From NCBI RefSeq assembly GCF_036409155.1, contig NZ_JAZGLW010000008.1:62001-126000 (forward strand): 64,000 nucleotides of DNA, given 5' to 3'. The position numbers and the translations under genes are program-made. Shown in pieces: positions 1 to 64,000 of this stretch (positions within the stretch are counted from its first letter, which is position 1; every line of letters starts with the position of its first letter). The notes beneath the pieces were generated by a model. That model had not been told where the DNA came from and ran no database searches. It saw only the letters and a list, made by a program, of their open reading frames with translations. Origin of the DNA: Mycobacterium sp. 050128 (GTDB lineage: Bacteria; Actinomycetota; Actinomycetes; Mycobacteriales; Mycobacteriaceae).

Positions 1-2
1 CC

Positions 3-371
3 GCCGCGGGGATCTCTGGAATGAGCTCACCGGCGTCAGCCTCGCCCCCGTTGGCCGGAGCCAGCCCGACCCCGAGTCCCACCGCTGCCGCCGCAGAAAG
101 CGGTGTGGGCAGTCCACCGATGTTCATGCCGCCGATGGGGGGCATGGGCGCCGGCGGCGGGGCCGCCAACCGCACCGTGAAAGACCCCGATAAGTCGATC
201 GACATGCCAGCGCGACCTCATTCGGAGCCGGTCAAAGGCGAACGCGGCGACTCGCTTCGACACACCGCCACCGTCGACGCCGCTGTCACCCCCAAAAGCG
301 GCGCCAAGCGCACGGTGACTATCAGGTCACGCAACAGGCCCGTGGACCCCGACCCCGGGGACTCGCAGTGA
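3..371 (+). CDS. C-terminal part of an ESX secreted or accessory protein, cut by the window edge
   Basis: The reading frame is open through the left edge, so the Met at 21 is probably internal and the gene starts outside the window. The visible 122 residues are rich in Ala, Pro and Gly, with a Met/Gly/Pro patch near positions 121-165 (PPMFMPPMGGMGAGGG) and then a charged tail. Low-complexity tails of this sort are common in PPE proteins and EspB/EspK-like proteins encoded beside ESX loci. The stop overlaps the next start by 3 nt (GTGA), so it belongs to the downstream transcription unit. Exact family unknown because the N-terminal domain is missing. Confidence 0.55.
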   Translation, partial: AAGISGMSSPASASPPLAGASPTPSPTAAAAESGVGSPPMFMPPMGGMGAGGGAANRTVKDPDKSIDMPARPHSEPVKGERGDSLRHTATVDAAVTPKSGAKRTVTIRSRNRPVDPDPGDSQ

Positions 372-544
372 CGACAATCCGATCACGAGCGCCTGGCCGG
401 GGCGTCGAAACTGCCAAATCCGACGCCTACCAGGCCGATAAGAAGCTGACCGCCGGGGTGCTGGCGAGGCTCGAGCTGGCGTCGACAGCCCTGAGCAAGC
501 TGCGGGAAGAAATCGCGGCCAACGATGATCGTGAGGTCAAGTGA
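368..544 (+). CDS. small protein resembling the N-terminus of the following YbaB-like gene
   Basis: A 58-residue ORF starting with GTG inside the stop of the upstream gene and ending inside the start of the next one (GTGA overlaps at both ends), which argues for translation by coupling. Residues about 20-52 (from DAYQADKKLTAGVLARLE onward) match the first 40 residues of the next protein (GYQADKNLAASVIARMER), with several identities in the same register. It therefore looks like a truncated tandem copy lacking the beta-sheet half of a YbaB fold, or a helical partner that pairs with the full-length copy. No function can be assigned. Confidence 0.5.
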   Translation: MTTIRSRAPGRGVETAKSDAYQADKKLTAGVLARLELASTALSKLREEIAANDDREVK

Positions 545-924
545 CGGTCTACGAATACGACGGCTATCAGGCGGACAAGAATCTAGCCGCCAGTGTGATA
601 GCGCGCATGGAACGGGTGTCAACGATGCTTTCCAAAGTCCTCGAGGAGATGGATAGCATCGACCTCGAAGCCACCGGCGGAGACGGCGACGTCGTGCTGT
701 CGGTGAACTCGCACGGGCAACTCACGTCGTTGTCCCTGGCTCAGGGCTGCACCACCCGCTACTCACATGGTGCGTTGGCCGAGTTGATTAACACGACGAT
801 CGACGAGGCAGTGAACGCCGCCGCCGCCGAAACAGCCAGCGTCGGCGGCCAGGACCAAGAAGCGCTCGACGCCGCAGTGCAAGCCTTCATCGACCCGAAC
901 AGTGAAATCTGGACCGCCCCCTGA
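541..924 (+). CDS. YbaB/EbfC-like protein of the ESX locus (EspL-like)
   Basis: A 127-residue protein with an N-terminal helix (about 8-42), a beta region holding the pattern VVLSVNSHGQLTSLSL (about 50-67) and C-terminal helices (about 74-115). This helix-sheet-helix order and the G-L-T-L pattern fit the YbaB/EbfC nucleoid-associated family, which in mycobacteria appears in ESX-1 type loci as EspL, where it supports stability of secreted substrates. The GTG start overlaps the upstream stop. The neighbours (EspC-like, EspK-like) agree with an ESX accessory role. DNA binding is not shown; the EspL analogy is inference from context and fold pattern. Confidence 0.65.
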   Translation: MTVYEYDGYQADKNLAASVIARMERVSTMLSKVLEEMDSIDLEATGGDGDVVLSVNSHGQLTSLSLAQGCTTRYSHGALAELINTTIDEAVNAAAAETASVGGQDQEALDAAVQAFIDPNSEIWTAP

Positions 925-981
925 GAAGAAGCGGTAGTCCCTGGATTCGGGCGCAATGGTAGCCCGATGTCGTAGGACAGC

Positions 982-987
982 GATACT
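982..987 (+). promoter_or_regulatory. -10 element GATACT, leaderless start for the gene at 996
   Basis: GATACT lies 8 nt before the ATG at 996 and there is no Shine-Dalgarno sequence. The same hexamer precedes the starts at 53200, 54345 and (minus strand) 36645 at 6-7 nt. This spacing puts the transcription start at or next to the start codon. Confidence 0.5.
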
Positions 988-995
988 CTGATTGC

Positions 996-1670
996 ATGTA
1001 TCCGCAGGCAGTTGGGCAGCCAGGCTACCCGGTCGTGCCGGGCAGTCCGCCCATCCCGACCAGTGGAGGCGGCGCGCCGACAGGTGCCGCGGTGTTGCCG
1101 CCGCCCCCCAACTACCTGCCGCCTGCGCACATCCCTGCGCCCCCGCCGCCGTATCGGGGACGCCGGCCGGGCTGGCTCGCGGTATGGGTGATGCTCTCCC
1201 TTGCAGTGCTTTTGGCGCTCAGTGCGACAGTGATGAGCGCTTTCAAGCTGACCGCATCAACCCCGCCCGCGACAACCACCACCGTCACCGCCCCGCCGCC
1301 GCCGCCCAGCTACAGCACCGACCAAGTCGCCGCGGCCAAAAAAGAAGCCTGCGACGCCAGCAATGCTGCCGCCGGGCCGATAGCGAACTCACAACAGAAC
1401 TTCGCCGCAGCTGCGCGCGACCGGCAGACGCCGCAATACCAGCCAGCGCTTGCCAACTTTCAGCTTGTGGTCATGGTCGAGACGCAGTACTTGCAACAAC
1501 ACCTGACCCCAGCTGCGCCAAGACCTGTGCAAGACGCCATTAACGGCTATATCAGCGCAGTTTTGGCCGCGGTCGATGCAGACACGCGCGCAGTGCCAAA
1601 CCATGATGCGCAAGCCTTTGTCGATCGGGTCGACAAGGCCAGCACTGAACTTGACAAGGTGTGTGAGTGA
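996..1670 (+). CDS. Pro-rich one-pass membrane protein, ESX accessory (paralogue of the gene at 2005)
   Basis: A 224-residue protein with a Pro/Gly-rich cytoplasmic head (residues 1-57), one transmembrane helix (about 60-84), a short Thr/Pro linker and an extracytoplasmic helical domain (about 105-224). The domain opens with YSTDQVAAAKKEACDAS, and the downstream protein at 2005 has the matching SSDQVAAARAKACELW, so the two are paralogues. Both end with a Cys near the C-terminus (KVCE, NAACR) and share the internal Cys, so a disulfide in each folded domain is plausible. It begins a translationally coupled run through 1670 and 2005. Function unknown; position suggests an envelope part of the plasmid ESX system. 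Confidence 0.65.
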   Translation: MYPQAVGQPGYPVVPGSPPIPTSGGGAPTGAAVLPPPPNYLPPAHIPAPPPPYRGRRPGWLAVWVMLSLAVLLALSATVMSAFKLTASTPPATTTTVTAPPPPPSYSTDQVAAAKKEACDASNAAAGPIANSQQNFAAAARDRQTPQYQPALANFQLVVMVETQYLQQHLTPAAPRPVQDAINGYISAVLAAVDADTRAVPNHDAQAFVDRVDKASTELDKVCE

Positions 1671-2008
1671 TGCAATCCGAGGACATTCTTCAGGTCGTGC
1701 CTGCGGCCGCGCAGTCGGCGAACATGTTGACGGGCTCGGCAACCGTAGAGTTTGCTGCGTCGGTGCCCGAGCACGCAGCCCACGGTGCGGCGGCCACCGC
1801 ACTGGGGACGGCTCACGCGGCTTCGATGTGGGCGCCGAGCGTAACAGCGAGCACAGGGGTGGACCAGCAAGTGGCGGGGGCCGGGGCGGCGCTGGCGCCG
1901 TACGGTGGCAAGGTTGCTGAGCGCAATGATCAATCGTTGACCGAGGTCGTCGAAACTGACAATCAAAATACTCAGGATTTGTCGCCGCATCCGGGCGTGA
2001 CCATATGA
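1670..2008 (+). CDS. EspC-like (DUF2580-type) ESX substrate or accessory protein
   Basis: A 112-residue, mostly helical, Ala-rich protein. Its ATG shares one base with the upstream stop (TGATG), and its own stop overlaps the next start by 4 nt. The first 20 residues (MQSEDILQVVPAAAQSANML), a mid-region AAHGAAATALGTAH and a C-terminal helix ending in a charged tail resemble the EspC/DUF2580 family of small ESX-1-associated proteins that form helical hairpins. A GTG one codon upstream is an alternative start. The family call is from memory of sequence pattern; a profile search would settle it. Confidence 0.55.
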   Translation: MQSEDILQVVPAAAQSANMLTGSATVEFAASVPEHAAHGAAATALGTAHAASMWAPSVTASTGVDQQVAGAGAALAPYGGKVAERNDQSLTEVVETDNQNTQDLSPHPGVTI

Positions 2009-2586
2009 CTACTGTCCTGGGCCCGCTCCACGCAGGGACACCGGTCCCGCCGACCCCGCCGCCATTCCCAATACCACCACCGCCTCCGGTGGGGCCGGGC
2101 CGCGGGGCGGTGGGCGCGTCGGTAGCGGTGCTCGTCGTTTCGGCCGCGGCCGCAGCGCTTGCGACAGCGGCTTGGATGACCCCGTCGACGGTTACCAGCA
2201 AGGTGGTTGTGCCGTGGTCGCCGCCTACTCCCAGCTCCGACCAGGTGGCCGCCGCGCGCGCGAAAGCGTGCGAGTTGTGGGGGTTGACCGCGACGACCAT
2301 GGACGACGCCACCAATGCCGTGGCGCATGCTCCTGCTGACTGGAACGATCCTGGTACTCAAGATGCCTTGGCTAAAGAGGCTCGGGTGATCTTGGTGGAA
2401 AGCGCCTTCTTGCGCCGCGAGTTGCCGATCGACACACCGGCAGCGATCCGGTCAGGGATCGACGATTACTTGGCGGCGAGCTCCGATATGGAAAATGCCA
2501 CCACCCACCGCAAGGGCAGCCTGCGGGATGCCGCGATCGAGCGTGCAAACACCGCAGAAGCGAAGGTCAACGCCGCTTGCCGGTAA
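2005..2586 (+). CDS. Pro-rich one-pass membrane protein, paralogue of the gene at 996
   Basis: A 193-residue protein with the same plan as the 996 product: a short Pro-rich head (residues 11-32), a transmembrane helix (about 36-58), a linker and an outer helical domain from about residue 75. The domain carries SSDQVAAARAKACELW and ends in NAACR, mirroring the paralogue. The ATG overlaps the EspC-like stop (ATGA). The arrangement paralogue / EspC-like / paralogue suggests a duplicated membrane subunit working with the small protein between them. No catalytic motif is visible. Confidence 0.65.
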   Translation: MTTVLGPLHAGTPVPPTPPPFPIPPPPPVGPGRGAVGASVAVLVVSAAAAALATAAWMTPSTVTSKVVVPWSPPTPSSDQVAAARAKACELWGLTATTMDDATNAVAHAPADWNDPGTQDALAKEARVILVESAFLRRELPIDTPAAIRSGIDDYLAASSDMENATTHRKGSLRDAAIERANTAEAKVNAACR

Positions 2587-2605
2587 CGGGCCGAAAGGGG
2601 GAGCC

Positions 2606-4996
2606 GTGGCGGACGTGCCCGCTACCAGCATCGCTGGCAACATCATCATCACGCCCGATATGGTGCCGCCAGCAGCGGAGCCGTTAGAGACACAAGCCGC
2701 GCACTACAAGGCGTTGGCCGAGAAGGTTGGTGAGCTAGAGCAGCAGCTCAGGGCCGCCAACGCGCTACGAGAAGAAGCCGCGCAATCGCCCGGTTTCGAG
2801 GCTGGCCACGAGAAGAATCGGCAATTGGCTGCTGACTATGGTCGCATGGCCGGCATCTACGGCGCGGCGGCCGACTATTTCAACGGCGTGGCGGGGGTCT
2901 ACCGGGACGCGCACACGGCTCAGCAGAACATTGTGGTGAAAGCCAACGCTGAACTATCCCAGGCCAAAAACCCGGTACAACAGCAAGAGATCGTTGCGCG
3001 TTGGCACACCCGCGCGCGGGCTCTGACTACCAGTTTCGTGGGGGACGCTACGGCCAAAGCTGGCGTTTTCGAGCACACTGCAGGCACGGATATCACGGCA
3101 CTGACCTCACGGCTGGGCGGGTCGGCACCTCAATACCCCGTCCTGCCCGTCAACGGCGGGGACGGCATAGCCGTCCCGCCCGGCAAGCAGGGCACCGGGC
3201 TGGGCGATGACAACGGAACTCCCGGCGCAGCAAATGGTGACGACGGTAACGTGCCGGCAGGCGCACATTCTCCAGGTGGGCACCATCCAAAATGGGGCGA
3301 TCGTGACGTCAACGGAACAGACCCGCAGCCCGCTCCTGTACTGGGAAACCCTTTTGCCGGCGGTGGCGGGCAGATGCCTGGGGGTGGCGGAAGCGGTATA
3401 CAGTCGGTTAGTTTCCCGCCGGGGTTGACGTCGATGTCTGGGCTGGGCGGGTCGATGCCGGGTGCGGGAGGCATGGGCGGCCTGGGCTCGGGTGGAGGTC
3501 TGGGCGGGCTACCGGGGGGTTTAGGTCAGCTGCCTGGTACGCAGGCCGCTGGGTTGGGGAACCTGCCTGCCAGCGCCACTCCGGCTGCCGGGGCCCCGGC
3601 TCAGTTGGGGCCGGCGTTCTCTCAGGGCGTCTCCGCAGGATCGGCGTTGGGGTCGTTGGCGCCCGCGACGGGCACGGGGACTCCGGCCGCGGGGCAGGCC
3701 TCCGCAGCTCCGGCGGCGGGCATCACGTCAGGTGCCGGTGTTCCGTCGGCGGGGGTGGCGTCGGCGGGCGCAGCTCCGGCCGCGGTCAGTCCCGCGGGTG
3801 CGGGGCCGACTAACGCGGCCGCTCCAGCTGGTGGTGCACCGGCGGCGATGATGCTTCCGCCTCCGGGGATGGGCGCTCCGGCCGCCCCTGTGGCTGCGGG
3901 CGGCGCGAGTGCTTCGGCACCGGTCGTCCCGGCCGGCAACACCGGTACATCTGGTGCGGGGGCGTCCGCGTCTGCGGGGCCAGCGGGGGGCTCGAGTACT
4001 GGCTCGGGTGCGGTGGTTGTGCCCGCAAGTATTGCCAGTGCCGGGGCTGGTTCCCGGCAGCGCGGGCGCCCGGAGTCCGCTGAGTTGGCGACTGCAAAAG
4101 CGTTGGCGCGCAAGCTTCGTCGTGACAGTGATGTGGTTAACTACGCGTGCATTGAGTGGGCAGTCGGGGTGTTTCGCCGTGAGGCTGGTGGGCCCACTGA
4201 GTGTGTGGTGATGTCCAATGAAGGCTTCGGCTACATTCCGCAGGGAGTGTTTTTGCCGCGTACTGCGCGCCTTTTGGCCGCAGATAAGCTGGTGGACAAT
4301 CAATTTCGGGATCGTTGGTTCGGGGCGTCGGATCCCGCTGAGGTCTTAGCCGAATACGCAAGGTTACGAGGCCGCGGCGGTACGCATCTGGTCTCCATGG
4401 CGGTGACTGCGGACAGTCCGTTCGGTCGGGCGCCTGGTGTTGAATACGCGGTGTGCCAACGGGAATTGGACGAGAGGGCCTACGTCCGGCCGACTCTCGA
4501 CGATATGCACATGCATCGACTGGAAGCCCTGCACCCGGAGCTGCACGCTCGGCTGCAGGAGATGGCCACGGCGGGTCCCGAGGCGCGTGTCGTTGAAAAC
4601 CGCGCAGTTGTGAGCCTCGCCGATCAGATGATGGAGACGGTGAAGAGGTCCCAGCAGATGACGCCGGAGCTGCGGCAGATGTGGGACGCGCTGGGCACCG
4701 GCGATGAGATTTCCGAGGATGCGTGGAGCCATTACCGGATCGCCTCAACCGTCTACTACGTGAACCTCAGCGCGAATAGGCCGCGGCCGGAGGCCACCAC
4801 GGGAGATCGCGAGCGTTATCAGGCGCAATGGGTTACTGCTCGCACGATGGAACTGCTGCAAGGCTGGGAGCGGCGCCCGGCCGATGTCGCAGATATGGTC
4901 TACGCTGCGGCCGCCGCCTACCCCGGTGATTTCGGCTCGAAGTTTGACTTGCTATTGCGCGCGGTCGAGTCCGAAGTCGGCTGCAGCGTTGGGTGA
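2606..4996 (+). CDS. large Ala/Gly/Pro-rich EspK-like ESX secretion-associated protein
   Basis: 796 residues from the GTG at 2606, chosen because it is preceded by GAAAGGGGGAG and because the longer open frame runs into the upstream gene. Three parts are visible. There is a helical N-terminal domain (about 1-190), which includes the helix YKALAEKVGELEQQL. A very long low-complexity linker rich in Gly, Ala, Pro and Ser follows (about 190-510). A folded C-terminal domain (about 515-796) contains VVNYACIEWAVGVFRREAGG and ECVVMSNEGFGYIPQGVFLP. This plan matches EspK and related ESX-1 proteins, which chaperone or accompany large secreted substrates. The C-terminal part looks like the mycobacteria-restricted DUF5631/DUF5632 type; those names are from memory. 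Confidence 0.65.
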   Translation: MADVPATSIAGNIIITPDMVPPAAEPLETQAAHYKALAEKVGELEQQLRAANALREEAAQSPGFEAGHEKNRQLAADYGRMAGIYGAAADYFNGVAGVYRDAHTAQQNIVVKANAELSQAKNPVQQQEIVARWHTRARALTTSFVGDATAKAGVFEHTAGTDITALTSRLGGSAPQYPVLPVNGGDGIAVPPGKQGTGLGDDNGTPGAANGDDGNVPAGAHSPGGHHPKWGDRDVNGTDPQPAPVLGNPFAGGGGQMPGGGGSGIQSVSFPPGLTSMSGLGGSMPGAGGMGGLGSGGGLGGLPGGLGQLPGTQAAGLGNLPASATPAAGAPAQLGPAFSQGVSAGSALGSLAPATGTGTPAAGQASAAPAAGITSGAGVPSAGVASAGAAPAAVSPAGAGPTNAAAPAGGAPAAMMLPPPGMGAPAAPVAAGGASASAPVVPAGNTGTSGAGASASAGPAGGSSTGSGAVVVPASIASAGAGSRQRGRPESAELATAKALARKLRRDSDVVNYACIEWAVGVFRREAGGPTECVVMSNEGFGYIPQGVFLPRTARLLAADKLVDNQFRDRWFGASDPAEVLAEYARLRGRGGTHLVSMAVTADSPFGRAPGVEYAVCQRELDERAYVRPTLDDMHMHRLEALHPELHARLQEMATAGPEARVVENRAVVSLADQMMETVKRSQQMTPELRQMWDALGTGDEISEDAWSHYRIASTVYYVNLSANRPRPEATTGDRERYQAQWVTARTMELLQGWERRPADVADMVYAAAAAYPGDFGSKFDLLLRAVESEVGCSVG

Positions 4997-5153
4997 GCAG
5001 CGGACCTTCGTGGCACGGAGTCCTGTCACGTGACGAAACTTCGATGGGCTGGCGCGTAAGGCCCTTTCCGCTGGTTTTGGTGTTGTGTCCGGTTCTAGGC
5101 TGGGGTTTCATCCATTTTGGACGCCTTGGTAGCGGGGGCGTAGTGATTGGCGG

Positions 5154-5159
5154 TACGGT
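5154..5159 (+). promoter_or_regulatory. -10 element TACGGT, leaderless start for eccB
   Basis: TACGGT (TANNNT class) is followed by exactly 6 nt and then the GTG start of eccB at 5166. The 169-bp gap from 4997 to 5165 holds no credible gene and no Shine-Dalgarno sequence before eccB, so this gap is the likely promoter of the eccB-eccC transcript. Confidence 0.45.
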
Positions 5160-5165
5160 GCCGGT

Positions 5166-6656
5166 GTGCCGTTGAAGTTGGCGTCCAAGACGCAGGTTTC
5201 GGGTCATTTCTTCGTGCGGCGACGCTTGTCGTTTGCGTTGCTGCGCCGTTCGGTGAGCATGGAGGTCAATCCGGTTCGTTGGCATCGAACGTTGCTGATG
5301 CTGTCGGCGGTGTTGGGTGTGGTGCTGGTGGTGGGGTCGTTCGTCTACGGGTGGTTTCGGCCGGCTGGGGTGATCGACGACTCGTCGAAGATCGTTGCTG
5401 ATCGTTCATCGGGTGCTTTGTTTGTCGTCGTCGACAAGCGCCTGTATCCGGCGTTGAACCTGGTCTCGGCGCAACTAATTGCTGGTGAGCCGGATCGGCC
5501 GACGTTCGTGGCGTCGGGGGAGATCGCGAAGTGGCCGAAGGGGCCGACTGTGGGAATTCAGGGCGCTCCGGTGGAGACACCTGCGGTGCTGTCGCCTCAG
5601 GTTTCCCGTTGGGCTGTGTGCGACACGGCGCCGACTACCATTGATGGTTCGCCGCAGGTGACCGGGATTGATGGGCAGCTGTCGCTGGGTGAGGGGGCGG
5701 GGGAACTGGCGGGCGGTGAGGCCTTGTTGCTGTCTTACGGCCCGCAGGTATACCTGGTGACAAATGGTGTACGGATGCCGATCGATCTGTCTCAGTCAGC
5801 GGTCGCCGGGCCGCTGGGGATTGCGCCCGCAGCGAAGGTGACGGGGATGTCGCGGGCGCTCTTTGATGCGTTGCCGGCGGGGGGACCGTTGGTGGTTCCG
5901 GTGGTGCCCGGCGCTGGCGGACCCGCTCAGGTGGATTTGGGTCCAGGTGTGGTGATCGGTGCGGTGGTAGCGAGCCGGGACGTGGCCGCGCAGTCGGACC
6001 GTTTCTATGTGGTGCTGGCGGACGGGGTTCAGGAAGTCTCGCCGGTGGTGGCTTCGATTCTGCGGCAACATGATTCGTTCGGTTTGGCGACCCCGCCGCA
6101 GGTCTCGCCGGATCGTCTGGCTCACATTGCGGTGCGTCATGTGCTTGACGTGGAGTACTACCCAAGGTCGCCGGTTCGCTTGGTTGATGCGGGCAGTCGG
6201 CCAGTGTCGTGTGTCGCGTGGCAGTGGAGTGTGAGCGAACGCCAGGCGAGGCTGGCGGTGATCTCGGGCCGGGGGCTGCCCATACGGGCGGATCAGCGGT
6301 CGAAACTGGTGCCGCTTGTGGGTGCGGGCAATGGCGGGGTGCAAGCCAATCAGGTCTTGCTCAGTGATAGCGCTTCGACGTTTGTGAGCACTACTGGTCA
6401 GGCGTTGGATTCGCCTGCCCGCGAAACGATGTGGGTGATCAGTTCTACCGGGTCGCGCTATGGTGTCCCGTTTGACGACAACAGCGTGCAGGCGTTGGGG
6501 CTGGTGTTATCTCAGGTTCGTCCAGCGCCGTGGTCGATGCTGCAGGTGTGGCCTGCGGGGCCGGAGCTGTCTCGGGCGGCGGCGTTGACGGTGCACAGCC
6601 CGTCAGATGCTGTGGCGGTGTTGCCGACGAAGACCAATGTACGGGCTGGCGGGTAA
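5166..6656 (+). CDS. eccB: ESX core membrane component EccB
   Basis: 496 residues, the usual EccB length. The N-terminal cytoplasmic stretch carries the family pattern TQVSGHFFVRRRLSFALLRR (residues 9-28). One transmembrane helix follows (about 42-64), then a large periplasmic domain of repeats around a central core, with paired Cys (in WAVCDTAP and RPVSCVAW) in their usual places. EccB is a subunit of the EccB-EccC-EccD-EccE membrane complex and carries most of its periplasmic mass. The GTG start is fixed by the conserved N-terminus. eccCa follows after 14 bp with its own ribosome binding site, and the order eccB-eccC is standard for ESX loci. Confidence 0.95.
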   Translation: MPLKLASKTQVSGHFFVRRRLSFALLRRSVSMEVNPVRWHRTLLMLSAVLGVVLVVGSFVYGWFRPAGVIDDSSKIVADRSSGALFVVVDKRLYPALNLVSAQLIAGEPDRPTFVASGEIAKWPKGPTVGIQGAPVETPAVLSPQVSRWAVCDTAPTTIDGSPQVTGIDGQLSLGEGAGELAGGEALLLSYGPQVYLVTNGVRMPIDLSQSAVAGPLGIAPAAKVTGMSRALFDALPAGGPLVVPVVPGAGGPAQVDLGPGVVIGAVVASRDVAAQSDRFYVVLADGVQEVSPVVASILRQHDSFGLATPPQVSPDRLAHIAVRHVLDVEYYPRSPVRLVDAGSRPVSCVAWQWSVSERQARLAVISGRGLPIRADQRSKLVPLVGAGNGGVQANQVLLSDSASTFVSTTGQALDSPARETMWVISSTGSRYGVPFDDNSVQALGLVLSQVRPAPWSMLQVWPAGPELSRAAALTVHSPSDAVAVLPTKTNVRAGG

Positions 6657-6670
6657 AGGGGAAGCTGGTT

Positions 6671-7783
6671 ATGTCGACGATTCGTTTCAGCCCGTCTCGG
6701 CGGATGGCGGCGCCCAAGGTTGACGGCGGCGTGCAGTCAGTGCCGGATTCTCCGATCGCACCGCGCCGACTGCCGCTGACCAAGGCGCAGATTATTTTGC
6801 CTGCCGTCATGGGCGCGGCGTTTCTGGGCATGATGGCGATGATTTTGACCCAACCTGGGCTGCGCTCGGGTCCGATGAGCTTGTTCTCGCTGTTTGTGCC
6901 GGTGATGATGATTGTTTCGTTCGCCGGGGTGTTTATGCAGGGCCGGTTTGGCGGCGGTGATAAAGCGTTGTCTCCGCAGGCGCAGGAAGAAGAGCGCCGT
7001 GTGTACATGGATGAGCTTGACCAGACACGCGATGTGATCCAAAGCGACGCCGAGCGCCAGTTCACCAACTACCAGTTTCTGCATCCTGAGCCAGCGTTGC
7101 TGCGTGGGTTGGTTGGGTCGCCGCGGATGTGGGAGCGGTCTAGTCCAGCTGAGGACTTGGCGATGCACTTCGGATTTGTGCGGTTCGGCACTGGGACTTC
7201 GGATTTGGCGAAGAAGCTGGCTAAGCCGCGGTTGGGAGAGTCGGCCGATTACGAGCCCGTCTGTTATGACGCGCTGCGGAAGTTCTTGTTAGAGCAATCC
7301 AACATTGGTATCGCCAAACCGCTTTCGCTCAAAGCGATCCCGTTGATGACGTTGGTAGGCGAGGACGGGCCGGATACCGTGCATGGTGTAGTGCGGGCGA
7401 TGATTTGTCAGGCGGCCTGTTTTCATTCACCGCAGGACTTGAAGGTCATGGTGGTCACCGACGAGCCGGCGCGATGGGATTGGCTCAAGTGGCTGCCACA
7501 CTGCCAGCATGATCAGCTCGTTGACAGTGGCGGGCCCTTGCGGATGGTGTGGACCTCGCCGGCGGCGATGGACGCTGCGGTGGGTCACGAGCTGCACGGG
7601 GCCCGAAAGAATTACGGAGACCCGGGCGCCGGAGACAAGGTGCGCCCGCACTGGCTGGTAATCAATGACCAGCTACGTGTGGACAGTGAGTGGGATACGT
7701 TGAATCGCAGGGGTGTCGGGGGGGTCGCGGGGGTGACCTTCGTGCGTGTTGTGGTTAAGGAGGGTGGGGCAGATGACAGCTGA
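6671..7783 (+). CDS. eccCa: EccCa, N-terminal half of the ESX motor (membrane segments plus DUF/ATPase-0 domain)
   Basis: 370 residues from the ATG at 6671, preceded by AAGGGGAAG. It has a cytoplasmic head, two transmembrane helices (about 41-60 and 68-88) and the membrane-proximal EccC domain (about 150-360), recognisable by EDLAMHFGFVRFG and HWLVINDQ. No Walker A motif is present. In most EccC proteins this is one chain with three FtsK-like ATPase domains; in chromosomal ESX-1 the gene is split between the first and second ATPase. Here the chain ends before the first ATPase, and the ATPases are in the next ORF, which overlaps by 11 nt. The split is therefore at a different place from that in ESX-1. 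Confidence 0.9.
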   Translation: MSTIRFSPSRRMAAPKVDGGVQSVPDSPIAPRRLPLTKAQIILPAVMGAAFLGMMAMILTQPGLRSGPMSLFSLFVPVMMIVSFAGVFMQGRFGGGDKALSPQAQEEERRVYMDELDQTRDVIQSDAERQFTNYQFLHPEPALLRGLVGSPRMWERSSPAEDLAMHFGFVRFGTGTSDLAKKLAKPRLGESADYEPVCYDALRKFLLEQSNIGIAKPLSLKAIPLMTLVGEDGPDTVHGVVRAMICQAACFHSPQDLKVMVVTDEPARWDWLKWLPHCQHDQLVDSGGPLRMVWTSPAAMDAAVGHELHGARKNYGDPGAGDKVRPHWLVINDQLRVDSEWDTLNRRGVGGVAGVTFVRVVVKEGGADDS

Positions 7784-10700
7784 GTTCACATTGCACGTCA
7801 AGCGCGACGGCGCATATGACGAGGCGGGGTTTTTCGCGCTCCCAGACACGTTGGACACAGCGTCCGCGGTCGCGTTTGCGCGGAAAATGGCGCGTTACCA
7901 CGCGGATTCGCGGATCGCTCAAACCTCGGCTGTCGCTGCGTCGAAAGTCGTTGATTTGTATGAGATTCTCGGCCACCCCGACCCAGGCAATATCGATGTC
8001 GAGGAGGCCTGGGCAGCGACCCGGCTGGGTCCGCCGCTGCAAGACGATGAGGGCGAGTTGCAGTGGGGCCGGGAGTGGATGCGGTTCCCCATCGGGATAG
8101 ATCCACGCAACGGCCAGACGGTGGCGCTCGATTTGAAGGAGACGCACGAATTCGAAGGAATGGGCCATCACGTCGTCGTCGTGGGCACGACGGGAAGCGG
8201 TAAGTCGGTCTTTTTGACGGCGCTGATCACCTCGGCGTGCCTAACGCATTCGCCTGACTCGTTGAAGGTCGCGGTGTTCGACTTCAAAGGTAGTGCATTG
8301 GCGCATTTGGTGGCAGGGTTCCCGCACACCGTGGCCGCGATGAGCAACTTGCGAAACGACCGTCTGTGGATCGTGCGTATGGAAGATGTGCTTTACGGCG
8401 AGATGGAGCGGCGCAAATCCTGGCTGGACCGGGCTGGGGTCAGTGACATCGCCGAATATGAGTATTTACGCATCCACAAGAAAGAGAAGCTGCGGCCGAT
8501 GCCGCACCTGTTGCTGGTCGTCGATGAGTTCACACAGATGTTCGCCGAACATGACGGCGCCAAAGCGGTCATGGACGAGGTAGGTCGCCAGGGCCGCTCG
8601 CAGGGGCTTCGGTTGGTGATGGGCTCGCAACGACTAGGTCACCAGATGCAAGGCGGCATCATGAGCAACATCCCGGTGCGGGTGGCGCTGCGCACGGTCG
8701 GCGACAACGATTCCCACGAGGTGTTGGGTAGCGACGAGGCCAACCACTTGCCTAAAAAGCCGGCCGGCGCGGGGCTATTGAAGGTCGGCGCGAGCAAGAA
8801 CTTGACCCGCTTCCAGACCGCATTCGTGCTCAAGAGTTACGTCCCGCCCCAGCGTGCTGCCGCGGCTGCTGCCCGGCAAGAAGCCGGTTACGTTGAGCCG
8901 CAAGAGTTTCAGGCAGTCGGTATGCCTGCGCTACAGACGGTGCGCGACGTCGAAGCCGATCAGGGCAACGTTGTCGAACCGCGTGCCGTCATTGGCGCTG
9001 ATGGCCGTACCGTCAAGCAAGTGCAGGCCACGGTGGAGTGTCTGAACCGGCTGAATCTTCCTCCGCTGCAGCCGATGTGGCTACCTCCGCTGGAGCCGTT
9101 GCCCGTTGAAGAGCTGGTGCGACGGTTGCGGGGCCAACCGTGGGATGTCGACTACGGCGCGGCGCAAAGCGAGCTTTCGCGGCTGATGTTCCCGGTCGGG
9201 ATTGAAGACCGACCGCGCGATCACCGCCAGCTTGTCTATGCGCCGAACTTGGCTGAAGGGAACTGCGCGGTCGTCGGTATGGGCAATTCAGGCAAGACGG
9301 TGGCCATCGCCACAATGCTCTCCGGTGCTGCCCTGCTGTATAGCCCTCGGCGGCTTCAATTTTACGTCATCGCACTGAGCGGCCCGGACCTGAACGTGGT
9401 AAGGGATTTGCCGCATGTCGGTGGCTTCGCGCGTGAGGATGATATCGAGCACGTCAAACGAATCATCGCCGAGATGCTGGCGCTGATCGATCAGCGCGAG
9501 CAAGCCTTCAGCAAGCTCGGATTGACGCTGACCAAGCTGCGGGAGCGCAAATTCGGCGGCGCCGCCGGTGAGCTACCCCGGGATGATCCTTTCGGTGATG
9601 TGTTCCTCGTGATCGACGGCTGGCCGACATTCGTGAAGAATTGGGAGTTACTGCTGGTCCCTGAGGTGGAACGCATCTTGGCGAAAGGGCCCGACGTCGG
9701 CGTGCATTGCATTGTGTCGACAAGCGGCTGGGTGGCCAACAAATTCACCTCGGGAATGAGCAAGCTTTTCACCAGCAATGTGGAACTCAAGCTCGACCAG
9801 ATGGATGATCTGGCTGTCAACGAACGCAAAGTCGCCAAAGAGGTTCCGTTCGGGGAACGCAAGATATTCCTGGACGAAGATGACGACTCCGGCGGAGAGG
9901 TCGAAAGCGTCAATACGGTCAAAATCCGGGGCCGCGGCACGACCATGGACGGGTTCCACTTCCAGGCCGGGTTGCCGCAGGTGACGGCGGAAGGGCGACG
10001 CGTCGACGTGGGGGCAGCCGTCGAGACGATCCAGCGGCTGGCTGGACCCGACAGCGCGGCCGCGAAAGTTCGTTTGCTGCCCAAACTCATTGACATCGAC
10101 GAAGTTTTCGCCCAATGGGAGCAGCGTGAGCCTGGCCCGGGCGGCCTAGACCGGGCGGGCGTGGTGCCGTTCGGGATTTCCGAAGTCGGTTTGCAGCCAG
10201 CAGTCGTAAATTTCGCTGCCTCACCGCATCTGCTGTTCGTCGGGCGGCCCGAATGCGGACTCTCGAGCGGGTTAGCCACCGTCGCCCAGGCCGTGATGAG
10301 GGTGTACAGCCCCGAGCAGGCCCAACTTTATGTGGTCGACCCGCACAACGAGCTGCTGCGGGTAGTCGAAGGCGAACATCTGGGCGCCTACGTTTTCCGA
10401 GAGGACCAGGTCCGCGCGTTGGGGGAAAGCCTGGGCGCGATCTTGACCGAGCGCATGCCGATGACCGATCAGAGTCAAGAAGAGTTGGCCGCGGGCACAC
10501 GGCGCTGGAGCGGCCCGGAGATCTTTGTCTTCATTGATCGCGAGGAAACCTTGGCCAGCTGGGACAGCGGCGGGTTCGTACCTGGTACGGGATACCCCTT
10601 GGGGCCGGTCACGCGATTTATCCCGCGCGGTAAAGAGGTCGGCTTGCACTTGATTGTGTCGCGCCGGATCGCCCAGTGGGGCCGCACGCAAACCAATCCG

Positions 10701-10877
10701 GTGATTGCCGAGATGGTCAAAAGCAAGGCCCCGGCGGTGGTAATGGACGGCGACCCTGACGAAGGGCCGATCATCGGCCACACGAAAGCCGCGCCGGCCG
10801 ACCCCGGCCGTGGACTCTACGTCACCGACCGGGTGGTGGCGCCGGTGCAGGTCGCGTTCCCGGCGAGCACGCATTGA
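7773..10877 (+). CDS. eccCb: EccCb, three-domain FtsK/SpoIIIE-type ESX ATPase
   Basis: 1034 residues from the ATG at 7773, preceded by AAGGAGGGTGGGG inside the end of eccCa. Domain 1 has a full Walker A (GTTGSGKSVF, about 137-146) and Walker B (LLLVVDEFTQ, about 246). Domain 2 has GMGNSGKTVA (about 502) and VFLVIDGW (about 610). Domain 3 has GRPECGLSSG (about 822), in which the Walker Lys and Thr are replaced, so it is unlikely to bind ATP normally. EccC recognises the C-terminal signals of Esx substrates and powers export. With EccCa the total is about 1400 residues, near the size of unsplit EccC. The last bases overlap the TTG start of the XRE gene. Confidence 0.93.
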   Translation: MTAEFTLHVKRDGAYDEAGFFALPDTLDTASAVAFARKMARYHADSRIAQTSAVAASKVVDLYEILGHPDPGNIDVEEAWAATRLGPPLQDDEGELQWGREWMRFPIGIDPRNGQTVALDLKETHEFEGMGHHVVVVGTTGSGKSVFLTALITSACLTHSPDSLKVAVFDFKGSALAHLVAGFPHTVAAMSNLRNDRLWIVRMEDVLYGEMERRKSWLDRAGVSDIAEYEYLRIHKKEKLRPMPHLLLVVDEFTQMFAEHDGAKAVMDEVGRQGRSQGLRLVMGSQRLGHQMQGGIMSNIPVRVALRTVGDNDSHEVLGSDEANHLPKKPAGAGLLKVGASKNLTRFQTAFVLKSYVPPQRAAAAAARQEAGYVEPQEFQAVGMPALQTVRDVEADQGNVVEPRAVIGADGRTVKQVQATVECLNRLNLPPLQPMWLPPLEPLPVEELVRRLRGQPWDVDYGAAQSELSRLMFPVGIEDRPRDHRQLVYAPNLAEGNCAVVGMGNSGKTVAIATMLSGAALLYSPRRLQFYVIALSGPDLNVVRDLPHVGGFAREDDIEHVKRIIAEMLALIDQREQAFSKLGLTLTKLRERKFGGAAGELPRDDPFGDVFLVIDGWPTFVKNWELLLVPEVERILAKGPDVGVHCIVSTSGWVANKFTSGMSKLFTSNVELKLDQMDDLAVNERKVAKEVPFGERKIFLDEDDDSGGEVESVNTVKIRGRGTTMDGFHFQAGLPQVTAEGRRVDVGAAVETIQRLAGPDSAAAKVRLLPKLIDIDEVFAQWEQREPGPGGLDRAGVVPFGISEVGLQPAVVNFAASPHLLFVGRPECGLSSGLATVAQAVMRVYSPEQAQLYVVDPHNELLRVVEGEHLGAYVFREDQVRALGESLGAILTERMPMTDQSQEELAAGTRRWSGPEIFVFIDREETLASWDSGGFVPGTGYPLGPVTRFIPRGKEVGLHLIVSRRIAQWGRTQTNPVIAEMVKSKAPAVVMDGDPDEGPIIGHTKAAPADPGRGLYVTDRVVAPVQVAFPASTH

Positions 10878-11290
10878 GCCAGGTGGACCCCGCGCGGCTG
10901 CTAGCTGACTGCGTCGATCAGGCCCGCCTGGAACAGGGGCTGTCCAAACATGACCTGGCGCGGCTGGCGCGGGTGGCTCGCCCCACGATCTCGCTGCTGA
11001 TCAACCACGGCAAGGTCCCGTCTCGTGCGGCCACGCTGGACAGGATCGGCGCGGCGCTGGGCTGGGAGGCTGGCACCTGCGCGGCGTTGTTGGCAGGCCA
11101 GCCCACGCCAGGCCCGCGCCCGCCGGCGACCCGCTCGGCGCAGCTCCTGGCGCAGCGACTCACCGAGATCGCCGAGGAGGCGCGCACGGCCGTGTGCGCG
11201 GCCGAGCAATCAATTGTTCGGCTCAAAACGATCGAAGAACGTGCGCGCACGGCGGCTCACTTCGTCCTGGGAGGCTCAGCCATCGAGTAA
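10874..11290 (+). CDS. XRE-family helix-turn-helix regulator inside the esx operon
   Basis: 138 residues starting at TTG, which overlaps the eccCb stop (TTGA). The N-terminal half is an XRE domain (about 8-68) with LSKHDLARLARVARPTISLL as helix-turn-helix and ALGWEAGTCAALLAG at its end; the C-terminal half is a long helix (about 84-130). The protein at 24962-25351 on the other strand has the same plan, so the plasmid carries one such regulator in the ESX locus and one in the T4SS locus. It could also start at a GTG slightly downstream. A strong hairpin follows the gene. Targets unknown; control of one or both secretion operons is inference. Confidence 0.75.
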   Translation: MSQVDPARLLADCVDQARLEQGLSKHDLARLARVARPTISLLINHGKVPSRAATLDRIGAALGWEAGTCAALLAGQPTPGPRPPATRSAQLLAQRLTEIAEEARTAVCAAEQSIVRLKTIEERARTAAHFVLGGSAIE

Positions 11291-11320
11291 CCAAAGGCAA
11301 CAGGGGGTGTTGCCTTTGGT
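11290..11320 (+). terminator. 12-bp perfect hairpin between the regulator and the PE gene
   Basis: ACCAAAGGCAAC (11290-11301) pairs perfectly with GTTGCCTTTGGT (11309-11320) around a 7-nt G-rich loop. It begins at the stop codon of the XRE gene. There is no T run after it, which is common in mycobacteria. It probably ends or attenuates the eccB-eccC transcript before the PE/PPE/esx genes. Confidence 0.7.
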
Positions 11321-11400
11321 GGAATGTGGCCGGTTTGGTTGCCGGTGTCACTGGCGGCGATTATCGTCGCAAGCACTACGGCTCTATCGCTTGGGGCGGA

Positions 11401-11406
11401 TAGGAT
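11401..11406 (+). promoter_or_regulatory. possible -10 (TAGGAT) for the PE/PPE/esx transcript
   Basis: TAGGAT fits the TANNNT -10 consensus, lies after the hairpin at 11290-11320 and 23-26 nt before the PE start, so it would give a short leader. No clear -35 is visible. Confidence 0.3.
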
Positions 11407-11432
11407 AAGCGGACAGGGGATGGATTGCAATG

Positions 11433-11726
11433 ATGTTTGTTGAAGCACCTGCGCTCGCGGCGCAGGCGGCAGCGGAAGGCTCGGGCGGGGCGACCACGGC
11501 CGCCACGCTAGCCGCTGGGGCACCGGCCATGGGCGCTGTGGTGCCGATGGGCGGCGAAGAAGTGTCGGCCATGTTCGCGCAAGCTATCGCAGCGCACGGC
11601 GCGCAGTTCTTGGCGGCAGGTGCTGTAGGTGTGGCCCAACGTGAGGCGTTCGCCGCCACCGTGGCGACCTCGGCAGCCACCTACACCGCCGTGGATGCCG
11701 TCGGCCAGGCGCTGCTGTCGCTCTAG
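11433..11726 (+). CDS. PE family protein
   Basis: 97 residues from the second of two adjacent ATGs, chosen because PE proteins begin with Met-x-Phe-Val. The protein is two Ala-rich helices with no long C-terminal extension, the size of a bare PE domain. Near the end it has YTAVD, the Y-x-x-x-D/E signal that EccC reads in PE partners. PE and PPE proteins are exported as a heterodimer; the PPE partner starts 15 bp downstream, followed by an Esx pair and EspG, the specific PE/PPE chaperone. The literal Pro-Glu at the start is degenerate (VEAPALAAQ). Confidence 0.85.
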   Translation: MFVEAPALAAQAAAEGSGGATTAATLAAGAPAMGAVVPMGGEEVSAMFAQAIAAHGAQFLAAGAVGVAQREAFAATVATSAATYTAVDAVGQALLSL

Positions 11727-11741
11727 TGCGGCGGTGCACTG

Positions 11742-13226
11742 ATGTACTGGGGGATCCCACCGGAGATTAACGCCTTCCGGTTGACCAGGATGGGCGCAGG
11801 TCCGACCGCGCACATTCCGCAAATCACCGCCTACACCGCTGCGGCGGTCACCCACTTCGAACAAGGTATGCAGCAGCAGGTGACCGCAGCGGCGACCGCA
11901 CCGGTTTTCCAAGGCTCGGGCGGAACAGGGATGCTCGACAGTGCCACGCCGATGGCGGCCTGGCAGCAGACCGCCGGGATGCACGCAGAATCCGCGGCGG
12001 CCACGATTCAGACAGGGTTGGCCGCCTACGCGGCCGCGGTGTCGGCGACCATCCCTCATGAAGTGGTGGTGGCCAATCGGGTCCGCGAAGCCACGCTGGA
12101 AGCAACGAACTTTATGGGGTTCAACACCCCTGCGATCGCCGAGGCCAACGCCGAGTACGGCGAGTATTGGGGCCAGAATGCTGGCGCCATGGTCGGCTAC
12201 ATGGGCGCCATGGCCCCCGTGGTGAGCGCGTTGAGCGTTCCGCTGCCGACGTTGCCGGATATGAGCAACCCGGCGGGCCCTGCGCTCGGTCTGACCGGGC
12301 TGATCAGCGACGGGGTGAGCGCTGGCGTTGGTGTAGGCGTGCAGGCCCTGAGCACAGGCATGAGTGCCGGTAGCGGCGCCGTCTCGGCCGGTACCGGAAT
12401 CGCCACCGGGGTGTCCAGCGGGGTGTTCAACGGCACCGGAGCCGGCGTGCAGGCGGCAGGTTCGAGCACTGGCAGCGGGCAGGCTCCGGTTTCCCAGCCC
12501 GCGCCCACCGGCACGACCGCGGGCCAAGGTGTCCCCGCAACAACAGGCACCACCCAGGGCCTGACGAGCAACTCGCCACAGGCCAAACCACCTCTGCTGC
12601 AGGGAGGGCAAAGCGGCCAGCCGCCTGCCGAGCAGCCAGGACAATCGTTGCTCAGCCAGCTCACGCAAGCGCCGACCGAGATGATGAGTTCGCTGAGCTC
12701 ACCCCTGGAGTCGATGGGCCAGCTCCCGCAAAGTGCCGCGGGCCAATTGAGCGGCCTGATGGGCCCGCTTTCGGCGCTGACCGGTGGTATGGCCGGGGGC
12801 CTCGGTGGCCCGCCGGCCGGGGGACCACCGGGACTCAGCGCAGCCAGCGCCCCGTGGTCGGGGCTCAGCGGCGCCAATGGCGGCTTCGCCGGCGGCGGCT
12901 CCACGGTAGCCGCGGCGTTAACCAAACCGTCTGCTGGCGGGCTCGGCGGCCCGGTGGGCGTGCCGGGTGGTTGGTGGGCCAACGTGCCCGACGCCGCTGA
13001 TGCCGGTGAGCAGCCAGCCGCGGGACTGCGCAGCGGCGCAACAGCGGCCAGGGGCGCCATGGCGCCGGGAATGTATGGGCCGATGGCGTCCACGGCGCGC
13101 TCGCAACGCGGCAACGAATACGCCGCCGTCGGCGAGCAGGATAAGACGATCACGCTGCCGGCATCCGCGCACGCGGCTCCGGTGCTCACGTCTGAAGGCG
13201 TGGTCCACGTCGGGCAGGGAGGATAA
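11742..13226 (+). CDS. PPE family protein
   Basis: 494 residues. The N-terminus has the defining PPE motif (WGIPPEINAFRL, residues 3-14), a helical domain of about 180 residues, and the Trp-x-Gly turn at EYWGQNAGAM (about 144-153). The rest is a low-complexity Gly/Ser/Pro/Ala-rich tail with a more ordered end (KTITLPASAHAAPVLTSEG). PE and PPE form a dimer whose helical tip on the PPE side is bound by EspG and whose composite signal comes from the PE partner. All three partners lie next to each other here, so this is probably the dedicated PE/PPE substrate pair of the plasmid ESX system. Confidence 0.92.
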   Translation: MYWGIPPEINAFRLTRMGAGPTAHIPQITAYTAAAVTHFEQGMQQQVTAAATAPVFQGSGGTGMLDSATPMAAWQQTAGMHAESAAATIQTGLAAYAAAVSATIPHEVVVANRVREATLEATNFMGFNTPAIAEANAEYGEYWGQNAGAMVGYMGAMAPVVSALSVPLPTLPDMSNPAGPALGLTGLISDGVSAGVGVGVQALSTGMSAGSGAVSAGTGIATGVSSGVFNGTGAGVQAAGSSTGSGQAPVSQPAPTGTTAGQGVPATTGTTQGLTSNSPQAKPPLLQGGQSGQPPAEQPGQSLLSQLTQAPTEMMSSLSSPLESMGQLPQSAAGQLSGLMGPLSALTGGMAGGLGGPPAGGPPGLSAASAPWSGLSGANGGFAGGGSTVAAALTKPSAGGLGGPVGVPGGWWANVPDAADAGEQPAAGLRSGATAARGAMAPGMYGPMASTARSQRGNEYAAVGEQDKTITLPASAHAAPVLTSEGVVHVGQGG

Positions 13227-13310
13227 ATCCCGGCAGGGGCCCGGGGTCGTTGCTGAACTGATCGGAACAAGCAGCAGTAACCACTTTGCAAGCGAAGGAG
13301 ATACACCGCC

Positions 13311-13610
13311 ATGGCGTTGAACGCTGATACCGCGCAGATGCTCGCGGGCGCAGGTCAAATGCACAACATTCAGCAAGAGGTGATGTCGGCGTTGGGCCGC
13401 TATGTCACCATGAACCAAAACCTCACCGGTACTGGCTTCAGCGGGAACGCCGCGCTGGCCTCCATGTCGACGACCGAGGATGTCAACCGGACCGGCCAAC
13501 AGGTCAACGCGCGTTTCCAAGCCGTCATCGACATGATGAAGCGCTCTGCGCACCAGTACAGCGAGACCGACGCCCAGAACCGCGCCGCGTTGGGCTCGAT
13601 CCAGGCCTAA
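13311..13610 (+). CDS. WXG100-family ESX substrate, CFP-10 (EsxB) side
   Basis: 99 residues with a good ribosome binding site (AAGGAGATACACC before the ATG). It has two helices joined at about residue 43. The turn reads GTGFSGNA, so the usual Trp-x-Gly is replaced by Phe-x-Gly. The C-terminus carries YSETD (Y-x-x-x-D), the EccC recognition signal typical of the CFP-10 member of the pair. The partner gene follows after 45 bp. These form the main heterodimer secreted by the ESX system. Confidence 0.88.
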   Translation: MALNADTAQMLAGAGQMHNIQQEVMSALGRYVTMNQNLTGTGFSGNAALASMSTTEDVNRTGQQVNARFQAVIDMMKRSAHQYSETDAQNRAALGSIQA

Positions 13611-13655
13611 TCGCGCCCACACCCGATCTAGACGACTTTCAGAAGGAGAATGGTT

Positions 13656-13949
13656 ATGGATTCAATGCGTTACGACCACGCGATGATGGCCGATCACGTC
13701 TCGGCACAGGGGCAACTGGTCGCCCACATGAACGACCTGCGCAGCCGCGCGATGGGCGTGATCAACCAGATGGCCGCAGTCTGGACGCAGCACGGTTCCG
13801 ACGCTGCCCAAACGTGCATGCACGAGATCGATCAGGCCTTCCAGGCGGTCTTCCAGACGATCGAACGCCACGGACACGCCGTCGGGCACGCCTCGACGAA
13901 TGCGTTGGGCACCGACCACGCGGTGCAGGCCGGTTTCCGGGGCTTGTGA
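13656..13949 (+). CDS. WXG100-family ESX substrate, ESAT-6 (EsxA) side
   Basis: 97 residues from the ATG at 13656, which sits 7 nt after AGGAG (13644-13648). The in-frame ATG at 13650 is only 1 nt from that site and is too close. Two helices flank the turn VWTQHGSDA; the Trp is kept but the Gly is shifted (W-x-x-x-G). No Y-x-x-x-D signal is present, as expected for the ESAT-6-like partner. The gene is followed at once by espG, whose GTG overlaps the stop by 4 nt. Confidence 0.85.
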   Translation: MDSMRYDHAMMADHVSAQGQLVAHMNDLRSRAMGVINQMAAVWTQHGSDAAQTCMHEIDQAFQAVFQTIERHGHAVGHASTNALGTDHAVQAGFRGL

Positions 13950-14887
13950 CCGAGACCGGTACCGCAGTTTCAGCGCGGCTGTCGACCACGTCGGAAGGCT
14001 TGTGGTTGACAGCCGCGCTTTGCGGTGTGGCCCAATTACCCCCCGTGCTCAAGATTCGGCCCATCGGGGCAGTGCAGGCCACCATCGCCGACCATCCCGG
14101 TATGGAAGTGCTGCACGATGCGGGCATCTATCGGGATGGTGCAGTTGACCCCAGCGTGGCCTCCTGGGTGGGTGTGCTGGGGCGTCCCGACGTCGAGATC
14201 GACGTCACGATCACACGCCCCGAGACGGCCCCCAACCGCCTCGAAGGCCCACCACCGATCTTCACCGCCCCAGATGACCCGATTGAGGCCGCTGCAGCGC
14301 TGGCCCAGTGGTATGCCCAACGCCCCCCGCAGCGTGTTGTCACGCTGTGCCGTCGCGACAACGCTTGGGTGGCTGCCGCGCGACTGTGGCGTCCGGGCCA
14401 AGACGCCAACGATGAGGTGGTGGTGAGCCCGCTGGGGGAGGCCGAGATCACCCACGCCGTCGTCGACACGCTCGGGCCAGCCGAACCGGCCCAGTTCCAC
14501 GGCATCAATAGCGAAGCGGCGGAACTGCATACCATTCTGGCGGCTTGGCAGGCGAACCCCGCCATCGACCTGGTCGCCGGCCTCACTGAGGTGGGCCTAT
14601 CTGTGCCCCAGGCACGGCTGATCGAAGCGGTGGCCGACCGGGGAACCACGCGCGCGGTGATCGGCGCGGCCGAATTCTCCATCAGCGGGCCAGCGCGGGC
14701 ACCGATGGCGGTAACCGTCGCCGACACCCTCCTCGGCCGCGTCGTTGTCAGCAACAGCGTTGGTCCTGATGGCAGGCAATGGACAACGCTGCTGCCCGGC
14801 GCTGAGCACGCCATTCACACAGCTGTGCTCGAGCTGCTTGAGACGTTGCCCTCGGGTCGCGGTTGGGCGACTCACCGGCGAACCTAA
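13946..14887 (+). CDS. espG: EspG, cytosolic chaperone for PE/PPE proteins
   Basis: 313 residues from the GTG at 13946, which overlaps the esxA-like stop (GTGA). The opening (SARLSTTSEGLWLTAALCGV), the central beta-rich region and the C-terminal LGRVVVSNSVGPDGRQWTTL fit the EspG family, which binds the tip of the PPE protein and keeps PE/PPE pairs soluble and specific to their own ESX machine. Its position just after the PE, PPE and Esx genes is the standard one. Length is normal for the family. Confidence 0.88.
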   Translation: MTETGTAVSARLSTTSEGLWLTAALCGVAQLPPVLKIRPIGAVQATIADHPGMEVLHDAGIYRDGAVDPSVASWVGVLGRPDVEIDVTITRPETAPNRLEGPPPIFTAPDDPIEAAAALAQWYAQRPPQRVVTLCRRDNAWVAAARLWRPGQDANDEVVVSPLGEAEITHAVVDTLGPAEPAQFHGINSEAAELHTILAAWQANPAIDLVAGLTEVGLSVPQARLIEAVADRGTTRAVIGAAEFSISGPARAPMAVTVADTLLGRVVVSNSVGPDGRQWTTLLPGAEHAIHTAVLELLETLPSGRGWATHRRT

Positions 14888-14903
14888 ATTCGATACGCAC
14901 TAA

Positions 14904-14925
14904 TATGGTGTCCGTTGTAGACGGA
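14904..14925 (+). promoter_or_regulatory. possible internal promoter with a start-site palindrome before the espI-like gene
   Basis: TATGGT (14904-14909) fits a -10 element. The sequence at the expected start point is an inverted repeat, TCCGT-TGTAG-ACGGA (14911-14925), which could be an operator or a 5-prime hairpin. The gap 14888-15015 otherwise holds no credible gene. Confidence 0.3.
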
Positions 14926-15015
14926 TGAAAACCGAGGTTGTTAGTGTCGCGCTGTGGCCAAAGGAAGTGCGGCTAAGCGAAATTCGGATACGGTTCGGTG
15001 ATGAGGGGACACGGC

Positions 15016-16533
15016 ATGACAAACCCACATGGGCGCGACGAACGCGACTTTTTCGACGACCTGACGGCCACGCCCGCGCCCGACGCGCAGCCCGCGCCAG
15101 ACGCCGCGCAGGCCAGCCGTCCTCGTGACATCGACGACACCACGACCAGAGAAGATGCGCGCCCGCGCTTTTCCCCGCCGGAGGGCACTGTGGCACCCCG
15201 CCCTCACGACCCACCTCCGCCGCCGCCAGCCCCACCGACGTGGCAGCCGCCGCGCTTTGCACCCCCTGAGGGCACCTTTGCACCGCATTCCCAGGACGCT
15301 GCGTCAACCGCATCATGGGAGCGACAACAGCCCGGCTTCGATCAGCCCGCCATCCCAGGTGAAAACTACGGCGACGCAAACAATTTCGGTCGCCCCCCGC
15401 ACGGCGGGTCAGAAGTGGCGCTCGGAGGACGTCACGGCGGCGCGCCGCAGCCGGTCGGGCAACCACTTGCCGGCCAGCACCAGCCGCCCCACCCGTCGGC
15501 AGCCGAGCGCGGTTGGCGTGCGGCGACACCGCCACCGGCGCAGCGCACCGCGGGTACCCCACGGTCCTCGGATGCCCTCCGAGAGCACCTGCGGGCCACG
15601 GATCTGATTACCCCGCATAAGGAAGCGTCGTCGAAGGGATGGCGCAGGGCGCTACTCAAGGCTTCCGGTGGCCTTATCAACGTCGGCGAGTCCAGCGACG
15701 AGCGCACGGTGCGTGGCTTGAAGGCCTCGATCGGCGCCAATCTGCGCGGCACGTACACCATCGTGGTGCTCGGAGGTAAAGGCGGCTCGGGCAAAACCGC
15801 GATCACGGTGGCCACCGCCAGCGAGTTCAAGCGCAACCGCAACGACCATGTGGTCGCCGTGGATGCCGATCCCGCACAAGCCGCGAATTTGGCGGTCCGT
15901 GTCGATCCCAGCGCGTCGTCGCTGCGCGCAATCAACGAGGACGGCAACTTGCACCGCTACGCCGACGTCGAGGCCTTGACCGGCCACAATGCGGTGGGTC
16001 TGCATGTTGTCGCGTCCCCGCGTCATGGAGGTGCACGCGGTGACGTGCTGACCGCTGACGACTTCACCAAGGGCCATAAGCTTTTGCAACGCTTCTACAG
16101 CGTGTTGTTCGTTGACTGCGGCGTTGACCTCGAACACGAGGTGATGAAGGGCGTGTTCGAGCGCGCCGATGCGGTGTTGATGGTCGCCTCAGCCGTGCCC
16201 GACGGCGCCGAAGGGGCGAGCACCAACTTCGAGTGGCTGCGCGATGAGGGCTATCACCAGTTGCTATCGCGAACGGTATTGGTGATCAACCACATTCGTC
16301 CCGCACGCAACCGCAAGGATCGCAAGGAGACAGCGAAGCTGGTTGCCACGTTGCGCGAGCATTTCGGGAGCTGGGTCAAAGCCGATCGCATCATCGAGGT
16401 CCCGTTTGACCCTCACATCGCCTCAGCCGGCGAGCTCGACATCCGCCGGATCCGCCCGAAAACCGCCCGCGCGGTGCTGGAAACCGCCGCCGCGCTCGCG
16501 GCAGGATTTTCCACAACGACTGATGCCCGATGA
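15016..16533 (+). CDS. EspI-like MinD/ParA-type ATPase with Pro-rich N-terminus
   Basis: 505 residues from the ATG at 15016, which has AGGGGAC at good distance; two earlier starts (14998, 15001) lack this. The first 230 residues are disordered and rich in Pro, with repeated RFSPPEGT / RFAPPEGT units. The C-terminal 280 residues are a MinD-like ATPase with a deviant Walker A (LGGKGGSGKTAIT, about 253) and VDADPAQAANLA as the switch region. This layout is that of EspI in ESX-1, which lowers secretion when ATP is low. It overlaps eccD by 4 nt (ATGA), the same neighbour as in chromosomal ESX-1. Confidence 0.8.
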   Translation: MTNPHGRDERDFFDDLTATPAPDAQPAPDAAQASRPRDIDDTTTREDARPRFSPPEGTVAPRPHDPPPPPPAPPTWQPPRFAPPEGTFAPHSQDAASTASWERQQPGFDQPAIPGENYGDANNFGRPPHGGSEVALGGRHGGAPQPVGQPLAGQHQPPHPSAAERGWRAATPPPAQRTAGTPRSSDALREHLRATDLITPHKEASSKGWRRALLKASGGLINVGESSDERTVRGLKASIGANLRGTYTIVVLGGKGGSGKTAITVATASEFKRNRNDHVVAVDADPAQAANLAVRVDPSASSLRAINEDGNLHRYADVEALTGHNAVGLHVVASPRHGGARGDVLTADDFTKGHKLLQRFYSVLFVDCGVDLEHEVMKGVFERADAVLMVASAVPDGAEGASTNFEWLRDEGYHQLLSRTVLVINHIRPARNRKDRKETAKLVATLREHFGSWVKADRIIEVPFDPHIASAGELDIRRIRPKTARAVLETAAALAAGFSTTTDAR

Positions 16534-18029
16534 CTACGGCAAATCCCGCACAACAGGCGCCCGAGGTCCCACGCCTGTGCAAGGTGCATCTGCTCGTCGG
16601 TGAGGACACCCTGATCGACTACGTGCTGCCGGCCGGGGTGGCGTTGATCGCGGTGATCGAGGACCTCATCCCGCGGGTCAACGCGATCCTCAAAGACCGC
16701 GGCCGAGCACCGCTGGATGACACGCTGACCTATCAGCTGTGTCGGGCCGACGCCACCACACTCGATCCCCAACGATCCCTGGACGACAGCCGTGTCTACG
16801 ACGGCGACTTGCTGTGCTTGTTGCCCCTCGAGGCCACTGAGCGCTTCGCGCCCGTGATCGAGGAGGTGTCGACCGCGCTAGCTCGTTCCGCCCGCGAACA
16901 GTTCTCCACGGTGAACATCACGGCAGCGCGCCGTGTCGCCGGGGGGCTGTTCGCGGCGTTGGTGGCGTGGACGGAGATGATGTTGGCCCAGCTGTGGTGG
17001 CAACAGCACGGCTGGCTGCCCGCCGCGGTGTCGTGGGGCTTAGCCGCCGTCTTCTTGGTGTCGGCCAGGGCGGCGGCGCGGGCCCGCGATGAGCAAAGAC
17101 GCCACTCAGCAGATTTCTTGGTGTGGTCGGCACTAGTGTCTGCCGGCGCGGGGGCGGCGATGTCGGTGCCCGGCCCGCCCGGGGGCTGGCATGTGGTGGC
17201 CGCGACGGCCACCGTGTTGTCCGGCGTCGCGGCGCTGACGATGCTCACTGGCCGCTATCTGGGTGTGTTCGCGGGGATGGCCGTGATCGGCTTGTCTGCG
17301 GGCGCGGTGGCAGTAATTCATGCCAGCGGCTGGCGGGTGCTGCCAGCGCATCTGGCGGTGGTCTTTCTGGTCCTGGATCTGGTGCTGGTGACGTTTGCGA
17401 CCAGCATCGGCGTCATGGGAGCAGGTGTGCCCGGGCCTTGGTTTCCGTCGGTCACCAACCGCGGGGTCTTTGAGACCCGAGAAGGCGCTGCCCTCAACAC
17501 CGTGTCGCCGGTGGAGCGGCCAGGCAACGAATCTGTGGAACAGATCGCAACGTGGGCTCGGCGCGGCACCACTATCGTGACGGGGCTGCTGGTGGGCGGC
17601 GCTGTGGTGCTGGTCGTGGCCGCACGATATGCAGTGATGCCCGAAACAGGCGGCGGATGGCGCTATTTGGCGTTCACATTGGGAATTTGCGCCATCTTTC
17701 TGCTCAGGTCACGCTCGTTTGTCGATCGCAATCAGTCCGTCACACTGGCCGTGGGTGCCGTCGTTGCGGTAGCGGTGGTGATCGGGCGATACGCCAGCGC
17801 GCCGAATCCGGCGTCGCCGGTCGTGACATTGATTTGCGTCGCCGCGACACTGACATTGGCCGGGATGGGGCTGCTCGGGGTGCTGGTGGTGCCCAAAGCG
17901 CGCATCAGCGCGCCGGTGAACCGCGCCGTCGAGGTCAGCGAATACGTCCTCCTGATTTTTGTTGTGCCATGGGCGATTTGGCTGCTCAACCTGCTGTGGG
18001 TGGTACGGAATGCGGTGCACGGATCATGA
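16530..18029 (+). CDS. eccD: ESX core membrane component EccD
   Basis: 499 residues. Residues 1-95 form the ubiquitin-like cytoplasmic domain (CKVHLLVGEDTLIDYVLPAG at its start), followed by about eleven transmembrane helices from about residue 135 to the end, the normal EccD plan. EccD forms the membrane vestibule of the ESX complex as a dimer around EccC. The start overlaps the espI-like stop and the stop overlaps the mycP start (ATGA both times), so stoichiometry may be set by coupled translation. Confidence 0.94.
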   Translation: MTTANPAQQAPEVPRLCKVHLLVGEDTLIDYVLPAGVALIAVIEDLIPRVNAILKDRGRAPLDDTLTYQLCRADATTLDPQRSLDDSRVYDGDLLCLLPLEATERFAPVIEEVSTALARSAREQFSTVNITAARRVAGGLFAALVAWTEMMLAQLWWQQHGWLPAAVSWGLAAVFLVSARAAARARDEQRRHSADFLVWSALVSAGAGAAMSVPGPPGGWHVVAATATVLSGVAALTMLTGRYLGVFAGMAVIGLSAGAVAVIHASGWRVLPAHLAVVFLVLDLVLVTFATSIGVMGAGVPGPWFPSVTNRGVFETREGAALNTVSPVERPGNESVEQIATWARRGTTIVTGLLVGGAVVLVVAARYAVMPETGGGWRYLAFTLGICAIFLLRSRSFVDRNQSVTLAVGAVVAVAVVIGRYASAPNPASPVVTLICVAATLTLAGMGLLGVLVVPKARISAPVNRAVEVSEYVLLIFVVPWAIWLLNLLWVVRNAVHGS

Positions 18030-19654
18030 GGAAAGCCGCGAGCAGCCTGGGCGCGGTAGGACTGGCCGCCGCCCTGATTGCCGTGTCCGGCGGGGTGGCC
18101 GGCGCGATCGATCCCCCGGTAGTGCCTCCTGGCCCACCGCCGCCTGATCCCGCGCCCGCCCCGGATCAACCGATGCACCAAATCGCGGCCTGCACAACCA
18201 CCGGGGTGCTGCCGGGCAGTGATTTGCGCGAGCTGCCCGCACCGCTGCAATTGATGAACATGCCTCAGGCCTGGAAAGAATCCACCGGTGTGGGCGTGCT
18301 GGTGGGGATCATCGATACCGGCGTGGCGGCACAACCTCGGCTGCCGCACTTGGTGGCCGGTGGGGACTTCGTGATGGGCCAGTTTGGTGACGGGCTGTCT
18401 GATTGCGATGGCCACGGGACCGTGGTGGCCTCACTGATTGGGGCCGCGCCCTCGGGGGCAGCTCTGGTTCCTAAGCCGTCCTGGGCAGTGCCCGTGGCTC
18501 CGCCCGCGGGGGCGCCGCCGCCACGCCCGATTCCCCCGCCACCGCCGCCGCCGACGGTCACGGTGACCCAAACGGTGGCCCCGCCGCCCCCGCCCCCGCC
18601 AGACGACCACCCAGCCTGGCTTGGTAGGTCGGCTCCACCTCCGGTTACCGTGGGCCAGGAGCGCGGGTCAGAGCCGCTAGAACCGCCCCCTGGTGGCGGT
18701 CCCGACGGGCTGATCGGCGTGGCCCCGGACGCGATGCTCATCTCAATCCGCCAAACAGCGCAAACGTTCGGCCTCCTCGACCCCGGAGTGTCCGACAATC
18801 CTGAGGACATTCGACGCGCCGGTGATATCAACTCGTTGGCCCGCGCGATCGTGCACGCCGCTAATCTGGGCGTCAAAGTGATCAACATCAGTGTGGTCTC
18901 GTGCATCTCGACAACCAAGCCGCAGGATCAAAGCGCCTTGGCAGCCGCGGTCCGCTACGCCGCGGTCGACCGCGACGTCGTGATCGTGACCGCCGCGGGC
19001 AACGTTCATGCCCAGGGCTGCAACGTACAAAATCCCGACCCGCTACCGGGTGACCCCACGCGGGGCTGGGCGTCGGTCAAAACCATCGCCACCCCGGCGT
19101 GGTTCAGCGATTACGTGTTGGCCGTGTCGGCCACCGATTCGACCGGTGTTCCCGCCGGGGGCGACAGCGCCTCCGTGCACGGCCCGTGGGTGGGCCTGGC
19201 CGCACCGGGCGCCGACATCGTGGGCCTTTCGACCAGCGGACAAGTGATCAACGGATCAGTCGATGACGACAAGCTGCACCCGATCGCGGGGAGCTCGTTC
19301 AGCTCGGCGTTCGTCGGGGGCGTGGCGGCGTTGGTGCGCGCGAAGTTCCCCAACCTGACCGCGCATCAGGTGATCCACCGATTAGAGGCCACCGCGCACC
19401 CGCCGGCCGGTGGGCGTGACAACGTGGTGGGTTACGGGACGGTGGATCCGGTCGCGGCGTTGACGTGGGATGTGCCCCCAGGAGACACGTTTGCTCCCGG
19501 AGTTCAGCGCGCCCAGCTCAAGGTGCCGCCCCCGCCTGCGCCACGCGACCCGCGCCCGGGGTGGGTCGCGATGGCCATCACCGGCGTGGCCGTCACCGGT
19601 GTCCTGGCGGTAGCTGTCGGCGTCACGGTCGGACGTCGTAGGGAGCAGGTCTGA
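18026..19654 (+). CDS. mycP: mycosin MycP, membrane-anchored subtilisin-like protease of the ESX system
   Basis: 542 residues from the ATG at 18026. It has a signal sequence (about 1-28, ending VAGA), a Pro-rich stretch and a subtilase domain with the triad Asp in GIIDTGV (about 95), His in CDGHGTVVAS (about 129) and Ser in AGSSFSSAF (about 423). A C-terminal transmembrane helix (about 512-532) and a short basic tail follow. A long Pro/Val insert (about 150-225) lies between the His and the rest of the domain, a known variable loop of mycosins. MycP stabilises the ESX membrane complex and trims some substrates. Overlaps with eccD and eccE are 4 nt and 1 nt. Confidence 0.94.
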   Translation: MRKAASSLGAVGLAAALIAVSGGVAGAIDPPVVPPGPPPPDPAPAPDQPMHQIAACTTTGVLPGSDLRELPAPLQLMNMPQAWKESTGVGVLVGIIDTGVAAQPRLPHLVAGGDFVMGQFGDGLSDCDGHGTVVASLIGAAPSGAALVPKPSWAVPVAPPAGAPPPRPIPPPPPPPTVTVTQTVAPPPPPPPDDHPAWLGRSAPPPVTVGQERGSEPLEPPPGGGPDGLIGVAPDAMLISIRQTAQTFGLLDPGVSDNPEDIRRAGDINSLARAIVHAANLGVKVINISVVSCISTTKPQDQSALAAAVRYAAVDRDVVIVTAAGNVHAQGCNVQNPDPLPGDPTRGWASVKTIATPAWFSDYVLAVSATDSTGVPAGGDSASVHGPWVGLAAPGADIVGLSTSGQVINGSVDDDKLHPIAGSSFSSAFVGGVAALVRAKFPNLTAHQVIHRLEATAHPPAGGRDNVVGYGTVDPVAALTWDVPPGDTFAPGVQRAQLKVPPPPAPRDPRPGWVAMAITGVAVTGVLAVAVGVTVGRRREQV

Positions 19655-21198
19655 TGCGCCAACGGTTTGTCTCGGCTCGTCTCACTTCTCGCGCTGTCAT
19701 CACCGGGGAACTGGTCGCGGCTGCGGTGGCGTTGGCGCTGAGCACCACGCTGATATCGTGGCCGGTCGCGATGGCTAGCGCCGCAGTGCTGGGCCTGTTG
19801 TTCTGTGTGCTGACCCTGCGTGGGCGCACGATCGGGCAGTGGGTGGGGCGCGTGATCAACTGGACGCTCCACCGGGAGCGTAAGCTTCGCTTGCCTGAAC
19901 CGGTCGACGTCACGCTCAACGAACACACGATCGGTGTCGTGATCGACGGCCATACCGTGTGCACGATGATTTCGGTGCTGGGTAAGCCCTACATCCCGAC
20001 CCTGTTGCACGCCGACCACACCAAAACGCCCAATACCGTGCCGATTAGCGTGATCGCACAGGAGATGCAGCGCTGCGGATTAAGCGTCGACGTCGACATC
20101 GTGTGCGAAGGCAGCCGCACCGCCAGAGACAACTATGCCGAGCTGTACGAGGCCGCCTTGCGGGGTCTGCCGGCTGCCGGACAGCGCAGCGTGACGCTGG
20201 TGGTCCGTTTCGATACGCGCAGTGAGCGGGTAGTGCCGGGATTGTTGTGGCGGCGTGACACTATCGCCGCGGCGGTGGCCGCGTCGCAGCGCATCACCAG
20301 AGCTCTCAACCAAACGAACTGTCGCGCACGGCTTTTAACTGCCTCGCAGATGACCGACGCAATAATGGCCAGCCTGGGTGGTCCCGAGAACGCAACAGCT
20401 TCCTATGAGGACCGCTGGACCAATCTGCAGCGCGGCGGGAAAGCCTATGTGACAGCGTATTTCTTCAGCGCCCAAGATGTGCGCTCTGCTGAACTCGACG
20501 ATGTGTGGGCCTACCAAAGCGATCACACCACCCTGGTGATCGCGTTGCGCAGCGAGCCCACTGGGGTGCAGGCGTCGGCCCTGGTTCGGCTGACCACCGT
20601 GCAACCACTGGCCACCTCACCGCGATTGGTGCTCAACCCGATGGCGGGCCGACAATGGGAAGCGGTGGCGTTGACCGTGCCGGGCCGCCAGCGGCTCAGC
20701 TTGCCCTCCACGCCGGTCACCGCTGAACTGGACACTGCCGTTGTCGCCGGCGCATCCGGTGTTCTGCTTGGACAATGGCGTGACGCCATCTTGCTGATGC
20801 CGATGTCAGATCCCGCGGCCCCCACCCGAATCGCTTTGCACGCCGATGACGACCAGGAGGTCCGCCGGCTTATTCGCCGGGCCGCCGCGGCGGGCGAACA
20901 GGTCGCTGTCTATGACCCCACGGGCCGCTGGACCATGGCGTCGGCATCCCCGCGGATCTGGACCACGCGTGATTTGACCGCCCAGCCGCCTCGCCCCCCA
21001 ACGATGGTGATACACAACGGCCGAGCAAACAGCTACCCGGCGGCGCGGACATCCGTCACGGTCGGCGATGTGCCCGCTAGCGCTGCACCCGACATCCGCA
21101 TCGAACAACGCGGCGAACGAATCAGCGTGAAAACACAACGGTTTCGCACCGTCTTGCGGCCGATCACTTTCCGCAACGAAGACGCCTACCTCCGCTGA
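19654..21198 (+). CDS. eccE: ESX core membrane component EccE
   Basis: 514 residues. Two transmembrane helices near the N-terminus (about 18-36 and 40-58) are followed by a cytoplasmic domain with LPEPVDVTLNEHTIGVVIDG, typical of EccE. EccE sits at the outer rim of the ESX membrane complex. The ATG shares one base with the mycP stop (TGATG). It ends the esx core run; only about 57 bp separate it from the next gene, so transcription may continue into the T4SS region. Confidence 0.92.
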   Translation: MRQRFVSARLTSRAVITGELVAAAVALALSTTLISWPVAMASAAVLGLLFCVLTLRGRTIGQWVGRVINWTLHRERKLRLPEPVDVTLNEHTIGVVIDGHTVCTMISVLGKPYIPTLLHADHTKTPNTVPISVIAQEMQRCGLSVDVDIVCEGSRTARDNYAELYEAALRGLPAAGQRSVTLVVRFDTRSERVVPGLLWRRDTIAAAVAASQRITRALNQTNCRARLLTASQMTDAIMASLGGPENATASYEDRWTNLQRGGKAYVTAYFFSAQDVRSAELDDVWAYQSDHTTLVIALRSEPTGVQASALVRLTTVQPLATSPRLVLNPMAGRQWEAVALTVPGRQRLSLPSTPVTAELDTAVVAGASGVLLGQWRDAILLMPMSDPAAPTRIALHADDDQEVRRLIRRAAAAGEQVAVYDPTGRWTMASASPRIWTTRDLTAQPPRPPTMVIHNGRANSYPAARTSVTVGDVPASAAPDIRIEQRGERISVKTQRFRTVLRPITFRNEDAYLR

Positions 21199-21255
21199 AT
21201 TCATCCCGCCGAAGTGGCTGGTCTTGGTAGACGAATCGCGGGACCGGCGTGCACG

Positions 21256-22119
21256 ATGGCAGGTATGGCTTGCGACAGCGCGGGTGATGATCTGTTTGAC
21301 ACCGATGCGCGAACTCACCGACGCGCGGTGCGGTTCTTCTGGGTGGTACTGATTGGAGCGAGCGTAGCCTCCATCACGGGGAACGCGTTGCACGCCGTCG
21401 TGCAGGCTGAGCATGTCGCACCGGCGCTGGCGGCCGCGGTAGCCACCGCGCCGCCGTTGGTGTTGCTCGGATCCACCGAAGGGCTTTCGCTGCTGATCAA
21501 GGTTCACCGTCGCCCCAATCTGACGTTCTGGGCGGCACTCATCATGACGCTGCTCTTGGGTGTCGGTGCGTTCCGCCTGTCTTTTGATGCCCTGTGCAGT
21601 CTGGCGATTCGATGCGGCATCCGCCCGAGCCTGGCATGGTTGTGGCCGCTGATTATCGACGTCACCACCGCTCAGGCCACGGTCGCGTTGGTAGCCCTGA
21701 CCCGCCTTCACCACGGCCGCGCACAGGCGCCGACAGCGGGCGTCAACGACAACGCCCACGATGACAATGAGGACGACGATGATCAGCGAGTGGGCGTGGC
21801 ACCGCGGCAGCTCAGGGGCGCCGAGGCAGCCGCGCTCGAGAGCGCCGTGGCGCCGGTCGACGGGGCGACGCATTCGCTGCCAGTGGCCACGAAAGTCGAA
21901 CCGGTGACCGTGGCATCCATCCGCGACAAGCACGACGGCGTGGTCCGCACGGTGGTGGCGTCGAAACGGACCAAGCAGAAGCCAGAAGTCATTGAGGCCG
22001 TGCTGCGCCGCCACGCTGCCGGGCAACGCGCTGGTGAGATCTCCGAGGAACTGAAGTTGCATCACACGACGGTGAACCGAATCCTCGCCACGGCGCTGCA
22101 CTCCCGTGCGGCCGTCTAG
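21256..22119 (+). CDS. DUF2637-like multi-pass membrane protein with C-terminal helix-turn-helix
   Basis: 287 residues from the ATG at 21256; a GTG at 21214 is an alternative and neither has a clear ribosome binding site. The N-terminal half has about four transmembrane helices with FRLSFDAL and LAWLWPLIIDVTTAQA, the pattern of DUF2637 proteins found on actinobacterial conjugative elements (SpdB-like spread proteins). After an acidic linker the C-terminus holds a recombinase-type helix-turn-helix (VIEAVLRRHAAGQRAGEISE, about 240-280). Linking a membrane domain to a DNA-binding domain suggests tethering plasmid DNA at the transfer site; that role is inference. Confidence 0.65.
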   Translation: MAGMACDSAGDDLFDTDARTHRRAVRFFWVVLIGASVASITGNALHAVVQAEHVAPALAAAVATAPPLVLLGSTEGLSLLIKVHRRPNLTFWAALIMTLLLGVGAFRLSFDALCSLAIRCGIRPSLAWLWPLIIDVTTAQATVALVALTRLHHGRAQAPTAGVNDNAHDDNEDDDDQRVGVAPRQLRGAEAAALESAVAPVDGATHSLPVATKVEPVTVASIRDKHDGVVRTVVASKRTKQKPEVIEAVLRRHAAGQRAGEISEELKLHHTTVNRILATALHSRAAV

Positions 22120-22242
22120 CGGCGTTATCCGTAACAAATTGAGTCCAGACGCTCATCGGTGCAGTGCCAGACATCGAACACGTGAGTAAGACGTAACTAT
22201 TTGTCGCAGTTGGTCATTCACATGCCTAACGATAGAGGACAG

Positions 22243-22632
22243 ATGAACATGAATGCAGAAGGTGAAGTGGTACGGCCGCGAGAGGAACGGCTGGCAAGCC
22301 TGGCCGAGTTGGGGGTGACAGAGCTAGCGGAGACCCTTGACCGCATGATGACGGTGACGGTCGGTCTGGGCGAACACCTCGCGGACATTGCCGAGTTGGT
22401 GGGCCTTGACCGCGATGTCGAAGACTTGGCGATCACGCCTCGTGTGCGCGAGCTTGTCAAAGATCCCCGTGTCCGCGGACGAATTCGAGGACGCACGACG
22501 TGCACGCCGTTACGGATAGCACTGTTCCTCAAGCTGATCGGGCGCCGCTCGGTGCACATTGTGCAGAGTCTGATACAACCAGCTCACCCGTTACCGATAG
22601 ACAACGAGTACGGGCGTTTCACAGGCCGCTGA
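22243..22632 (+). CDS. small helical protein of unknown function before the coupling protein gene
   Basis: 129 residues from the ATG at 22243 (AGAGGACAG before it; ATG at 22249 and TTG at 22201 are alternatives). It is mainly helical: ELGVTELAETLDRMM, then GEHLADIAELVGLDRD, and a basic stretch KDPRVRGRIRGR. It lies between the DUF2637-like gene and the coupling-protein gene, 67 bp before the latter. I do not recognise the family. It may be a small cytosolic partner of the coupling protein; that rests on position alone. Confidence 0.45.
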   Translation: MNMNAEGEVVRPREERLASLAELGVTELAETLDRMMTVTVGLGEHLADIAELVGLDRDVEDLAITPRVRELVKDPRVRGRIRGRTTCTPLRIALFLKLIGRRSVHIVQSLIQPAHPLPIDNEYGRFTGR

Positions 22633-22699
22633 CATCGCGTGGTGGCGAATGTTGCTGCTTTGATAGACGTTTGAGGGCAGCGGCGCCAATGATGGGATC

Positions 22700-24100
22700 G
22701 TGGACAAGGAACCGTACACGCCGTACTGCGGACTGACCTACAATAGGCAAAACGTGGCCGCGCGCGCTGCGACAGCACCGCACATTTTGGTCAGCGCGCC
22801 AACGCGTACCGGCAAAACCCGCCGGATTCTGGCCCCCGCGGCGCTCCTCCATCCTGGGCCCGCGGTGTTGGTGTCGTCCAAACCTGACCTTGCTGAGCTG
22901 GTGTTGACGCGGCGCAGCACGGGTGTCACCGGTGTGATCGATCTGCGCCCGGAGCATACCGAGGTGTGGCCGGCCGGGGTGCGGCGAATGGTTTCGGACC
23001 CGACGCGCACCATCACCAGCGCCCACGAGGCGCTGACGGTCGCTGAGACGATGCTGGCGACCTCGGGTGTGGGTTTTAGTGGTGCGAGTGGTAATGCAGT
23101 TGCCGCAGGCGGGCTTTGGGAATCCCAGGCGGCACCGCCATTGGCGTGTCTGCTGTACGCGGCCAGCCCGTTAGGCAACAGCCTGGGAATGCCGTGGGTG
23201 CTCGATGCGGTGCAGGACTTCGGCATCGATGAGGCCGGCGGGGACGATGGGCGTCCTATCCCGCAGCTGGGGCGTCCGTCATGGTTGACCGCTTACGGGC
23301 TATGCGAACAACCCAAGCTCGCAGCCCCGCTATATGCCGTGATCGCGGGAATGGATTCCCGCTTGCGTGACAGCATCAAGATCACGGTGTCGAAGGCCGT
23401 GACACCCTGGCTGCGTTTGGGATTAAGCGCCGATGAGGGCGTGTCGCACTTGAGTGCAGTGGAGCGCATCAGTGTGGAATCCTTTGACGTCCGCATGCTT
23501 GACGAGCCCGAAGCGACGCTGTTTGTCATCGCACCAAACACTGGCTCGGTCGCTGGCGCTGCGGTGGCGCTGATCGACTCCATTGTCCGGCATTTCCGCC
23601 GCAAGATGGCGAACCATCAACTGACCCATCGGCTGCTGCTCGAACTTGACGAAGTGTGTAATTCGTGCCCGCTGCCGGATCTGTTGACCTACGTCGGAGA
23701 GTCAGCGGGACTGGGCGTCAACATCTTGGCGACAGTTCAGGCGTCGTCGCATTTCGATGTGGTATTCGGGCCCAAATATGCTGACGCGCTGCGGGATATG
23801 TTCCCGGGCACGCTGATCATGTACGGGGCTCATGAGCGTCACTTGCTCGAACAGGCGTCGCACTGGCTGGGCGAGACCACCCGGCGCACCGAAGCCTACG
23901 AGCCGACTGGCGGCAGCCGAGGACAATCCTCACAGTTCGGCCAAGCCATCGGTTGGCAAGAGCTGCTTCCCCAATCACGAGAAGAGGCGCAGCTTCTGCA
24001 GCGGGGCACCGCGGGCGAGCGCTTGCACATCCCCGACTGGACCGAGTTCCAGGCCCTATTCGACCAAGCGGTGCAACAGCGAATTAAAAAGGCGCAGTAG
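22700..24100 (+). CDS. VirD4/TraG-type T4SS coupling protein
   Basis: 466 residues from a GTG start. Walker A is SAPTRTGKTRR (about 30-40), Walker B is LLLELDEVCN (about 311-320), and PLPDLLTYVGESAGLGVNIL with ATVQASSHFD matches the TraG/TraD C-terminal ATPase core. T4SS coupling proteins bring the relaxase-DNA complex to the channel. The usual N-terminal transmembrane pair is absent and the protein is short, so membrane anchoring must come from another protein, perhaps the DUF2637-like neighbour or the membrane protein at 24148. The upstream start region lacks a ribosome binding site. Confidence 0.88.
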   Translation: MDKEPYTPYCGLTYNRQNVAARAATAPHILVSAPTRTGKTRRILAPAALLHPGPAVLVSSKPDLAELVLTRRSTGVTGVIDLRPEHTEVWPAGVRRMVSDPTRTITSAHEALTVAETMLATSGVGFSGASGNAVAAGGLWESQAAPPLACLLYAASPLGNSLGMPWVLDAVQDFGIDEAGGDDGRPIPQLGRPSWLTAYGLCEQPKLAAPLYAVIAGMDSRLRDSIKITVSKAVTPWLRLGLSADEGVSHLSAVERISVESFDVRMLDEPEATLFVIAPNTGSVAGAAVALIDSIVRHFRRKMANHQLTHRLLLELDEVCNSCPLPDLLTYVGESAGLGVNILATVQASSHFDVVFGPKYADALRDMFPGTLIMYGAHERHLLEQASHWLGETTRRTEAYEPTGGSRGQSSQFGQAIGWQELLPQSREEAQLLQRGTAGERLHIPDWTEFQALFDQAVQQRIKKAQ

Positions 24101-24147
24101 CGAATCTACCACGACTGCCCCAAGTACAGGGTTCGGCGCGTTGCCGC

Positions 24148-24972
24148 CTATGAAGGCGGGTGGAGCGCAGCGAACGACAACGTCTGGGAGCTCGGCTGGT
24201 CCAAGTGCTGGTCGGCAGAACCTAGCAGGGCGTTGACCGCGCAGATCAGGCACCAGATCGCAATTGCCGAGACGACCGCGGCCCCGCCGAGGATCGGCCC
24301 CCAGTGGATCGGTGGCGGGGTGCGCCGGCGCACATGCAGTGAGGGCGGGACACGGCGGGCGGGTTCGGGCTCAGGGGATGGATCTAAGACCGTGGGCATC
24401 GGCAGCATTGACCCCAAAATCAGGTCGTCGTCAACTTCAACCGCTTCGGGCGTCAGTGGCCACCAGTCGCTGGAACCTTCGACGGCTAGCCAGCCTTCAA
24501 GGAGACCGTAAACCGCGGCCGTGAACAGGGCTGCAGGTAGTTGGACCAGAAGCCACGGGACCAACACCTCGCTGCACAAACCGGAGGATGGGTCATAAAG
24601 CGGCAGCGGCAGGGCTGCCAGCGCGGCCCCCCACAGCAACGCCGGTATCGGATAGGCACGGAGCCGCTCCGGGATGAGCCTGACGATCAAGAGATAGGCG
24701 AGCTTGCCCACCACCCACCCAAGCGGAGCGATCGCCGCACAGCTTAAGACCAGCGCGGCTTCCAAGGACCCGCTGGCAGAGCCAGCGGAGCGCATCGGTA
24801 GCGGCGGGGCGACCACGTCGTCGTGCGGGTCAGGCCGGGCACCGACATGGCTTCGCGTGCGAGCGCGGATCTTTTTGGCCAGTAGTTCCGCGCGGCGCTT
24901 CTGGAAGACGAAGATCCCCGCGTGGGCCGCGATCCAGGCTCGGCGTTGATCATCGAAGATGTCAGCGGGCAT
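24148..24972 (-). CDS. multi-pass membrane protein of the conjugation locus
   Basis: 274 residues with a basic cytoplasmic head (AELLAKKIRARTRSH), about three central transmembrane helices (roughly 70-150), an acidic and Pro-rich loop and a final transmembrane helix (about 228-250). Its ATG overlaps the XRE gene upstream by 11 nt, so the two are one transcript. It converges on the coupling-protein gene with 47 bp between stops and no clear terminator there. I do not recognise the family; it may anchor the soluble-looking coupling protein. Confidence 0.6.
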   Translation of the reverse strand: MPADIFDDQRRAWIAAHAGIFVFQKRRAELLAKKIRARTRSHVGARPDPHDDVVAPPLPMRSAGSASGSLEAALVLSCAAIAPLGWVVGKLAYLLIVRLIPERLRAYPIPALLWGAALAALPLPLYDPSSGLCSEVLVPWLLVQLPAALFTAAVYGLLEGWLAVEGSSDWWPLTPEAVEVDDDLILGSMLPMPTVLDPSPEPEPARRVPPSLHVRRRTPPPIHWGPILGGAAVVSAIAIWCLICAVNALLGSADQHLDQPSSQTLSFAALHPPS

Positions 24973-25351
24973 GTTCGGCCGGTTCGCGTACTGTCAGCAG
25001 TTCGGTGAGTAACTGACGGGCGTCGGCCAAGATCGAGTGGCACTGCTCGACGAGGTCTTCCACCGCGTGCAACACCGTGCGTACATGGGTGTCTTGCGGC
25101 GGTGGGGTGGCAGGTAACCCGCCTTCAAGGATCGTCCGCGATGAGCCGTGGGCCCAACCCAGGGCTTCATCAAGGCGGGCCAGTGTGGCCAACGACATGG
25201 TGCGAGAGCCGTTGCTGGACTTGTGCAGCGTCGAGCGGTTGGGTCCGCCCCGGCGAGCCAGTTCAGCCCGGGACATGTGCAGGACCGCCAGCCGCTCGGA
25301 GACGAAATGATCGAGCCGCGCAGGCCCGTCTTTTGGTGTATTCACGCGCAT
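24962..25351 (-). CDS. XRE-like regulator of the T4SS region (paralogue of the one at 10874)
   Basis: 129 residues from the ATG at 25351; a longer start at 25369 is possible. The N-terminal domain has MSRAELARRGGPNRSTLHK as helix-turn-helix and ARLDEALGWAHGSSRTILEG at its end, matching the layout of the regulator at 10874-11290 (ALGWEAGTCAALLAG). A long C-terminal helix follows in both. The gene is divergent from the T4SS run that begins at 25474, and the 122-bp gap between them is the likely shared control region. Confidence 0.7.
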   Translation of the reverse strand: MRVNTPKDGPARLDHFVSERLAVLHMSRAELARRGGPNRSTLHKSSNGSRTMSLATLARLDEALGWAHGSSRTILEGGLPATPPPQDTHVRTVLHAVEDLVEQCHSILADARQLLTELLTVREPAEHAR

Positions 25352-25473
25352 GAAACTACCTAAACGCAACCATTGTCGTCTAACAGTGTGGACAGAATCG
25401 CTTATTACCGCCTACGGTTGTGTGCATAGGCGCCACTCCTCTAGCGGCGCCGAGACGACGAAGGGACACCGCG

Positions 25474-25920
25474 ATGAAGGGGCTTGTGGCGGCGGTCGCA
25501 ACGCTGATGACCGTCCTCGTCGCGATCACGTTGGCGATGGTTGAATTGCTGGTCAGACTGGCGCCGCTGCTGGTTGCGGCGGCGTGCCTGTGGGCGGCGC
25601 TCAAGCTGATACGGGCCCACCGCACCCGCCGTGCCGCTGAGGACCAGCGTCTGGTGCAGGTGTGGAGCCAGCCCGTTGCTCAACCGGCCGCGCAGGCGGT
25701 GCCCCTGGCGCTGCTGCCGCCGGTGATCGCCCACCGTCAACGGATGTATGTGGTGCGCGGTGAGGACACCGGGTTGGTTGCTGACCGTGATGACGGCTAT
25801 GTGAATGTCTCGGCGAACGTCTTGCCGCGGGTGCACCGGTTGCCGGCCACGTACCATCACCGACGCAGGTTCGCCCCCCGCCGGACGGCGGGGCACCGTT
25901 CGGGGCGGCGGCGGCCGTGA
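25474..25920 (+). CDS. small membrane protein, first gene of the T4SS run
   Basis: 148 residues from the ATG at 25474, preceded by AAGGGACACCGCG. It has two adjacent hydrophobic helices (about 3-45), a basic stretch (IRAHRTRRAAEDQR), then a polar tail ending in many Arg. The stop overlaps the next start by 4 nt. No family recognised. Position and topology suggest a scaffold subunit of the conjugation channel. Confidence 0.6.
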   Translation: MKGLVAAVATLMTVLVAITLAMVELLVRLAPLLVAAACLWAALKLIRAHRTRRAAEDQRLVQVWSQPVAQPAAQAVPLALLPPVIAHRQRMYVVRGEDTGLVADRDDGYVNVSANVLPRVHRLPATYHHRRRFAPRRTAGHRSGRRRP

Positions 25921-27017
25921 GCTCGGTTTCTGACCAGCAATGGCTGCGCGAGATCGGGGTGGATCTGGACGCGGATGCCCAGACCGAGGACGACCGGCTC
26001 GACGCGGACCACGACAGCGTCTCAGCCGAGGACAGCGTTGAGGAGCCTGTAGACCCCGACGACGGCATCGTCCACGTCGGCGCCGCTGCGGCACTTGCTG
26101 AGGATCACCATGCCGCCGATCCCGCTGGTGCCGCCGACCCCGCTGGCGCCTTCGACGTTGAGGGCACCGGATTCGGGCAGCACGGCGCTGGCGACGTTGT
26201 TGGCGAGGCGGTCAAGCAACGCCGCCCGCGCCGATACACACCGTGGGTGCTCGGCGCCTTCGCCGCGGTGGTCGCGCTGGCGACGGTGGTCACCACCCTG
26301 GGCGTCACGCTATCTGGCCCGGATGGCCCGTCGCCGCGTCCGCGCCAACACGCGGTGAAATCCAGTGACGCACCGACTGTGGTGGCAGCCCCCGCGCCAG
26401 CTCCTGGCGAGGGTGGTGATCACCCGCTGCCGTTTACCGCCTCAGCTGACTGCCCGGCCGGCGCCTCCACCTCAGCCAAATCTATCGCCGATCCTGACAG
26501 GCCATCGCCGTGGATTTGCGTGCGGCACACCGACGGTCAGCCGCTCTACATCACCCTCGGCCCGGCTGGAATCGAACGCGCTTATGTGATCACTGCGGTC
26601 AGTATTGTGCCGGGGGATACCGCACCGGCGCAGGGCGCTGGTGGTGATCCATGGCTGCAGCACCGCGTCGTCACGTTGGTGCAGTGGCAGTTCAATGACA
26701 CTGCGCACACGGTCGTCGACCAGGACACCGGCAACATCCACGGCGAAGCGGTCAAACCGATTCCGGGGATCAGCGCCTCGAAGATCACGGTGATCATTCG
26801 GCAAACCAGCCGCCCGGTGGCAGCTCCTCAGCCTACCGCTACGGCGCCAGACGGTGGACCGTTCGGCGGCATCCTGGGCGGACCTGCGCCGGTCAACGGC
26901 CCGCAACCGCCGAGCGGGCCTGACTCGCCGGGTTTCGGATCAGGCCACGACACCGATCCCAGCGACGGAACGTTCGCGGTGTCCAGCATCAAAGTCATTG
27001 GACACAAGGCGATTTAA
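25917..27017 (+). CDS. one-pass membrane protein of the conjugation channel, unknown family
   Basis: 366 residues. The first 95 residues are very acidic, a transmembrane helix follows (about 106-128), and an extracytoplasmic domain (about 155-300) with SPWICVRHTDGQPLYITLG and a Pro/Gly-rich end. The topology (long cytoplasmic acidic head, one helix, outer beta-rich domain) is like that of assembly factors of Gram-positive T4SS, but no family is recognised. The GTG start overlaps the upstream stop, and tcpC-like follows after 7 bp. Confidence 0.6.
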   Translation: MSSVSDQQWLREIGVDLDADAQTEDDRLDADHDSVSAEDSVEEPVDPDDGIVHVGAAAALAEDHHAADPAGAADPAGAFDVEGTGFGQHGAGDVVGEAVKQRRPRRYTPWVLGAFAAVVALATVVTTLGVTLSGPDGPSPRPRQHAVKSSDAPTVVAAPAPAPGEGGDHPLPFTASADCPAGASTSAKSIADPDRPSPWICVRHTDGQPLYITLGPAGIERAYVITAVSIVPGDTAPAQGAGGDPWLQHRVVTLVQWQFNDTAHTVVDQDTGNIHGEAVKPIPGISASKITVIIRQTSRPVAAPQPTATAPDGGPFGGILGGPAPVNGPQPPSGPDSPGFGSGHDTDPSDGTFAVSSIKVIGHKAI

Positions 27018-27024
27018 GGACGAC

Positions 27025-27951
27025 ATGCTGAAGATCAGCAAGGTATGGAAGCAGCGCCTCACGGTGCTGGGCCATGGCGCCGGGCGGGTGTCCCTGGTGA
27101 TTCTGGTGGCGAGCTCGTCGATCAACGGGATCGCGTTGCTGTGGCGGTTCGTGTTTCCTCCTGAGCCGCCGCCCGTGGCGGCCGTGGCTCGCGAGGTGAT
27201 CAACGAGACCGACCCGGTGAAGGCGTTCGCCGTCAATTGCGTACGGGGCCTTCTCGTTGGAACCGCTTCGGGCGCGAGCAATCTCACGCGGTGTTTTCCC
27301 GGCGGACAAAAGTACGAATTGCCCACCACCTCGTCGATGACGGTGTCCAATCCCACGGCGTGGGCATCAAAGCGCAAGGACGCCTCCAACGACATGGTCC
27401 TTTACAGCGTGAAGGTGCAGATCGACGAGCAGCCCTACCCTTCAGCGCCGCCGATCACGGCCTTTTACCAACTACCGGTCGCGGTGTACCGGGATAAGGG
27501 CATGCAGGCTCTTGATCGCATCAGCAGGGTTGATCCGCCGCCGCCGGGCGCTATTGTGCCCCTGGGCTATTCAGTGACGATCGCCGCCAACAGCCCGCTG
27601 TTCACGATGCTGTCCGGGTTTGCGACAGCGTTTCTTACCACCTCGGGCGGCCTGGAACGGTTTATCACCACCGACTCAGGCGTCACGCCCGTCGGGTCCT
27701 ACTCGTCTGCCTCGGTGACTGCCGCCCAGGTCGACACCAATCCCTCTGATGCGCCGACGGATAACAGCGAATTGGCGGCGCACATCGATGTGTCGGCGCG
27801 CAGACCGGACTACACGCTGGTGTCGCTGTCGTACTCGCTGACGCTGCGATCGGTGGGCGGCACCTGGTTTGTCGCCCAGATCGACGCCATCCCGGTGTTG
27901 GCCGATGCCACACCTACCCCGGTTCCCACGACGGTGGCCCCGCGGAACTAG
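27025..27951 (+). CDS. TcpC/VirB8-like conjugation protein
   Basis: 308 residues from the ATG at 27025. A basic head is followed by a transmembrane helix (about 20-42) and two NTF2-like lobes; the pattern AREVINETDPVKAFAVNCVRG (split over residues 56-76) and the second lobe near DYTLVSLSYSLTLRSVGGTW are those of TcpC, the VirB8-like subunit of Gram-positive conjugation systems. TcpC/VirB8 proteins nucleate the channel at the membrane. It lies between the unknown membrane protein and the small two-pass protein, just before virB4. Confidence 0.75.
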   Translation: MLKISKVWKQRLTVLGHGAGRVSLVILVASSSINGIALLWRFVFPPEPPPVAAVAREVINETDPVKAFAVNCVRGLLVGTASGASNLTRCFPGGQKYELPTTSSMTVSNPTAWASKRKDASNDMVLYSVKVQIDEQPYPSAPPITAFYQLPVAVYRDKGMQALDRISRVDPPPPGAIVPLGYSVTIAANSPLFTMLSGFATAFLTTSGGLERFITTDSGVTPVGSYSSASVTAAQVDTNPSDAPTDNSELAAHIDVSARRPDYTLVSLSYSLTLRSVGGTWFVAQIDAIPVLADATPTPVPTTVAPRN

Positions 27952-27986
27952 GCGCCGCTGAGGATTCAGAGAAAGAGGTAATCACC

Positions 27987-28304
27987 GTGATCGGTTCGTA
28001 TTCCATCCCAGTCCTGGCTAGCCACACCATCAACATGGCTGCTGGGGCCGGGGTCATCAACATGAGCCACGAGGTGCTCTACATCATCGTGGCTGTCGGC
28101 GGCACATATTTCTTGGGCAGTGGCATCGTGCGCGGCATGAGAGACCACTGGAAGCGCGGTACCGGCGCCGGATTGTCGGCAATCGCAGGCGGTGTCGCCT
28201 TGGCGGTTGTCGTGGCACACATCGTGGGGCTGTATCAGCGCGGCAATCAGGAATTTGAGCACCTGCCCGGCAGCGTCGGCCACTCCAACACCCGCGGATG
28301 GTGA
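27987..28304 (+). CDS. small two-pass membrane protein before virB4
   Basis: 105 residues from a GTG preceded by AGAAAGAGG. Two hydrophobic helices (about 26-48 and 62-84) flank a basic loop (RGMRDHWKRG). Size, topology and position before virB4 suggest a VirB2/VirB3 or TcpD-type subunit, but sequence alone does not decide. The stop overlaps the virB4 start by 7 nt. Confidence 0.6.
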   Translation: MIGSYSIPVLASHTINMAAGAGVINMSHEVLYIIVAVGGTYFLGSGIVRGMRDHWKRGTGAGLSAIAGGVALAVVVAHIVGLYQRGNQEFEHLPGSVGHSNTRGW

Positions 28305-31213
28305 CCACAGCACCGGTTGCCCCACCACGACCGGTAGAGAAGGCCGAAGCATGGTCGGGCATCCGCGACATCGACATCCAGATCGGGGAAGCCGCTCCGG
28401 GCCAGGAGTGGCCCGGCGGCCCTTATCGCGGGATCGAATGGGTAGCCATCGCCGCGATCGCTGGACCCACCCTGCTGTGGGTCGACAGCCAGCCCGCCGG
28501 CACCACCTTGCCGATCCTGGCCGCCGGCGCGGTGCTGTGTGTCGTAACCGTGGGGCTGATGCGGCTGCTGCTGCCTAAAGGCCGACCCTCGTTGTCCACC
28601 CGGGTCATCTTTGCCCGCAACACGGTCCGGCCCCCTCACCTGGTCACCTCCGTGCCGCGTCGCACCGACCGGCGCTTCCGTGCCGACTCCAGCTTTGACC
28701 CTCCTGAACGTGTCGAAGGCAATCTGGTCTTCACTGCCGGAGGTGTCTACGCCGAGTTCCTGATCGACGGCTTGTCGGTCAACATGCGCTCGCTCGACGT
28801 CCACCGTCGAGCCGCGCGCCTGACCCGCAACCTGGGACGCTACTTGCCCTCAGGCTCCCAAGTCCGCGGCCTTTTGGTCGCCGAAGACCAAAACGCCATC
28901 CTGCGGGCTATGGTGGGTCCGCACACCACCAATTCGGCCTGGATCCGCCAGTGCAAGCACTGGGTGCCAATCATCGCTGATGCCAACAAATGGATCAGCA
29001 ACGGATACCGCGGGCCGGTGCGGCCTCGTTTTTGGCTCACAGTGCCTGTCGACGCCGGCGCCGCGGGCCGTACTCCGCTCGGACAAGGCAGACGTGTGTG
29101 GGATTGGGTCAGCGGACGCGACAAAGACTCGAACACGTCGATTCAGCACTATGCGAGCGTGGCCCGCGAGATCTGTAGCGCTTTGCCTGACGAGTTCCAC
29201 GTCCGCCCGGCCAGTCCGGCCCAAATTCACTGGTACCGGCGGCATCGGGCGATGCTCGGTGTCATCCATGAGCCGATACCACCGACCAACGCCGGCCCTG
29301 CCTCGCTGTGTGCTGACGACTTCGCTCCGATCGCGTTCGACGAGGGAGACAACGCCCAACGATCGTGGTGGCGGCCGAGTTTCAAGCCAATGGTCCGCGT
29401 CTACTATCCCGACGACCCCCACCGCCGGTCGAGTTATCAGACATTTTTGACTGTGGAGCACTTCCCCGAGACAGGGCTGGCCTTTCCGCGCGCGTCGTAT
29501 TTGCATGCGCTGCTCAACGTGAACACTGCGGCCAGTATTGAATGGACCCAACATATCTATATTCGCACACCCCAGGATGCGCAGGCCCGAAACTTCCGCT
29601 ACACCAAGAACATCAAGGATCAGATGCGCCAGCGCGGGCACCGCGGCGCCGAAAACGACGAACTGCCACGCAAACTCGCGCGCACCCGGGCTTACACCTC
29701 ACATCTGAACGGCAATCCCGCAGAGCGCGAGCTCGACCACACGGTGGTCATCGCTGTCGGGGCCGACTCCCCGCAGATCCTTGAGGACGCGGTCAAGCAG
29801 GTCCGCCAGGAGCTCGACACAGTCGGTATTGCTGTCAAACGTCACCGCGGAGCCCAGGCGCTGCTGTGGAAGGCGTTCAACACGGGGAGTGAAAATGCCT
29901 GCCCGCTCGACGAATTCCGCAATCCCACCAGCGCACATAAGTGGTCGTTGTTCTTGCCGTTGATTTCTGGACGCGTCGGCAACGTCAGGGGCAGTGCGCT
30001 GGCCATCGACCAGACCTCGATGCGCCCGGCAATCATCCTGCACGATCCCGAAGGAACCGCGCGCCGCAATAAGAACACCGGTCTAGCAGTTGTCGGAGAC
30101 CCCGGCGGCGGGAAGTCCAACCGCACGAAATTGTCGGCCTATGAACTGATTCTGCGGGGCGGGCGGGTGGTGGTGTTCGAGCCCGACACGATCGCCGAAT
30201 GGAAACGCGCGCTCACCCCGATCGAGGGAGTGCGCTTCATCGATCCCACAACTCCGCAGTTCCTGTATGACCCGCTGGTGATCTTCCCGGCCCATCTGGC
30301 AGGGCGCATCGCGGCCGCACACATCTTGCCCTGGATCGGACTGTCCTACGACAGCCTCCTGGCCAAACGATATCGACGGCTGCTGCGGCCCGACAATCGG
30401 GCCGCCCACGGGATTACCAGTCACCGGGCGCTGCTGGACTACCTGCGGTCACAGCCGGACGCCGATAACGATGAGTTGCTGCTACGCCTAGAGACAGCAC
30501 AAGAGGATTTTCCTGGCCTGTTCGATGATCACTTGCCGCCCTACCGGCCAGAAGACTCACCAGCGACGGTCTACCTCACGGGCAACCTGGGGTTGCCCAA
30601 CAGCGAGGATCTGGCCAACGCTGATCTTTACGCCAAACTATCCGGGACCCAGCGTGCTGGCATGGCCATTTATGGGCTCCTCATTGAGCTCGAGCAGCGC
30701 TACATGTTCGATCGCCTCGACGTCTTCGACATCATGATCTTCGAGGAGTGCGCCGAACTGCTTGCCTTTCCGACCACAGCGCGCGTTGCGCACAAGTTCA
30801 CGCGCCGGGGCCGCAAGCACGCCAGCGGAATCTGGTTCATCACACAAGATTTCCGAGATCTTGCCCGTATGGGCGATGAATTCGTCACCCAGAAGTGGAT
30901 CTTTCGTGTGCAAGACCCGCAACTGGCCTACGCCACACTGAAGTGGGCGCGTATCGACCCCGACATGTATCCCGAGTTCGTCAGTGCACTCAGTGAGGAC
31001 ACCAGTCCAGGCTCCACCGCTGATGAAGACGTCTTCGCTGATCGCGGAGAGTGGGGAGGCGATATCTTGGAGGCGGGCGCGGTCGATCGCTCCCGCCTCG
31101 GCGAGGGATTCCTGGTCGACGAACTAGGGCGTCCGGCACGGGTCCAGTTCTTCGGTGCGCCGACCCAAGAGCAGGCACGCGCCTTCGACAGCACCGCGAC
31201 GGTGATCGCATGA
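28298..31213 (+). CDS. virB4: VirB4-type T4SS ATPase with N-terminal membrane segment
   Basis: 971 residues. Residues 1-110 contain two hydrophobic helices (about 48-64 and 69-90), like a PrgI/VirB3-type part fused to the ATPase. The core has Walker A VVGDPGGGKSNRTK (about 597-610), followed by GGRVVVFEPDTIAEWKRAL, and Walker B DVFDIMIFEECAEL (about 808-821). VirB4 ATPases drive assembly of the channel and substrate transfer and are essential for conjugation. It overlaps both neighbours (7 nt upstream, 4 nt downstream). Confidence 0.9.
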   Translation: MVTTAPVAPPRPVEKAEAWSGIRDIDIQIGEAAPGQEWPGGPYRGIEWVAIAAIAGPTLLWVDSQPAGTTLPILAAGAVLCVVTVGLMRLLLPKGRPSLSTRVIFARNTVRPPHLVTSVPRRTDRRFRADSSFDPPERVEGNLVFTAGGVYAEFLIDGLSVNMRSLDVHRRAARLTRNLGRYLPSGSQVRGLLVAEDQNAILRAMVGPHTTNSAWIRQCKHWVPIIADANKWISNGYRGPVRPRFWLTVPVDAGAAGRTPLGQGRRVWDWVSGRDKDSNTSIQHYASVAREICSALPDEFHVRPASPAQIHWYRRHRAMLGVIHEPIPPTNAGPASLCADDFAPIAFDEGDNAQRSWWRPSFKPMVRVYYPDDPHRRSSYQTFLTVEHFPETGLAFPRASYLHALLNVNTAASIEWTQHIYIRTPQDAQARNFRYTKNIKDQMRQRGHRGAENDELPRKLARTRAYTSHLNGNPAERELDHTVVIAVGADSPQILEDAVKQVRQELDTVGIAVKRHRGAQALLWKAFNTGSENACPLDEFRNPTSAHKWSLFLPLISGRVGNVRGSALAIDQTSMRPAIILHDPEGTARRNKNTGLAVVGDPGGGKSNRTKLSAYELILRGGRVVVFEPDTIAEWKRALTPIEGVRFIDPTTPQFLYDPLVIFPAHLAGRIAAAHILPWIGLSYDSLLAKRYRRLLRPDNRAAHGITSHRALLDYLRSQPDADNDELLLRLETAQEDFPGLFDDHLPPYRPEDSPATVYLTGNLGLPNSEDLANADLYAKLSGTQRAGMAIYGLLIELEQRYMFDRLDVFDIMIFEECAELLAFPTTARVAHKFTRRGRKHASGIWFITQDFRDLARMGDEFVTQKWIFRVQDPQLAYATLKWARIDPDMYPEFVSALSEDTSPGSTADEDVFADRGEWGGDILEAGAVDRSRLGEGFLVDELGRPARVQFFGAPTQEQARAFDSTATVIA

Positions 31214-33351
31214 CCGCCAACGATTCCCTGGCAGTCTGGCTAGCGCTGCATCCGCGGTTGCGCCGTGTGATCGGCGCCATGACCGGTGTCTACGTGCTGT
31301 GCTTGTGGGCAGTGATCGCCGCACCGAGAGCCTCCGCTGCAGTCGGTGCCGCCGCATTGGGGTGGACCGGGCTGCACGATTTGGATAACGTACCGGTCGC
31401 TGACTACTTCCTGTCGATGGTCGACACCACAGAAGCCACGCTCAACAACGGCCAACACGTCAGCGCGTTCGATCCCGAATCGTGGGGGTCGTGGATCGTC
31501 AACGCCACCCAGACCGCGATCTCGCACGGCACCGCCGCGTGGTGGCTGACTAACGAAGCCGCTCTTGTGGTGTTCGCCATCGGGATTGCGTTGTGGTTCC
31601 TGCGCTTTGCGATGTCCAGTGCCTGGCTGCTGGCCCTCGTGCAAATCGGGCGCCCCACTTACGCCGCAGTCACCATGCTCGTCAACCAGATGTGGCTGGG
31701 ACCGCTGGCAATCGCCATCTGCGTGGTGTTGGCGGGATATCACCAGCAGCGCGGCCAGCCAGCGCAAGCGCGCAACATGCTGGGTACCGCCGCGGTGCTT
31801 TCTGCTTTGGTCTGGACGGTGTTCCGTGACCCCATCGACGATTTGGTCAGCGAGCACGGCCTGTTGGGGATGGGCCGCGCTACGGGCTTTCAGATCGCCC
31901 AGGACGCCCGCCAGGCCTCCTACGCTCCGGGCCAGTCATTGGATGCCCAACTCGACGCGCTGCTGGCACAGCTGATCTCCTCCACGGCGCGCCCCGCTCT
32001 GCAATTGCAGAACTTCGGCATGGTCGTCGATGATGTGGGCACCTGCCGGCACGCATGGTCACAGGCGATCTTGGCCGCACACAGCCAAGGACCTGGCCCC
32101 GCGCACGCGATGGCCAGTTGCGGAGCGCCCCAAGCGTTGGCACACGCCCAACAGATGGGTGCCAACGACTTTGTGCTCGGACTGTTCTTCTTGTTCGCCG
32201 CTTTCTGGATCGGCCTTTTCATCTGGTACGTCGGCATGAGCACCATGCTGGTCGGCGCCAAAGCCACCTATTACTGCATCGTCGTGGTCCCTGCGGCGAT
32301 GGTGGGCATGACCGGTTGGGTGCGCGGAAAGCAATACGCCATGCGCTGCGTCTCGCAAGTGTTGTTACATGGGGTCGAAATGATGATCTTCACCGTCTTT
32401 TTGGCGTTGAGCGCGGTGGGGATGGGGTGGGCGCTAACGACCCCTCAACTCGGGCACGGCGGCGCCACGGTGGTACCGCGACTGTTACTGGTCAGCCTGG
32501 GCTCGGTCGTCGGCATCTTCTTGTTCCACTACATCGACAAGCACTTCTACACAGACAGCCTGGGCACCATCGGCCACCACCTGAGCGGGGCGTGGCGCTC
32601 GACCAGCGCCGCCGCGCGCGAGGAGTACAACGAATACGCCGAGGCGGGCCGCAAGACGCGGGGCTTGTTCCGCCGGGCCGCGCGGCGCGGTGAGGGCGAG
32701 CAAACCGGTGACGACGACAGCGCCGAGAGCGATGCCGACATCTCAACTCCGGGCTTTGACGCCATCAAACCGCGACCCAGCCGGGTGCATGGCCCAGACC
32801 AGAGCACCGCAGCCCACACGGCGCAAACCGCCACAAGGGGTGCTGCAGAAAAAGCTGGAGCACGCGACGCGGCAACGACCGCGGCCGAGGGCGCCGGCGG
32901 CGCAGCCGCAGCAGAAGGTGTCGGCGCGGCCGCCGCCCCAGAGCTGGTGATTCCTGCCGTCATCGCCGAAAAGACCGTCCAGCACGCGCGCCGACACCAT
33001 GCCCGCAACGGCTCAGACCCCGCGCGTGAACCAGGTGATCCGAGTAGCGACTACGGCCAGCACCCGCCAGGGTTGACCACGTCGAGCAACGGCCACCCTG
33101 GCGGGTCAGATCACGGCGACCCGGTGTCGATGGTCCCCTCAGAGGGATTGCCTGCCCTGCCCAGCCATCCGCGCAGGCCCATGCAGCAGGGCGCAGGACG
33201 CCACCAAGCGTCACCGTCGGCAAATCCCGATGAGGACCCCGACCTGCCCCTGGATATGTCATTTGAGCAGCAGCGACCGGCCGAGGTGTCTGATTCGCCC
33301 GTAGAATTTCCGTCACCACCTCGACCACGACCAAGGGATGATCGCAAGTGA
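31210..33351 (+). CDS. VirB6/TrbL-like polytopic membrane protein
   Basis: 713 residues from the ATG at 31210. The first 450 residues hold a signal-like helix (about 20-40) and about six more transmembrane helices, including FVLGLFFLFAAFWIGLFIWY. The rest is hydrophilic: Arg-rich after the last helix, then Ala- and Pro-rich and disordered. This is the usual plan of VirB6/TrbL-type channel subunits in Gram-positive T4SS. It overlaps virB4 upstream and eccA downstream by 4 nt each. Confidence 0.72.
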   Translation: MTANDSLAVWLALHPRLRRVIGAMTGVYVLCLWAVIAAPRASAAVGAAALGWTGLHDLDNVPVADYFLSMVDTTEATLNNGQHVSAFDPESWGSWIVNATQTAISHGTAAWWLTNEAALVVFAIGIALWFLRFAMSSAWLLALVQIGRPTYAAVTMLVNQMWLGPLAIAICVVLAGYHQQRGQPAQARNMLGTAAVLSALVWTVFRDPIDDLVSEHGLLGMGRATGFQIAQDARQASYAPGQSLDAQLDALLAQLISSTARPALQLQNFGMVVDDVGTCRHAWSQAILAAHSQGPGPAHAMASCGAPQALAHAQQMGANDFVLGLFFLFAAFWIGLFIWYVGMSTMLVGAKATYYCIVVVPAAMVGMTGWVRGKQYAMRCVSQVLLHGVEMMIFTVFLALSAVGMGWALTTPQLGHGGATVVPRLLLVSLGSVVGIFLFHYIDKHFYTDSLGTIGHHLSGAWRSTSAAAREEYNEYAEAGRKTRGLFRRAARRGEGEQTGDDDSAESDADISTPGFDAIKPRPSRVHGPDQSTAAHTAQTATRGAAEKAGARDAATTAAEGAGGAAAAEGVGAAAAPELVIPAVIAEKTVQHARRHHARNGSDPAREPGDPSSDYGQHPPGLTTSSNGHPGGSDHGDPVSMVPSEGLPALPSHPRRPMQQGAGRHQASPSANPDEDPDLPLDMSFEQQRPAEVSDSPVEFPSPPRPRPRDDRK

Positions 33352-35150
33352 GCGCCCGTGAATACTTCGACATGGGAATCAGCCGCCTGGGCTTTGGTGA
33401 GGGCCAGGCCGACTTCCCGGGGGCACGCGAAGCCTTCACCCAAGCCACTGACATGGATCCCGGCATGTGCGACGCCTGGATGGGGTTGGCATACGCGGGC
33501 GATGTCACCCCTGACACCTTGCGCGGCGCCTACGACGCGCTCTCAACGTTGCACCGCGAAACGCGCCGGGTCGGCCTAGCCGATTCAGCGTTGGCGCCCA
33601 CGGTGGCAACGCCATTCCTCATTGATCTCTACCCGTACACCCCCACCGGGGTCACTCTCGCCTACGCGGCGACACTGGTGAGCCAGGGCGACTACGATCA
33701 GGCCGAGAAGCTCCTCGACGAGGTCGACCTGACCATCGAACCGGCCCAGGCCCAGATCCACCGCTTCGTCGGGGCCACCATGTTCTTCCTAACGCGCCGC
33801 TGGACCGACGTGCTGGACTGGACCTCGCAGAGCTCGGCAACCAGCGGCGGCATCGTGGAGACCGCCACCCGCCTACTCAAGGGAATCGCCCAAACCTCGC
33901 TCGGTCAGTTCGAGGCCGCGATGGCCACATTGACGTCCGTCGTGACGCAAGCCGAGCAGGCCAGACTCGCCCAGAGCGTCGATACTTCCCACCTCCTGGC
34001 TGAGGCGGCCCTGTATCGCGGGCTGTGCCACCGCGCAATGGGGGACGAGGCGTCCGCCCGCAAAGAATTCAGCGCAGCCAGCGTCGACGGCCAGCTGCGC
34101 CCCGACGCCGCCGCCGCCCTCGATGACCCCACCTATGGCGTGACCGTGACTACCCCCGATGTCATTGAAGCCCGCTCCAACCGGTGGGATCCCAATTCCG
34201 GGCCCAGCGTCGCTGACCTGCGCAGGGCCGAGCAACGCAAAGAAGCCGTACGCGTCCTCGAGCGCGCCGAACGCGAGCTCGACGAATTCATCGGGCTGCG
34301 CCGCGTCAAAGAGCACGTCAAGGAACTCAAGTTCGTCAAGGTCTACGACCAGAAGATGGCCGAACGCGGCGTGCAGATCGGCGAGCGTGACACCTTGCAC
34401 ATGACTCTGGTCGGCCCGCCGGGAACCGCGAAAACCTCGATAGCACGGCTGATTTGCGAGATGTATTTCGGCCTGGGCATCCTCGAATCACCCGAATTCA
34501 TCGAAGTCTCGCGCAAGGATCTTGTCGACGAGCACATCGGTGGCACCGAGAAGAGAACTTCAGCGATTCTGGAAGCGGCCAAGGGCTGCGCATTGTTCAT
34601 CGACGAGGCACCCGAACTGTACAAACCCGACAACGAACGCGATTTCGGCCATATCGCCGTCGACGTCATCATGAAGTGGGCCGAGGATCACCGACACGAC
34701 ACCATGATCGCCATGGCCGGCTACGCCAGCCCGATGAACCGACTCTTAAGCGCCAACCCCGGTCTGCGGTCACGATTCCCGTTTCAGCTCGAATTCACCT
34801 CATGCGACACCGACGACCTAGTAAGGATCGCTGAGCTCTTCGCCGCGCGGTTCCACGTGGCCATGGAACCCGCCGCCCTCAAACGCTTCAGCAGCACAGC
34901 GGAGTGGCTATGCAACACCCCAAGTACACGACCCGGCGAGCCGCAGATGCTCATCGACGTCGCCGCCAATGGCCGATTCGCACGAACGGTCATCGAACAA
35001 GCCCTGCGAAAAGCCAAGGCCCGCATCGCCGCCGATCCCACCGTGGACCTACTCACCGCCGACCTGGGCAGCATCAGCACGATCACGCAAGCCGACATGG
35101 ACGCCGCCCTCAACGACGTCCTGCTGTCCCTTGAGCTTGTGACGCCCTGA
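33348..35150 (+). CDS. eccA: EccA, AAA+ ATPase of the ESX system placed in the T4SS run
   Basis: 600 residues, the normal EccA length. Residues 1-270 form TPR-like helical repeats (GYxxAEKLL-type units), and the C-terminal half is a CbbX-type AAA+ domain with Walker A VGPPGTAKTS (about 353-362; Ala replaces the usual second Gly), Walker B ALFIDEAPEL (about 415) and a sensor region near NPGLRSRFPF. EccA is cytosolic and acts on PE/PPE and Esp substrates before export. In chromosomal ESX loci it sits with the esx genes; here its GTG overlaps the VirB6-like stop, making it the last gene of the conjugation transcript. Confidence 0.9.
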   Translation: MSAREYFDMGISRLGFGEGQADFPGAREAFTQATDMDPGMCDAWMGLAYAGDVTPDTLRGAYDALSTLHRETRRVGLADSALAPTVATPFLIDLYPYTPTGVTLAYAATLVSQGDYDQAEKLLDEVDLTIEPAQAQIHRFVGATMFFLTRRWTDVLDWTSQSSATSGGIVETATRLLKGIAQTSLGQFEAAMATLTSVVTQAEQARLAQSVDTSHLLAEAALYRGLCHRAMGDEASARKEFSAASVDGQLRPDAAAALDDPTYGVTVTTPDVIEARSNRWDPNSGPSVADLRRAEQRKEAVRVLERAERELDEFIGLRRVKEHVKELKFVKVYDQKMAERGVQIGERDTLHMTLVGPPGTAKTSIARLICEMYFGLGILESPEFIEVSRKDLVDEHIGGTEKRTSAILEAAKGCALFIDEAPELYKPDNERDFGHIAVDVIMKWAEDHRHDTMIAMAGYASPMNRLLSANPGLRSRFPFQLEFTSCDTDDLVRIAELFAARFHVAMEPAALKRFSSTAEWLCNTPSTRPGEPQMLIDVAANGRFARTVIEQALRKAKARIAADPTVDLLTADLGSISTITQADMDAALNDVLLSLELVTP

Positions 35151-35175
35151 ACCGCCCACACGTGTCAACCCCCGG

Positions 35176-35215
35176 CACACCTCCGACAGGTGTGAGTGCT
35201 GCGGTCACGCAGCAC
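35176..35215 (+). terminator. two tandem hairpins after eccA
   Basis: CACACCT (35176-35182) pairs with AGGTGTG (35188-35194) over a 5-nt loop. One base later GTGCTGCG (35196-35203) pairs with CGCAGCAC (35208-35215) over a 4-nt loop. Both stems are perfect. They start 26 bp after the eccA stop and are a good candidate for the end of the T4SS transcript. Confidence 0.6.
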
Positions 35216-35534
35216 CCGAGAATCGCGTCAGCCAAGCGGGGAATTCCTCTGCCAACGGTGCGGCCACTGCGCCGGCAGACGAACATGCCGCACGGCAACA
35301 TACTCCGGGCTGGACTGGCCGCACCGCAACCGCGGCGTAAAAGAGGCCGGTCGCTTCCAGCGGCCGGAGAAGTCACAAGCACATGGATGTCGCCCCCTCC
35401 AGCACCTCGACTAACTTGCCTGCTGTCGAAGTTGGGCGCGGTGGTAGAGAAACCGACACCTGAGGTCTTAGGGTGCTGGTCAGTGTCGCTCTGCGGCGGA
35501 CATCTATTAGATCCGATTTCGGTGAAGGACGGCT
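35216..35534. other. non-coding gap after the T4SS run
   Basis: About 320 bp without a convincing gene; an open frame here has composition unlike the neighbouring genes. Near its end an AT-rich palindrome, ATCTA-T-TAGAT (35502-35512), lies 22 bp before the next start and may be a regulatory site. Confidence 0.4.
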
Positions 35535-36002
35535 ATGGGCGACGCGATTAACGGCGAAGACGTGACACTCGTTTGGACCTACGCTGCCAACTGCATCCTG
35601 TACGAGGAAGATGGGGGTCCAGCGGAGCTAAATATTGGCTCCACCCTTGAGCCGCATTTGGTGTCGCGGTCCGAGGCGTTTCGGGATCTTTACGCGCACC
35701 AACTGCTCGAATCACTTGGTGCAGAACGGGACCGGATCACTGCGCTTGCGAGGTCGATTCCCCTCGCTCGGCGACAGAGCCCCTCCGCTGAGGCTGTGTG
35801 GAGCATCGCGGTGGATCTGTGCCAACGAGCCAACGCGATCATCGAGGCCACAGGCGCGGCCGACGATGGCCGCGCCCGGCGCCGGTTACTTGCCGGAACC
35901 AAACATCTCAATCGCACGGTGGTACTCGGCCAGTGGGTGCCTTCCTATCAGGTGGAGATAGACAACGAACTGCTGCAAGAACTTTCCGCCGTAGATGAAT
36001 GA
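35535..36002 (+). CDS. hypothetical cytosolic protein
   Basis: 155 residues with a good ribosome binding site (GAAGGA, 6 nt before the ATG). The first part reads VTLVWTYAANCILYEEDGG, followed by helices with many Arg and Ala. No transmembrane segment, no signal peptide and no motif that I recognise. It stands alone between the T4SS terminator and a non-coding stretch, and its codon pattern is like that of the neighbours, so it is probably a real gene. Confidence 0.6.
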   Translation: MGDAINGEDVTLVWTYAANCILYEEDGGPAELNIGSTLEPHLVSRSEAFRDLYAHQLLESLGAERDRITALARSIPLARRQSPSAEAVWSIAVDLCQRANAIIEATGAADDGRARRRLLAGTKHLNRTVVLGQWVPSYQVEIDNELLQELSAVDE

Positions 36003-36189
36003 TCGGAGAGAGTTGACCGATCCCCGCGGGGTGAAGCCGATCCCGTCTCTTGGTCCGCGTAGCGGGCCGTTGTCGTAGGTGTGGTGACCGGACCCCAGGA
36101 ATTGGTCCACGCGACTTGCGAGAGTCGGTTTGGTCGTTCCGGTTGCAGCGTAGCGGGGAAGCGGGCGATCACAGCGGGAATTTCTTTGC

Positions 36190-36645
36190 TCAGGTCCGTA
36201 CATCCGGTAGGCGGAAGTCGCGCTGCATGAATGTGGAGTCAGCTGCGGTGAAACCGAACTTGGCGTAGACGGCGTGTGCATCGTTGGTGTGCAGCATCCA
36301 TCGGAAGTCACGACCAGGGCCCTCATCGATCATGACCCGCAGAATTCCGGTGCCGACGCCGCGACCGCGCTCGCGGCGATGGACGTACACGTCGGCTAGG
36401 TAGGCGACGGCGGCACCGTCGGAGAACGCCCGCGCGAAACCCACCATCCGGCCGTCAACGGCGTCGTATGCGCCGACCACCCGCCAGGCAGTGTGGAGTT
36501 GCTGTTCGAACATGTCACGAGTGCGGTACTTGGCCCAGTAGGCATGGTCGATCAGTTCTTGCCAAAGCCAATCACGATCCACACGGTCTACGGTGGTGCA
36601 AAACTCGACCTCCAACGATTGGGTGTGGTCCCGGATCGGTGTCAC
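36190..36645 (-). CDS. GNAT-family N-acetyltransferase
   Basis: 151 residues from the GTG at 36645. The acetyl-CoA binding loop is visible as DVYVHRRERGRGVGTGI (R-x-x-G-x-G/A), preceded by the beta strands VAYLADVYV and followed by HAVYAKFGF, the usual end of the fold. The early WQELIDHAYWAKYRTRDMFE is typical of a group of stand-alone GNAT enzymes in actinobacteria. Substrate unknown. The start is chosen because GATACT lies 6 nt before it, giving a leaderless mRNA, and because the protein N-terminus fits the family there. Confidence 0.85.
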   Translation of the reverse strand: MTPIRDHTQSLEVEFCTTVDRVDRDWLWQELIDHAYWAKYRTRDMFEQQLHTAWRVVGAYDAVDGRMVGFARAFSDGAAVAYLADVYVHRRERGRGVGTGILRVMIDEGPGRDFRWMLHTNDAHAVYAKFGFTAADSTFMQRDFRLPDVRT

Positions 36646-36651
36646 TCGGCC

Positions 36652-36657
36652 AGTATC
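36652..36657 (-). promoter_or_regulatory. -10 element GATACT for the GNAT gene
   Basis: On the minus strand GATACT is followed by 6 nt (ggccga) and the GTG start at 36645. It matches the elements at 982, 53187 and 54332. Confidence 0.5.
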
Positions 36658-36893
36658 GCGAGCCAGCACTCCACCGCGCTACCGGATTTCGACGCTCACT
36701 GTGCAGCCTGGGGTTGACGGTCCTCCTCGTGCGACGTCGGTGGGTGCAGGCGACGGCATAGACCGCTGGGGGCTGATAACCCAGTGCGCTGTATCCTGCG
36801 ATCTTCAGTCGCGGGAGAAGGTCAACAGTAACCGCATGAAAAAATGGTCGTCATGAGCAGTTTGGTGTGCGCCCGGTCCGCCTGGAGGCGACG

Positions 36894-37961
36894 GTGAGTC
36901 GGCGGCGCACCGCGGCGCCGTGGGCGGCGACCAGCGTTCCCGTCATTCGCCGCCAGTGGTGCAACGCGCTTGACGCGGTTGCTGAGATCTCGTTCGACCA
37001 GTACAAGGTCCCGCCTCCGCCGAACAGTCCGGCGGCCGCCGACCCTGCGGCGGTACGGAAGGTTCAACGGCTCGTGGCGAAGTTCGAGTCCATTGCGCCA
37101 ACGATCAGTGCGGAAGCCAACGCGTTGCGCGGCGCCGAACTGTACTGGGTGTCGCGCGACATGGTCGACGTCGTGCGCCGGGCAGCTGGTTCCCTACCTG
37201 AGTGGACGCCGGCGGCTGCCCTACCGTCTCCCGTCGGCCTGTTGTGTTGGGCCAGATCAGCGGGCACCGTGTCCTCCGGGCTCCTGCGGCCAGAGGCGGT
37301 CGAAGCCGACCTCAACACGCCCGGACATACCCACCTCGGATTGAGCGGGCTCACCTCGACGATCACCGAGCTCCCGTGGGATGGAGTGTGGTGGTGGGAC
37401 CGGCCAGAGAACAACCTGCTTCAACTGGTGCCGTTCTCACGCCAGGACCAAGACCTCGACATACTGCGCCTCGCCGGCACCACCTCACCCGTGTGGGCGG
37501 CGCAAAGCATCTTCATCAACCGCGATGTGCCGCGCACCGAGGAAGCCACCGGCTCTGAACAGGCGCATCCCTTCATTAGCGCTGTCGGCGCCGCTTGGCT
37601 GCTCATGGCCGAGGCGAACGTAACCCAAACCCGCGTTATCGGACGGTCAGCACAGCCACTGTCGGGCCCAGACGATGCTCTCGATGGCGACGCGCCAACC
37701 GTGGGGCCGGCGCGAGCACCGTCTACGGTGACGCTCGTCGAGCTGCGGGCCCGGGCCGCAACGTCTGAGCCCAGCGCGGCTGCTTCCGGACGTGGTTACA
37801 CGCATCGCTTTCCGGTAACCGGACATTGGCGTCAGCAGGCGTACGGGCCAAATCACAGTTGGCGGAAGCCTCGCTACATTGGCGACTACATCAAGGGCCC
37901 CGAAGGTGCCCCGTTGATTGCCCCTAAACCGAGAGTGCACGTCCTACGCAAAGGACGCTAA
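36894..37961 (+). CDS. hypothetical plasmid/phage-type protein
   Basis: 355 residues from the GTG at 36894, which has GGAGG 5 nt before it; a start at 36867 is possible. The protein is mixed helix and sheet without transmembrane segments. The last 55 residues (TGHWRQQAYGPNHSWRKPR, then YIGDYIKGPEGAPL and VHVLRKGR) look like the conserved C-terminal block of a family of actinobacterial phage and plasmid proteins with a central aromatic core; their function is unknown. It is not an obvious replication initiator. Position beside the small toxin/antitoxin-like genes gives no clear role. Confidence 0.6.
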   Translation: MSRRRTAAPWAATSVPVIRRQWCNALDAVAEISFDQYKVPPPPNSPAAADPAAVRKVQRLVAKFESIAPTISAEANALRGAELYWVSRDMVDVVRRAAGSLPEWTPAAALPSPVGLLCWARSAGTVSSGLLRPEAVEADLNTPGHTHLGLSGLTSTITELPWDGVWWWDRPENNLLQLVPFSRQDQDLDILRLAGTTSPVWAAQSIFINRDVPRTEEATGSEQAHPFISAVGAAWLLMAEANVTQTRVIGRSAQPLSGPDDALDGDAPTVGPARAPSTVTLVELRARAATSEPSAAASGRGYTHRFPVTGHWRQQAYGPNHSWRKPRYIGDYIKGPEGAPLIAPKPRVHVLRKGR

Positions 37962-37992
37962 TGCGGCGGTCCTCAGAGGGTCGACCTCAGGT

Positions 37993-38235
37993 TCAAGCCT
38001 TCCCGGGATGCTCCCAGTCCTCGAACCGAACGGCGCGAGTCGGGTCCGCAGCATCGCGCTCAAGCTTCTCCATATACCCGGGACGTCGTCGAAGCGCGTC
38101 TTCGAGGGCGGATCGCACAACCGCCGGAGTTAGGGTGATTGTGCCGTCAGGGCTGGTCGACACCATATACAGGTCGTATTGTGCGCTCTTGGGCAGAGTG
38201 ATCCGTCGGCGGTTGTCCACCTCAATCAAGTCCAC
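37993..38235 (-). CDS. AbrB/SpoVT-like protein, antitoxin candidate
   Basis: 80 residues from a GTG preceded by GGGAGGA. Residues 1-36 (IEVDNRRRITLPKSAQY) form the swapped-hairpin AbrB pattern, in which Arg-Arg-Ile-Thr-Leu-Pro is the hallmark; the rest is a helix and an acidic tail such as antitoxins use to cover a toxin. The nearest toxin-like ORF (38382-38663) is divergent rather than downstream, so this is not a classic operon. A palindrome (38262-38281) lies just upstream. Confidence 0.6.
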   Translation of the reverse strand: MDLIEVDNRRRITLPKSAQYDLYMVSTSPDGTITLTPAVVRSALEDALRRRPGYMEKLERDAADPTRAVRFEDWEHPGKA

Positions 38236-38261
38236 GAAGTCCTCCCGTATATGACAGCGCG

Positions 38262-38281
38262 CTGATAATTAAACTTATCGG
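38262..38281. promoter_or_regulatory. AT-rich palindrome between divergent AbrB-like and toxin-like genes
   Basis: CTGATAA-TTAAAC-TTATCGG, arms matching in 6 of 7 positions. It lies 27 bp upstream of the AbrB-like start and 100 bp from the divergent gene, a sensible place for an autoregulatory operator. The inner pattern ATAA-N6-TTAT is shared with palindromes at 61891 and 62137. Confidence 0.35.
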
Positions 38282-38381
38282 GTTAAACCCATCAAGTCCA
38301 ATACGGCAGGAGGGTTTGGGGGTAAAAGGGCACCAGGGTATAGGGTTGGTGCGCGTTGGTCCCAACCCAAGAGGAGCACCT

Positions 38382-38663
38382 GTGGCGCTCACGTTCGACC
38401 CCGAGGCCGCCGACCGGTGGAGGTCGCTGTGTCTCAGTACGCAGGCCTACGAGGGGCAGGTGCGCGCCGCGGTCGCGACCATCCTGCGGTCTCTTGCGCA
38501 GTCACCGCAGGATCATCGGGTCGGGGCGATCCAGTTCCTGACGACGCCAGTGACGTGGGCGAGGACAGTCGCGGCCACCGCGGGCGCAAACTGGCTGGTG
38601 GTCTGGACCGTGGACAACGCTGACATCCGCGTTTTGAGAATTGAACCGGCGCCGTCCTTTTGA
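38382..38663 (+). CDS. small RelE/ParE-like toxin candidate
   Basis: 93 residues from the GTG at 38382, chosen because AGGAG lies 5 nt before it. A helical first half (FDPEAADRWRSLC, EGQVRAAVATILRSL) is followed by strands VTWARTVAATAGANWLVVWT and IRVLRIEPA. Two helices plus a short sheet that ends in an R-x-L-R-I strand is the pattern of RelE/ParE toxins, but no catalytic residue can be assigned with confidence. Its stop directly abuts the relaxase stop on the other strand (no gap). Confidence 0.5.
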   Translation: MALTFDPEAADRWRSLCLSTQAYEGQVRAAVATILRSLAQSPQDHRVGAIQFLTTPVTWARTVAATAGANWLVVWTVDNADIRVLRIEPAPSF

Positions 38664-41600
38664 TTAGTCCGGGATTCCGATGTCTCGGGCGTCGTGCTCT
38701 GGGTGGTGGCCGCGGTCGCGCAGCCAGGTGGCCTCGAGGTGACGTTGGTAGGCCGCGCGGATTGTGTTGCGGAGTTGGTGTGCGTGGTTGAGGTGTTCGC
38801 GAAGCTGTTCGTCGAGCAGGGCTGGGTGCAGGCGCTGCGCCTGGATAAGTGCGGGGTCGAGGTCGGGCGCGCGTAGGCGGCCGAGGATGGCCGAGTCCGG
38901 GGGTGCGCCGATGGCGGTGGTCCACGGTAGTTCGGTGTCGAGGAGTTGCAGGAGCCGCTGGGCAGGCTTGGGGGGCCAGGTTGGGCTGGTGGTGTCGAGC
39001 AGGATGAGGCCGGACTGGGTAGCTGCGGCGTGTTCGGCGAGGTCAGCGATGACCGCGGGGTCTGCGCTGGCGGCGTCATCGACGATGAGGAGACTGCCGG
39101 GGGGTAGCTCGGGGTGCTGCTTGCCGGTGATGCCGGCATGGGCGTCGGTGATGGTGGCTGCGGTGTCGGCGAGCTCGTCGGCGACGGCGCCTTCGGCTTG
39201 GTCTCTGGTAGGGCTGCACCAGAGCACTCTGCGGTCAGCCGATGCCGCTGCGCTGCGCAGCGTGTGCAAAGCGGCGCGGCGTTCGGCGCCGGGCTGGGCA
39301 TGCACGACGGTGACCGCGAAGGGCAGCCTGGCGGTGTTGGTGATGGCGGCCGCGGCGGTGGGGGAGAGGTCGGTGACGGCGCTGGGGGCGATGTTGAGCG
39401 AGCGGTGGGGTTGGAAGCGGCTGGCGGCTTGCAGGACACGTAGCTCGGTAGCCAGGTGGTCGAGTTGGGCGGTGATGTGCTCGGCTGAACGGGTTTCGGC
39501 GGCCGCGAAGGCGGCGGCTGCCGCGAGTTCGGCGCGATCGAGGTCGCGGCGCAGCTGGGTGCAGCGACGTCGGGCCGCCAGGACGGCGCGATCGTCCTCC
39601 GAACGTACGGCGGCTAGGAGGTTGTCGACGTCGGCGCCGCTGATGACGCGCTCGGCGCCGCCTGCGGCTTGGGCACGCGCAGCGAGCGCTTCGCGCAGCG
39701 CAGCTTGGTAGCGTTCTGCGGGGGTGGTGTCGGGTAGGGCCATGAGGCGCAGCCGGACGTCGAATTTGGCCCACGCGAGGTCAAGCGGGTCGACATCGGG
39801 TTGCGACTGCAGCTTGGCGAGCTGGTCGCGGGCCCAGTCGACGTCGGCCTCTGCTGCCTCGTATTCGGCTTCAGCGTCGGCCCATTGGGCCGTGACGTCA
39901 TGCAGTGCGATCAGGTAGGGGCGGTCGGCGTCGGCGCGTTGGCGCAGTTCGCGGATGCGGGGGGTGGCTTGGCGCATGGCGGGTCCGTCGCCAATCTTGG
40001 CGCGGGCATGCAGCGCGTCGTGGTCGGCCAGCGCCTGCTGGTATTCGGTGCGTAGGACCGTCAGGTCGAGCAGAGCCGCCGGCAGGGCCGGGGCATCTCC
40101 GCGTTGACGGGGTAAGTCTTCGAAGTCCAGGCCACCGAGTTCCTCAGCGCTGTCGGGCGCGGTGTTGATGGGGTCGGGCTCAACAAGTTCGGGATGCCAC
40201 GGTTCGGTGGACAATTCGGTAGCGGGCATGTCGATCCTGGGGGAGTGCGGGTCGGGGGGAAGTTGCTCTTCTTCCTCGGGGTGCAGCGGGGGTTGTTCGG
40301 GCAGCGGGTGCTCGATGTGGTCGTGGTGGCCGCCGATGAGGTCGACGGTGTAGGTGATTGCTCGGGCGTATTGGTAAGCGGGGATGGTGTGGTCGGGGTC
40401 GACATCGGCGAGGTGTTCGGCGGCGACGTGGAGTAAGTCGGCGGGGGTCCAGCGGGTGGGGTCGGCGGCGTTGACCGCCGAGACGAGGCCGGGCCAGGCC
40501 GGATCGGCGATGACGGATTCAGCTGCTGCTGACCCGAACACGTTGTGCAGGTCGGCGATCCAGGTGGGGCGCAGACCGGTATGGGGGGTGTCGAGGGTGG
40601 CCGTGGAGGTGAGTTCGCCGGCAAGGCGCCACCACAGGGCGGCGGCGGGCAATTCGTCGGGCAGTGGGCGCTCGGTGGCGGCGGCGCGCACGAGGGCGGG
40701 CAGGTCGGGACGGCTGGCGGCGGCTTCGGCGAGGTGGGCGGCCAGTTGTGGCCAGTGCCCGTCGGCCCGGATGCGCGGGTCGATGGAGTCGATCAGCTGC
40801 TCATAGCGGCGGGTGTGCGGGTTTTGGGTGCGTACGACTGCTTGGGCATGGTTTTCGAGCAGTTTCTGGACGGCGCGGGCGCGCGCTGCGTACTGAGGCG
40901 GCCCGAGCAGGCTGGTGTCTTCGGCGGCCACGTGGTGCGCGGCGCGGAAGACCGCGATTTCGGCGGTGAGCTGAGGGTTAGCGGCCAGCACGGGTTTGGC
41001 CCAGGCCGGTGCGGTGGCCGGTGTCCAGTCTTGGGTGACGGATTGGCGGATCTGGTCGGCGAGCTCGGCGACGCGCTGGGCGCGCCCGCGCAGGCAGTTC
41101 CCCCAGTCCGGGTCCTCGGCGAGCGAGGTGGGGGTGGCGGGCAGCCAGCGCAGCGGGCCGATACCGGTGGAGTGGCCGCCGGTGGGGTCAATGCGCCAGT
41201 CGATCACCGCGGCTGGGTCGTGGGCGCTGAACAGTTCGCCCGCTGTCGCGGCCTCGGTCAGTGTGGTGGCGGGGTCGCGGCCGTCGGCAGCCACGAGGGC
41301 CAGGTGTTTGCACAGCACCGGCCATGCTTCTGCTCGGGTCAAACCGGGGTAGAGATGGTCGGCGGTGATGTGCAGTTGGGCCAGCAGGGCAGGCGAAGCA
41401 CGATGTTGTGCGGCTTCGCCCAAGGCGTCGTAGTACATGGCCGCGGCCGCGCCCAACCGCAGGAAGGGGTCGTGGGCCTCGCGGGCGGCGCTGGTGGCCG
41501 AGATTTGCGCTCCGTCGCGTGCCAATGTCTTTGTGAGGACGTCGACGGCTGTTTCGGGGTGCGTCGCCTTGGGTGACAGCACTCGGTGCGGGTCGGATTC

Positions 41601-44513
41601 TGCCGTGGACAAGTAGATGTGGTTTTCGATGCGCCCGCGAGTTAGTGCCACGTAGAGCAATTGGCGGGTGAGATGTCCCGCGCCGACGATGTGGCAAGCG
41701 TGTCCGGCGGTGAGTCCTTGTGCAGAGTCAATGGTGGCTGCATAGCCCAAGGTGACGTGTTTTTTGACGTAATGGGCGGGCAGGTGCACTGTTCGGCCAT
41801 TGCCTAGATGGCGGGCGGTAATGCTGCCGTTTTTGTGGGTTTCCAGGATTTGGAAGCGGTAGCCGTTGCGGACGTAATCGGTGCGGCTCATGCGTAGCCA
41901 GCGGGCGTTGCGGCGGGTGCGGATCAAATCGCCGGGCGAGGCGGCGAGCCGGTCTGAGAGGGTGATTTCGTGGCCGCGCAGGGTTGCGGGGACGGCAGAC
42001 GCGAGGCGATCGAGTCGGGCCCGGGCGTTGAGGGTGTCGACGATGTCGTTGGTGGGGGCGAGCAGAATCGAGTCTCGGCCTGCGTCGAGGTCGGCGGCCC
42101 ACGCGGTGTAGGCCATGTCGGCGGCGGTGTGGTCGGCGCCGACGTGTACACGGTGGTGGTCGATGTAGAACCCGAGTCCGGAGGGGTCGCCTTTGCGGAT
42201 CGCGAGGGTGGCGGCGCTTTCGGCGGTGGAGGCAAAGCGGACCAGCTGAGAGAGCGTCAGGGCGCCGGTTTCGTGGGCGATGTCGCGCAGCACGCCGCCG
42301 GCGGAGATGGACGCGAGTTGGCTGTCATCACCGACAAGGCGGATGCTGGCGCCACGGGCTAAGGCATGGGTGATCACCGCGTCGAGTTCGAGTGTTCCGG
42401 CTTTGCCGGCCTCGTCAATGATGATGAGAGTGTCGCGTCCGATTTTGTTGAACCACGGTGGTGGGGCCGAGCGACTTGTCGCCCTGGCCGTGTCGGTTGA
42501 CCACACGTATTTGGCGATGGTGTCGGTTGGTGCGGAGAGATCCTCGCCGAGTTCGATGGCAGCTGCCGCCGTTGGGGCCAACCCGATGATGGTCCCTCCC
42601 GAGGAGCGCCAGGCATGTGAGAGTGTGGCCATCGCGGTGGTCTTTCCGGTACCAGCCGGGGCAAGCGCCAAAGCCAGCCGGCGACCACTTCTGGCCATCT
42701 CTGCGACCAGCGCGACCTGGCCTTCGTTGAGTTGTTTGCCGCGTGCGGCCGACTCAGCCAGTGCCAGCTCGATGTCGATGTCTTCAACGGTGCGCCCGCT
42801 GAGCTGGCGGGCGGCTGCAAGGACGCGTCGCTCAGCGGCCAGCAGGTCCTCGCAGGTGTAAGTCGTGCTGCCGTGGCGGGTGTAGACGCTGGTTCCATCG
42901 CGGCGGCGCAGCTGCGCAGGCTCTCCCATTTCGCCGTCATCGACGTCGATGTGTTGGACCGACAGCGGCGCGACCAGCGCGGCGTCAGTGATCTTGGCGG
43001 CCAGGGAGCTGTCGGCAGCATGTCCGGTGCACCGGACCAGTCGCTGCGCCTCGGCTAAGACGTGGTGGCGTTGCCAGGTCGCCCGCGACTGGGCCACGGT
43101 AGCGATGACTTTCGCTGCGTGCGCGGCGATCCACTGGTCATCGACAGCTTCGAGCTGCGGGCTCGAGGCGGACAAGACCGTGCCCAGCATCGCGGTCAAT
43201 TCCCGCACACCGCCCAAGATCTCGATCGCCTGGCCGCGCCACGTCTGGCGCTGTTCAGCTAATGAGCGCGGCTCGTGTTTGGCTTCGCGGGTTTCCAGAG
43301 TCGCTTGTTGGGCAAGGGCGATGGTTTCCACGTGAGTCGGTTCGCGCCCGTGGCTGGCGTGGAATTGCTTGGCCAGCTCAGCGGTGCGAGCTTCAATCGC
43401 CAGCCGCCGCGAGGACCACGCGGCCATCAGCTCGGCAGACATCCCGACGATTTCACGCACCGGCCGCTTGCTGCGTCCCTCGGCAACAACGTCAGCGAAC
43501 TGCAGTTGGAGTCGCTGTCCGAGGTGGGCCTCCAGGCGCGTGTTGTACAGCTCGGAAGCCGCAACGGTGAACTGGTGCACAGGCTGCCCGTCAAGGGCCA
43601 GCCAGCGCAGCACGCCGTCAGCGCCGACGGTGGCGACCTTGTTGGAGATGGCCACATGAGTGTGAAGGTCTGGATCACCCGCGCGCGAGTCACGATGGGT
43701 GAACGCGGCTCCGATCAGCCCGGTGGTGTCGACCTGCGCGACGCCGTCAGCACCCGAGCGGGTGAACGCGGCGTGCGTTTCTAACCACGCCAGCGCATCG
43801 GCCACCGCCGCGTCATGGCATTCCTCGATGACTCTCGCGACGTCGAGCGGCGCGATCGCCCATAAGCTCGATACCGACTTCACGGGCGAAAATGTCAAGT
43901 CGTAGCCGGCGACTGCGGTGGTGCGGGCGCGGGTTTCTCGCGCGATGAAACCACTGAGTTCACGATCGTCGGAGGGCGCGCGGCCGTACTGTTCGGCGAA
44001 CATTCTGCGCGCGACAACGGTGCGGATCGCAGCGCGTGTGGGCGCGTCGATGGGCGCGTTCCAGTGCAGTCCGGCTTCTTCGTTGTGGTCGCGGTAAGCC
44101 ACGGCGAGGGCGCGTGTAAACGTGGTTTCGCCGTCGCGGATGTAGAACTTGCGGCCCAGTTTGGCGGCGTCGATCGCCGCGGTGCCGCGCGCTCCGCGTG
44201 CGGTTTCATTGGCTGTGATGGCGTCGGCGTTCGGGTGCAAACCCTCGCCGAACAACGCCTTCATTTGGGCCTCGGTGACCTGGGAACCTTCCGGAACGGC
44301 CCACAGCTCGGCCACATCACGTGCTGGTGCTCGGCGGGCACCGGCTGATTTCAGCGACGCCAGCCCTGAACCGATCCAGCGGCCCGGGGATTCGCCTTTC
44401 GATGAGTAGTAGTCGATCAGCGGCGCCCGCCCGCGGGCAGTGGAATCGACAGCCGCGACCTGCCGGATCAGGTATTGATACCCGTCTCCGGCCGTGAGCT
44501 TGTGCGTCGTCAT
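38664..44513 (-). CDS. MobF (TrwC/TraI-type) relaxase-helicase
   Basis: 1949 residues from the ATG at 44513 (a GTG two codons earlier is possible). The relaxase domain (about 1-330) has a Tyr pair in PLIDYYSSKG and the metal-binding histidines in FTHRDSRAGDPDLHTHV (about 270-286). A RecD-like helicase follows: Walker A APAGTGKTTA (about 616-625), Walker B TLIIIDEAGKAG (about 694) and GYAATIDSAQGLTAGHA near residue 920. The C-terminal 700 residues include an Ala/Arg-rich helical part and a second degenerate P-loop-like fold (SLLIVDDAASADP). MobF enzymes nick oriT, stay bound to the 5-prime end and unwind the transferred strand. Confidence 0.93.
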   Translation of the reverse strand: MTTHKLTAGDGYQYLIRQVAAVDSTARGRAPLIDYYSSKGESPGRWIGSGLASLKSAGARRAPARDVAELWAVPEGSQVTEAQMKALFGEGLHPNADAITANETARGARGTAAIDAAKLGRKFYIRDGETTFTRALAVAYRDHNEEAGLHWNAPIDAPTRAAIRTVVARRMFAEQYGRAPSDDRELSGFIARETRARTTAVAGYDLTFSPVKSVSSLWAIAPLDVARVIEECHDAAVADALAWLETHAAFTRSGADGVAQVDTTGLIGAAFTHRDSRAGDPDLHTHVAISNKVATVGADGVLRWLALDGQPVHQFTVAASELYNTRLEAHLGQRLQLQFADVVAEGRSKRPVREIVGMSAELMAAWSSRRLAIEARTAELAKQFHASHGREPTHVETIALAQQATLETREAKHEPRSLAEQRQTWRGQAIEILGGVRELTAMLGTVLSASSPQLEAVDDQWIAAHAAKVIATVAQSRATWQRHHVLAEAQRLVRCTGHAADSSLAAKITDAALVAPLSVQHIDVDDGEMGEPAQLRRRDGTSVYTRHGSTTYTCEDLLAAERRVLAAARQLSGRTVEDIDIELALAESAARGKQLNEGQVALVAEMARSGRRLALALAPAGTGKTTAMATLSHAWRSSGGTIIGLAPTAAAAIELGEDLSAPTDTIAKYVWSTDTARATSRSAPPPWFNKIGRDTLIIIDEAGKAGTLELDAVITHALARGASIRLVGDDSQLASISAGGVLRDIAHETGALTLSQLVRFASTAESAATLAIRKGDPSGLGFYIDHHRVHVGADHTAADMAYTAWAADLDAGRDSILLAPTNDIVDTLNARARLDRLASAVPATLRGHEITLSDRLAASPGDLIRTRRNARWLRMSRTDYVRNGYRFQILETHKNGSITARHLGNGRTVHLPAHYVKKHVTLGYAATIDSAQGLTAGHACHIVGAGHLTRQLLYVALTRGRIENHIYLSTAESDPHRVLSPKATHPETAVDVLTKTLARDGAQISATSAAREAHDPFLRLGAAAAMYYDALGEAAQHRASPALLAQLHITADHLYPGLTRAEAWPVLCKHLALVAADGRDPATTLTEAATAGELFSAHDPAAVIDWRIDPTGGHSTGIGPLRWLPATPTSLAEDPDWGNCLRGRAQRVAELADQIRQSVTQDWTPATAPAWAKPVLAANPQLTAEIAVFRAAHHVAAEDTSLLGPPQYAARARAVQKLLENHAQAVVRTQNPHTRRYEQLIDSIDPRIRADGHWPQLAAHLAEAAASRPDLPALVRAAATERPLPDELPAAALWWRLAGELTSTATLDTPHTGLRPTWIADLHNVFGSAAAESVIADPAWPGLVSAVNAADPTRWTPADLLHVAAEHLADVDPDHTIPAYQYARAITYTVDLIGGHHDHIEHPLPEQPPLHPEEEEQLPPDPHSPRIDMPATELSTEPWHPELVEPDPINTAPDSAEELGGLDFEDLPRQRGDAPALPAALLDLTVLRTEYQQALADHDALHARAKIGDGPAMRQATPRIRELRQRADADRPYLIALHDVTAQWADAEAEYEAAEADVDWARDQLAKLQSQPDVDPLDLAWAKFDVRLRLMALPDTTPAERYQAALREALAARAQAAGGAERVISGADVDNLLAAVRSEDDRAVLAARRRCTQLRRDLDRAELAAAAAFAAAETRSAEHITAQLDHLATELRVLQAASRFQPHRSLNIAPSAVTDLSPTAAAAITNTARLPFAVTVVHAQPGAERRAALHTLRSAAASADRRVLWCSPTRDQAEGAVADELADTAATITDAHAGITGKQHPELPPGSLLIVDDAASADPAVIADLAEHAAATQSGLILLDTTSPTWPPKPAQRLLQLLDTELPWTTAIGAPPDSAILGRLRAPDLDPALIQAQRLHPALLDEQLREHLNHAHQLRNTIRAAYQRHLEATWLRDRGHHPEHDARDIGIPD

Positions 44514-44795
44514 CGTCACTGCAGTGCCGTCCTTTCAGGCGCACGTTAGAGACCGCAGCGACGATCTGTCCTACACAGACAGGGCAGTTCTTAAGAAACC
44601 CTCAGCCTTAATGCAAGAGGTGTGTGGTGTCTGGGGTGGCTGAAACCGGTTGGTGTGGAGGGGCTTTTGGTGTGCGGGAAGAGGGTGGTGGTCGGATGAT
44701 GTTGGGGGGCACTGGTTTTTGGAGACGCAGGTGGTGGACAAATGTGGACATGGTGATGTTGGTGGTTTTGGTAGAGGGGGGCGGTGTGTTCGTCA
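44514..44795. other. candidate oriT region between relaxase and accessory gene
   Basis: About 280 bp without a gene. Close to the relaxase start there is a small hairpin (CTGTC, 7-nt loop, GACAG) and TTAAG/CTTAA arms. From about 44628 to 44795 the plus strand becomes strongly rich in G and T. At 44650-44670 the sequence TTGGTGTGG and, 3 nt later, GGCTTTTGG resembles the nic region of F-type MobF plasmids as I remember it. oriT normally lies beside relaxase and accessory genes. Confidence 0.45.
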
Positions 44796-44801
44796 TATGG
44801 T
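44796..44801 (+). promoter_or_regulatory. -10 element TATGGT for the relaxosome accessory gene
   Basis: TATGGT is followed by exactly 6 nt (gcggcg) and the ATG at 44808; no ribosome binding site. Predicts a leaderless mRNA. Confidence 0.4.
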
Positions 44802-44807
44802 GCGGCG

Positions 44808-45272
44808 ATGGTGAATATCAACTCGAAATCGGCGGCACGCAAGCGGGTTCGTGAGGCGCAGCTTCGAGCGAACGAGGCGCGGGTAGAGCGGGAGCGTCAA
44901 AACGTCGACGACGCCGCATCGGTTCTCGTCGAACTTGGCCGACTGGCGGCCGTGGAGGAGTGGGAGGCAACCCGCATCCTCGAGGTGCGAGCCGAGGGGG
45001 AGCGGCGGCGCTACGAGCACCGCCAGGCCGCCGCTGCGGCAGTGGCTCGGATGCAGGGCCGCGGTGAAACGCTGGCGGCGATCGCCGCGTTGACCGGAGT
45101 CAAGACCAGCGACGTTCGCGCGGTGCTGAAGGCGGCGAGCGCGCGAACCGGGGCGGCGCCAGAAGCACTAGGCGCGGCCAACGGGGCGGCGCCAGAAGCA
45201 CTAGGCGCGGCCAACGGGGCGGCGCCAGAAGCACTAGGCGCGGCCAACGGGGCGGCGCCAGAGCGGGGGTGA
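44808..45272 (+). CDS. relaxosome accessory-like DNA-binding protein with C-terminal 11-residue repeats
   Basis: 154 residues from the ATG at 44808. The first 70 residues are a highly charged helix (ARKRVREAQLRANEARVERE), followed by a helix-turn-helix-like part (RGETLAAIAALTGVKTSDVR, about 84-103) and then GAAPEALGAAN repeated three times plus a partial copy. It is divergent from the relaxase gene across the candidate oriT, the place where MobF plasmids carry a small oriT-binding helper (TrwA in R388). The helper role is inference from position and charge. Confidence 0.6.
   Translation: MVNINSKSAARKRVREAQLRANEARVERERQNVDDAASVLVELGRLAAVEEWEATRILEVRAEGERRRYEHRQAAAAAVARMQGRGETLAAIAALTGVKTSDVRAVLKAASARTGAAPEALGAANGAAPEALGAANGAAPEALGAANGAAPERG
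45150..45259 (+). repeat. 33-bp tandem repeat, three full copies and a partial one
   Basis: Unit starts GGGGCGGCGCCAGAAGCACT; copies at 45150-45182, 45183-45215 and 45216-45248 are identical, then 11 bases of a fourth. It encodes GAAPEALGAAN within the accessory protein. Perfect identity suggests recent slippage. Confidence 0.9.
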
Positions 45273-45319
45273 TATGCGAATGACGCTGCGGCACAGAAGG
45301 ACATGTCGGTCGCTTGGCT

Positions 45320-45325
45320 TAACGT
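45320..45325 (+). promoter_or_regulatory. -10 element TAACGT for the HNH-like gene
   Basis: TAACGT is followed by 6 nt (agtcgc) and the GTG at 45332; no Shine-Dalgarno sequence is present. Confidence 0.4.
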
Positions 45326-45331
45326 AGTCGC

Positions 45332-45844
45332 GTGCGTGTTGAGCCAGGAGTACCGCTGCGGGTCGATCCGGTGGTGCACGCTGACGAATGCCGTCGCTTC
45401 GACTCATACGTCGTGCGAGGCCCTGACGCGAGCGACTGTGATTTTTTCACGGGCGCGATTGGTGCGGACGGCTACGGGCGGTTCTTCATCTACCGCGAGG
45501 GACGGGGGATTTGTGTGCGGCCGCACCGGTATGCGTTGGCGCGTCGGCTTGGGGTGGTGCTTCAGCCACACGAGTTGGGTTTGCACGAGTGCGATAGTCC
45601 GCTGTGCGTGAAAGTCTGTGTCCCCGAGGCGTCGTGCCAGCATGTGGTGGTGGGTACTCAGGCCGAGAATATGCGGCGTATGGCCCGGATGCGGCGTGGA
45701 GGTGGCCGGAGGGCGATTCCCAGTGATGGGTTATGGGCTCGGCGAGAGCGCTCGGTGGCATTGCGCACGGTGCTGCGGGAGCGAGGCTGGGATCGGGCGG
45801 CGGTGGAGGCGGCTCGGCTCGGTGGTATGCCGACGTTGTGGTGA
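45332..45844 (+). CDS. HNH-endonuclease-like protein
   Basis: 170 residues. The middle resembles phage HNH nucleases of the type with an N-terminal strand pair: GYGRFFIYREGRGICVRPHR, then LHECDSPLCVKVCVPEASC (candidate zinc-binding Cys) and HVVVGTQAENMRRM, which in that family follows the last zinc ligand. The first His of the active site (in LGLHECDSPLC) and the final HVVVGT are present, and the Asn step is at EN. Activity is therefore possible but not certain. Such genes are common mobile passengers. GTG start supported by the -10 at 45320. Confidence 0.6.
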   Translation: MRVEPGVPLRVDPVVHADECRRFDSYVVRGPDASDCDFFTGAIGADGYGRFFIYREGRGICVRPHRYALARRLGVVLQPHELGLHECDSPLCVKVCVPEASCQHVVVGTQAENMRRMARMRRGGGRRAIPSDGLWARRERSVALRTVLRERGWDRAAVEAARLGGMPTLW

Positions 45845-45866
45845 GGGTGCGGGCACTGCTGGCGGT

Positions 45867-46454
45867 CTAGCCGGCCAGCGCTATCGGTCGTGCTGTTCGC
45901 GCATAGGAGGCGGGATTGCGATCCAGCCGGTAGACGGCAGTGTGCATGGCCCAGTAGACGGCGACGATGTAGGCGCCGGGGATGACGCTCGCCAGGTCGG
46001 GCCGACACGTCGGCCGGTTCGCGTCGTGTGCGACGGCGATGGCCAAGAGCGCGGTGTTGGCCTCGTCTACGGTGTGAAAGCGCAGTCCCGTTGGTCGTTC
46101 CCGTGTTCCATTCGCCCAGATCTTCAATTCGCGGATTTCCAGGCAGGGTGCGCCATTCGGCGTGCTGATGGCTGACGAGCAGTTGTGGTGCCGGCCGATG
46201 TGGGCGTGGCCCAACGCTTGTGAACGAACTCCAGCCGTGAGCGTCGCGGCGCACAGGAGCTGCGGGTGCACCGGATAGGGTTTGTACTGCGGTCCCCACG
46301 CATCGATCCATTCAACGGTGACGTTCTGCACGTCGATCGCGACGATGAAGCCGTAAGTGGTCTTGCACGTGTAGGTGGCGCACGTGCGGCTCATTGCGAC
46401 GGGATCGGCGGCGGTGACGAGTTGGCCGATGTGGAATCCGTTGGCGCTGTTCAT
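45867..46454 (-). CDS. hypothetical protein, third gene of the nrdH operon
   Basis: 195 residues from the ATG at 46454, which overlaps the previous stop by 4 nt (ATGA). The first part looks like a small beta barrel (GFHIGQLVTAADPVAMSRT, YGFIVAIDVQNVTVEWIDAW), followed by a loop with His and Cys (GHAHIGRHHNCSS) and a C-terminal helix. No family recognised. Coupled to the gene at 46451-46819. Confidence 0.55.
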   Translation of the reverse strand: MNSANGFHIGQLVTAADPVAMSRTCATYTCKTTYGFIVAIDVQNVTVEWIDAWGPQYKPYPVHPQLLCAATLTAGVRSQALGHAHIGRHHNCSSAISTPNGAPCLEIRELKIWANGTRERPTGLRFHTVDEANTALLAIAVAHDANRPTCRPDLASVIPGAYIVAVYWAMHTAVYRLDRNPASYARTARPIALAG

Positions 46455-46819
46455 TGTCGTTGCCTGACGAGTTGGTGATCGATGGCGCCGGTGATGCGGT
46501 CCCATGCTGTCAAGATCGCGGGGCGCTCGTCGTTGGATGCCAGGGCGAGCGATTCCTCGAGCGCTGCTTTTGCGGCCGAGAATTGCCGCTCGGTGATCGG
46601 GTCAGCCAGGCGTCGCTCGATGGTAGCGACCGCGATCGTCCGGCCATCGCACGGGTCGACGAGTTCGTAGCTGGCAAAGGGTTCGGTGAGTTGGATGGCG
46701 CGGCGCGTGCAATCCAACTGGCCGTGGTAGGAGTCCAGGGCGGCGGTGGCGTCGCGTCGATCCGGGTGCACGCTCAGTGACAGTGCGCCGCGCTGGTGCT
46801 CGATGGTGAGGTCGTACAT
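46451..46819 (-). CDS. hypothetical protein, second gene of the nrdH operon
   Basis: 122 residues from the ATG at 46819 (GAGGACC upstream). Short strands at the N-terminus (MYDLTIEHQRGALSLSV), one Cys pair region (LDCTRRAIQ, DPCDGRTIAV) and two C-terminal helices. It lies 17 bp after nrdH. No family recognised; a role with the redoxin is not supported by any motif. Confidence 0.55.
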   Translation of the reverse strand: MYDLTIEHQRGALSLSVHPDRRDATAALDSYHGQLDCTRRAIQLTEPFASYELVDPCDGRTIAVATIERRLADPITERQFSAAKAALEESLALASNDERPAILTAWDRITGAIDHQLVRQRQ

Positions 46820-46836
46820 GGTTGGTCCTCGTGCTC

Positions 46837-47076
46837 TCACACGGCGGCGGCCAGGGAAGCCAGGCCCCGGAGACGGTCGGGCCGGAAGCCGCTCCAGTGT
46901 TCGGATCCGGCGACGATGACTGGCGCCTGCAGGTACCCCAGGCTCATCACGTAGTCGCGGGCCTCGGGGTTTTCGGTGATGTCCACGATGTCGTACTTCA
47001 GCCCGTTTTTGTCCAGCAATTTGCGAGTCGCGGTGCATTGAACACAGGCCGGTTTGGTGTAGAGAATGATATTCAT
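46837..47076 (-). CDS. nrdH: NrdH-type glutaredoxin-like redoxin
   Basis: 79 residues, the usual size. The active site is CVQC (residues 11-14, in YTKPACVQCTATRKLL), the cis-Pro region is LQAPVIV and the end HWSGFRPDRLRGL matches NrdH proteins, which accept electrons from thioredoxin reductase and reduce class Ib ribonucleotide reductase. A strong ribosome binding site (AGGAG, 7 nt) precedes the ATG. No ribonucleotide reductase genes are nearby, so it must serve the host enzyme or another partner. Phages and plasmids often carry it alone. Confidence 0.92.
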   Translation of the reverse strand: MNIILYTKPACVQCTATRKLLDKNGLKYDIVDITENPEARDYVMSLGYLQAPVIVAGSEHWSGFRPDRLRGLASLAAAV

Positions 47077-47115
47077 GGGGATCTCCTAAATGGTGCCGGA
47101 ATGGCGGTGCCGTTA

Positions 47116-47129
47116 GTTACTATTGTAAC
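47116..47129 (-). promoter_or_regulatory. promoter and operator-like palindrome of nrdH
   Basis: GTTAC-TATT-GTAAC is a perfect 5-bp inverted repeat. On the minus strand it contains TACAAT, a very good -10 element, about 45 nt before the nrdH start. Overlap of -10 and palindrome suggests repression. Confidence 0.45.
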
Positions 47130-47279
47130 GCTTAATGCGTTGCTAGACAACCGATATGGGACTTTCTATCGAATGGATTCTGTCTCATTTCTGTCGCATC
47201 TCTTCGACTTATCGCATTTATGTCAGTCGCCGATTTATCTGGATTTAGTCACCTCCTATTCGATGCGATCTTTTGACGC
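47130..47279. other. AT-rich non-coding stretch upstream of nrdH
   Basis: About 150 bp, clearly richer in A and T than the surroundings, without a credible gene. It separates the nrdH promoter from the terminator of the methyltransferase gene. Confidence 0.5.
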
Positions 47280-47321
47280 GGGCCTGGCATCAGCCGAACT
47301 TTGTGTGCTGATGCCAAGCCC
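47280..47321 (-). terminator. terminator hairpin after the methyltransferase gene
   Basis: The arms 47280-47294 (GGGCCTGGCATCAGC) and 47307-47321 (GCTGATGCCAAGCCC) pair in 14 of 15 positions around a 12-nt loop. It lies 11 bp after the methyltransferase stop on the minus strand. Confidence 0.7.
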
Positions 47322-47332
47322 TGAATTCCTCT

Positions 47333-49177
47333 TTACTGGGCGCCGGCGAGTAGGCGGACGACGAAGCCGCCAAGCCACTGGGCAACGTTGCTCGACACTG
47401 CGTTGCCGAATCCCATCGTCTGTTCGGAGCGGTTCCCGGTGACGCGGTAGTCGTCGGGGAAACGTTGGGCACGGGCGTGCTCACGCGGGTTGAGCATTCT
47501 GAAGCGGCAGTCGCCGATCTCGATCGAGGAGGCTTCGACTAGGGCCGCAGAGTCCCGCGTGGCAACAGCGTGCAGGGGCTCTTCGGTGGTCTTGGCCTTA
47601 CCTTTGCGGTAGGGGATCACCAGGGAAAGGTTGGGACGCGCGACGACTGAGGCCATGGGATCGTTGACGCTCTTGGTCATGTGGGCGATCCCCTGATAAT
47701 CCAGGCCGCCGTGGTGCTTCTGGATGAAGGCGCCGGGCGGGACGGTGAGCCCTTGGTGGCCCCCACCGGTTCCGCCGCCCGTGGCCACGGCGGCTAGCGG
47801 GTCACCGATCGGGCTCACGTCGGCGTGGTTGCGTAACACGGTGATCCATGGCTGCGGAGTGAACAGGCCATCGGTCTCGCGAGTCATGCGGGTCCGAACG
47901 GGGTCGGCGGCGGTCGTCGGGTCGGTATTCCAAGAGCCTCCGGCGGGGACAACCATGGGCGGGGTCACCAGGGTGTGGGGGCGGCCGTTGGCGGTGATGG
48001 CTCCGACGGGATCGCTGATCGGTTTGACGCGGCGGGAGTCTCCGTCGTGGTAGGCGCGCCGGTCGAGCAGGAACGGGGGGCAGGCCACGCCGTCGCCGAT
48101 TTTGGTGGATCGGGTTGGCATCGGGGCGCCGGCGGCGGGGTAGGCCCGCCCTTCGCCGAGGCGGCCGTGGTTGGTGGGGATCACGGTGGGTTCGGCGAAC
48201 TGGGCGATTCCGGCACGGATGCGGCGCATGGTCGCAGCGGCCAGTGGCTTGGTCCGGTCGCCAATGCGCTGGCCCAGGTCGCTCCAGTCAATGGCCACCG
48301 CAGCGGGCCGGACGAAGGGTTCCACGACGCTGTGCCTGCACCTGGCGTTGGGGCACCGGTAGACGTATTGCTGGCGGTATTTTCCGATGCGGCGGCGGTC
48401 CAGGCGCTTCCAGGACTGCACGGAGTGGTTGATCTCATCGCATTCCGAGCACCAGGCCAGCGGGCGGGGCCGGATGTCGATCATCGGCAACGACACTTGT
48501 GTGAACACGATGTAAAGGCGGTCACGCCACTGGGGGGCATGGGGGTTGGTCTCGTCGCCGATATGTGCGGAGGACACGGAGATGAACTGATGGTTGTAGC
48601 CCATCTTGTCCATTGCGGCCAGCCAGACGTCGAACAGCTCCCAGGATGCGGCCTCGACGACGTTCTCGATCAGGATGATCTTGTAACGGTGAACTTCAGT
48701 GGCGCGCACGACATCCCAGAACGTGGCTCGGGTCCGGTCTAGCGCCGCTGTGGGGACGTGGCCTTCGGGCTCAAGTAAAGACAGCTGCGGGCTGCGGCGA
48801 CGGGTGCCGCCAGCGGGGGAGAGCTCGGTGCAGATCGGCGATGCCCACAGCACATCGGTGTGCGGCAGCCGTCGCATGTCGTAGTTGGACACGTCGGCGA
48901 TCAGGTGATCAGCGTTCGGGAAGTTCAACGCGTGGGTCTCGATGGCTTTCGACCAGTGGTTGGCTCCCAAAACCAAGGTCATTCCAGCGTTTTCCAGGCC
49001 AATGCTAGAGCCACCGAATCCACAGAAAATGTCGGTGTAGGTGATCCCAGTGGCCAGGCCGCTGGGTTGCCAGTCGCTATGCGCCGCGGCCAAGGCTGCA
49101 TCAATTTCACTGAGGTGCTCAGCCGACAGCTCTGGTGCGTGCAGCTTCGCCGCTCGTGCAGTGGACGAGGTGGCCAT
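47333..49177 (-). CDS. DNA (cytosine-5) methyltransferase
   Basis: 614 residues from an ATG with AGGAG 6 nt upstream. Motif I is TDIFCGFGGSSIGLENAGM (about 48-66), the catalytic Cys lies in WASPICTELSP (about 108-118), motif VI is ILIENVVEAA (about 163), and the C-terminal block has RFPDDYRVTGNRSEQTMGFG, which holds motif IX-X. The SPxC form instead of PCQ is typical of phage-type enzymes. The target-recognition region includes a Cys-rich loop (WCSECDEINH, CPNARCRH) that could bind zinc. No restriction nuclease is recognisable beside it. It is divergent from the PP-loop gene across a large inverted repeat. Confidence 0.9.
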   Translation of the reverse strand: MATSSTARAAKLHAPELSAEHLSEIDAALAAAHSDWQPSGLATGITYTDIFCGFGGSSIGLENAGMTLVLGANHWSKAIETHALNFPNADHLIADVSNYDMRRLPHTDVLWASPICTELSPAGGTRRRSPQLSLLEPEGHVPTAALDRTRATFWDVVRATEVHRYKIILIENVVEAASWELFDVWLAAMDKMGYNHQFISVSSAHIGDETNPHAPQWRDRLYIVFTQVSLPMIDIRPRPLAWCSECDEINHSVQSWKRLDRRRIGKYRQQYVYRCPNARCRHSVVEPFVRPAAVAIDWSDLGQRIGDRTKPLAAATMRRIRAGIAQFAEPTVIPTNHGRLGEGRAYPAAGAPMPTRSTKIGDGVACPPFLLDRRAYHDGDSRRVKPISDPVGAITANGRPHTLVTPPMVVPAGGSWNTDPTTAADPVRTRMTRETDGLFTPQPWITVLRNHADVSPIGDPLAAVATGGGTGGGHQGLTVPPGAFIQKHHGGLDYQGIAHMTKSVNDPMASVVARPNLSLVIPYRKGKAKTTEEPLHAVATRDSAALVEASSIEIGDCRFRMLNPREHARAQRFPDDYRVTGNRSEQTMGFGNAVSSNVAQWLGGFVVRLLAGAQ

Positions 49178-49195
49178 GAGAACTCCTTATCTGGT

Positions 49196-49237
49196 GGTTG
49201 CCTATAGCCTACCATTTGCGGTAGCCTATAGGCAACC
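49196..49237. promoter_or_regulatory. 18-bp inverted repeat operator between methyltransferase and PP-loop genes
   Basis: Left arm 49196-49213 (GGTTGCCTATAGCCTACC), 6-nt spacer, right arm 49220-49237 (GGTAGCCTATAGGCAACC), 17 of 18 pairs. Each arm contains a palindrome of its own (GCCTATAGGC). It sits 18 bp from the methyltransferase start and 19 bp from the PP-loop start, so it overlaps both promoters. A near copy precedes the regulator gene at 50604. Confidence 0.8.
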
Positions 49238-49256
49238 GCTCGAACGGGGGAATACG

Positions 49257-50447
49257 TTGCGCACAACCGCCACAAACGATTTGACGCTGCCTGGCATCGC
49301 ACCTTCACACGCCGCGCCATCGGTTGTTCTCAGCTATGGAATGGGACTGGACTCCACCTGCCTGCTGTTGCGTTGGCTAGAGGAGCCCTCCTCGCGAGAC
49401 TTTGAGCTGACCGATCTGGTCTTGGTCACTGCCTTCACTGGTGATGAGTTCGACTCGACTCGCCGGGTGGTGGAGCGCCATGTGCTGCCGCGCCTGCGTA
49501 CGCATGGGGTCCGGTTCGTTCAGTGCGCCCGCTCCCGGCGACTGACCACAACTCGCGGGGACGGGGTCATCGTTTTGGACGACTCAACCGCACCGCAGCG
49601 CTTGCACTTCCGCGGCCGGTACCGCCTCAGTGATGAAATGCTGTCCCAGGGGACCATCCCCCAACTAGGTGGGTTTCGTTCGTGCTCAGTGCATTCCAAA
49701 GCTAATGCCCTCGAACCGGTGATCGCCGCACTCACGCAAGCACAGCCCTACCGGCACGCGATCGGATTTGAGGCTGGCGAGCGGGCCCGGGCACGCAAGG
49801 ATTCGCTGTACAACAACGCGCGCCGAACTGGCTGGTATCCCCTGGTGGAATGGGGCTTCGATCGGGCCAAGGCCCAGGAGTACGTCACCGCGGTCACCGG
49901 CGAACCGTTTCCGAAATCAGCGTGCAGCTATTGCTGCTTCGCGATGGCCACGGAGACGGGCCGGGCCCACCAGGTCGAGCGCTACCGCGATGAGCCGCAG
50001 GCGGGCGCGCAGGCGCTGCTGCTGGAAACAGTGGCGCGCTCGCTCAACCCGCGCCAAACCCTGATCGCCGGCAGCAGCGCCACCGACCTCATCATTGGCG
50101 CCGGATTGACCGCGGTGCTCGCGGAGTTCGAAATACTCCTGGAGAATGCAACATTCGCGGTATACGAGGTGCGGCGGGTCAAAACCCACGGCGGTAAGGC
50201 GAAGCGAGCGATGACCGCGCGCTCGGTGAGCGCGATCGCGCGCGGCACCCGCATGGCGATGGACCAGCACCTGGGTAGCCTTCCGGGCCACCGCGAGATC
50301 GGCGCGGACGGAATCGCACGGCACTACCTAGAGAGCGCCGAGCGGTGCGAGCACCTGTTCGTCGTCGCGCCGGCCCTCGTTGAGGACAAACAGCGTCCCC
50401 AGTTCGAACGGATGTGGCAGGAGGCCCACAGTGAAAAGCTCTTCTGA
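49257..50447 (+). CDS. PP-loop ATPase, PAPS-reductase-like
   Basis: 396 residues from the TTG at 49257, the first start after the operator, with GGGGG 6 nt before it. The PP-loop is LSYGMGLDSTCLLLRW (S-x-G-x-x-D-S/T type, about 22-37). LVTAFTGDEFDSTRR follows where related enzymes bind substrate, and SACSYCCFAM (about 219-228) has clustered Cys, as in enzymes that handle sulfur or an Fe-S cluster. Relatives include PAPS reductases and DndC of DNA phosphorothioation. No dndB/D/E partners are present. Divergence from a methyltransferase under one operator suggests a nucleic-acid-modification role; this is inference. Confidence 0.7.
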   Translation: MRTTATNDLTLPGIAPSHAAPSVVLSYGMGLDSTCLLLRWLEEPSSRDFELTDLVLVTAFTGDEFDSTRRVVERHVLPRLRTHGVRFVQCARSRRLTTTRGDGVIVLDDSTAPQRLHFRGRYRLSDEMLSQGTIPQLGGFRSCSVHSKANALEPVIAALTQAQPYRHAIGFEAGERARARKDSLYNNARRTGWYPLVEWGFDRAKAQEYVTAVTGEPFPKSACSYCCFAMATETGRAHQVERYRDEPQAGAQALLLETVARSLNPRQTLIAGSSATDLIIGAGLTAVLAEFEILLENATFAVYEVRRVKTHGGKAKRAMTARSVSAIARGTRMAMDQHLGSLPGHREIGADGIARHYLESAERCEHLFVVAPALVEDKQRPQFERMWQEAHSEKLF

Positions 50448-50569
50448 TCGATGCCCACCCGCGTCTGCGCGTGCTCTCGCGGACCGATTGGTGGCCCTTC
50501 ATCACCGGCCCCTCCGGAACGTCGAGGCGTTCAGGCTGCGCAGGTGATGGCTCTCTGCGCCAGCCGGCC

Positions 50570-50587
50570 TGTAGGCTATGGCCCACC
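50570..50587 (+). promoter_or_regulatory. operator copy upstream of the C-protein-like gene
   Basis: TGTAGGCTATGGCCCACC matches the reverse complement of the left operator arm at 49196 (GGTAGGCTATAGGCAACC) in 14 of 18 positions. It ends 16 nt before the GTG at 50604, where an autoregulator would bind. Confidence 0.6.
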
Positions 50588-50603
50588 ACGAGAGGGACGA
50601 CAA

Positions 50604-50837
50604 GTGGCCGAAATTGATGAGGACAAGGTGCTGGCGACTGTCGGTGCCCATATTCTCCAGCGGCGCACCGAACTGGGTTTGAGTCAGCGCGACCTTGCCG
50701 CCGCCGCTGGAGTCGACCGTGCGTTCCTCGCCCGGGTAGAGCAAGGCCTGCGCAATCCCTCGGTCGTCGTGTTGGCGAAAGTTGCCCACGCAATGCACAC
50801 CACCGTGGGTGCGCTGACGCGCGACATCGTCACCTGA
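50604..50837 (+). CDS. small XRE regulator resembling restriction-modification controller (C) proteins
   Basis: 77 residues from the GTG at 50604, with AGAGGGA 6 nt upstream. Almost the whole protein is one XRE domain: VGAHILQRRTELGLSQRDLA, then GVDRAFLARVEQGLRNPSVV and KVAHAMHTTVGAL. Size and lack of any other domain are those of C proteins, which control restriction-modification genes through tandem palindromic boxes. Operator-like sequences before this gene and between the methyltransferase and PP-loop genes agree. Binding is predicted, not shown. Confidence 0.8.
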   Translation: MAEIDEDKVLATVGAHILQRRTELGLSQRDLAAAAGVDRAFLARVEQGLRNPSVVVLAKVAHAMHTTVGALTRDIVT

Positions 50838-50919
50838 TTCTCACGTCGTATGCGACGACTTAGCGCTTGGATCAGCTGTTAGGCAGGCGAACTCGGGCAG
50901 ACTCGGCCCGACCGCCGTA

Positions 50920-52407
50920 CTACTGCCGCCAGGGGTGGGAGTCGAGCATGGTGGTCACCGCAGTAATGAGTGCGGGATCTGTTCGTGATTCTTGGGCCAA
51001 TTGCTGCACCGCAGCCCCGATCCGGGCGAGGAGGCTGCCATATGCTCGAGTGGCGGCAGTGATATAGGTGTGTGCGGCGTGCGCGTGCCGAGCATCGCTA
51101 TAACGCGTCGCCACGTCCTGTAGCTGCTCAGATAGGCTGGCGGCGTCGCGCTGCACCTGTGCGGCCAGGGTGCTCACCGCGTCTTTGTCGCCATGGTGCC
51201 CGTGGTCGACCAGCGCGATCTCCAGCGCATAGTCAAGATCACGCGCTCCTGCCAAGGCGTCCTCAATCGGGCCGGTGTGCGCTCGTAGTTCGGCGGCGGG
51301 GACAGGAAGGCTCAATAGTTGCGAGCTGGCGGGATCGACGACGTGGGCGCGCTCGGCGTCGGCACGGGCCTCCTCGGCGTCGCTGCGGGCCTGCTCGGCT
51401 TCGGCTCGTGCCTCTGCGGCTTGCGTTTGGGCCGTTCGCATGGCCTCGATGGCTTGCTCGGTCTGCTCGTGCGCGGCGGCCAGTTGTGCGGCGGTTTCGG
51501 CCCGCACCTGGGCTATCTCCTCGTGTGTGCGGGTGAGTGCGTCGTCGATTTCGGTCCTGGCCCGGGACTCGGCGGCCGCAACCCTGCCATCCGCGCGGCC
51601 TTGGGCCGCCGAGAGCTCCGCTGTGCACTGAGCGCGAACTTGTTCTAGTTCACCGCGTAGTTCTTCGAGGGCTTGTTCAGCGGTAGCGCGCTCTGCGGCG
51701 CGCTCGTTCAATCGTTGCTCGGCGCGCTCATCGGCGGCGCGGGCCTGCGCTTGCGCGGCGACCGCGTCGGCGGTTGCGTCGGCTCGTACGCGTTCTAAGT
51801 CGGCGCGCAGGTCTTCGAAGGCGAGCTGGGCGGTTCGTCGTTCCTCGAGGCGCTCCGCCGCGCGTTCTTCGGCGCGCTCGTTGGCGGCGCGTACCTGTTC
51901 GTGGGCGGCGGCTACTTCGGTAGCGGTGTCGGCTTTGACTCGTTCCAACTCGGATTGCAAGGCCTCGATTTCTTGTTGGGAGCTGCGAAGTTCGGCGGCG
52001 TGTTCGGCAGCCTGGAGCGCGGCGTTGGTTTTTGCTGCTCGGGCCCGCTCGCGCGCGTCGTCTGCGGCGCGCGCCGATTGGTCGGCTTCGGTACGGGCCA
52101 TCTGAGCGGCCGCTTGAGCGTCACGTTTATCTTGGTCGGCCTCGCGCGCTTGCTGTTCGGCGACCGCGCGGCGATGATCCGCCTCGACGAGTTGCATCAC
52201 TGGAGAGAGCTGTCGGGGTGCCGATCCCGCGCGGTTGCGGTGCTCAACGAGCTCACGCTCGGACATGGCGGCCACCGCGACCAATTCCGGCGGCGCGGGT
52301 TGACCGCACCGTTGGGCGGCCTCGACCGCGGCCGTCGCTGCCTGTCGGGTCAGCGTTGCCCAGGTTTCGACATCGAGGTTCTCGATGTTTTGCCGCAAGG
52401 TCGTCAC
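50920..52407 (-). CDS. long coiled-coil protein (KfrA-like plan)
   Basis: 495 residues. Residues 1-75 form a compact helical head (DVETWATLTRQAATAAVEAA), then about 300 residues of nearly continuous coiled coil rich in Ala, Glu and Arg, including repeated segments such as AHEQVRAANERAEERAAERL and AAQAQARAADERAEQRLNER. The last 130 residues are helical and less charged. A DNA-binding head with a long coiled-coil tail is the plan of plasmid KfrA proteins, but the head is not clearly a helix-turn-helix. The ATG overlaps the upstream membrane-protein stop by 4 nt, so the two likely act together. Confidence 0.65.
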   Translation of the reverse strand: MTTLRQNIENLDVETWATLTRQAATAAVEAAQRCGQPAPPELVAVAAMSERELVEHRNRAGSAPRQLSPVMQLVEADHRRAVAEQQAREADQDKRDAQAAAQMARTEADQSARAADDARERARAAKTNAALQAAEHAAELRSSQQEIEALQSELERVKADTATEVAAAHEQVRAANERAEERAAERLEERRTAQLAFEDLRADLERVRADATADAVAAQAQARAADERAEQRLNERAAERATAEQALEELRGELEQVRAQCTAELSAAQGRADGRVAAAESRARTEIDDALTRTHEEIAQVRAETAAQLAAAHEQTEQAIEAMRTAQTQAAEARAEAEQARSDAEEARADAERAHVVDPASSQLLSLPVPAAELRAHTGPIEDALAGARDLDYALEIALVDHGHHGDKDAVSTLAAQVQRDAASLSEQLQDVATRYSDARHAHAAHTYITAATRAYGSLLARIGAAVQQLAQESRTDPALITAVTTMLDSHPWRQ

Positions 52408-53039
52408 TGGCGTCGTCGCCTGCCGGTCACCGCGACCTTGTTCGCCGGGCCTGGGGCGTCCTCAGTGTTCGTCGTGGGCGCGGATTGCACCGCCTGCGCT
52501 TCCGGCACCGGCTGTTCATGGTGGTCAGCTGCCGGGGCCGGGTCGGGGGCCGCAATGGGTGTGGGAAGTTCGTTGGTTTGCTGAGACAGAACCAACGAGA
52601 ATTCATTCAGATACACCCTTACGGCGTCCCTGAGGGTCCGGTCGTCGAGGTCCTCAGCGTCGCGGAGCAATCCCCGCAGAAGCTCTAGGGCCAATTGGGG
52701 TCCTAATCCCACGGTGGCTGTCTGGCTGGCCGGTTCGATCCCGGCGGTCTCAACAACCCACACCAGGCGCTCCCAGCATCGCTGGACGGCCGCCGTGCGT
52801 TGCTGCTCGTTGCGTACTTGCTGAGAGTGACTCTCCTGCTGCTCAAGTTCGAGGCGGTGGCGCTTGCTTGCTCGCATCAGAGCAATGAGCGCGACGCCAG
52901 CCAGGACGAGAGCGGCCACGAAGGCCGCGGCTCCTCCAAATCCCGCTGAGGTGACAAATTCGCGCGCCGGCGGTAACGCTGGCATGCGTCGAGGCACCAA
53001 GAACATCGAATCTACTGGCGGAGGCGCAGCCATCGACAT
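52404..53039 (-). CDS. one-pass membrane protein paired with the coiled-coil protein
   Basis: 211 residues. One transmembrane helix (about 33-56, GGAAAFVAALVLAGVALIAL) is followed by a charged helix (SKRHRLELEQQESHSQQ), a helical domain and a Pro-rich tail. No family is recognised. Being the first gene of the pair with the coiled-coil protein, it may anchor that protein at the membrane. The 160-bp gap upstream is shared with the divergent gene at 53200. Confidence 0.6.
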   Translation of the reverse strand: MSMAAPPPVDSMFLVPRRMPALPPAREFVTSAGFGGAAAFVAALVLAGVALIALMRASKRHRLELEQQESHSQQVRNEQQRTAAVQRCWERLVWVVETAGIEPASQTATVGLGPQLALELLRGLLRDAEDLDDRTLRDAVRVYLNEFSLVLSQQTNELPTPIAAPDPAPAADHHEQPVPEAQAVQSAPTTNTEDAPGPANKVAVTGRRRRQ

Positions 53040-53186
53040 GAAAGAACCATACTCGCCACGACAGCCAAGGCCTTTGAGTAATGGGCTGTGGAACGGTCGT
53101 GGCGGTTAACAGGGTCGGCTTCCGCTCCGACAAATCACAGCCGGCGGGGTGGTTAACGGTGGTGGCCAACATGATGGTGGGTGGGC

Positions 53187-53192
53187 GATACT
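53187..53192 (+). promoter_or_regulatory. -10 element GATACT for the ESX-substrate-like gene at 53200
   Basis: GATACT, then 7 nt, then ATG. With an 18-bp spacer TGGCCA (53163-53168) matches TTGACA in 4 of 6. The paralogue at 54345 has the same element at the same distance. Confidence 0.55.
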
Positions 53193-53199
53193 GGCGGCT

Positions 53200-54201
53200 A
53201 TGTCGTCGATCGATGCGCTGGTGGCCGAAACGGGCCGCGCTTTGAGTGCTGCGCGCAGGCTGTTTGGCTCCGCTCCCGTCGAAGGGTCATTGCCCTCGGC
53301 GCATCGGTTGACGACGGGTCGGCAGGCGGTGGCCCAGGTTGGGCGGGCCGCAGCGGTCAGCTGGCAGGGCAGGGCGGCAGGGGCGTACGTGATGGCCAAC
53401 TCCGAGCGGGTGCAGGCTTTCGATGCAGCCGTGGCGGGTGATAGTCGAGTCAGTCCGGCTCTGGCCCGTGGGGGCCAGAGCGCGGCGGCCGGCGCGCAGT
53501 ACATGGACACACTGATCGCCCAGACCCGCGCAGGCGTTTCCGCGCTCGCCCCGAGCACGCGCAGCGCGGCGGGACAACACCAACTGGCCACCTACCTGCA
53601 AGGTCAGCTCAATCAGGCCAAGGGATTGCTGCAGAATTATCAGCAACAAGACGGTGAGATTGCCGGGGTCATCAAGGGTGCCGATTACACCAAGGGAAGC
53701 GGTCAAGCCAAGGACTCACCACCTGCGACCCCGCTGGACAAGAAGTGGAAGCCTGGCGATAAGCGCCACATGCCGTACTACGCCGGCAAGGGCGGGATCG
53801 GTCCGCCCAACGTTGAAGGTTCACCACCGTGGGTAGACGTGTACGACAGAACCAAGGATCCAGACCAGGTTCCGCACTACTTCGTCCGCTCGGATGAAAT
53901 TCCCGACTACAGGCTGCTTGCGCCAGGAAGCCTTGGACCCGCGACGGTCTACGACTCCCACGGCAACCCCGACCAATTCGTTGAGCTGGTGCCCAACTCG
54001 GGCGTGTGGGTACCGCAGTCGGACTTTCCTGGCGCGAGAATTTATCCGCCGCGCTCGACTGGCATCTTGCCGCCCTATGGTTGGGAGGAGTACCTGCCGG
54101 GGTCGATGATCTATGTATGGCACGGCGACTTCATTCCGGAACCGTGGAATTCGTACGGTCCTTTCGGGCCGCCGCCGGTCACCCCGCAGGGCGGCCACTG
54201 A
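53200..54201 (+). CDS. ESX-substrate-like protein (DUF4226-like N-terminus), copy 1
   Basis: 333 residues from the ATG at 53200. Residues 1-165 are helical (SSIDALVAETGRALSAARRL, YMDTLIAQTRAGVSAL, QLATYLQGQLNQAKGLL); residues 180-333 are rich in Pro, Gly and Trp with PYYAGKGGIGPPNVEGSPPW and a Pro-rich end. The helical half matches copy 2 at 54345 almost throughout (ASLDELVAAAGRALSDARRL, RMDNLIAETRMGVATF). Mycobacterial proteins with such an N-terminal domain (DUF4226, name from memory) are encoded near ESX genes and include secreted proteins. No signal peptide. The function is unknown; export through the plasmid ESX system is a reasonable guess. Confidence 0.6.
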   Translation: MSSIDALVAETGRALSAARRLFGSAPVEGSLPSAHRLTTGRQAVAQVGRAAAVSWQGRAAGAYVMANSERVQAFDAAVAGDSRVSPALARGGQSAAAGAQYMDTLIAQTRAGVSALAPSTRSAAGQHQLATYLQGQLNQAKGLLQNYQQQDGEIAGVIKGADYTKGSGQAKDSPPATPLDKKWKPGDKRHMPYYAGKGGIGPPNVEGSPPWVDVYDRTKDPDQVPHYFVRSDEIPDYRLLAPGSLGPATVYDSHGNPDQFVELVPNSGVWVPQSDFPGARIYPPRSTGILPPYGWEEYLPGSMIYVWHGDFIPEPWNSYGPFGPPPVTPQGGH

Positions 54202-54280
54202 CCGCAACATGGATCGGGCGGATCAGTTGAGGTGTGGCCGCTGCCTTCCCCAGCCGTTAGACGCGTGTTCAGCAAACTGT

Positions 54281-54294
54281 CTTGGCGAGCCAAG
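54281..54294. promoter_or_regulatory. perfect palindrome between the two paralogues
   Basis: CTTGGC-GA-GCCAAG, 51 bp before the ATG at 54345. It is either an operator for copy 2 or a short terminator hairpin for copy 1. Confidence 0.35.
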
Positions 54295-54331
54295 TTAGTG
54301 GTGGTGATAGCGGCTTAGCCGAGGTATGGCT

Positions 54332-54337
54332 GATACT
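54332..54337 (+). promoter_or_regulatory. -10 element GATACT for the ESX-substrate-like gene at 54345
   Basis: GATACT, then 7 nt, then ATG, the same spacing as for the paralogue at 53200. No ribosome binding site. Confidence 0.55.
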
Positions 54338-54344
54338 GCCTGTT

Positions 54345-55598
54345 ATGGCCTCGTTGGATGAGCTGGTGGCCGCTGCTGGCCGTGCGCTCAGTGATGCGCG
54401 CAGACTGTTTGGGGTGTCGCCAGTTAACGCCAGTGGGTGGTCATCGGCGCCGGCGTTGCTCGCCGCCCAGCAGGGGATACGGGCTGCTGGTCAGACAGCC
54501 GCGGCCGGCTGGGTCGGTGCAAGCGCCTCAGCCTATGGGCAAAGCAATGCGAGTCAGGTCCACGCGCTGGGCGATACCGTCGCCGCTGATGATCGAGTGG
54601 GTCCGGCCGTGATCAACGCCGGACACGTTGCTGCCAACGGCGCCAGCCGTATGGACAACCTGATTGCCGAAACGCGAATGGGCGTAGCCACCTTCTCCCA
54701 GAACCTGAATAGCCCAGCAAACCAGCAGCAGCTGGCCACCTACCTGCGCGGCCAGCTCGCACGGGCCAAAGCAATACTGGACAGCGCTCAGCAGGACAGC
54801 CACGTGCTGGCAGTGTCGATCAAGAATGCTTCGGGTGGCTACCCCCAAGGCGATGATCCCAATGCGGCTGCCCACAGGCCGGCCACCGCCGGTGACCAGG
54901 ATCGCCAGGGTATCGACGCGTTAGACAACCACGTCCGACTCGTGGATTCGAAGGGCACCTCAGATCCCGGTGACCCCGCCGTCGCCATTGACCCCAGAAA
55001 CCCCTTCGTTGGGGACGAACGGTTCGGTCACTGGCAGCAGGTCGTCCCGCCGCCCTATGTTGGGCATGATCCGCCGCCGCCATGGACTGGTCACCGTCCG
55101 CTGCAGCCTCCGTTGGATACCGGCGGTCCGACAGGTTTCTACGCGCCCGGAGGTAAGACGTGGGCCGACGACAACGCAGCACCGTTCGCCCATCTTGAGG
55201 AGCAGTACAAGATCCGCATCAGTGGCCAGGACTACACGCCCTACACGCGGGTTGTTGATGGGCACCAAGAGCAGTGGGTCCAATACACCTATGAGGCTCA
55301 ACGGTTTACGCAAGTGCCGATCGGTGGAGCGATTTGGGCGCCATACGGAGCGAACGAAATCACTGGTGAACTTGGTGGGGTCAGGACCGGCGGGCTCGCT
55401 GGGATTAATCCCCCACCGCATATCGGTCCGTGGCAGCCGATCACGCTCCCGCAGATCGCCTCGCTATCGGCCGCTAATCCTACGGTGCAGTACTACATGC
55501 CAGACGGCTGCGGCGGGCAATTCACGTTCACTAACGGCACAGCTACCGGCGGGAACTCGGGGCTGCCGCCCATAATCCCGAGCATCGTTCGAGGGTAG
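54345..55598 (+). CDS. ESX-substrate-like protein (DUF4226-like N-terminus), copy 2
   Basis: 417 residues from the ATG at 54345. The N-terminal 165 residues align with copy 1. The C-terminal part differs: Pro-rich segments (QVVPPPYVGHDPPPPWTGHR), a beta-rich region (YKIRISGQDYTPYTRVVDGH) and a closing WQPITLPQIASLSAANPTV. The shared head with different tails suggests a duplicated secreted family in which the head carries the export information and the tails the activity. No signal peptide or transmembrane helix. Both copies probably make separate leaderless transcripts. Confidence 0.6.
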   Translation: MASLDELVAAAGRALSDARRLFGVSPVNASGWSSAPALLAAQQGIRAAGQTAAAGWVGASASAYGQSNASQVHALGDTVAADDRVGPAVINAGHVAANGASRMDNLIAETRMGVATFSQNLNSPANQQQLATYLRGQLARAKAILDSAQQDSHVLAVSIKNASGGYPQGDDPNAAAHRPATAGDQDRQGIDALDNHVRLVDSKGTSDPGDPAVAIDPRNPFVGDERFGHWQQVVPPPYVGHDPPPPWTGHRPLQPPLDTGGPTGFYAPGGKTWADDNAAPFAHLEEQYKIRISGQDYTPYTRVVDGHQEQWVQYTYEAQRFTQVPIGGAIWAPYGANEITGELGGVRTGGLAGINPPPHIGPWQPITLPQIASLSAANPTVQYYMPDGCGGQFTFTNGTATGGNSGLPPIIPSIVRG

Positions 55599-55694
55599 GT
55601 CGCGGCGTGGCGCGGACTGCAGCACGCATGTTGGAACAATTCCCGTATCGCGGGAATGTGGCGCGCTGTGGTAGACGCAAGTATATCCCGCACA

Positions 55695-55700
55695 TATAGT
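55695..55700 (+). promoter_or_regulatory. -10 element TATAGT of the disrupted gene
   Basis: TATAGT, then 6 nt, then ATG at 55707. At a 17-bp spacer lies TAGACG (55672-55677), 4 of 6 matches to TTGACA. Confidence 0.5.
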
Positions 55701-56689
55701 CGGGCCATGACGTGGGATCGGTTGCGGCAGCGGACTTCTTGGTACAACATGCGGCTGTCGGTGGACTATGTTGCCGACCGTTTAGGGGTCAAAGCACAAT
55801 CGATTCGTCAGTACGTGGCCGTCGGCGGCGCTGAAGGTTTCCCGGACCCGGATGTGAAACTGGAGGGGAAAACTACTGGCGGCCGGCCACCATCTATGAC
55901 TTCATCGACAGCTCTCGTCCCCACCTTCGGGCACGGGTACCACGGCTGTACCCGCTGGCGTCGTGCTTTCGTGGCGAGCCGGCGAGATTCTTGGGAGCCG
56001 AACACTTCGAGGTAGGCGCGGGCCGGTTGTCGAGCCAGGGCGTGCTGCATCTCTGGCAGCCCGCCGATGACCGTGGTCGTGTGATCGTCGCCTACCCCGA
56101 CCAGCCGTGGACCGTGTCTGTTGCTCGCGAACTTGCTGCAGTGATCGCCGGCCAGCACCCAGATGCCTCGGCTGTCGTTGTGGTCACCGATTACGAAAGC
56201 CGAACACCCGATCCCGAGCACCCAGAGCCATCCGACCCGCTGAGCCACCGGGGGATCGGGGTCTGGGATCACACCACACGCGCTGACGGCGGGAATAGTC
56301 GTTGGCGCGAGCACTTCTCGTGGTCGGATCTGGCCTACCTGCTCCGCACCGACGTCCCCTACTGGCCCACAGGGCTGCTCGACATGGACGCCATGGCTGC
56401 CTGGCAACCCGGCGAAGTGCGAAAGGTTACGCCGCGCTACCGCACCGAGTACGAAATCAGGCACTTCTCCGCGGCCTTCATCGACGCCTGTAAGGACGAC
56501 GCTGATTTGCTACGCCTCCTCGGCCGCGCATGCCGCATTATCAACTACGCGACAGCGCAAAACCTCCAGGTGATTCCAGGTTCTGCGACCACGTTGACCA
56601 GTCAGACCGGCCTGCTGGTCGCAGCCGTCCCCGACGTCGACCCAGTCGCCCCCGCTCCGCTGACTGAGCAGGAACGCGCTGAACTGCTG

Positions 56690-56694
56690 CATCT
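56690..56694 (+). repeat. target-site duplication CATCT, left copy
   Basis: CATCT directly precedes the IS left end; the same five bases follow the right end at 58855-58859. Confidence 0.85.
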
Positions 56695-56764
56695 TGTTGG
56701 CGACGGTTGAAAGTCCGGCCAGTCGCGACGGCTGAAAAGTAGGCCACCCGATCAGATTGGATGG

Positions 56765-58006
56765 GTGATCTCCTTGGAAGACTGGGCCTTGATCCGGCAT
56801 CTTCATCGCAGCGAGGGTTTGTCGCAGCGGGCCATCGCACGCCAGCTCGGCATCGCGCGAGACACGGTGGCCGGGGCGCTGGCCAGCGATGGTCCACCGA
56901 AGTACCAGCGGGCCTCGACGCCGTCGGCGATCAGCGAGGTCGAGCCGCGGATCAGGGCGTTGCTCTCGGCTTATCCCGGGATGCCAGCGACGGTGATTGC
57001 TGAGCGGGTCGGATGGACGGGTTCGATTTCGTGGTTCCGGGAGCGGGTCCGAGCGATCCGCCCGGAGTACCTACCTGCCGATCCGGTCGACCGTCTCGGC
57101 CATCCGCCGGGGCGGGCGATCCAGTGCGACCTATGGTTTCCCGTACCCAGGATTGCGGTCGGGTTCGGCCAGGAGGCGATGCTGCCGGTTCTGGTCATGG
57201 TGGCGGCGTTCTCCCGGTTCATCGCCGCGGTGATGCTGCCCTCGCGCCAGACCATGGACTTGGTGGCCGGGATGTGGCAGCTACTGTCGGGCAGCTTCAC
57301 TGCGGTGCCCCACGAGTTGTGGTGGGACAACGAGGCCGGGATCGGTCGTCGCGGGCGGTTGACCGAGCCGGTCACGGCGTTGGTGGGCACCCTGGGGTCG
57401 CGGCTGGTGCAACTCAAACCCTATGACCCCGAATCCAAGGGCATCGTGGAGCGAGCCAACCGCTATCTGGAGACCTCGTTCCTACCCGGACGCAGCTTCA
57501 CCTCACCGCAGGACTTCAATAGTCAACTGCAGCAGTGGCTTCTGACTGCCAACGCCCGTCGGGTGCGGGTCCTCGATGGTCGTCCGGTCGACTTCCTCGA
57601 CGCCGATCGAGCCCAAATGTTGACGTTGCCACCCGTGGCACCGGTCACCGAGACGGTGACCTCGGTGCGGCTGGGCCGTGACTACTACGTGCGGGTAGCC
57701 GGCAATGACTACTCTGTGGATCCGAGCGCGATCGGCCAGCTCGTCGAGGTGAGAACCACCCCGACTCAGGTGGTGGTGACCCGAGCGGGACGCGTACTGG
57801 CGGCTCATGACCGCTGTTGGGCGGCGCGACAGGCGCTGACCGACCCCGCCCACGTTGCGACCGCTGCGACGTTGCGCCGACAGTTCCAGGTGGGCCCACC
57901 ACCGGCGGCCGGTGATCAGCTGGTGCGGGACCTGGCCGACTACGACCGAGCGTTCGGTGTTGACTTCAACACTGGCACAGCCGCTTCCGATGGCGAGGTG
58001 GCATGA
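56765..58006 (+). CDS. istA: IS21-family transposase IstA
   Basis: 413 residues from a GTG start. A helix-turn-helix (LSQRAIARQLGIARDTVAGA, about 19-38) precedes a DDE integrase core: Asp in AIQCDLWFPV (about 122), Asp in ELWWDNEAG (about 187) and Glu in ESKGIVERANRYLE (about 223). The C-terminal part (SVRLGRDYYVRVAGNDYSVD) is the beta domain usual for the family. IstA cuts and joins the IS ends; the family relies on IstB for target choice. It overlaps istB by 4 nt (ATGA). Confidence 0.96.
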   Translation: MISLEDWALIRHLHRSEGLSQRAIARQLGIARDTVAGALASDGPPKYQRASTPSAISEVEPRIRALLSAYPGMPATVIAERVGWTGSISWFRERVRAIRPEYLPADPVDRLGHPPGRAIQCDLWFPVPRIAVGFGQEAMLPVLVMVAAFSRFIAAVMLPSRQTMDLVAGMWQLLSGSFTAVPHELWWDNEAGIGRRGRLTEPVTALVGTLGSRLVQLKPYDPESKGIVERANRYLETSFLPGRSFTSPQDFNSQLQQWLLTANARRVRVLDGRPVDFLDADRAQMLTLPPVAPVTETVTSVRLGRDYYVRVAGNDYSVDPSAIGQLVEVRTTPTQVVVTRAGRVLAAHDRCWAARQALTDPAHVATAATLRRQFQVGPPPAAGDQLVRDLADYDRAFGVDFNTGTAASDGEVA

Positions 58007-58791
58007 GCATGGCCGAGGATCCGATCAAGGCCGTCCTCCATTACGCCCAAGCTCTCAAGGCGCCACGTATCCGCGAGTCCGCCGCCCGGCTGGCCGAGCA
58101 AGCCCGTGACGCCGGCTGGACTCATGAGGAATATTTGGCGGCGGTGCTCTCGCGGGAGGTCGCCGCGCGCGAAGCCTCCGGTGCGGCGACTCGCATCCGC
58201 TCGGCCGGGTTCCCGACCCGCAAGTCGTTGGAGGACTTCAACTTCGATCACCAACCAGCGCTGAATCGGGACATGATCGCCCATCTGGGTACCGGTGCCT
58301 TCTTGGCCAAGGCATCTAATGTGGTACTTCTCGGGCCGCCCGGAACTGGCAAGACCCACCTGGCCATCGGTCTGGCCGTCAAGGCCGCTCAGACCGGACA
58401 TCGGATCGCGTTCGCCACCGCGGTGGACTGGGTGGCCCGCCTCAAGGCCGCCCACAACGCCGGTCGACTGCCCGCCGAGCTGGCCAAGCTGCGTCGGATC
58501 GGGTTGCTCGTCGTCGACGAAGTCGGCTACATCCCCTTTGAACAGGACGCGGCGAATCTGTTCTTCCAACTGGTGTCCAGCCGCTACGAACATGCCTCGC
58601 TGATCTTGACTTCGAACCTGCCCTTCGCCCGTTGGGGCGACGTGTTCGGCGACCAAGTGGTGGCGGCCGCGATGATCGACCGGATCGTCCACCACGCCGA
58701 CGTACTGACGCTCAAAGGCTCCAGCTACCGGCTCAAGGACACCGGAATCGACACCTTGCCCTCCGCCAGAGCCGACAACACGGCACAATAA
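58003..58791 (+). CDS. istB: IS21-family transposition helper ATPase IstB
   Basis: 262 residues, the usual size. It is a DnaA/DnaC-like AAA+ protein with Walker A LLGPPGTGKTHLA (about 107-119), Walker B RRIGLLVVDEVGYIP (about 166-180) and the IstB end YRLKDTGIDTLPS. IstB oligomers select and present target DNA to IstA. The ATG overlaps the istA stop. Confidence 0.96.
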   Translation: MSMAEDPIKAVLHYAQALKAPRIRESAARLAEQARDAGWTHEEYLAAVLSREVAAREASGAATRIRSAGFPTRKSLEDFNFDHQPALNRDMIAHLGTGAFLAKASNVVLLGPPGTGKTHLAIGLAVKAAQTGHRIAFATAVDWVARLKAAHNAGRLPAELAKLRRIGLLVVDEVGYIPFEQDAANLFFQLVSSRYEHASLILTSNLPFARWGDVFGDQVVAAAMIDRIVHHADVLTLKGSSYRLKDTGIDTLPSARADNTAQ

Positions 58792-58854
58792 CCAACGACC
58801 ACGTGGCCTACTTTTCACCGTCGCTTCTGGCCTAGTTTTCGACCGTCGTCAACA

Positions 58855-58859
58855 CATCT
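58855..58859 (+). repeat. target-site duplication CATCT, right copy
   Basis: Matches the left copy at 56690-56694. Confidence 0.85.
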
Positions 58860-59689
58860 ACCTGCCGATCCACGGTATGCAGCACAGGCGCTGTTCATCG
58901 GATCGCTCGGCGATGGCTCTTGGGGATATTGGGGACTATGGAAGCCCCTCCTCGGTTCCGTGACCATCATCGACCGCAACCAACTCGGGCCACTAGCGCA
59001 GCGCTGGCATGAGCGTTTACGCCCGCTCACCGCCCCACGCCGAACCGACGAACTCGGCTTCACCTGGATCTACTCCCGGATTGATGAATGCCTCGACCGG
59101 GACAGCCCTCGCCAGTGGTTGCACGACCCCCTAGAACCCGACTGCTGGATAGTCCAAACCCCTACGCGGATCTATGCAACCACAGGCTCTCGACTTCGGC
59201 ACGCGAGAGGAGAGCTGCAATCCATCGAAATCGGCGTCACACCAGGACGATTCAAAAATCGATACCCGGTTTTCGTCGCCGACCAAAACAACACACCATG
59301 GGTCATGCCCACGCCCCACGGCCAAGAACCCTACCGACTCGGATACGACGGCTCAGGCCCACGAGGCCTTGCCATCGCCATCGGGGAACTGTGCGCTGAT
59401 ATCAACACCACCCTGTCCGGTAAGGACCAGTTTCCCTACGTCGACAACCGCGAACTGCCCAACGCACTGCGCGACACCTTCATTGAACTCACCGGGCCGC
59501 TCACACTACACCGAAACGACATTGACCGAGCACTCAACGTGGCGGTGTAGGCATCCCCCGACGAATCCATCACGCCACGATCATCCGCGCACGGCAGTCT
59601 ATGCCGAGCACATGCGCAGTAGAAGCGGTGAAATCGCAGATGCGACAACCTCGCTGATTCCTCCGCGCCGCAACGTCCGACACCGGAGT

Positions 59690-59695
59690 TAGGAT
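59690..59695 (+). promoter_or_regulatory. -10 element TAGGAT for the gene at 59702
   Basis: TAGGAT, then 6 nt (ccatgc), then ATG; no ribosome binding site. Confidence 0.4.
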
Positions 59696-59701
59696 CCATG
59701 C

Positions 59702-60226
59702 ATGTTCAACGCGGTTTTCATCAACTACACGAACCTCTATTTGCACCCGTCCTCGCTTGATCTGATTGAGGTGTCTGGCCCCGAGGACCTCGCCACGTTC
59801 CTGCATGCGCCGCCACCCGCGAGCAGATTCGTCGAAAGCCTCTCTGTCACCGGTTGTTTCGGGACCCTCGACTTTTGGTTCAGTCCTAGGCCTGGGCCGG
59901 TACCTCGAGACGTGAACCGGGCCGCCACCGCGCTACTGTTGTCGGCCGCAAGCTTCCATGCCGGCAGCGTTCCGCTGCTACGGGGCCGGGTGATCGTCAC
60001 GACACACGACCCAGACGGTGCGGTGGCGGGGCTTGCCGATGAGCAGATAATGGCCATGGCGCTGCGCGCAAATCGTTGGCGCGGCCCCGCGAGGCTTGAC
60101 TGGCGGTGCGCTGCAGACGACCGCGCCCAACGCCGACGACGCAAAGCCCAGCGCACCGCCCAAGAACACGATCGCTGGGTAAAAGATCGCCGAGCGACCC
60201 CGGGCCCGCCGCGCCACGGGGAATAG
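59702..60226 (+). CDS. hypothetical protein with basic C-terminal tail
   Basis: 174 residues. A mixed helix/sheet domain (FNAVFINYTNLYLHPSSLDL, then SVTGCFGTLDFWFSP and VNRAATALLLSAASFHAG) is followed by a strongly basic tail (DDRAQRRRRKAQRTAQEHDR). No transmembrane helix and no known motif. The tail could bind nucleic acid. Start supported by the -10 element at 59690. Confidence 0.5.
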   Translation: MFNAVFINYTNLYLHPSSLDLIEVSGPEDLATFLHAPPPASRFVESLSVTGCFGTLDFWFSPRPGPVPRDVNRAATALLLSAASFHAGSVPLLRGRVIVTTHDPDGAVAGLADEQIMAMALRANRWRGPARLDWRCAADDRAQRRRRKAQRTAQEHDRWVKDRRATPGPPRHGE

Positions 60227-60307
60227 CTAACGAGACCAAATACGGCGCGCTGCAGTATCTTTGGGCGCGCCATGACGAACGGCGCTGCGTGTGTGGCGAC
60301 CAGGATT

Positions 60308-61030
60308 TTACGAGTGCTCGCCAACGGGGACACAGAACGTCTGCTCACGACAACGGTCCAAGGCGATGCGCGCGTCATCGAGAAACCTGTATGCGGTCGA
60401 TTGCCCGAAGAATTGCGGGTGACCGGGAACTCTGATGCAGCCAACACGTGGCCAGTCCGGGTCAAGATGGTCGGTGGAGACCAGGCGGCGCGCGGGACCG
60501 CGAACAGTCCCGCGCCCGGCGAACGCACCCATGGCCACCAAGCCCGCAGTCGTGGGCAGCATCGTGTGGATGACGTGGGCTACGGCCCAAGCACGAAGTT
60601 GACTGCCCGACATCAAGGGATCGACATAGGCATCCAATACCAGCAGGACGGTGCTGATCGACATGCCCGCGGTGAACTCCTCGTTCTCGTCGAGGTCGCT
60701 GGCGAGCCATTCGCCGTAGAAGAGCTCCTCGAAGGCCAACGCCCGCTCGCCGTAGAAGGCTAGCAGTTCTGCGATGAATTCGTCTCCAAGCTGCAGCATA
60801 AGGAATTCGACTGCGCCGACGGCGATGTCAGGCGCGTACCCGTGTGCATCAATTGCCGACATCCGGATTTCAGCACGCCAGTCCAGGCAGCTCGACACCG
60901 TCGAGCAGGTGTCCTGGCTCTCGTAATGAATCCTGGGGACGGCGAGGTCCACGGTATTACGGCTGCCGATGCGGCCACCGATGTGTTGTACCCGATCGCG
61001 CAGGAACATGGTCAACGGAACGATGTCCAC
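60308..61030 (-). CDS. hypothetical protein
   Basis: 240 residues from the GTG at 61030, chosen because AGGAG lies 5 nt upstream; longer starts are possible. Mostly helical, acidic, with ALAFEELFYGEWLASDLDEN in the middle and a C-terminal HPQFFGQSTAYRFLDD. No transmembrane helix. I do not recognise it. Overlapping plus-strand open frames have poorer codon structure. The gap 61031-61263 on its upstream side contains no clear gene. Confidence 0.45.
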   Translation of the reverse strand: MDIVPLTMFLRDRVQHIGGRIGSRNTVDLAVPRIHYESQDTCSTVSSCLDWRAEIRMSAIDAHGYAPDIAVGAVEFLMLQLGDEFIAELLAFYGERALAFEELFYGEWLASDLDENEEFTAGMSISTVLLVLDAYVDPLMSGSQLRAWAVAHVIHTMLPTTAGLVAMGAFAGRGTVRGPARRLVSTDHLDPDWPRVGCIRVPGHPQFFGQSTAYRFLDDARIALDRCREQTFCVPVGEHS

Positions 61031-61263
61031 AGTCACTCCTCCCGGCCGCCTGATTTGCGGCATTGTGTCGGTACGGACCCCCCCGGGGTCGGCCCGCCGG
61101 TCATGTTTGACGGTAGATGTGCGCGCGGTGCTCGATTCGTCCGATCAACAGGACTCGGCCGTGCTCGAACACCGGGCGGTGCCGCCCGGCATCGGCGGAA
61201 TGTGCGACGAGTACGGCAGGGGGAGATGACCCTTTCTTGCGTCACGGTGACGAATCATCGGTC

Positions 61264-61302
61264 ATGGCCGCCCGCCGGCAGCTGTCGGCGGCGGGCGGCC
61301 AT
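61264..61302. terminator. strong GC hairpin
   Basis: ATGGCCGCCCGCCG (61264-61277) pairs perfectly with CGGCGGGCGGCCAT (61289-61302) over an 11-nt loop. It lies 30 bp after the stop of the Phd-like gene on the minus strand and is its likely terminator. Confidence 0.7.
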
Positions 61303-61332
61303 GCGGTACCTTGCTGTGGTCCGCGTGGCGTG

Positions 61333-61833
61333 TCAGGGGAGTTGGTAGTAGAAGTACTCGGCGGCGTGTGCCAGGCCAAATCGGCATGCGGCGTCACTTT
61401 CGCTGCGGCTCAGGCGGACTTCGAGAGCGTCGTCTAGCAGGCCGAGCACTTCGGCGGCGTTGAATTGCCGGTGCAATTTCACGCAGAGAAATTCGTGGTA
61501 TCGCGAAAGATATTTCATGAACAGTTGTTTGTCGGTGCCCCAAAGCCACGCAAAGAACCGGCCGACGACGTCGCCGGCGTGAGGGTAAATCTGGCCGTCT
61601 CGCTGCGTCGTTGCGAGATAGTCTGCTTCCTGGTTGAGCAATGCGAGAGCAAGCGCATCCATGACCAGTGTGTCATCGATGATCCGCGCTGTGGGCGGGA
61701 CCAGGTGCGCCATGATCTCCGACCCCTTGACGATGTGGGTTGTCTGGCCCTGGTGTGCCGCGGCGACGAGCGTGTGGAGCTTCGGCTTTGCTTCGGTGAC
61801 GGTGCACATCTGGTCGGTGTTCACGAAAACCAT
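61333..61833 (-). CDS. Phd/YefM-like protein with a C-terminal extension
   Basis: 166 residues from the ATG at 61833. Residues 1-55 (CTVTEAKPKLHTLVAAAHQG, then TTHIVKGSEIMAHLVPP) fit the DNA-binding fold of Phd/YefM antitoxins. The remaining 110 residues (IYPHAGDVVGRFFAWLWGTD, YLSRYHEFLCVKLHRQF) are longer than the short toxin-binding tail usual in the family and I do not recognise them. No toxin gene follows; a hairpin does. It may be a solitary regulator or a fused antitoxin-partner protein. Confidence 0.6.
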   Translation of the reverse strand: MVFVNTDQMCTVTEAKPKLHTLVAAAHQGQTTHIVKGSEIMAHLVPPTARIIDDTLVMDALALALLNQEADYLATTQRDGQIYPHAGDVVGRFFAWLWGTDKQLFMKYLSRYHEFLCVKLHRQFNAAEVLGLLDDALEVRLSRSESDAACRFGLAHAAEYFYYQLP

Positions 61834-61839
61834 GAGCCC

Positions 61840-61845
61840 ACTGTA
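61840..61845 (-). promoter_or_regulatory. -10 element TACAGT of the Phd-like gene
   Basis: On the minus strand TACAGT is followed by 6 nt (gggctc) and the ATG at 61833, again the leaderless spacing. Confidence 0.45.
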
Positions 61846-61890
61846 CGCGACGGTCAGTAAAACGGACTGTAAAACAGGTCGGCATTCCGT

Positions 61891-61910
61891 ACCTATAATA
61901 GATATTATGG
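61891..61910. repeat. AT-rich palindrome ATAAT-N4-ATTAT, copy 1
   Basis: ACCTATAA-TAGATA-TTATGG. The centre reads ATAAT-AGAT-ATTAT. It lies about 60 bp upstream of the Phd-like start. It can be an operator of that gene or a recombinase site; the same centre occurs at 62141-62158. Confidence 0.4.
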
Positions 61911-62136
61911 TCAACCTGCTGGCCGGCCACGGCAACGTGTGAAACCCGACGCGCCGGCCACCGACGCAATGACCCATCAAGAACGCGCGGGTCGGGGCTG
62001 CCCAGCCCCTTGAGCACCAAATATGCTGAAACGCGGACAGTTTCGGGTGCTCTGGCGTTTGTTCCTACGCGTGGTCAATACGTCACTGTGACGTTTGGAT
62101 CGCCAATTAGGCTGTGCGCCAGCGTCTTCCGATACA

Positions 62137-62166
62137 TTTCATGGATAATCTACATTATCCATGAAA
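62137..62166. repeat. perfect 13-bp inverted repeat with dif-like layout, copy 2
   Basis: TTTCATGGATAAT (62137-62149), 4-nt spacer ctac, ATTATCCATGAAA (62154-62166). Read with a 6-nt core it is ATAA-TCTACA-TTAT with 12-bp arms, the layout of Xer/dif sites. It lies 230 bp before a tyrosine-integrase remnant. An operator is the alternative. Confidence 0.55.
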
Positions 62167-62398
62167 CATGTCACCGTTTTCATCTGATGAATCAGCCGGT
62201 TGCTGCCGCCCGCCCTTGTGACCGTCGCACGTGTTGACCGAGTGCTGCTCTCGGCCAGCGATATTCGGACTGACGGCAGGGTCAGAGATGGATAGGTCGT
62301 GAGACGCGGTTCACGGATGAAATTTGCAGGGTCAATAGCCGAGGCTTCTACCTGTATCGACGGAGCATTGATTCAACCACGACGGCCTCGGCGGTGGT

Positions 62399-62880
62399 GG
62401 CCAAAGCAGACAAGTCTCACATCTGCGCAGCCTCCTCGAGCACAACGGCCTGCTCCCCCATGCGACGAACCCCTTGCCCGTTTCCAGGCCTGGCTGATCT
62501 GCGAATCGGCCGTTCGAGCCCCCATAGAGCAATTCGCCACTTGGCATCATCTGCACCGTCTACGCCGAACCTCTGTTTCGGGCCAAAGCTCCCACGGACT
62601 AACACATTCGGCCCGATAAGAGATCGACGAGACGACCAAGTTCCTCACTGGTTGCACGAAAAGCATCAACGCAGCGCGGCGACCTGCCGCCAGCAAGACA
62701 TCGACGAGTGGTTGGCCACCGGACCGACAACCCGTACGAAGATCCGCACGTTCGTCGTGTAGGCCTTGAAAAGCAAGGTCAGCACCACCCTGCACCGCGA
62801 CGCTCCACAGGCTAGGGACGCCCGCTTGCTCACCCAAGACCAGCGACTGCCATGGATGAAGGAATTACTCTTAGCTGCCC
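62399..62880 (+). pseudogene. tyrosine recombinase (integrase) remnant, multiply broken
   Basis: Parts of the N-terminal half of an integrase appear in different frames: RQVSHLRSLLEHNGLLPH (frame of 62423), then DEPLARFQAWLICESAVRAP and IEQFATWHHLHRLR (frame of 62299), then QQDIDEWLATGPTTRTKIRT (frame of 62394). The last is followed by an in-frame TAG at 62760 where the family has Trp, and then ALKSKVSTTLHRDAP and LTQDQRLPWMKELLLAAPSE continue. The catalytic C-terminal domain is absent. So there are at least two frameshifts, one nonsense change and a truncation. Confidence 0.65.
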
Positions 62881-63220
62881 CTTCAGAAACTCTTATAACG
62901 CATGAGGATCCCACCGCAGTTTGACAGGCCAGTCCTGCAGGCCTTCGGGGGCGGAGCGCTGCGCCCCGTGCGATGTCGATGAACCAGCCAAAGAAACCAG
63001 TCAGGCGTTCGCGCTGAAAAAGGGTCAGCCTGCCTAGGCGCGGCCGCATGTACCGAATCAGGATCGCTGACCAGGAAGCGGATGAGCGGGACGGCGTCGT
63101 TGGGGGCGGTGCCGTCCATCACCGTGGTGGCGTCGGGTGAGTTTTTGGCGATCTTCGACGGGGGATGGTCGGCTTCAGCACAGCTGAGCCCGACGGGTCA
63201 CCATCATAACGGCCGTCCCG
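62881..63220. other. degenerate region without an assignable gene
   Basis: On the minus strand an open frame reads ADHPPSKIAKNSPDATTVMD and then GTAPNDAVPLIRFLVSDPDS, which has the look of a real protein fragment, but it has no proper start and I cannot name the family. It is probably a gene relic between the integrase remnant and the tetR-family gene. Confidence 0.35.
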
Positions 63221-63859
63221 CTAATCCTCGGGTGGGCAAAGGGCCCCTTCCACGAGTTGGCGCAGCATTCGGGTCATGGCCACCATCTCCGGGTAACTCC
63301 GGACGTAGCCCGCGTACACCCCCACGCCGCAACCCACGACGAGCAGCGGTTCGACCATTGCCGATGCATCAATATCCGCAGCGAGTTCGCCGCACTCAAT
63401 CGCATCGTTGACGAAGCTTGTCAATACTTTCCGAATGATCCAAAGGGGATCGTTTTCGGTGCCAACCAATTCGGGATGGCGCTGCGATTCGATTACGCCA
63501 GTGACTAAAAACGCAGACCCGGCGGAAGTTTCCGAACCGGCTCTCATCGCCGCGGAGATGAACGCCATCAGGCGAGCCACCAGCGAATTCTCGATGTCCG
63601 CATGTTTAACACCGGCTCCGATGACGCATTCGTTGGTCTCAACCAGCACTTCCTGATACAACGCTCGCTTGCTCGAGAAGTAGTGGTTGATCGCCGGCCG
63701 GCTCAGGTCGACGCGCGCGGCGATGTCTTGGAACGTCGCGCCGTCGTAGCCGCGTGCGCTAAACACCAAACGAGCAGCATGGACAATTCGCTGGCGCGCG
63801 GCGCCGGCCGTCGCGGCAGGCGGGCGGCCCGGTCTGCGATTACCCTTTTGCGGCGCCAT
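63221..63859 (-). CDS. TetR-family transcriptional regulator
   Basis: 212 residues. The N-terminal domain has RQRIVHAARLVFSARGYDGA and the helix-turn-helix TFQDIAARVDLSRPAINHYF (about 42-61), followed by SSKRALYQEVL, all typical of TetR. The C-terminal ligand domain is helical with a hydrophobic stretch (MVEPLLVVGCGVGVYAGYV) near the end. It probably controls itself and a gene beyond the right edge. Two tandem 21-bp repeats lie upstream. Confidence 0.92.
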   Translation of the reverse strand: MAPQKGNRRPGRPPAATAGAARQRIVHAARLVFSARGYDGATFQDIAARVDLSRPAINHYFSSKRALYQEVLVETNECVIGAGVKHADIENSLVARLMAFISAAMRAGSETSAGSAFLVTGVIESQRHPELVGTENDPLWIIRKVLTSFVNDAIECGELAADIDASAMVEPLLVVGCGVGVYAGYVRSYPEMVAMTRMLRQLVEGALCPPED

Positions 63860-63936
63860 TTCAGTGTGTCATTTGCCGCGGTGCGGCATTAGCGGTTTTG
63901 GCGGCATGATGCCAAGTGCGGGTCGTCGCCTCGATC

Positions 63937-63978
63937 ATTCCATGCGAATGCTCATCGATTCCACGCGAGTGTTCAACA
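63937..63978. repeat. two tandem 21-bp repeats upstream of the tetR-family gene
   Basis: 63937-63957 (ATTCCATGCGAATGCTCATC...) and 63958-63978 (ATTCCACGCGAGTGTTCAAC...) match in 16 of 21 positions. The 21-bp period is two helical turns, and ATTCCAC is mirrored by GTGGAAT at 63987-63993. Likely operator array in the gap 63860-64000, which holds no visible gene. Confidence 0.45.
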
Positions 63979-64000
63979 AAAGCCGCAGTGGAATACCGGC

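Follow-up and report, generated by a model that had tools for sequence, protein, structure and literature searches.

A putative autoregulated establishment regulon of conjugative plasmids pairing an orphan cytosine methyltransferase with a PP-loop enzyme

The window, a stretch of 64,000 nucleotides of Mycobacterium sp. 050128 (contig NZ_JAZGLW010000008.1, positions 62,001 to 126,000), contains a module (47333-50837) in which the genes for an orphan C5-cytosine methyltransferase and a PP-loop-fold protein diverge from a shared inverted repeat, with the gene for a small XRE/Cro-type regulator downstream of the latter (Table 1). The methyltransferase, which has its catalytic motifs and whose translation includes FCGFGGSS, SPICTE, IENV, QWRDR and GNAV, is phrog_116-like by profile match (E=2.5e-56), and a protein 90.1% identical to it is encoded on an M. 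lentiflavum plasmid. The longest PP-loop ORF begins at GTG 49041, and 396-aa homologues favour TTG 49257; the longest XRE ORF begins at ATG 50451, and relatives favour GTG 50604.

Near the module lies a gene for a MobF relaxase-helicase, which occupies the same place in loci L001, L002 and L007; R388 is also a MOBF plasmid. The 17-mer between mobF and the module has an exact copy in identical orientation in L001, L002, L007, L010, L023, L042 and L046, and is aligned upstream of mobF in four loci, suggesting a candidate oriT whose position, like the direction of transfer, is putative.

Table 1. Coordinates of the module, its predicted regulatory sites and neighbouring plasmid features in the window.
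Feature	Position	Strand	Details
Orphan C5-cytosine methyltransferase	47333..49177	-	ATG 49177, 614 aa; PF00145 E=1.5e-29
PP-loop-fold protein	49257..50447	+	TTG start, 396 aa
XRE/Cro-type regulator	50604..50837	+	GTG start, 77 aa; HTH_3 (PF01381) E=1.4e-12; helix/operator covariation
Operator arm 1 (GGTTGCCTATAGCCTACC)	49196..49213	none	With arm 2, sole no-mismatch pattern matches in genome
Operator arm 2 (GGTAGCCTATAGGCAACC)	49220..49237	none	24 bp from arm 1; pair conserved in 24/65 loci
Third operator-like site, before XRE gene	50570..50587	+	Contains TAGGCT (50572-50577); counterpart in relatives
Putative -10 hexamer TAGGCT, methyltransferase promoter	49206..49211	-	Inside operator arm 1; putative promoter role
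Putative -10 hexamer TAGCCT, PP-loop promoter	49222..49227	+	Inside operator arm 2; putative promoter role
NrdH-type glutaredoxin, neighbour	46837..47076	-	PF00462 2.3e-17
MobF (TrwC-type) relaxase-helicase	38664..44519	-	PF08751 9.4e-81
Candidate oriT/nic-region 17-mer	44612..44628	+	Between mobF and module; putative

A preliminary description of this DNA had reported that the two genes diverge from an 18-bp inverted repeat and that a match to one of its arms precedes the XRE gene, and both observations held: the arms pair at 17 of 18 positions, and the third site, 16 nt upstream of GTG 50604, agrees with one arm at 14/18 positions and with the other at 13/18. Because the 16-bp arms are near-dyads in their own right (6/8 and 7/8 pairs), the inverted repeat is read as two operators. 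Each contains an outward-facing TAnnnT (-10-like) hexamer, and sites covering such boxes fit repression; the hexamer occurs in both arms of 15/15 distinct operator pairs, a regularity partly built into the search pattern.

With zero mismatches, the pattern GTWGNCTATAGNCWAC occurs in the 6.7-Mb genome only in the two arms. At up to two mismatches it is found at 13 places genome-wide, making it rarer than its reversed control (59 places), and at 4 places in the window, where 0.2 are expected. The XRE site carries two mismatches, as do 10 other genome places, and since these and the 59 reversed-control places reach the same level its match is weak taken alone; its weight comes from the matching site that also precedes the XRE gene in relatives.

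Among 65 PP-loop loci, 24 have two 16-bp dyads, separated by 21-24 bp, at the start of the PP-loop gene (0-4 total mismatches), and the remaining 41, which include mycobacterial loci, have 11-14 mismatches, the same as shuffled sequence. The paired operator at the PP-loop gene exceeds chance, and the 41 loci without one show the PP-loop family to be independent of it. An XRE relative is encoded nearby in 23/24 operator-bearing loci vs 4/41 of the others. The terminal base pair of the dyads tracks the XRE recognition helix in 25/25 loci, with four mixed arms, a covariation that may be partly the product of two related clades. Taken as sequence evidence, dyads, association and covariation support the earlier claim of one XRE regulator with shared operators.

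The methyltransferase position is variable: five relatives have a ParB-N protein there, and three have a second PP-loop enzyme. Within the 13.9 kb read, no PP-loop gene accompanies the methyltransferase and XRE genes of the M. lentiflavum plasmid (L007). The methyltransferase and PP-loop genes are therefore not an obligate pair, and the proposal that the PP-loop gene stands in the place of a nuclease gene is not sustained. Co-occurrence of the two genes was found elsewhere, both being present in 17/248 genus genomes vs ~4 expected (Fisher p=1e-9), a statistic inflated because both are plasmid genes. Operators of the same type also precede methyltransferases only 29% identical to that of the window (L027 and L029) and the L110 methyltransferase, which is 37% identical. 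This last locus, on an M. chelonae plasmid, has such an operator upstream of its NrdH gene; none was seen before the NrdH gene of the window.

The PP-loop protein contains SYGMGLDS and SACSYCCFAM and consists of a PP-loop domain (residues ~19-245) and a second domain (~250-396) without a clear fold match. Its predicted structure has the adenine-nucleotide alpha-hydrolase fold and SxGxDS-like loop of the PP-loop ATP-pyrophosphatase superfamily. The best structural matches are PAPS reductase 7rge and a phage protein named PAPS reductase (E=1.6e-7), and the protein matches phrog_424 (phage 'PAPS reductase') at E=2.7e-6. It differs from PAPS reductases (PF01507) in its extra C-terminal domain and in sequence: ECGLH is the PAPS-reductase motif, and the string ECG is absent from the protein. 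At E 0.1, no family was matched in Pfam, PF01507 included, none in NCBIfam, hence no DndC profile, and none in PADLOC. The suggested comparison with DndC, PAPS reductase and tRNA thiolation enzymes was thus answered in part, with PAPS reductase and NcsA/TtuA among the closest folds and the DndC profile unmatched. On whether the protein is a metabolic PAPS reductase that does not co-occur with methyltransferases, the answer is mixed, the PAPS-reductase profile being unmatched and co-occurrence with methyltransferases being seen. The family comprises 267 proteins at E <=0.001 among 7995 candidates scored, with 140 plasmid records; among the matches listed (120 of the proteins and 60 of the plasmid records) most are named 'hypothetical protein', and a few UniRef names read phosphoadenosine phosphosulf(ate).

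Cys143, Cys223 and Cys226 are invariant across the 65-row alignment and probably hold an Fe-S cluster. In its PP-loop fold and its three conserved cysteines the protein resembles DndC, which is described as having a [4Fe-4S] cluster held by three cysteines (PMC10853773). In an M. abscessus prophage, a PAPS-reductase-like gene has drawn comment for its likeness to DndC (PMC8092301). It departs from Dnd systems in lacking an NCBIfam match, in that no DndD was found in the genome (E 0.001) and in the location of desulfurase-family hits, nine in the genome and none on the window contig.

The genes, the predicted operators, the operator-carrying genes across plasmids and the covariation are all evident at the sequence level, and XRE control of both the methyltransferase and PP-loop genes is well supported on this basis. 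The interpretation favoured here, with moderate confidence, is that the module may serve conjugative plasmids as an establishment regulon under autoregulation, comprising an orphan methyltransferase and the PP-loop enzyme, whose three cysteines are invariant. An XRE dimer would bind the 16-18-bp dyads and repress all three genes; the dyads would span the -10 box and the start point at each promoter, with a side-by-side pair in the divergent region and a single site preceding the XRE gene. On entry into a plasmid-free cell, where the repressor is missing, the promoters would fire in a burst and then shut off, yielding the C5-methyltransferase, which would mark the incoming DNA, and the PAPS-reductase/DndC-like PP-loop enzyme. 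The latter would activate its substrate with ATP and, through its three cysteines and host-supplied sulfur, alter a nucleic acid or small molecule, the two enzymes jointly helping the plasmid to evade restriction by the host. Of the earlier interpretation, this proposal retains anti-restriction on entry.

This organisation recalls the establishment networks of R388 and RP4, in which a repressor of the ArdK or KorA/KorB type acts on its own gene and on maintenance and anti-restriction genes, and transcription overshoots after transfer (PMC3937220, PMC7314908). The window likewise has predicted regulator sites at the regulator's own and several other plasmid promoters; the likeness is one of organisation, as the cargo here is methyltransferase, PP-loop and ParB-N genes and the burst is a proposed one. 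Orphan methyltransferases are enriched in plasmid leading regions (PMC11541004), and the window methyltransferase, without a nuclease and near a relaxase and putative oriT, would fit this pattern. No description of such a regulon was found in the literature searched.

It is possible, if doubtful, that the PP-loop enzyme has tRNA or a small molecule as its target, in thiolation or sulfur assimilation, and uses NrdH as reductant, sharing only an early-expression slot with the methyltransferase. This agrees with closest solved folds that include PAPS reductase, GMP synthetases and the tRNA thiolases NcsA/TtuA, and with the operator before NrdH in L110; against it, the genome has three PF01507 PAPS-reductase-family proteins, all on another contig, and in the non-mycobacterial loci L044, L045, L047 and L060 the PP-loop gene likewise has C5-methyltransferase relatives in its vicinity.

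Defence rather than entry is an unlikely function, whereby low steady expression would mark plasmid and host with 5mC, and perhaps with sulfur as well, and would hamper competing plasmids or phages, ParB-type proteins being occasional nucleases. PP-loop/PAPS-reductase and ParB-superfamily proteins are found in Dnd and BREX defence (PMC10853773, PMC12839542), and ParB-N alternates with the methyltransferase at one position; however, PADLOC gave no match for the PP-loop protein (E 0.1) or 10 neighbouring ORFs (E 0.01), and a promoter that an operator covers in established cells would favour transient use.

It is very improbable that the dyads serve instead as core promoter elements or are bound by another regulator: they do contain TAnnnT hexamers, but the conserved half GGCAAC is located past the -10, spacing is near-constant, and both the XRE association and the helix covariation point to XRE operators. 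Least credible is the wiring first proposed, in which a C protein would time a restriction-modification-like system and the PP-loop protein would be the effector. The module shares with type II systems a methyltransferase, a small XRE gene (2.2e-9 to PADLOC control-protein models, as many XRE proteins would score) and common dyad operators, but differs in its repression-like geometry at three promoters with -10-like boxes covered, in separable methyltransferase and PP-loop genes, ParB-type plasmids keeping the latter without the former, and in nucleases, none of which was matched with PADLOC and Pfam in the PP-loop protein or 10 picked ORFs between 44784 and 56710.

Within the proposed establishment regulon, a more speculative and improbable extension is that the PP-loop enzyme makes a new DNA modification, probably one containing sulfur and present alone or atop 5-methylcytosine, solely during the minutes that follow conjugative entry, this transient self-mark serving to block host restriction. 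If the enzyme does modify DNA, known epigenetic systems would gain a mark that is transient and confined to entry. The uniting of distant methyltransferases, PP-loop enzymes of two kinds and ParB-N proteins under one plasmid regulator suggests a single common purpose, and the operators provide a handle for finding further members of the regulon and switching them on.

By its genes, the 133,626-bp contig that contains the window is a conjugative plasmid, assigned to mycobacteria through relatives with names; its MobF/TrwC relaxase is accompanied by a coupling protein and by genes for type VII secretion. The sequence claims that the preliminary description made for the module were confirmed on recheck, with start codons corrected for two genes (TTG 49257 and GTG 50604).

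Features of the window in and around the C5-methyltransferase (MTase) module
Feature	Position	Strand	Remark
MobF/TrwC relaxase	38664-44519		
17-mer TGCAAGAGGTGTGTGGT	44612-44628		upstream of mobF, between mobF and module; candidate oriT/nic region
Short tandem repeats	45140-45270		end of small ORF beside mobF
NrdH	46837-47076		adjoins relaxase, with MTase, PP-loop and XRE genes
MTase	47333-49177	-	
Operator arms	49196-49213, 49220-49237		17/18 inverted repeat
PP-loop gene	49257-50447	+	
XRE site	50570-50587		
XRE regulator	50604-50837	+	

Each arm of the inverted repeat contains a near-dyad with consensus GTWGNCTATAGNCWAC. This pattern, built from the window and the first relatives, matched the whole genome without mismatch at the two arms only, and with two mismatches at 11 other places, the XRE site being one of them. 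As its reversed control matched 59 places, the pattern at two mismatches means little on its own, and operator conservation was therefore examined in relatives. The 65 loci with a PP-loop match comprised the window, 13 annotated plasmid loci and 51 from genome contigs; the best pair of sites, 20-28 bp apart and near the PP-loop start, had 0-4 total mismatches in 24 loci and 11-14 in the remaining 41. Best pairs in shuffled windows never had fewer than 8 mismatches (n=1300), and further shuffled windows (n=390) gave 9-14, with a median of 12.5. The two sites lie 21 bp apart in one of these 24 loci and 23 or 24 bp apart in all others, and every one of the 23 named loci belongs to Mycobacterium, Mycolicibacterium or Mycobacteroides. 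The 41 loci lacking the pair also include several from mycobacteria, in some cases because the PP-loop match is a mere fragment or begins within the gene. Compared over 12 bases, the arms also resemble a relaxase nic-region pattern of R388 (1 and 2 mismatches).

An XRE relative was present in 23/24 operator loci versus 4/41 others (L008, L014, L024 and L032), as counted by hand from a tblastn survey with XRE queries and compared by Fisher test (L numbers denote relatives' loci); the sole operator locus in which that survey gave none was L061. The gene lay just downstream on the same strand in 17 loci, and further down on the opposite strand in six. Across 25 loci (the 23 plus added L007 and L110), the outermost base pair of the 18-bp dyad tracked the XRE recognition helix: at one position of that helix, GGTA...CC dyads accompanied A or R (10/10) and TGTA...CA dyads N, H or S (15/15), in classes and at a position picked after viewing the data and among related loci, which are not 25 independent tests. 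Four loci had mixed arms: in L026 and L031 one arm begins with the base of the other class, and in L019 and L042 one arm ends in a different base. In Gordonia, a different dyad sequence precedes DUF6349 and the XRE relative after it; L109 has two 12-nt arms of this dyad at a spacing of 23 bp, and L108 only a 7-nt exact core of it. The observation of the module's paired sites, candidate XRE operators, is confirmed at the sequence level.

The preliminary description had read the module as restriction-modification wiring, with a C protein and the PP-loop protein in the nuclease's place. TAnnnT is the actinobacterial -10 pattern, and it points outward from both arms in 15/15 distinct pairs, although the search pattern itself favours TAnnnT; the third site, before XRE, also contains it. 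At each promoter, a protein bound to these sites would lie over the -10 box and the start point, a geometry that would fit repression and negative autoregulation rather than an activating C protein. The restriction-modification half of the preliminary reading is unsupported, and its regulatory half is strengthened well beyond the window.

The novelty lies in the regulon and its cargo. Candidate regulon genes were collected from 26 loci selected for operator matches (the 24 minus L061, plus L007, L107 and L110), as genes whose start lies 4-90 nt away from a match of ≤2 mismatches; ORFs were chosen by GC3, and the resulting list therefore includes some small antisense ORFs as noise. The operator precedes C5-MTases in ten loci (window, L007, L017, L027, L028, L029, L031, L042, L107, L110) and MTase remnants in two (L011, L030). 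With only 29% identity to the MTase of the window, the enzymes of L027 and L029 represent different MTases under the same control. The window has one pair common to its MTase and PP-loop genes; in L017, L027, L028, L029, L031 and L042 the MTase has its own pair, separate from that of the PP-loop gene. ParB-N proteins follow the operator in five loci (L001, L002, L010, L023, L046), and no locus in the tblastn survey had MTase and ParB-N matches together. A second PP-loop protein follows it in seven (L018, L019, L020, L021, L022, L025, L026), reaching PF01507 in 4/4 tested (L018, L020, L022, L026) and diverging from the first across a common operator pair in L020, L021 and L026. The operator also precedes NrdH (L110), DUF6349 as divergent neighbour (L009) and two uncharacterized families, one in four loci (L001, L002, L023, L046) and the other, relatives of the L007:8112-8648 protein, in six (L007, L011, L017, L029, L030, L107). 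Two tested members of the latter family both reach phrog_12222, and it has relatives in 31 mycobacteriophage records.

Among 248 genus genomes, the PP-loop gene occurred in 29, the MTase family in 35 and both in 17 (p=1.1e-9; E up to 1e-20, pieces included), an association inflated by both being plasmid genes. Both were on one contig in 11 of the 17, divergent in 10/11, and separated by distances between 89 bp and 67 kb. In M. lentiflavum, the MTase (a 90.1% identical protein) and XRE are retained, with no PP-loop gene within the 13.9 kb read.

Relaxase-near MTase, PP-loop, ParB-N and redox genes under one putatively autoregulated XRE protein resemble the establishment networks of R388 and RP4. 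ArdK of R388 is a repressor of ardC and ssb as well as of its own promoter, with an overshoot after mating (PMC3937220), and an induction table for RP4 gives klcA a fold change of 223.7 (PMC7314908). The 17-mer is exact and in one orientation in eight loci (window, L001, L002, L007, L010, L023, L042, L046); if it is oriT and transfer runs toward the module, the module would lie on the first-entering side.

PP-loop relatives also occur in other settings. In P0117 (397 aa, on a 1.6-kb contig), a PP-loop N-terminal part is joined to a DUF6349-type C-terminal part, which could be a true fusion or an assembly chimera. Large Nonomuraea contigs (L045, L047) carry a PP-loop relative, without the mycobacterial operator, followed by a codirectional C5-MTase ~31% identical to that of L009. 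In a Streptomyces plasmid (L005), a gene for a single-stranded DNA-binding protein precedes that of the PP-loop relative; a ParB-N gene lies upstream, and downstream is one annotated as PAPS reductase.
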